The position numbers and the translations under genes were made by a program. Shown piece by piece: positions 1 to 14,048 of a stretch of 14,048 bases of DNA. This DNA comes from an uncultured Pseudomonadales bacterium (GTDB lineage: Bacteria; Pseudomonadota; Gammaproteobacteria; Pseudomonadales; Porticoccaceae). The notes beneath the pieces are model-generated. The model worked only from the letters and a program-made list of their open reading frames with translations. It was not told where the DNA came from and did not search any database. How positions within the stretch are numbered: position 1 is the stretch's first letter; each line of letters starts with the position of its first letter. The DNA is taken from contig CAJQJT010000331.1 of NCBI GenBank assembly GCA_905478725.1, forward strand, positions 1 to 14,048. Direction: 5' to 3'.

Positions 1-396
1 CTCGGCTCTCGTGAGCCAGAAATTTATGGCGCCGCGTCTCTTGAGCAAATCAATGCCGCCTTGGTTAGCCAGGCAGCGGAATCCGGACATAGCCTTGCGA
101 CACTGCAAAGCAACGCTGAATTTGAGCTAATCCAGAGAGTCCACGACGCACGCGACGAAGCTGTCGATTTTATTATCATCAATCCCGGGGCCTTTACTCA
201 TACCAGCATTGCCCTGCGCGATGCGCTACTCGGTGTTGAAATTCCGTTTATCGAAGTACACCTCTCCAACGTTCATGCCAGAGAGGCATTTCGTCACCAC
301 TCCTATTTTTCTGATATTGCTGAAGGCGTAATTTGCGGCTTCGGTGCGAACAGTTACCAGTTAGCCCTGCAAGCAGCGCTCGGCAAGCTAAACTAA
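1..396 (+). CDS. aroQ: 3-dehydroquinate dehydratase, type II (5' end missing)
   Basis: Type II dehydroquinase converts 3-dehydroquinate to 3-dehydroshikimate in the shikimate pathway, in the cytoplasm, as a dodecamer. The frame is open from the first base and begins inside the conserved N-terminal loop ([10 protein letters not shown]). That loop holds the catalytic Arg (bases 10-12) and Tyr (25-27). The NPGAFTHTS motif follows, then [17 protein letters not shown] with the catalytic His at 259-261, and the C-terminal [11 protein letters not shown] segment. There are 131 codons visible; the family is usually 145-150 residues, so about 15 residues lie upstream of the window. A TTG at 61 is internal and not the start. 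The gene is followed after 58 bp by accB, the common gammaproteobacterial order aroQ-accB-accC. Identity is secure. Confidence 0.97.
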
Positions 397-400
397 GCTT

Positions 401-429
401 TTGATATCGGCTTTAAACCTAATTTAAAA
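401..429 (+). promoter_or_regulatory. possible accBC promoter
   Basis: In the 58-bp gap between aroQ and accB, TTGATA (401-406) is followed after 16-17 bp by the AT-rich TTTAAA/TTAAAA (423-429). This would serve as a sigma70-like promoter for accBC. The gap has no terminator-like hairpin, so accBC may also be read through from aroQ. The call rests on hexamer similarity alone. Confidence 0.3.
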
Positions 430-454
430 ATTCATTTAAGAAAGAGAAAACTAC

Positions 455-910
455 ATGGATATTCGTAAAGTAAAAAAACTCATTGAACTACTCGAAGAGT
501 CGAACATCAATGAACTGGAAATTACCGAAGGTGAAGATTCCGTACGCATCAGTCGCGGCGTCCCAATGCAGGCTTATGCTGCCCCGGCACCAGTTGCCCA
601 ACAACCGGCAGCTCCTGCACCAGTAGCAGCCCCTGCAGCTGCCGCTCCTGTAGCCACGACTCCTGACGAACTGGCTGGACATGTCGTTAAGTCGCCAATG
701 GTTGGCACCTACTACGCATCGCCCTCACCAGATTCCGCTGCCTTTGTTACAGTTGGCAGCTCCGTAAAAGCCGGTGACGTGCTCTGCATACTCGAAGCCA
801 TGAAAATGATGAACCAGATCGAAGCCGATAGAGCAGGCACCATTGGCGCCATACTTGCCGAAGACGGCGAGCCTATCGAATATGATCAGCCACTGTTCAC
901 CATCGTTTAA
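455..910 (+). CDS. accB: biotin carboxyl carrier protein of acetyl-CoA carboxylase
   Basis: AccB carries the biotin that is carboxylated by AccC and then donates CO2 to acetyl-CoA through the AccAD carboxyltransferase, the first committed step of fatty acid synthesis. The 151-residue protein has the usual layout: an N-terminal segment ([23 protein letters not shown]), a flexible Ala/Pro-rich linker (about residues 40-67), and a C-terminal biotinyl domain. The EAMKMMNQI motif places the biotinylated lysine at K117 (bases 803-805). The [15 protein letters not shown] segment is the typical start of the biotinyl domain, including the thumb region of the bacterial acetyl-CoA carboxylase type. The purine-rich AAGAAAGAG upstream supports the ATG. 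accC follows after 20 bp, so the two are co-transcribed. Confidence 0.98.
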
Positions 911-930
911 TTGTAGCCAGGGATAAAATC

Positions 931-2271
931 ATGCTCGAAAAAGTCCTGATCGCAAACCGCGGCGAGATTGCTCTGCGCATTTTGCGCGCCTGTAAAGAAC
1001 TAGACATCAAGACCGTCGCTGTTCACTCCAAAGTGGACGCCGATCTCAAACATGTCATGTTGGCTGACCAGTCAATCTGCATCGGCCCTAACCCTTCAGC
1101 AAAAAGCTATTTGAATATTCCGGCCATTATCAGCGCCATGGAAGTGACCGGCGCAACAGCCGTCCATCCAGGTTATGGTTTCCTTGCAGAAAATGCTGAC
1201 TTTGCGGAGCAAGTTGAAAATAGCGGTTTTGTATTTATCGGACCAACTGCTGGCTGCATTCGCATCATGGGCGACAAGGTTGCCGCCATTAAGGCGATGA
1301 AAGCTGCTGGCGTTCCCACTGTACCCGGCTCCGACGGCCCACTGAATGATGACCCGGCAGCGCTTCGCGCAATGGCCAAGAAAATTGGCTATCCGGTTAT
1401 CATCAAAGCCGCCTCAGGGGGCGGTGGTCGCGGCATGCGCATTGTTGAAAAAGAAGAAACACTGGTTAACTCCGTGGCAATTACCAAATCCGAGGCTGAA
1501 GCTGCATTTGGTGATGGCACTGTTTACATGGAGAAGTTCCTGCAGAACCCACGCCATGTTGAAGTACAGGTACTCTCCGACGGCCAGGGTCATGCCATTC
1601 ATCTGGGCGATCGCGACTGTTCACTACAGCGACGTCACCAGAAGGTTTTGGAAGAAGCTCCGGCTCCCGGCATTCCCGAAGAGGCACGCCAGGCAGTGTT
1701 TGAAAGCTGCACCAAGGCCTGTATTGAAATCGGCTATCGCGGCGCCGGTACTTTTGAATTTCTCTATGAAGATGGCGGCTTTTACTTTATCGAGATGAAC
1801 ACTCGAGTTCAGGTTGAACATCCTGTTTCGGAGATGATTACCGGAATCGACATCGTTAAAGAGCAGCTGCTGATCGCCAGTGGCCGGCCCCTTAGCTTTA
1901 CCCAAAAAGATGTGATCTTCCGCGGCCACTCCTTTGAGTGCCGAATTAACGCTGAAGATCCGGTGACCTTTATGCCCCAGCCCGGCACTATCACCTCCTA
2001 TCATGCTCCTGGCGGTAACGGCGTGCGGGTGGATTCCCACATCTACAACGGCTACCGCGTGCCACCGAATTATGACTCCCTGATTGGTAAGATTATTACC
2101 TATGGTCGTGACCGGGATTCAGCGCTTTCGCGTATGCGCAACGCGTTAGACGAAATGATGATTGACGGTATAAAAACCAATATTGAACTACACCAGGACC
2201 TAGTTCGCGATCCTGAGTTCAAGAAAGGCGGCGTCAACATCCATTATCTTGAGAAAAAACTCGGGCTGTAA
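931..2271 (+). CDS. accC: biotin carboxylase subunit of acetyl-CoA carboxylase
   Basis: AccC is the ATP-grasp biotin carboxylase that uses ATP and bicarbonate to carboxylate the biotin on AccB. The 446 residues align without gaps to remembered E. coli AccC over the N-terminal domain ([24 protein letters not shown]). Features seen are GDK with the ATP-binding lysine near residue 116, the glycine-rich loop [10 protein letters not shown] (about 160-170), [13 protein letters not shown], and the catalytic [18 protein letters not shown] segment that binds metal and biotin. Its C-terminus [16 protein letters not shown] end is also typical. Length is normal (about 449 in E. coli). An AGGGATA ribosome site precedes the ATG. 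The TAA stop lies inside a terminator stem that closes the accBC transcript. Confidence 0.98.
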
Positions 2272-2290
2272 TTTACAGCCCGGCGTTTTA
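2262..2290 (+). terminator. intrinsic terminator overlapping the accC stop codon
   Basis: CGGGCTGTAA (2262-2271) and TTACAGCCCG (2273-2282) are perfect 10-bp inverted arms around one T. In practice this is a 9-bp stem with a 3-nt loop. It is followed by GCG and TTTT (2286-2289). The left arm contains the last codons and the stop of accC. The T run is short and displaced by 3 nt, so termination may be partial, leaving some read-through to prmA. Confidence 0.7.
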
Positions 2291-2321
2291 TCTAACTCGC
2301 TTTCCAAATTAGGCTCCTCCC

Positions 2322-3203
2322 ATGCAATGGCTCCAGCTGATTGTCGCTAGCACCCGTGATGCCAGTAGTGCAATTGAAGATGCACTGCTCGAACTGGGCG
2401 CCGTTTCAGTGACCCTTGAAGACGCCGCCGACCAGCCTATCTTGGAACCCGGCGTTGGCGAGACACCACTGTGGGACAACTGCATCATCAAAGCCCTGTT
2501 TGCCGACGATACAGATACAGTGCAAACATCAGCACAGCTCGAGCAGCTCACGGCGCAGCCACTGCAGCAGAGCTGGCAACAACTAGAAGACAAAGACTGG
2601 TCTCAGGAATGGAAGAAATATTTCTCTCCAATGAAATGCGGTGAACGTCTGTGGATTTGCCCCAGCTGGATTGCACCGCCAGACCCTGAAGGCATCAACC
2701 TCAGCCTCGACCCCGGCCTCGCCTTTGGCACCGGCAGTCACCCCACCACTCACCTCTGCCTGCGCTGGCTCGACAAGCAGGATTTGACTGGGCAGACAGT
2801 GATCGACTACGGCTGCGGTTCTGGTATTTTGGGTATAGCTGCCCTGCTGCTGGGTGCGGAGAAAGTGATTGCTGTAGACAACGACCCTCAAGCGTTGCTG
2901 GCCACTCGCGACAATGCCGAGCGCAACAATATAGCTGCCGAGCGCATTAGCACCTACCTACCTGAAGACCTTCCAAGCGACACTATTGGACAGACCATGT
3001 TAGCCAATATTCTTGCCGCGCCCTTAATTGAACTGGCCCCGAAACTCGCAGCATTGACCGAAAGTAATGGTTTGATCTGCCTGTCGGGGTTGCTCGAGCA
3101 TCAAATTGAAGCGGTATCGCAACCCTATCTCGCCAACTTTAGCTTTGATGACCCGACGATCGAAACCGAATGGGCGCAGCTGGCTGCGCGCAAGACAGCT
3201 TGA
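2322..3203 (+). CDS. prmA: ribosomal protein L11 methyltransferase
   Basis: PrmA trimethylates lysines and the N-terminus of ribosomal protein L11 using S-adenosylmethionine. The protein is 293 residues, the same as E. coli PrmA. An N-terminal substrate-recognition domain (about 1-55) and linker precede the class I methyltransferase fold. Visible family motifs are W(S)QEWKKYFSP near residue 95, LDPGLAFGTGSHPTT, the SAM-binding motif I VIDYGCGSGILG (V160 onward), AVDNDPQAL, and NILAAPLIELAP, the counterpart of the NPPY-type catalytic loop. The ATG at 2322 has only a weak AGG upstream. A 50-bp gap with a terminator separates it from accC. prmA next to dusB-fis is the usual enterobacterial context; here a DUF3426 gene sits between. 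Confidence 0.96.
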   Translation: MQWLQLIVASTRDASSAIEDALLELGAVSVTLEDAADQPILEPGVGETPLWDNCIIKALFADDTDTVQTSAQLEQLTAQPLQQSWQQLEDKDWSQEWKKYFSPMKCGERLWICPSWIAPPDPEGINLSLDPGLAFGTGSHPTTHLCLRWLDKQDLTGQTVIDYGCGSGILGIAALLLGAEKVIAVDNDPQALLATRDNAERNNIAAERISTYLPEDLPSDTIGQTMLANILAAPLIELAPKLAALTESNGLICLSGLLEHQIEAVSQPYLANFSFDDPTIETEWAQLAARKTA

Positions 3204-3312
3204 GCGGAGAAAAACCTGAGCAACAAAAAAGCTCAGTGCATTAATAGTTTGAGTCGCGAAGCGACAGCCACTCGATACTGCTAAACTCAGCAAAACACCA
3301 GCTGGAAAAATC

Positions 3313-4047
3313 ATGTCACAACTCGCTACCGCCTGCCCTGACTGCGCCACCAAATTTCGCCTTACCCAAGAGCAGCTAGCAGCGGCCGGCGGGATGGTAC
3401 GCTGCGGAAAGTGCATGACTGTATTTAATGCCAGCGACCATGAAATCACTGCCCAACCGGTGAGCATTGACCAATCTGAAGACACCAATAAACTTCCAGT
3501 TATGACCGAGCTGTTACACCGTGAATTTGGTCAGCAGCAGACTGCCATAAAAGATACGAAACCCAGCAGGATTATCCCGAAGTTAATAGTGATCTTAATT
3601 GGTGCAACATTGCTAGCGGCACAATACAGCTACTTTTTTAGCCGCGAGCTAAGCCAGACTGAAGCCTATCGCAAACCATTGATCCAGTTCTGCCACTACA
3701 GCGGCTGCACAGTTGAGTTATTTCGCGATATAAATAAGCTCGCCGTCAGACAATTCACTGTCCGCTCAGACCCAAATCAGCCTGGCGCCCTAACCGTGGA
3801 TCTGACTATCGAGAACCGTGCGCTGTTCGACCAACCCTACCCCAAAATTGCTCTGAAATTTTCCGACATGGAAAGCCAGCCCGTCGCCGAGCGAATTTTT
3901 TTAGCCCAACAATATTTACCGACCAACGAGCAGAGCCTGACAGAAAAGCCTAAGTTGATTCCCAAAGGCAAACAAAGGAGGGTTAACTTCAGTCTCGTCG
4001 ACCCAGGCACAGAGGCGACCAACTATTCTGTCGAGCTGACAGAATAA
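3313..4047 (+). CDS. zinc-ribbon membrane protein with DUF3426 domain
   Basis: The 244-residue protein starts with an MJ0042-type zinc ribbon: CPDC at C8/C11 and CGKC at C31/C34, around the family signature KFRLTQEQL...GMVRCGKCMTVFNA. A polar linker (about 40-85) leads to one clear membrane helix (about 88-109, IIPKLIVILIGATLLAAQYS). The C-terminal DUF3426 domain (about 115-240) would then be periplasmic, with the zinc ribbon in the cytoplasm. Genes of this type commonly lie between prmA and dusB in pseudomonads, but the function is not known; I do not assign one. A GGAAAA ribosome site precedes the ATG. The 109-bp gap upstream holds small hairpins (3216-3236 and 3253-3265) without a plus-strand T run. 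Confidence 0.9.
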   Translation: MSQLATACPDCATKFRLTQEQLAAAGGMVRCGKCMTVFNASDHEITAQPVSIDQSEDTNKLPVMTELLHREFGQQQTAIKDTKPSRIIPKLIVILIGATLLAAQYSYFFSRELSQTEAYRKPLIQFCHYSGCTVELFRDINKLAVRQFTVRSDPNQPGALTVDLTIENRALFDQPYPKIALKFSDMESQPVAERIFLAQQYLPTNEQSLTEKPKLIPKGKQRRVNFSLVDPGTEATNYSVELTE

Positions 4048-4142
4048 TAAACCGCCGTTTTTCAATTGATCACTTTTTAATCAGCTAATCTCAGGGTATC
4101 ATTGTCGGCCTTTAAGCCCAGCCCATTAAACCCGAGGCAAAT

Positions 4143-5132
4143 GTGTTCAATATCGGCCCCTACCAGATCAATCGAAAGACAGTGTTGGCACCTATGGCCG
4201 GTGTCACTGATCTGCCCTTTCGTCAGCTCTGCCGCGAGATGGGTGCGGGTATGGTGGTATCTGAAATGGTCGCTGCAGATCCCAGCACCTGGTCCAGCAG
4301 AAAATCTAAACTGCGTATTCAGTTTGCCGATGAACCAGCACCGCGATCGGTTCAGATTGCTGGCTATGATCCTTTAATGATGGCTGAAGCGGCGCGCTTT
4401 AATGTTCAGCAGGGCGCTGAAATTATTGATATCAATATGGGCTGCCCGGCCAAAAAAGTTCTCAAAAAAGCCGCCGGATCGGCGCTGCTGCAACATCCGG
4501 ATCTGGTGCAGGATATTCTTCGCGCTGTGGTCGACAGTGTCGACGTTCCCGTCACCCTAAAAATCCGTACTGGTTGGGACCGGCAAAATCGCAACGCGGT
4601 GACCATTGCCAAAATTGCTGAAGACGCTGGCATTGCCGCTCTAGCAATTCATGGTCGCACCCGGGCCTGTCGCTTTGTCAAAGAGGTTGAATACGACACC
4701 ATAGCCAATGTGGTCGAGGCGCTGTCGATTCCAGTGATCGCCAATGGTGATATCACCACGCCAGAAAAAGCCCTGGCTGTTTTAGAGCACACCGGCGCTG
4801 CCGCGGTGATGATCGGACGGGGCGCTCAGGGTAACCCCTGGATCTTTAATCAAATAAACCATTTTCTCGAATATGGCGAAGCCTCAGCTAAACCGTCCAC
4901 CGAAGAAATTGGTCTGGTGGTCTGCCGCCACCTGCTGGCACTGCATGAATTTTACGGTGCCTTTGCTGGGGTAAAAATTGCCCGCAAACATATCGGCTGG
5001 TACTTCAGTGTGCTGCCAGGTGGGAAGGAATTTGCCCGCCATTTTAACAAAATTGAAGATCACCTTGAACAGCAACAGCTGTTGCAACAGTTCTTCCAAC
5101 AACCCCATATTTTTCAGGAATTAGCGGCATGA
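4143..5132 (+). CDS. dusB: tRNA-dihydrouridine synthase B
   Basis: DusB is an FMN- and NADPH-dependent enzyme that reduces uridines in the D-loop of tRNA (U17 in E. coli). The 329 residues show the N-terminal APMAGVTDLPFR phosphate/FMN loop (16-27), the DINMGCPAKKV motif with catalytic C101, the HGRTR segment in the second half of the TIM barrel, and the FMN-phosphate site IGRGAQGNPWIF. The chosen start is GTG at 4143. A GAGG site (4134-4137) lies 5 nt upstream, and the product begins MFNIGPYQI as in relatives. An ATG at 4141 overlaps it but is in another frame. The stop overlaps the fis start by 4 bp (ATGA), indicating coupled translation in a dusB-fis operon, as in E. coli. Confidence 0.96.
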   Translation: MFNIGPYQINRKTVLAPMAGVTDLPFRQLCREMGAGMVVSEMVAADPSTWSSRKSKLRIQFADEPAPRSVQIAGYDPLMMAEAARFNVQQGAEIIDINMGCPAKKVLKKAAGSALLQHPDLVQDILRAVVDSVDVPVTLKIRTGWDRQNRNAVTIAKIAEDAGIAALAIHGRTRACRFVKEVEYDTIANVVEALSIPVIANGDITTPEKALAVLEHTGAAAVMIGRGAQGNPWIFNQINHFLEYGEASAKPSTEEIGLVVCRHLLALHEFYGAFAGVKIARKHIGWYFSVLPGGKEFARHFNKIEDHLEQQQLLQQFFQQPHIFQELAA

Positions 5133-5410
5133 AGTACGCACAGACCGGCACTGGCTCTCCACCCAAAGATCCGACCAGCAAACAGCAGTCTCTGCAACAG
5201 AGTGTTACCGAAGCTATGCAACGCTACTTTTCCGATCTCGACGGTCAAGCAACTCACGATCTCTACGATATTGTGATGGCCGAAGTCGAACCACCGCTGC
5301 TCAAAGCAGTCATGGCTTACACCAGACAAAATCAAAGTAGGGCCGCGGAAACTCTCGGCCTTAATCGCGGCACCCTACGTAAAAAATTAAAACAATACGA
5401 CCTTCTGTAA
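5129..5410 (+). CDS. fis: nucleoid-associated DNA-binding protein Fis
   Basis: Fis is a small homodimeric nucleoid protein that bends DNA, activates rRNA promoters and varies strongly with growth rate in enterobacteria. The 93 residues carry the family core: [15 protein letters not shown] and [22 protein letters not shown] form the dimerisation helices. [23 protein letters not shown] at the C-terminus is the helix-turn-helix, nearly identical to the E. coli recognition region. Its N-terminal beta-hairpin region is divergent, as is usual outside enterobacteria. It overlaps dusB by 4 bp and lies 17 bp before purH, so purine synthesis may share the dusB-fis transcript. E. coli controls fis from the dusB promoter; no control site could be verified here. 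Confidence 0.97.
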
Positions 5411-5427
5411 TCTTCATTGAGGACTCT

Positions 5428-7002
5428 ATGAGCGACCTGAAAAAAGTTTCACGCGCCTTAATCAGCGTTTCTGACAAAACCGGCATTGTCGACTTTGCCC
5501 GTGCACTCACCGCACAGGGTACTGAAATACTCTCCACTGGCGGTACCTTTCGCCTGCTTCGAGAAAACGATATTGCAGCCACCGAAGTATCCGATTACAC
5601 CGGTTTTCCCGAAATGATGGACGGTCGCGTCAAGACGCTGCACCCGAAAGTTCACGGCGGTATTCTCGGACGCCGCGGTACCGACGATGAAGTGATGGCC
5701 GAGCACGGCATCAAGCCCATCGATATGGTGGTGGTTAACCTCTATCCTTTTGCCGCGACTGTTGCCGACCCCAACTGCACATTGCCAACTGCGATTGAGA
5801 ACATTGATATCGGCGGCCCGACCATGGTTCGTTCAGCGGCTAAAAACCACAAAGACGTGGCCATAGTGGTCAACGCCAGCGACTACCAAGCCGTACTGGA
5901 TGAGATGTCTGCCAATGATGGTCAGCTGGACTACAGCACTCGCTATCAGTTAATGGTTAAAGCCTTTGAGCACACTGCGGCCTACGACGGCATGATCGCC
6001 AACTACTTTGGTGCCCGTGATATTGAGAACCAAGCGCGCAATTTCTCGAACACTTTTAACGTTCAGTACTACAAGACGCAAGAGATGCGCTACGGTGAAA
6101 ACCCGCATCAGAAAGCGGCATTCTATATCGAAGCCAATCCCACTGAAGCCAGTGTTGCCACCGCCAAGCAGTTACAGGGTAAAGAATTATCCTTTAACAA
6201 TATTGCCGATACAGACGCTGCTCTGGAATGTGTAAAGCAATTTGATCAACCGGCCTGTGTTATCGTCAAGCATGCCAATCCCTGCGGTGTTGCCGTGGCT
6301 ACGGATATTAAACTGGCCTACCAGCTGGCATTTGCCACGGACCCAGAATCCTCTTTCGGTGGCATTATTGCGTTTAACCGTGAGTTGGATGCAGCCACTG
6401 CTGCGGATATCTGTGATAAGCAATTTGTTGAAGTGATTATTGCTCCCTCGGTATCTGCAGAAGCGGTTGCTGTGATCACCGCGAAAAAGAATGTACGTCT
6501 GCTGGAGTGCGGAACCTGGGGTACTGAGCGACCACAGGACTTTGACTACAAGCGTGTTAACGGTGGCCTGTTAATTCAGGATCGCGATAACGGCATGGTT
6601 GCAGAGAAAGATCTTAAAGTTGTCAGTGATCGCGTACCGAGCAATGACGAAATGGCCGATATGATGTTTGCCTGGAAAGTCGCCAAGATGGTCAAATCTA
6701 ACGCGATCATTTATGCCAAAGATAACCGTACCGTAGGTGTCGGCGCTGGCCAGATGAGTCGTATTAATTCCGCGCGTATTGCTGGCATTAAAGCCGAGCA
6801 TGCAGGGCTTGAAGTGGCAGGTGCGGTAATGGCATCAGACGCCTTCTTCCCCTTCCGCGACGGTATTGATAATGCAGCCGCTGCTGGCATCAGCTGTGTG
6901 ATTCAGCCCGGTGGATCAATGCGTGATGATGAGGTGGTTGCCGCCGCAAACGAACATGGCATGGCGATGGTCTTTACCGGAATGCGTCACTTTCGGCACT
7001 AG
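5428..7002 (+). CDS. purH: bifunctional AICAR transformylase / IMP cyclohydrolase
   Basis: PurH catalyses the last two steps of IMP synthesis: formyl transfer to AICAR and ring closure to IMP. The 524-residue protein has the N-terminal MGS-like cyclohydrolase domain ([44 protein letters not shown], about 1-195). The transformylase domain follows, with [12 protein letters not shown], the catalytic KHANPCGVA motif, [10 protein letters not shown] and the terminal [33 protein letters not shown]. The length is normal. A GAGGA ribosome site lies just upstream of the ATG. purH follows fis by 17 bp. Its usual partner purD is displaced about 1.8 kb downstream by a photolyase gene on the other strand. 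Confidence 0.98.
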
Positions 7003-7012
7003 TACGCTGGTT

Positions 7013-7110
7013 ATTTTGTCTTCTGACGGCGTTAAAAATGTACTCAGTCGGTCGCTTATAAATATAAGCTTCCTCCCTGCGTGCATTTTTGCCTTGTCAG
7101 AAAACAAAAT
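7013..7110. repeat. 98-bp imperfect palindrome downstream of purH
   Basis: The 47-bp halves 7013-7059 and 7064-7110 are imperfect inverted copies around AAAT. The outer 15 bp (7013-7027 against 7096-7110) match at 14 positions. The next blocks are GGC/GCC and a 10-bp AAAAATGTAC-type pairing with one G-T wobble. The innermost GCTTAT/ATAAGC stem closes on a 4-nt loop. Small bulges lie between blocks. There is no T run on either side, so it is not a standard intrinsic terminator. It could be a miniature inverted-repeat element, an mRNA 3'-end stabiliser, or a terminator of another kind. No flanking target duplication is visible. Confidence 0.75.
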
Positions 7111-7129
7111 CCCTGCCCGTACAAGCGCC

Positions 7130-7171
7130 TAACTTCTAGCACGTAACTTCTAGCACGTAACTTCTAGTACG
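7130..7171. repeat. three tandem copies of a 14-bp unit
   Basis: The unit TAACTTCTAGCACG occurs at 7130-7143 and 7144-7157. A third copy with one change (C to T) lies at 7158-7171. It is in the purH-photolyase convergent gap, directly after the 98-bp palindrome. The copies touch each other, so there are no spacers. Confidence 0.95.
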
Positions 7172-7203
7172 TTTCCTTTTTACAACCTTTCCTTTTTAGA
7201 ACC
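7172..7203. repeat. two tandem copies of a 16-bp unit
   Basis: TTTCCTTTTTACAACC (7172-7187) is followed immediately by TTTCCTTTTTAGAACC (7188-7203), differing at one base. The pair abuts the 14-bp array with no intervening base. The following CTAACTC...CTAGCC loosely recalls the first unit, hinting at a decayed longer array reaching the photolyase stop at 7239. Confidence 0.9.
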
Positions 7204-7238
7204 TAACTCATGCGCTAGCCAATAGATATTTTTTATCT

Positions 7239-8669
7239 TTAGAGCACATCGTTCTTGGTCATTTTAAAGGCCGCCAGAGCTCTCTCTCGAGACTCTTTAA
7301 TATCGATAATCGGCGCTGGATAGTCAGTGCCAATTTCCACTCCCGCCGCAGCCAGAATCTCCGCCGGTGCCAACCAGGGCGCATGAATATACTTGGCCGG
7401 CATCTCTGCCAACTCAGGGACATGGCGACGAATATAGTCACCCTGTTTATCAAATTTTTCACTCTGAGTGATGGGGTTAAAGATCCGAAAAAACGGCGCT
7501 GCATCAGCACCGCAACCGGCGATCCACTGCCAGCTTGCGCTATTAGCCGCCAGATCCGCATCCACCAGACAGTCCCAAAACCAGCGCTCGCCACTGTGCC
7601 AATGAATCAGCAGATTCTTCACCATAAATGAACCCACCACCATGCGCACACGGTTGTGCATATAGCCGGTGTCATAGAGTTCACGCATACCAGCATCCAC
7701 TAGGGGATAACCAGTTTTACCTTTTTGCCAAGCCTTGAGCTCGGTGTCGGTATTGGCAGCCCAAGGGAAAACATTAAACCGTTGCTGCAAATTGTCTGTG
7801 GGTAATTTGGGGAAATGGTAGAGCAGATAATAGGAGAACTCGCGCCATCCCAGTTCACTCAAAAAAGTATCCAGATTGCTTTCATTGTCTATTAAGGCTG
7901 CCGCATCGTTGGCTGCGTACCAGGCGGTATTCACCGACATCTGACCGAAGTGAAAATAGGGCGACAGGCGTGAGACATTTTTCTTGTTGGGAAAATTGCG
8001 GCCTTCGCGATAATCTTGGATGCCGTTAAAGACAAAATCATCTAAGCGATCTCTAGCACCGTCTTCGCTGATATCCCAATCACCATGCAGTTTTTTATCC
8101 CAGCGGATAGTCGGCAATAGGGACAGATCTTCGACAGCCAAGCTGTTATCCGCCTTAACCAAATTCATAGCCGTAGGCACAGGCAGTGGCTTTCTCGGCG
8201 CGACCTTTTGCAGACAGCCTCTGCGATAATAGGGAGTAAAGACCTTATAGGGGGTCCCATCTTTTTTCAGTACCTGCCAAGGCTCCCATAGCAGAGAGCC
8301 ATTAAAGCTCTGCACGTCGAGTCCCGCCTCTTTTAGGCTAGACTTAATATTGGCGTCGCGCTCGATGCTTCGCGGCTCATAACAGCGATTCCAATAAACC
8401 GCTTTCGCCGACATTTGGGTACTGAGATCCGAGAGAATCGCCAGGGCATTGCCTGTATAAATATTCAGCTTACCGCCAAGACTTTTATCCAGCGACTGCA
8501 GTGCATGATGTAACCACCAGCGACTGGCACCACCAAGAGTCCAATCCTGCTCGCTGCTCTCGTCGAAGATAAACACAGGAATAACCACGCCAGATTCACA
8601 GGCAGCAGCTAGTGCGGGATTGTCTGCAAGGCGCAGGTCCTGGCGGAACCAGTAGATGATGGGCTGAAT
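7239..8669 (-). CDS. phr: deoxyribodipyrimidine (CPD) photolyase, non-NUG start inferred
   Basis: Photolyase repairs UV-induced cyclobutane pyrimidine dimers with light, using FAD and an antenna chromophore. The C-terminal FAD domain is clear: KTGYPLVDAGMRELYDTGYMHNRVRMVVGSFMVKNLLIHW, then WFWDCLVDADLAANSASWQWIAGCGADAAPFFRIFNP. The first NUG codon is GTG at 8588, but the same frame continues upstream and encodes IYWFRQDLRLADNPALAAACESG, the conserved N-terminus of the antenna domain. The frame is then open back to TAA at 8685-8687 with no ATG, GTG or TTG. AAAGGA (8680-8685) lies 10 nt before ATT at 8667-8669, chosen here (476 residues); ATC at 8670-8672 is an alternative. A minimal GTG-started product would be 449 residues and lack the first strand. 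The gene is opposite to its neighbours and separates purH from purD. Confidence 0.92.
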   Translation of the reverse strand: MQPIIYWFRQDLRLADNPALAAACESGVVIPVFIFDESSEQDWTLGGASRWWLHHALQSLDKSLGGKLNIYTGNALAILSDLSTQMSAKAVYWNRCYEPRSIERDANIKSSLKEAGLDVQSFNGSLLWEPWQVLKKDGTPYKVFTPYYRRGCLQKVAPRKPLPVPTAMNLVKADNSLAVEDLSLLPTIRWDKKLHGDWDISEDGARDRLDDFVFNGIQDYREGRNFPNKKNVSRLSPYFHFGQMSVNTAWYAANDAAALIDNESNLDTFLSELGWREFSYYLLYHFPKLPTDNLQQRFNVFPWAANTDTELKAWQKGKTGYPLVDAGMRELYDTGYMHNRVRMVVGSFMVKNLLIHWHSGERWFWDCLVDADLAANSASWQWIAGCGADAAPFFRIFNPITQSEKFDKQGDYIRRHVPELAEMPAKYIHAPWLAPAEILAAAGVEIGTDYPAPIIDIKESRERALAAFKMTKNDVL

Positions 8670-8679
8670 GATAGGAATG

Positions 8680-8685
8680 TCCTTT
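8680..8685 (-). promoter_or_regulatory. ribosome binding site that supports an upstream phr start
   Basis: Read on the minus strand this is AAAGGA. It lies 7 nt before ATC (8670-8672) and 10 nt before ATT (8667-8669). Nothing comparable precedes the internal GTG at 8588. Its position argues that translation begins upstream of the conserved WFRQDLRL motif, at a non-NUG codon. Confidence 0.55.
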
Positions 8686-8782
8686 TATTTTGATTATTTA
8701 GGTACGGCTACTAACCGCAGAGTAGGTCCTCTAATCGGGAATTAACTCAGGCCCCTATTACAGCATATTTAGCGGTTTACTC

Positions 8783-8791
8783 TGCTACAAT
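8783..8791 (+). promoter_or_regulatory. extended -10 promoter for purD
   Basis: TGCTACAAT is an extended -10 element (TG, one base, then TACAAT at 8786-8791). The -35 region around 8763-8768 is poor, as is usual for extended -10 promoters. Transcription would begin near 8798, about 30 nt before the purD ATG. No recognisable PurR operator was seen in the 157-bp gap between the divergent phr and purD genes. Confidence 0.55.
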
Positions 8792-8826
8792 CTGCGCCAT
8801 TATTTTTTGACTTTGGATTTAAACAA

Positions 8827-10134
8827 ATGAATGTATTGGTTATTGGCTCAGGTGGTCGCGAACACGCTCTAGCATGGAAAGCCGCGCAGAGCAGCGAAGT
8901 GGAAACTGTCTATGTGGCTCCGGGTAATGCCGGCAGCGCCAGAGAAGCCAAGGTGGAAAATATCGCTCTGGGTATAGATGATTTCGCAGCACTGGCTGAT
9001 TTCGCGGCTAACAATAATGTTGGCCTGACCATTGTCGGCCCAGAGCAGCCATTGGTGGACGGTATTGTCGATTTCTTTAACCAGCGTCAGCTGCCCATAT
9101 TTGGCCCCTCCAAAGGCGCCGCGCAACTTGAGGGTTCAAAAGCCTTCACCAAAGATTTTTTGTTGCGTCAAAATATTCCCAGCGGTTATTACCAGAACTT
9201 TACCGACATAGATGAAGCCTTGGCCTACCTGCAAAAAGTAGGCGCGCCAATTGTGATTAAGGCCGACGGTTTGGCCGCGGGTAAAGGTGTGATTGTCGCC
9301 ATGACAATTGCCGAAGCGGAAGCTGCGGTGAAAGATATGCTGGCTGGCAATGCCTTTGGCGAAGCTGGTCATCGAGTGGTTATTGAAGAGTTTCTCGACG
9401 GTGAAGAGGCGAGTTTTATTGTCATGGTAGACGGTAAAAACGTTTTGCCCATGGCCACCAGCCAAGATCACAAACGTGCCAGCGATGGCGATACCGGGCC
9501 TAATACTGGCGGCATGGGGGCTTACTCTCCTGCACCAGTGGTCGACGATGTGATTTATCAGCGCATCATGGACGAGGTGATTTACCCAACGGTTAAAGGC
9601 ATGGCCGACGAAGGCAATGATTACACCGGCTTCCTTTACGCCGGACTGATGATCATGGCCGATGGCACGCCCAAGGTAATTGAATATAACTGTCGCTTTG
9701 GCGATCCCGAGACCCAGCCAATCTTGATGCGTTTAAAATCCGACCTAGTCAGCCACTGCCTGGCAGCATTGGATGGCACCTTGGATTCAGAGCAGGCAAG
9801 TTGGGATCCGCGTCCTGCGGTGGGTATAGTTCTGGCCGCCGGTGGTTATCCCGGTAGCTATACCAAAGGCGATGCTATCACCGGTCTCGATCCTGAGAGC
9901 ACCGGCTCCATTGGTAACGGAGAGAGCGCCAAAGTATTTCACGCGGGCACGGCGCTTAAGGACGGTCAGGTTGTCACTAATGGCGGTCGTGTACTCTGTG
10001 CCACGGCACTGGGCAATTCGGTTGCTGAAGCACAGCAGGCAGCCTATCAGCTGGCAGCCGCTGTCGATTTCAAGGACCTCTACAAGCGTTCGGATATTGC
10101 CTGGCGCGCCATAGAGCGCGAGCAGCAGGGCTAA
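8827..10134 (+). CDS. purD: phosphoribosylamine-glycine ligase (GAR synthetase)
   Basis: PurD joins glycine to 5-phosphoribosylamine with ATP, the second step of purine synthesis. The 435 residues show the N-terminal GSGGREHALAWK motif, IVGPEQPLVDG, the ATP-grasp lid IKADGLAAGKGVIVA, the signature GPNTGGMGAYSPAP, and EYNCRFGDPETQ, which holds metal and ATP ligands. The length is normal for the family. The ATG is preceded by a weak GGA. The gene is divergent from the photolyase and has its own promoter instead of following purH directly. The next gene begins 7 bp after its stop, indicating co-transcription. Confidence 0.98.
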   Translation: MNVLVIGSGGREHALAWKAAQSSEVETVYVAPGNAGSAREAKVENIALGIDDFAALADFAANNNVGLTIVGPEQPLVDGIVDFFNQRQLPIFGPSKGAAQLEGSKAFTKDFLLRQNIPSGYYQNFTDIDEALAYLQKVGAPIVIKADGLAAGKGVIVAMTIAEAEAAVKDMLAGNAFGEAGHRVVIEEFLDGEEASFIVMVDGKNVLPMATSQDHKRASDGDTGPNTGGMGAYSPAPVVDDVIYQRIMDEVIYPTVKGMADEGNDYTGFLYAGLMIMADGTPKVIEYNCRFGDPETQPILMRLKSDLVSHCLAALDGTLDSEQASWDPRPAVGIVLAAGGYPGSYTKGDAITGLDPESTGSIGNGESAKVFHAGTALKDGQVVTNGGRVLCATALGNSVAEAQQAAYQLAAAVDFKDLYKRSDIAWRAIEREQQG

Positions 10135-10141
10135 TAGCAAC

Positions 10142-10870
10142 ATGACTCTGTGGCAGCAGTTTCTCAGCGTCGAGATTGAGTTCCATTCATTTGGGCCGCA
10201 ACATCTCGGCGCCCTGACTGTGTTTGCACTCTGCATGCTGGCAACGGTCTGGTGTATCCGCAATTTTGATGAGCGGCAGAATCTTCTCTTTAGCCGACGG
10301 GTGTCGATCTTCTTAATGATCACTGTCGTTGTTTTTAGCGCGATTAAAATCTACTTCAATCGGTTTAATCTGCTGATTGATCTGCCCATATCCCTGTGTA
10401 ATCTGTTTGCCATATTGGCACCACTGCTATTTTGGCGCCCCAATCAACGGCGCCTAGAAGTGATCTACTTTTTGGTTATGGCTGGCACCATACAGGCCAT
10501 GCTAACCCCGGATCTCTATGTGGGTTTTCCGAGCAATGAGTTTTTTAAATACTGGATTGTCCACGGCGGTCTGGTGGTGCTGGTGATACATAATATCTTT
10601 GCCTTCCAGATGTATCCGCGCCTCAAAGGAATCCTGATTACCTTTGGCTGGGTGAATGTCTATTCACTTGCACTTTATGGACTTAATCTGCTGATGGGTG
10701 CGAACTACTTGTATTTGATGCACAAGCCGGGCAACGCATCTATTCTCGACCTACTTGGGCCATGGCCGCTGTATATATTGGTGGGCGAATTGCTGGCGAT
10801 GGTTTTCTTTGCCTTGTTTTATCTGCCATTTATCTTTATCAAGAAGACTGATCAGCCCACCAAGGCGTAA
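10142..10870 (+). CDS. YwaF/TIGR02206-type integral membrane protein
   Basis: The 242-residue protein is almost entirely hydrophobic, with about seven predicted membrane helices (roughly residues 20-40, 52-70, 78-98, 104-120, 135-158, 163-185, 212-235). Motifs that I associate with the TIGR02206/YwaF family are SFGPQHLGAL near the N-terminus, DLPISLCNLFAI, TIQAMLTPDL..GFPSNEFFKYWIVHGGLV, and YLMHKPGNASILDLLGPWPLYI. The biochemical role of the family is not established. AGGG upstream of the ATG could serve as ribosome site. It begins 7 bp after purD and is probably in the same transcript; the purD link does not by itself suggest a function. Confidence 0.85.
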   Translation: MTLWQQFLSVEIEFHSFGPQHLGALTVFALCMLATVWCIRNFDERQNLLFSRRVSIFLMITVVVFSAIKIYFNRFNLLIDLPISLCNLFAILAPLLFWRPNQRRLEVIYFLVMAGTIQAMLTPDLYVGFPSNEFFKYWIVHGGLVVLVIHNIFAFQMYPRLKGILITFGWVNVYSLALYGLNLLMGANYLYLMHKPGNASILDLLGPWPLYILVGELLAMVFFALFYLPFIFIKKTDQPTKA

Positions 10871-10933
10871 AAATAGACAAGCGCAGCCAAAATCACTACA
10901 GTTCTGAGTAACAAATGGCTAACCAACACTTTT

Positions 10934-10955
10934 TAGAAGACCGATAGAAGACCGT
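10934..10955. repeat. 11-bp direct repeat upstream of coq7
   Basis: TAGAAGACCGA (10934-10944) is repeated immediately as TAGAAGACCGT (10945-10955), differing at the last base. It ends 2 bp before the coq7 ATG and includes the purine-rich AGAAGA that must act as ribosome site. It could be a recent slippage duplication. Confidence 0.85.
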
Positions 10956-10957
10956 TT

Positions 10958-11608
10958 ATGTCCCAGTCAAAACTCAAACTCTCTGCATTTGACCAATTTA
11001 TTGTTCAAGCCGATCAAGCTCTACGCACGATTGCTGGCAGCGCCCCAACGCCACAGCGTAGCTCGCCGGCCAAGGACGCAGTAGAGGGTGAGTTATCCGA
11101 GCAGGAACGCAAACATGCTGCCGGCTTGATGCGAGTTAATCATGCCGGTGAGGTCTGCGCGCAAGCTCTCTATCAGGGTCAGGCACTGACCGCAAAACTG
11201 CCCGAAGTGGGTCAGCAGATGGAAGAGGCTGCAGCGGAAGAGATCGACCATTTGGCCTGGTGCGAAGAGCGAATTAATCAGCTTGATGGCAATACCAGCC
11301 TGCTAAATCCGCTTTGGTATGCCGCTTCATTTGGCCTTGGTGCCGCTGCAGGTTTAATTAGCGACAAGCTCAGTCTTGGATTTGTCGCCGCCACTGAAGA
11401 ACAGGTTTGTAATCATCTGCAGGAGCATTTGGATCAGCTTCCGGAGGATGACCACAAGAGTCGTGCGGTGATTGAACAGATGTTGATTGACGAAAAACAT
11501 CATGCCGAAAGTGCTCTTGATGCTGGCGGCTATCCCTTTCCAAAGCCGGTCAAGAAACTGATGACCTTGGTTTCAGGCGCCATGACGGCGAGTAGCTACA
11601 GACTCTAG
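10958..11608 (+). CDS. coq7: COQ7-type di-iron demethoxyubiquinone hydroxylase
   Basis: This is the di-iron monooxygenase that performs the last hydroxylation in ubiquinone synthesis, converting demethoxyubiquinone at the membrane surface. The 216 residues have the duplicated ferritin-like ligand pattern: E65 in [14 protein letters not shown]95 and H98 in [10 protein letters not shown]147 in VAATEEQV, and E179 and H182 in DEKHHAESA. The long N-terminal extension (about 1-50) is typical of the proteobacterial form. E. coli uses UbiF for this step, whereas Pseudomonas-type gammaproteobacteria use Coq7. The 87-bp gap before it shows no clear promoter. In pseudomonads coq7 also lies near osmC and vfr, as here. 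Confidence 0.97.
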
Positions 11609-11647
11609 TCAAACCCTCTATTAATAGCAGGGCCCGTAGTCGCATAG

Positions 11648-11744
11648 CTTTTGATCAAAAGAGCCTTTAACTAAAGAGCTTTTAATTAAAGAGCTTTTAA
11701 TTAAAGGGCCCCTGATCAAAGAGACCTTAATCAAACAGCCCTTA
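11648..11744. repeat. 15-bp tandem repeat array between coq7 and the LysR gene
   Basis: Six adjacent units of 15 bp (the first 16) cover 11654-11744, with consensus ATTAAAGAGCTTTTA: 11654-11669, 11670-11684, 11685-11699, 11700-11714, 11715-11729 and 11730-11744. Two central units are identical. Unit junctions form short palindromes (TTTGATCAAA, TTTAATTAAA), so 9-bp arms TTAATTAAA/TTTAATTAA can pair across each unit. The array begins with the 14-bp perfect palindrome CTTTTGATCAAAAG (11648-11661). Degenerate copies continue to the LysR stop at 11768. There are no spacers. Confidence 0.93.
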
Positions 11745-11767
11745 AACACCTCTCAAAGAAAGATCTC

Positions 11768-12742
11768 TCAATCAAACAACATTGACTGAGGCTCGTGGGG
11801 ATTTTCCATGTCCCGTGCCAGATCGACAATCTTTTCCGACAACCACTGATGAATCGGCGAACCCAATGTTCGCTTGTGCTGCAATAGCACTAGGGGAACT
11901 GTGCCCTCATGGGGCAGATCATCCGGATAGGCTTTGGTGACAATGCGATAGAGCTCGCGCTCCATGCCAGAACCGAATTTCGCCGAGACCATTAAACAGT
12001 CCGAGGCACAGATGGTTTCAATCGCCGTCATCAGCTGATTAGTTACCATCGCCTTGGAGCGACTGCGCCCCTGCTCTCGCAAGGCCCGATCAAAACGAGC
12101 ATCGGTGCGAGCACTTACCCGTTTGGCAATCAATAAATAGTACTGCACATAGGGATACTGAAGAATCTCATCCAGAGTCACGCGGCTCTTTTTCGCGAGG
12201 GGATGTCCCTCGCGCATCCAGATCGAGGGACTAAAGATTGCCAGGTGTCGTGCTGTTACCTCGGTGGTGATCTCTCTTTTTATATCAATAGCGAAATCCA
12301 GCACACCCGCCGACAACTCTCCCGCCACAGAATCCGTCTCACTGGAGATCGATAGAATAACCCCCGGGGCGTATTTGTTTAGTAGAGCTGTCAACTGGGA
12401 TGCAAGGGAGATAGCAATAAATTCAGGCACCGCAATAGTGATCTCTCCAACATAGCTAGCAGGATCAAACTCTCCGTCGGTGACCATGTCGAGAATACCA
12501 TCCAGCAACATTGGCAACCGCAGCTGTAATTCTTGCGCCTTCGGAGTAGGAATTAATATATTGCCTGTGCGGGTAAATAACGGGTCATCGAGCTGCTGAC
12601 GCAGGCGCTGCAACACTCGACTCATGGCCGGCTGAGTGATAAATAGCCGCTGTGCAGCACGAGTAACACTTTTCTCTTCCAGCAGCGCCTGCAGGGCCAC
12701 CAGTAAATTAAGGTCGAGGCGAGAGAGTTTTTGCAGATTCAT
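11768..12742 (-). CDS. LysR-family transcriptional regulator
   Basis: The 324-residue protein begins with the winged helix-turn-helix of LysR regulators: LSRLDLNLLVALQALLEEKSVTRAAQRLFITQPAMSRVLQRLRQQLDDPLFTRTGNILIPTPKA (about 6-68). The rest is a periplasmic-binding-like effector domain, starting near residue 95 with GEITIAVPEFIA. The LDLNLLVALQALLEE start and LFTRTG pattern resemble the NodD/LeuO-like branch, but the ligand cannot be inferred. The ribosome site is weak (GAGA about 10 nt before the ATG). The gene is divergent from a 40-codon gene across 129 bp, the usual arrangement for a LysR regulator and its target, so that small gene is the first candidate target. Confidence 0.93.
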   Translation of the reverse strand: MNLQKLSRLDLNLLVALQALLEEKSVTRAAQRLFITQPAMSRVLQRLRQQLDDPLFTRTGNILIPTPKAQELQLRLPMLLDGILDMVTDGEFDPASYVGEITIAVPEFIAISLASQLTALLNKYAPGVILSISSETDSVAGELSAGVLDFAIDIKREITTEVTARHLAIFSPSIWMREGHPLAKKSRVTLDEILQYPYVQYYLLIAKRVSARTDARFDRALREQGRSRSKAMVTNQLMTAIETICASDCLMVSAKFGSGMERELYRIVTKAYPDDLPHEGTVPLVLLQHKRTLGSPIHQWLSEKIVDLARDMENPHEPQSMLFD

Positions 12743-12796
12743 GGGGTATTCTCAGGGTCATTACAATTTGGTATATAAATAATGCTAACAATGCAT

Positions 12797-12825
12797 TTGG
12801 ATTATGACATAGGTCTGCGTATATT
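12797..12825 (+). promoter_or_regulatory. sigma70-type promoter of the 40-codon gene, with overlapping inverted repeat
   Basis: TTGGAT (12797-12802), a 17-bp spacer, and TATATT (12820-12825) make a good promoter. The start would be near 12832, giving a leader of about 40 nt. Inverted repeat TGACA-N15-TGTCA (12805-12829) overlaps the spacer and -10, a position where a bound regulator would control initiation. The -35 is part of a longer block, ATGCATTTGGATTATG (12791-12806), which recurs at the small-RNA promoter downstream. Confidence 0.65.
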
Positions 12826-12871
12826 GTCACACATAGGGCGACTTGCCCATAAACACCCACGGAGATAGACC

Positions 12872-12994
12872 ATGACACTCGTATACATACTAATCGGATT
12901 CACTGGATTAGCGGGTGCTGCAATTGCGAAAGATGACTTCGCGAACGTTAAAGCACCAAAACTCACCACTTCTGATAAGACGCTGACCCACTAA
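12872..12994 (+). CDS. 40-residue hydrophobic small protein, unknown function
   Basis: The frame encodes 40 residues. An N-terminal hydrophobic stretch (TLVYILIGFTGLAGAAIA, residues 2-19) is followed by a charged, Lys-rich tail (KDDFANVKAPK...). This could be a cleaved signal peptide with an AIA site before K20, or a single-helix membrane protein with a short tail. Support for real expression comes from a good promoter 40 nt upstream, GGAG (12861-12864) 7 nt before the ATG, and a strong terminator at 13048-13075. I do not recognise the family. It is divergent from the LysR gene, its most likely regulator. The transcript's untranslated 3' end resembles the small-RNA unit that follows, so the transcript may also act as RNA. 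Confidence 0.6.
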   Translation: MTLVYILIGFTGLAGAAIAKDDFANVKAPKLTTSDKTLTH

Positions 12995-13047
12995 ATCAGC
13001 GGCTTTGTACCAAACCCCTCTTAATCCTTGCTATAGGATTCTTTTAT

Positions 13048-13075
13048 AGGGGCCCTTCTTGGGCCCCTTTTTTTT
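13048..13075 (+). terminator. strong intrinsic terminator after the 40-codon gene
   Basis: AGGGGCCC (13048-13055), loop TTCTT, GGGCCCC plus T (13061-13068), then eight T in all (13068-13075). The 8-bp stem is nearly all G-C. A second hairpin, AATCCT/AGGATT (13023-13028 and 13035-13040), lies just before it. Confidence 0.95.
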
Positions 13076-13204
13076 GTCTTTTAAAAAGCCGTTTTGTAAT
13101 GGGATTGCCTACTCAAACTGCTCAATGAAGCTTTAACAGGCCCACACAGTTCGTAACAAGAATCTTCATTACAAATTGATATGACTCCGATGCAAAAAAT
13201 GCAT
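13076..13204. other. intergenic stretch with alternative inverted repeats
   Basis: No gene was found here. TTTGTAATG (13093-13101) is complementary to CATTACAAA (13167-13175), and AATGAAG (13124-13130) to CTTCATT (13164-13170). The right arms share four bases, so only one pairing can form at a time. A further TGCAAA/TTTGCA repeat (13191-13196, 13204-13209) overlaps the next -35. A 13-codon frame from 13182 lacks a ribosome site and is probably chance. Confidence 0.5.
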
Positions 13205-13233
13205 TTGCAGTATGGGCAGTAGGTTTCTACTAT
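13205..13233 (+). promoter_or_regulatory. sigma70-type promoter of a small-RNA unit
   Basis: TTGCAG (13205-13210), a 17-bp spacer and TACTAT (13228-13233) predict a start near 13240. The block ATGCATTTGCAGTATG (13199-13214) matches the block at the 40-codon gene promoter at 14 of 16 positions, in the same register to the -35. The repeat TGCAAA-N7-TTTGCA (13191-13209) overlaps the -35 and could be an operator. Confidence 0.6.
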
Positions 13234-13239
13234 AGGCGT

Positions 13240-13363
13240 ATTGAAGTTAAACCGATTTTTAAAGAGTTGCTGACTAGCAAGTCTTGACCAGTTTTACCCC
13301 TACCCCTTCCTTTGAGAACTTCTCAGGATTTTTTAGGAGCCTACCTTTAGGCTCCTTTTTTTT
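13240..13363 (+). ncRNA. candidate small regulatory RNA, about 124 nt
   Basis: A predicted promoter and a strong terminator bracket this segment, and no frame longer than about 12 codons starts inside it. The predicted RNA has an A/U-rich 5' end, then hairpin TTGCT-GACT-AGCAA (13267-13280). Next is a C-rich stretch likely to be single stranded (ACCCCTACCCCTTCC, 13296-13310), hairpin TGAGA-ACT-TCTCA (13313-13325), and the terminator stem (13335-13356) with eight U. That is the usual layout of a trans-acting, Hfq-type small RNA, with the C-rich part suited to pairing with Shine-Dalgarno regions. I do not recognise a known family. The alternative is an untranslated remnant of a degraded gene. 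There is no direct evidence of transcription. Confidence 0.55.
13335..13363 (+). terminator. strong intrinsic terminator of the small-RNA unit
   Basis: AGGAGCCTA (13335-13343) and TAGGCTCCT (13348-13356) are perfect 9-bp arms around CCTT, followed by eight T (13356-13363). On the other strand the stem is followed by an A-rich run, so it works only for plus-strand transcripts and not for the converging OsmC gene. Since that gene is on the minus strand, a plus-strand transcript must end here. Confidence 0.95.
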
Positions 13364-13408
13364 GCCTATAATTTGGGCACCAGCTTTAAGTGCGGCCAAA
13401 AAGCCCGG

Positions 13409-13828
13409 TCAGGCCTCTATCACTTCATAGCTATGGCTCATTTCAACACCTGCAGCATCGAGCATAATCGACGCTGAACAATATTTCTCTGCCGACAGCT
13501 CTACTGCACGCTTAACCTGCGTCTCTTTAAGGTTGGTTCCGCTAACCAAAAAATGCAGATGGATCTTGCTAAATACGGCGGGCACTGCATCGACGCGCTC
13601 GGCTTCGACCTCAGTGCGACAATCAGTCACCTGCTGGCGACTCTTTGTCAGCATGCTCATCACATCAAAGGAAGCACAGCCTCCAAGGCCCAGTAACAGC
13701 ATCTCCATTGGGCGGACACCCATATTGCGACCACCCTGAGCCTCAGCACCATCCATCACCACAGAGTGGCCACTACCGGATTCCCCGAGAAACATTACGC
13801 CGTCTACCCACTTAATTGTCGCCTTCAT
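13409..13828 (-). CDS. yhfA: OsmC/YhfA-family protein
   Basis: OsmC/Ohr-fold proteins are small dimeric enzymes, several of which reduce organic peroxides through paired cysteines; the role of the YhfA branch is unproven. The 139-residue product (MKATIKWVDGVMFLGESGSGHSVVMDG...) has GGRNMGVRPMEMLLLGLGGCASFDVMSML with C51, and KYCSASIML with C117, the two conserved cysteines. The ATG at 13828 was chosen because GAGG (13835-13838) lies 6 nt upstream and the product starts as in relatives. The frame is open to 14008, but that extension would run through the divergent promoter and into crp. Divergence from crp matches the yhfA-crp pair of E. coli and osmC-vfr of Pseudomonas. Confidence 0.93.
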   Translation of the reverse strand: MKATIKWVDGVMFLGESGSGHSVVMDGAEAQGGRNMGVRPMEMLLLGLGGCASFDVMSMLTKSRQQVTDCRTEVEAERVDAVPAVFSKIHLHFLVSGTNLKETQVKRAVELSAEKYCSASIMLDAAGVEMSHSYEVIEA

Positions 13829-13900
13829 AGTTTGCCTCGCTTTCAGAAGCGCAAAGATTACCATAGGGTCGATGTAAATTTTACTCGCGAGCATTATTTT

Positions 13901-13943
13901 TTGACTACTATTAAATTCAGTAGTCGCAGATAAACAGTATATA
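13901..13943 (+). promoter_or_regulatory. crp upstream region: inverted repeat and possible promoter
   Basis: GACTACT (13903-13909) and AGTAGTC (13919-13925) are perfect 7-bp inverted arms spaced by 9 bp. They overlap TTGACT (13901-13906), which could be a -35. A second candidate promoter is TTCAGT (13916-13921), 16 bp, TATATA (13938-13943). The repeat has the size of a dimeric regulator site but is not the Crp consensus. The promoter choice is uncertain. Confidence 0.4.
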
Positions 13944-13981
13944 AAGCGGCATGTTGCTAAACTTGTAAATGGAGAAACAAA

Positions 13982-14048
13982 TTGGCGCCTGCACCTCTGA
14001 CACCACATATTGAAAATGTGGAAGAGTTTTTATCCCACTGCCACAGAC
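13982..14048 (+). CDS. crp: cAMP receptor protein family regulator, Crp/Vfr (3' end outside window)
   Basis: Crp/Vfr binds cAMP and regulates many promoters as a homodimer. Only the first 22 codons are present: MAPAPLTPHIENVEEFLSHCHR. The EFLSHCHR segment matches the N-terminus of Vfr/Crp proteins (LLAHCHRRRY in Vfr). The start is TTG at 13982: GGAG (13971-13974) lies 7 nt upstream, the frame has a stop at 13958-13960, and no ATG or GTG occurs between. An ATG at 13969 is in another frame and soon stops. Divergent orientation from an OsmC/YhfA gene is the known neighbourhood of crp and supports the identification. Confidence 0.82.
   Translation, partial: MAPAPLTPHIENVEEFLSHCHR

Follow-up and report, generated by a model that had tools for sequence, protein, structure and literature searches.

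The window analysed here, a stretch of 14,048 nucleotides from an uncultured Porticoccaceae bacterium of the Pseudomonadales (source genome G000, 80% complete), carries a real and conserved module next to a gene for a LysR-type regulator, and comparison of sequences makes it most likely that this module is a LysR-linked array of dual- and single-function siblings. The two units in the window are, in our judgement, probably paralogues controlled by the regulator, the first specifying a dual-function RNA and the second a sibling small RNA (sRNA) without an open reading frame (ORF) (Table 1). This judgement rests on comparison, namely on the units, the boxes and their spacing, the selection acting on the ORF, the conserved module and its linkage to lysR, and the separability of peptide and RNA.

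Organization of the Two Units

Table 1. Features of the window, numbered from its first base.
Feature	Position	Strand	Remarks
coq7, neighbour, context marker	10958..11608	+	Pfam COQ7, 150.1 bits
lysR, divergent LysR-type regulator, 324 aa	11768..12742	-	putative regulator of units 1 and 2
Putative LysR operator of unit 1	12768..12806	.	upstream half site, then core AATGCATTTGGATTATG (12790-12806) over the -35
-10 of unit 1, TATATT	12820..12825	+	column identity 0.95 over 24 regions
Predicted unit 1 transcript, about 244 nt, mRNA and sRNA	12832..13075	+	promoter and terminator; predicted ends
Small-protein ORF, 40 aa, one hydrophobic stretch, then GAAIAKDD	12872..12994	+	dN/dS 0.17-0.27; relatives
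C-rich putative seed CCAAACCCCTCTT of unit 1 and small hairpin AATCCT..AGGATT	13010..13040	+	identity 0.91; mostly unpaired
Intrinsic terminator of unit 1, T8	13048..13075	+	terminator scan; stem changes across 52 modules
Putative LysR operator of unit 2	13171..13214	.	core AATGCATTTGCAGTATG (13198-13214); zero-mismatch composite site
-10 of unit 2, TACTAT	13228..13233	+	identity 0.85
Predicted unit 2 transcript, about 124 nt, sibling sRNA without conserved ORF	13240..13363	+	ends inferred
C-rich putative seed TTACCCCTACCCCTTCC of unit 2 and second-type small hairpin	13291..13330	+	identity 0.73
Intrinsic terminator of unit 2, T8	13335..13363	+	terminator scan
osmC, convergent neighbour, context marker	13409..13828	-	Pfam OsmC, 66.7 bits; NCBIfam PRK10738, 162.4 bits, above cut-off

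The elements listed in a preliminary description of this DNA, that is the boxes, 17-bp spacers, ACCCCT and AGGATT motifs, 40-residue ORF and terminators, were all recovered in place by direct reading and scanning. The box block reads ATGCATTTGGATTATG at 12791-12806 in unit 1 and ATGCATTTGCAGTATG at 13199-13214 in unit 2, and 17-bp spacers lead from these to the respective -10 hexamers; ACCCCT lies at 13014 and 13296, AGGATT at 13035 and 13325, and both units have a U-rich stretch and a T8 terminator. A scan of 1748 bases found six terminator-like sites, both unit terminators among them, where shuffled sequence gave a mean of 1.5 (sd 1.1). A scan with the plain sigma-70 consensus calls the promoter of neither unit, which may be expected if these promoters depend on an activator. 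The 3'-end plan said to be common to both units stands as far as the C-rich segment, AGGATT and the T8 terminator are concerned, but the small hairpins differ in type, that of unit 2 being CTTTG...CAAAG. As had been proposed, unit 1 encodes a 40-residue peptide and unit 2 no conserved ORF, and the suggestion that the first transcript is both mRNA and regulatory RNA is upheld to the extent that ORF and RNA module lie in one predicted transcript. Elsewhere in the window, a 242-residue protein at 10142-10870 on the plus strand matches Pfam TMEM164 (140.8 bits, above cut-off), a family known mainly from animals.

Conservation and Layouts Within the Genus

A search with the region matched all 34 same-genus relatives and, the source genome included, 37 of 56 genomes in total, two of the 37 being weak matches outside the genus. 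Within the genus, which belongs to the SAR92 clade, units beside lysR are present in 34 of 35 genomes; the 35th (G011) gave no contig with LysR and was left out of the count of layouts. In all 34 loci (own included) the first module next to lysR is flanked by a box at either end, which bears out the view of the units as siblings. Three layouts occur among these loci. In layout A (18 genomes) lysR, on the opposite strand, is followed by a peptide unit with C-rich module, an ORF-less unit and the convergent osmC; in layout B (11 genomes) the ORF-less unit precedes the peptide unit and the stretch is without osmC, crp being next in those records where it was found; layout C (five genomes, of 1.2-1.4 Mb) has ORF-less units only. 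Genomes with layout B carry two near-identical modules in tandem, and these, together with four tandem peptide units in G215, a genome of another genus, support the earlier proposal of duplication. The supposed pair is one state of a variable array.

Conservation peaks at the box, the -10, the ORF and the C-rich module, and the spacers vary. In 24 aligned layout-A regions (own included), column identity in unit 1 is 0.99 for the core box, 0.73 for the upstream half site, 0.95 for the -10, and 0.91 for the C-rich segment with its hairpin; that of the ORF is 0.80, a value slightly raised by the choice of regions through an exact match to the first 14 ORF bases. For unit 2 the values are 0.70 (upstream half), 0.85 (box and -10) and 0.73 (second C-rich module), and the two spacers reach 0.19 and 0.28. 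The -35 block, C-rich segment and hairpins are hence conserved in the relatives examined, and the preliminary description has withstood this comparison.

The exact module pattern of unit 1 (ACCCCTCTTAATCCT, 2-8 nt, AGGATT) gave 46 matches in a collection of 84,980 species, each represented by a single genome, and every match is in a record titled SAR92, HTCC2207, Porticoccaceae, MOLA455, or uncultured or metagenome-assembled Cellvibrionales or Pseudomonadales. The motif adjoins the same LysR wherever the stretch extends far enough (L053, L065 and L068 are too short). A phage origin was considered and rejected, the module pattern having no match in viral contigs and the peptide none in phages. 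Units were collected from 47 distinct loci that contain a LysR start, loci without one being excluded; no units were obtained from L020, which is masked, or from L073, which is too short, and peptide-only units are under-counted in this collection because detection required a terminator with C-rich sequence upstream.

The C-Rich Module

The 15-mer ACCCCTCTTAATCCT is exact in 52 of 53 first-type modules, the exception being the second unit of L025, a locus whose peptide unit has a degenerate module; when only loci retrieved by other means than this motif are counted, it is exact in 39 of 40 modules. The second-type modules, 22 of which were aligned, have CCCC in 30 of 30 cases. In an alignment of 52 of the 83 modules, four of the seven pairs of the terminator stem show changes on both sides; the small hairpin of the first type is nearly invariant in an alignment of 30 of the 53 first-type modules and so offers no covariation (the degenerate second unit of L025 is excluded from both alignments). 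In folding predictions the seed has an unpaired probability of 0.72, against 0.44 elsewhere, a comparison made without a composition-matched control, and the value is higher for the seed in 77 of 83 folded units. A gene for Hfq was found in six of six genomes tried. Rfam gave no match at gathering score in the window or in 18 related loci (62,913 bases). Known sRNA families were also rejected below threshold, where the best candidate, suhB (23.1 bits against a required 41), rests on terminators, and where a ylbH match lies on the opposite strand.

The Small Protein

The unit 1 ORF is preceded by a Shine-Dalgarno sequence, and its first 34 codons give a dN/dS of 0.27 over 27 sequences and 0.17 over 12 close ones, the set being limited to sequences with the exact ORF start. 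The predicted unit 1 transcript carries an ORF under purifying selection, as a dual-function RNA should. A hydrophobic stretch with G-x-AIA-x-D after it is common to the peptides, G, A, I and A being invariant in 24 aligned members, and 121 relatives were found in a protein collection at E ≤ 0.1; among the 120 listed, none has a Pfam domain and those with a name are called "hypothetical protein". The peptide of the window stays below the Pfam (best 9.9 bits against 25) and NCBIfam (14.7 against 52) cut-offs, 23 other peptides reach at best E 0.00065 (NCBIfam PRK13682) and 0.0026 (Pfam) as judged by E-values only, and no single family was matched in more than five of the 24 peptides. By its sequence, the peptide represents an unannotated small-protein family that is recognisable in several genera.

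These findings bear on the view that the units are two ordinary non-coding sibling sRNAs in which the 40-residue ORF is incidental. The view would account for the RNA-only units, with no peptide by profile, of the small genomes and of five sampled genomes of the other genera g143, g23, g146 and g150, but the Shine-Dalgarno sequence, the low dN/dS, the spread of the peptide family over several genera and the similar ORFs in other families make it quite improbable.

With the peptide profile, ten matches were obtained in G215 and one in each of G000, G017, G022 and G005. In G215, six dispersed copies of the peptide gene (L291-L295) share a different promoter core, ACTTAACATTG followed by CATAAT, and five of the six have a CTACCC-type segment and a hairpin ahead of the terminator; to judge from this core, a second regulator may drive the six copies.

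Units With Peptide or RNA Alone

The peptide and RNA functions predicted for unit 1 are separable. No peptide was found by profile genome-wide in seven of seven small genomes, in which the locus itself was seen and which are not all complete; four of them have two full RNA units, one is cut by a contig end, and G434 and G435 show two boxes. Likewise, the profile found no peptide in the five genomes of g143, g23, g146 and g150, where the units are RNA-only. Conversely, the peptide unit of G024 and G026 has lost CCCC and the neighbouring RNA-only unit keeps it, and the peptide unit of G030 is half way to this loss.

An alternative would be that the array consists of LysR-controlled small-protein genes only, the C-rich 3' segment serving termination, mRNA stability or localisation and the ORF-less units having decayed. 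It would agree with purifying selection on the peptide, with the ten peptide matches in G215, with the lack of enrichment of long target sites (see below) and with the LysR-controlled paralogous small membrane proteins known as WatR/WatS (PMC10355033). It is, however, at odds with the retention of box, C-rich module and terminator in the ORF-less units of the genus and with small genomes that retain such units and have no peptide genome-wide, and the C-rich module is better conserved than the ORF; we regard this alternative as unlikely, and a dual-function first unit with an ORF-less sibling remains the reading followed here.

The LysR-Type Regulator and Its Putative Operator

The regulator matches Pfam HTH_1 (65.8 bits) and LysR_substrate (56.8 bits), both above cut-off, which assigns it to the LysR type, and its nearest solved chain is 2uye (78.9 bits). 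An ortholog (E ≤ 1e-60) is present in 103 of 112 genomes of the family Porticoccaceae. Among 139 strict boxes, which include related genomes and are not independent, 87% have AATRCATT plus two bases followed at 20 nt by a -10 hexamer (A at position 2, T at 6), against at most 20% for each of 21 other spacings; outside the genus, 31 of 41 boxes have at least four of six matches to TATAAT at the 20-nt spacing. Perfect composite sites of box plus promoter, by a pattern built from these same box sites, number 77 in 48 genomes of the genus, and 74 of these are at the LysR locus; the three others are G018:C1, G023:C88 and G016:C1. With at most one mismatch allowed, about 36 sites lie off the locus in the 48 genomes, against 22 for the reversed control. 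Off-locus box-like sites were viewed in eight stretches, and those of G435, G013 and G023 are inside a long open frame. A site with one mismatch recurs off the LysR locus in G020, G011 and G430 (L297, L298, L299), where the downstream sequence is similar in all three and has no evident ORF; this recurring site is possibly a further LysR target. The LysR protein thus seems to be almost exclusive to this array, though a further target may exist. The control of unit 1 by LysR, proposed in the preliminary description, gains from these counts a likely operator that is nearly confined to the LysR locus.

It could be argued that another regulator drives the units, that the block is not a LysR operator and that the linkage to lysR is passive, since the assignment is made from sequence and the promoter block differs in the six dispersed peptide genes of G215. 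Against this, all but three of the 77 perfect composite sites lie at the LysR locus, and nine of 18 LysR relatives from outside the family have a neighbouring box, exact or changed in one base, with its -10 at 20 nt; we hold such a regulator to be very improbable.

Distribution Beyond the Genus

The sequence upstream of LysR was examined in 12 of the 13 other genera of the family, and all 12 have a box, strict in 11 and a one-base variant in one (L159). The units there are of the RNA-only or the peptide kind, with as many as four peptide units in a row in G215. Elsewhere in the order, 23 of 281 genomes have a LysR relative (E ≤ 1e-40). Of the 18 loci examined in these genomes (one per genome), nine have a box or one-base variant with the -10 at 20 nt (L174, L180, L182-L184, L186, L188-L190), four (L176, L178, L181, L185) an AATRCATT string with a weaker -10, and five neither box nor string in the divergent region; a short peptide ORF of similar plan is present in six of the 18 (L182, L186, L188-L191). 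The predicted plan, a divergent LysR gene and then dual, RNA-only or peptide-only units, recurs in 12 other genera of the family and, in part, in other families. At the level of the class, LysR relatives occur in three genomes of one further family (four of 369 genomes including the source genome), and these three have no box with a -10.

LysR relatives with the box also occur in family f41 (L180, L181, L183-L185), where a conserved CCAGGTCC segment takes the place of CCCC ahead of the terminator. This may be the same module carrying a different seed, and some of the genomes contain two or three LysR genes of this kind. A model of the 3' module gave weak matches in four other families (G344, G083, G276 and G284; L111-L114; E 1e-5 to 8e-5), in stretches without a LysR match, and these may be due to chance. 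A stronger match in G404 (E 5.5e-11; L167, G404:C43) was set aside as nearly identical to G399:C26 (L154) and apparently misbinned. The L154 stretch itself has a box, a 23-residue peptide frame and a C-rich module between two long open frames, and is without LysR.

Candidate Targets and Proposed Mechanism

Prediction of targets with the C-rich segment, as advised in the preliminary description, gave a divided result. Matches to the 8-mer before ATG number 75 in 10 genomes (two at the RNA locus), against 33 for the reversed control, but the 8-mer resembles a Shine-Dalgarno sequence; perfect 10-mer complements (TTAAGAGGGG) number 39 in 15 genomes, but 17 of these are the RNA genes themselves, and the 22 others are rarer than the 44 of the reversed control, so that long sites are not enriched. 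Translation covered those of the 75 8-mer matches with sequence retrieved (30 loci plus 20 stretches). Sites before frames that we take to be MFS sugar-transporter-like (G236, G348, G022) or porin-like (G016, G017), and before some other frames, serve as leads only. The site AAGAGGGGCCAAGATG, which in three genomes opens a 99-residue frame that we presume to be internal to rplV, was not counted as a target.

The CCCC segment may pair with mRNAs in trans, and the best reading appears to be that the units work through a CCCC anti-Shine-Dalgarno seed with Hfq, like VcdRP and the LysR-linked AbcR1/2. In the mechanism that we infer, which covers transcription, LysR control, Hfq dependence, pairing and membrane location, LysR would bind the AATGCATT...TTATG block and the upstream half site, over the -35 of each unit, and, depending on a ligand, would switch units 1 and 2 together, with few if any other such sites in the genome. 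Translation of the 5' part of the unit 1 transcript would yield a small protein that has a single hydrophobic span and probably resides in the membrane. The 3' part of this transcript, made up of CCAAACCCCUCUU, the small hairpin, a U-rich stretch and the U8 terminator, would act as a base-pairing RNA of the Hfq type, the CCCC seed covering G-rich ribosome-binding sites. Unit 2 would be an ORF-less sibling with a seed of the same kind.

Related Systems

No description of this locus was found in the literature searched, a search whose scope excluded most subscription journals. LysR regulators that adjoin an sRNA under their control are known, as with GcvA, which controls the neighbouring GcvB; OxyR/OxyS and GcvA/GcvB have one sRNA each and are not known to include a peptide, and the Rfam families of OxyS and GcvB are not matched by the units described here. 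OxyS adjoins oxyR (PMC11975290).

In VcdRP of Vibrio cholerae, a 29-aa ORF is followed by four consecutive conserved C residues close to the 3' end and by a terminator; this RNA pairs at translation starts in an Hfq-dependent manner (PMC8672173). Unit 1 resembles it in the order of small ORF, CCCC and terminator, a likeness of plan; the partial text of that report mentions neither an ORF-less sibling nor a LysR link, whereas here there is a second unit and the peptide can be absent. In Rhizobiales, the LysR-type VtlR/LsrB lies beside the tandem homologous sRNAs AbcR1 and AbcR2 (121 and 114 nt), with CUCCUCCC and UUCCCCUC as anti-Shine-Dalgarno motifs. In Brucella, VtlR activates three genes for small proteins as well; VtlR has been linked to over 250 genes, and LsrB controls AbcR1, not AbcR2 (PMC7486931, PMC8844928). 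The likeness is that of a LysR gene adjoining sibling RNAs with an anti-Shine-Dalgarno segment; however, these sources, as far as their available text goes, report no dual-function unit, and the units here match no Rfam family. By gene neighbourhood, the basis on which the two LysR genes were compared, VtlR/LsrB is linked to trxB and the LysR here has coq7, osmC and crp nearby. In Methylomonas sp. DH-1, WatR sites lie over the -35 of the paralogous smORFs WatS1-5, whose peptides have one predicted membrane span, as is proposed for the LysR site and small-membrane-peptide gene here; the WatR motif (ATTGTT-N11-AACAA, with 22 binding peaks that include pump and other genes) looks different from the present block, and the excerpted report gives WatS no sRNA role, a distinction drawn from description (PMC10355033).

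Implications

A broader reading, on which we are evenly divided, is that a so far undescribed family of LysR-linked arrays extends across a bacterial order, in which a module that unites a small membrane protein and a CCCC-seed sRNA in one transcript has undergone duplication and, more than once, separation into genes for the peptide only and genes for the RNA only; in one genome it would also have multiplied at scattered sites under a second promoter. If it is true, the evolution of dual-function RNAs can be read from living species. To our knowledge, dual-function RNAs are few and mostly single genes; dozens of natural variants here show the putative peptide and RNA functions together, apart and amplified, and the marine bacteria concerned have cultured representatives (HTCC2207 among the module matches). 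The locus further contributes a small-protein family that lacks annotation, a LysR switch that is likely dedicated, and a defined putative operator; it would also extend LysR-linked sibling sRNAs, described in Rhizobiales, to marine Gammaproteobacteria.
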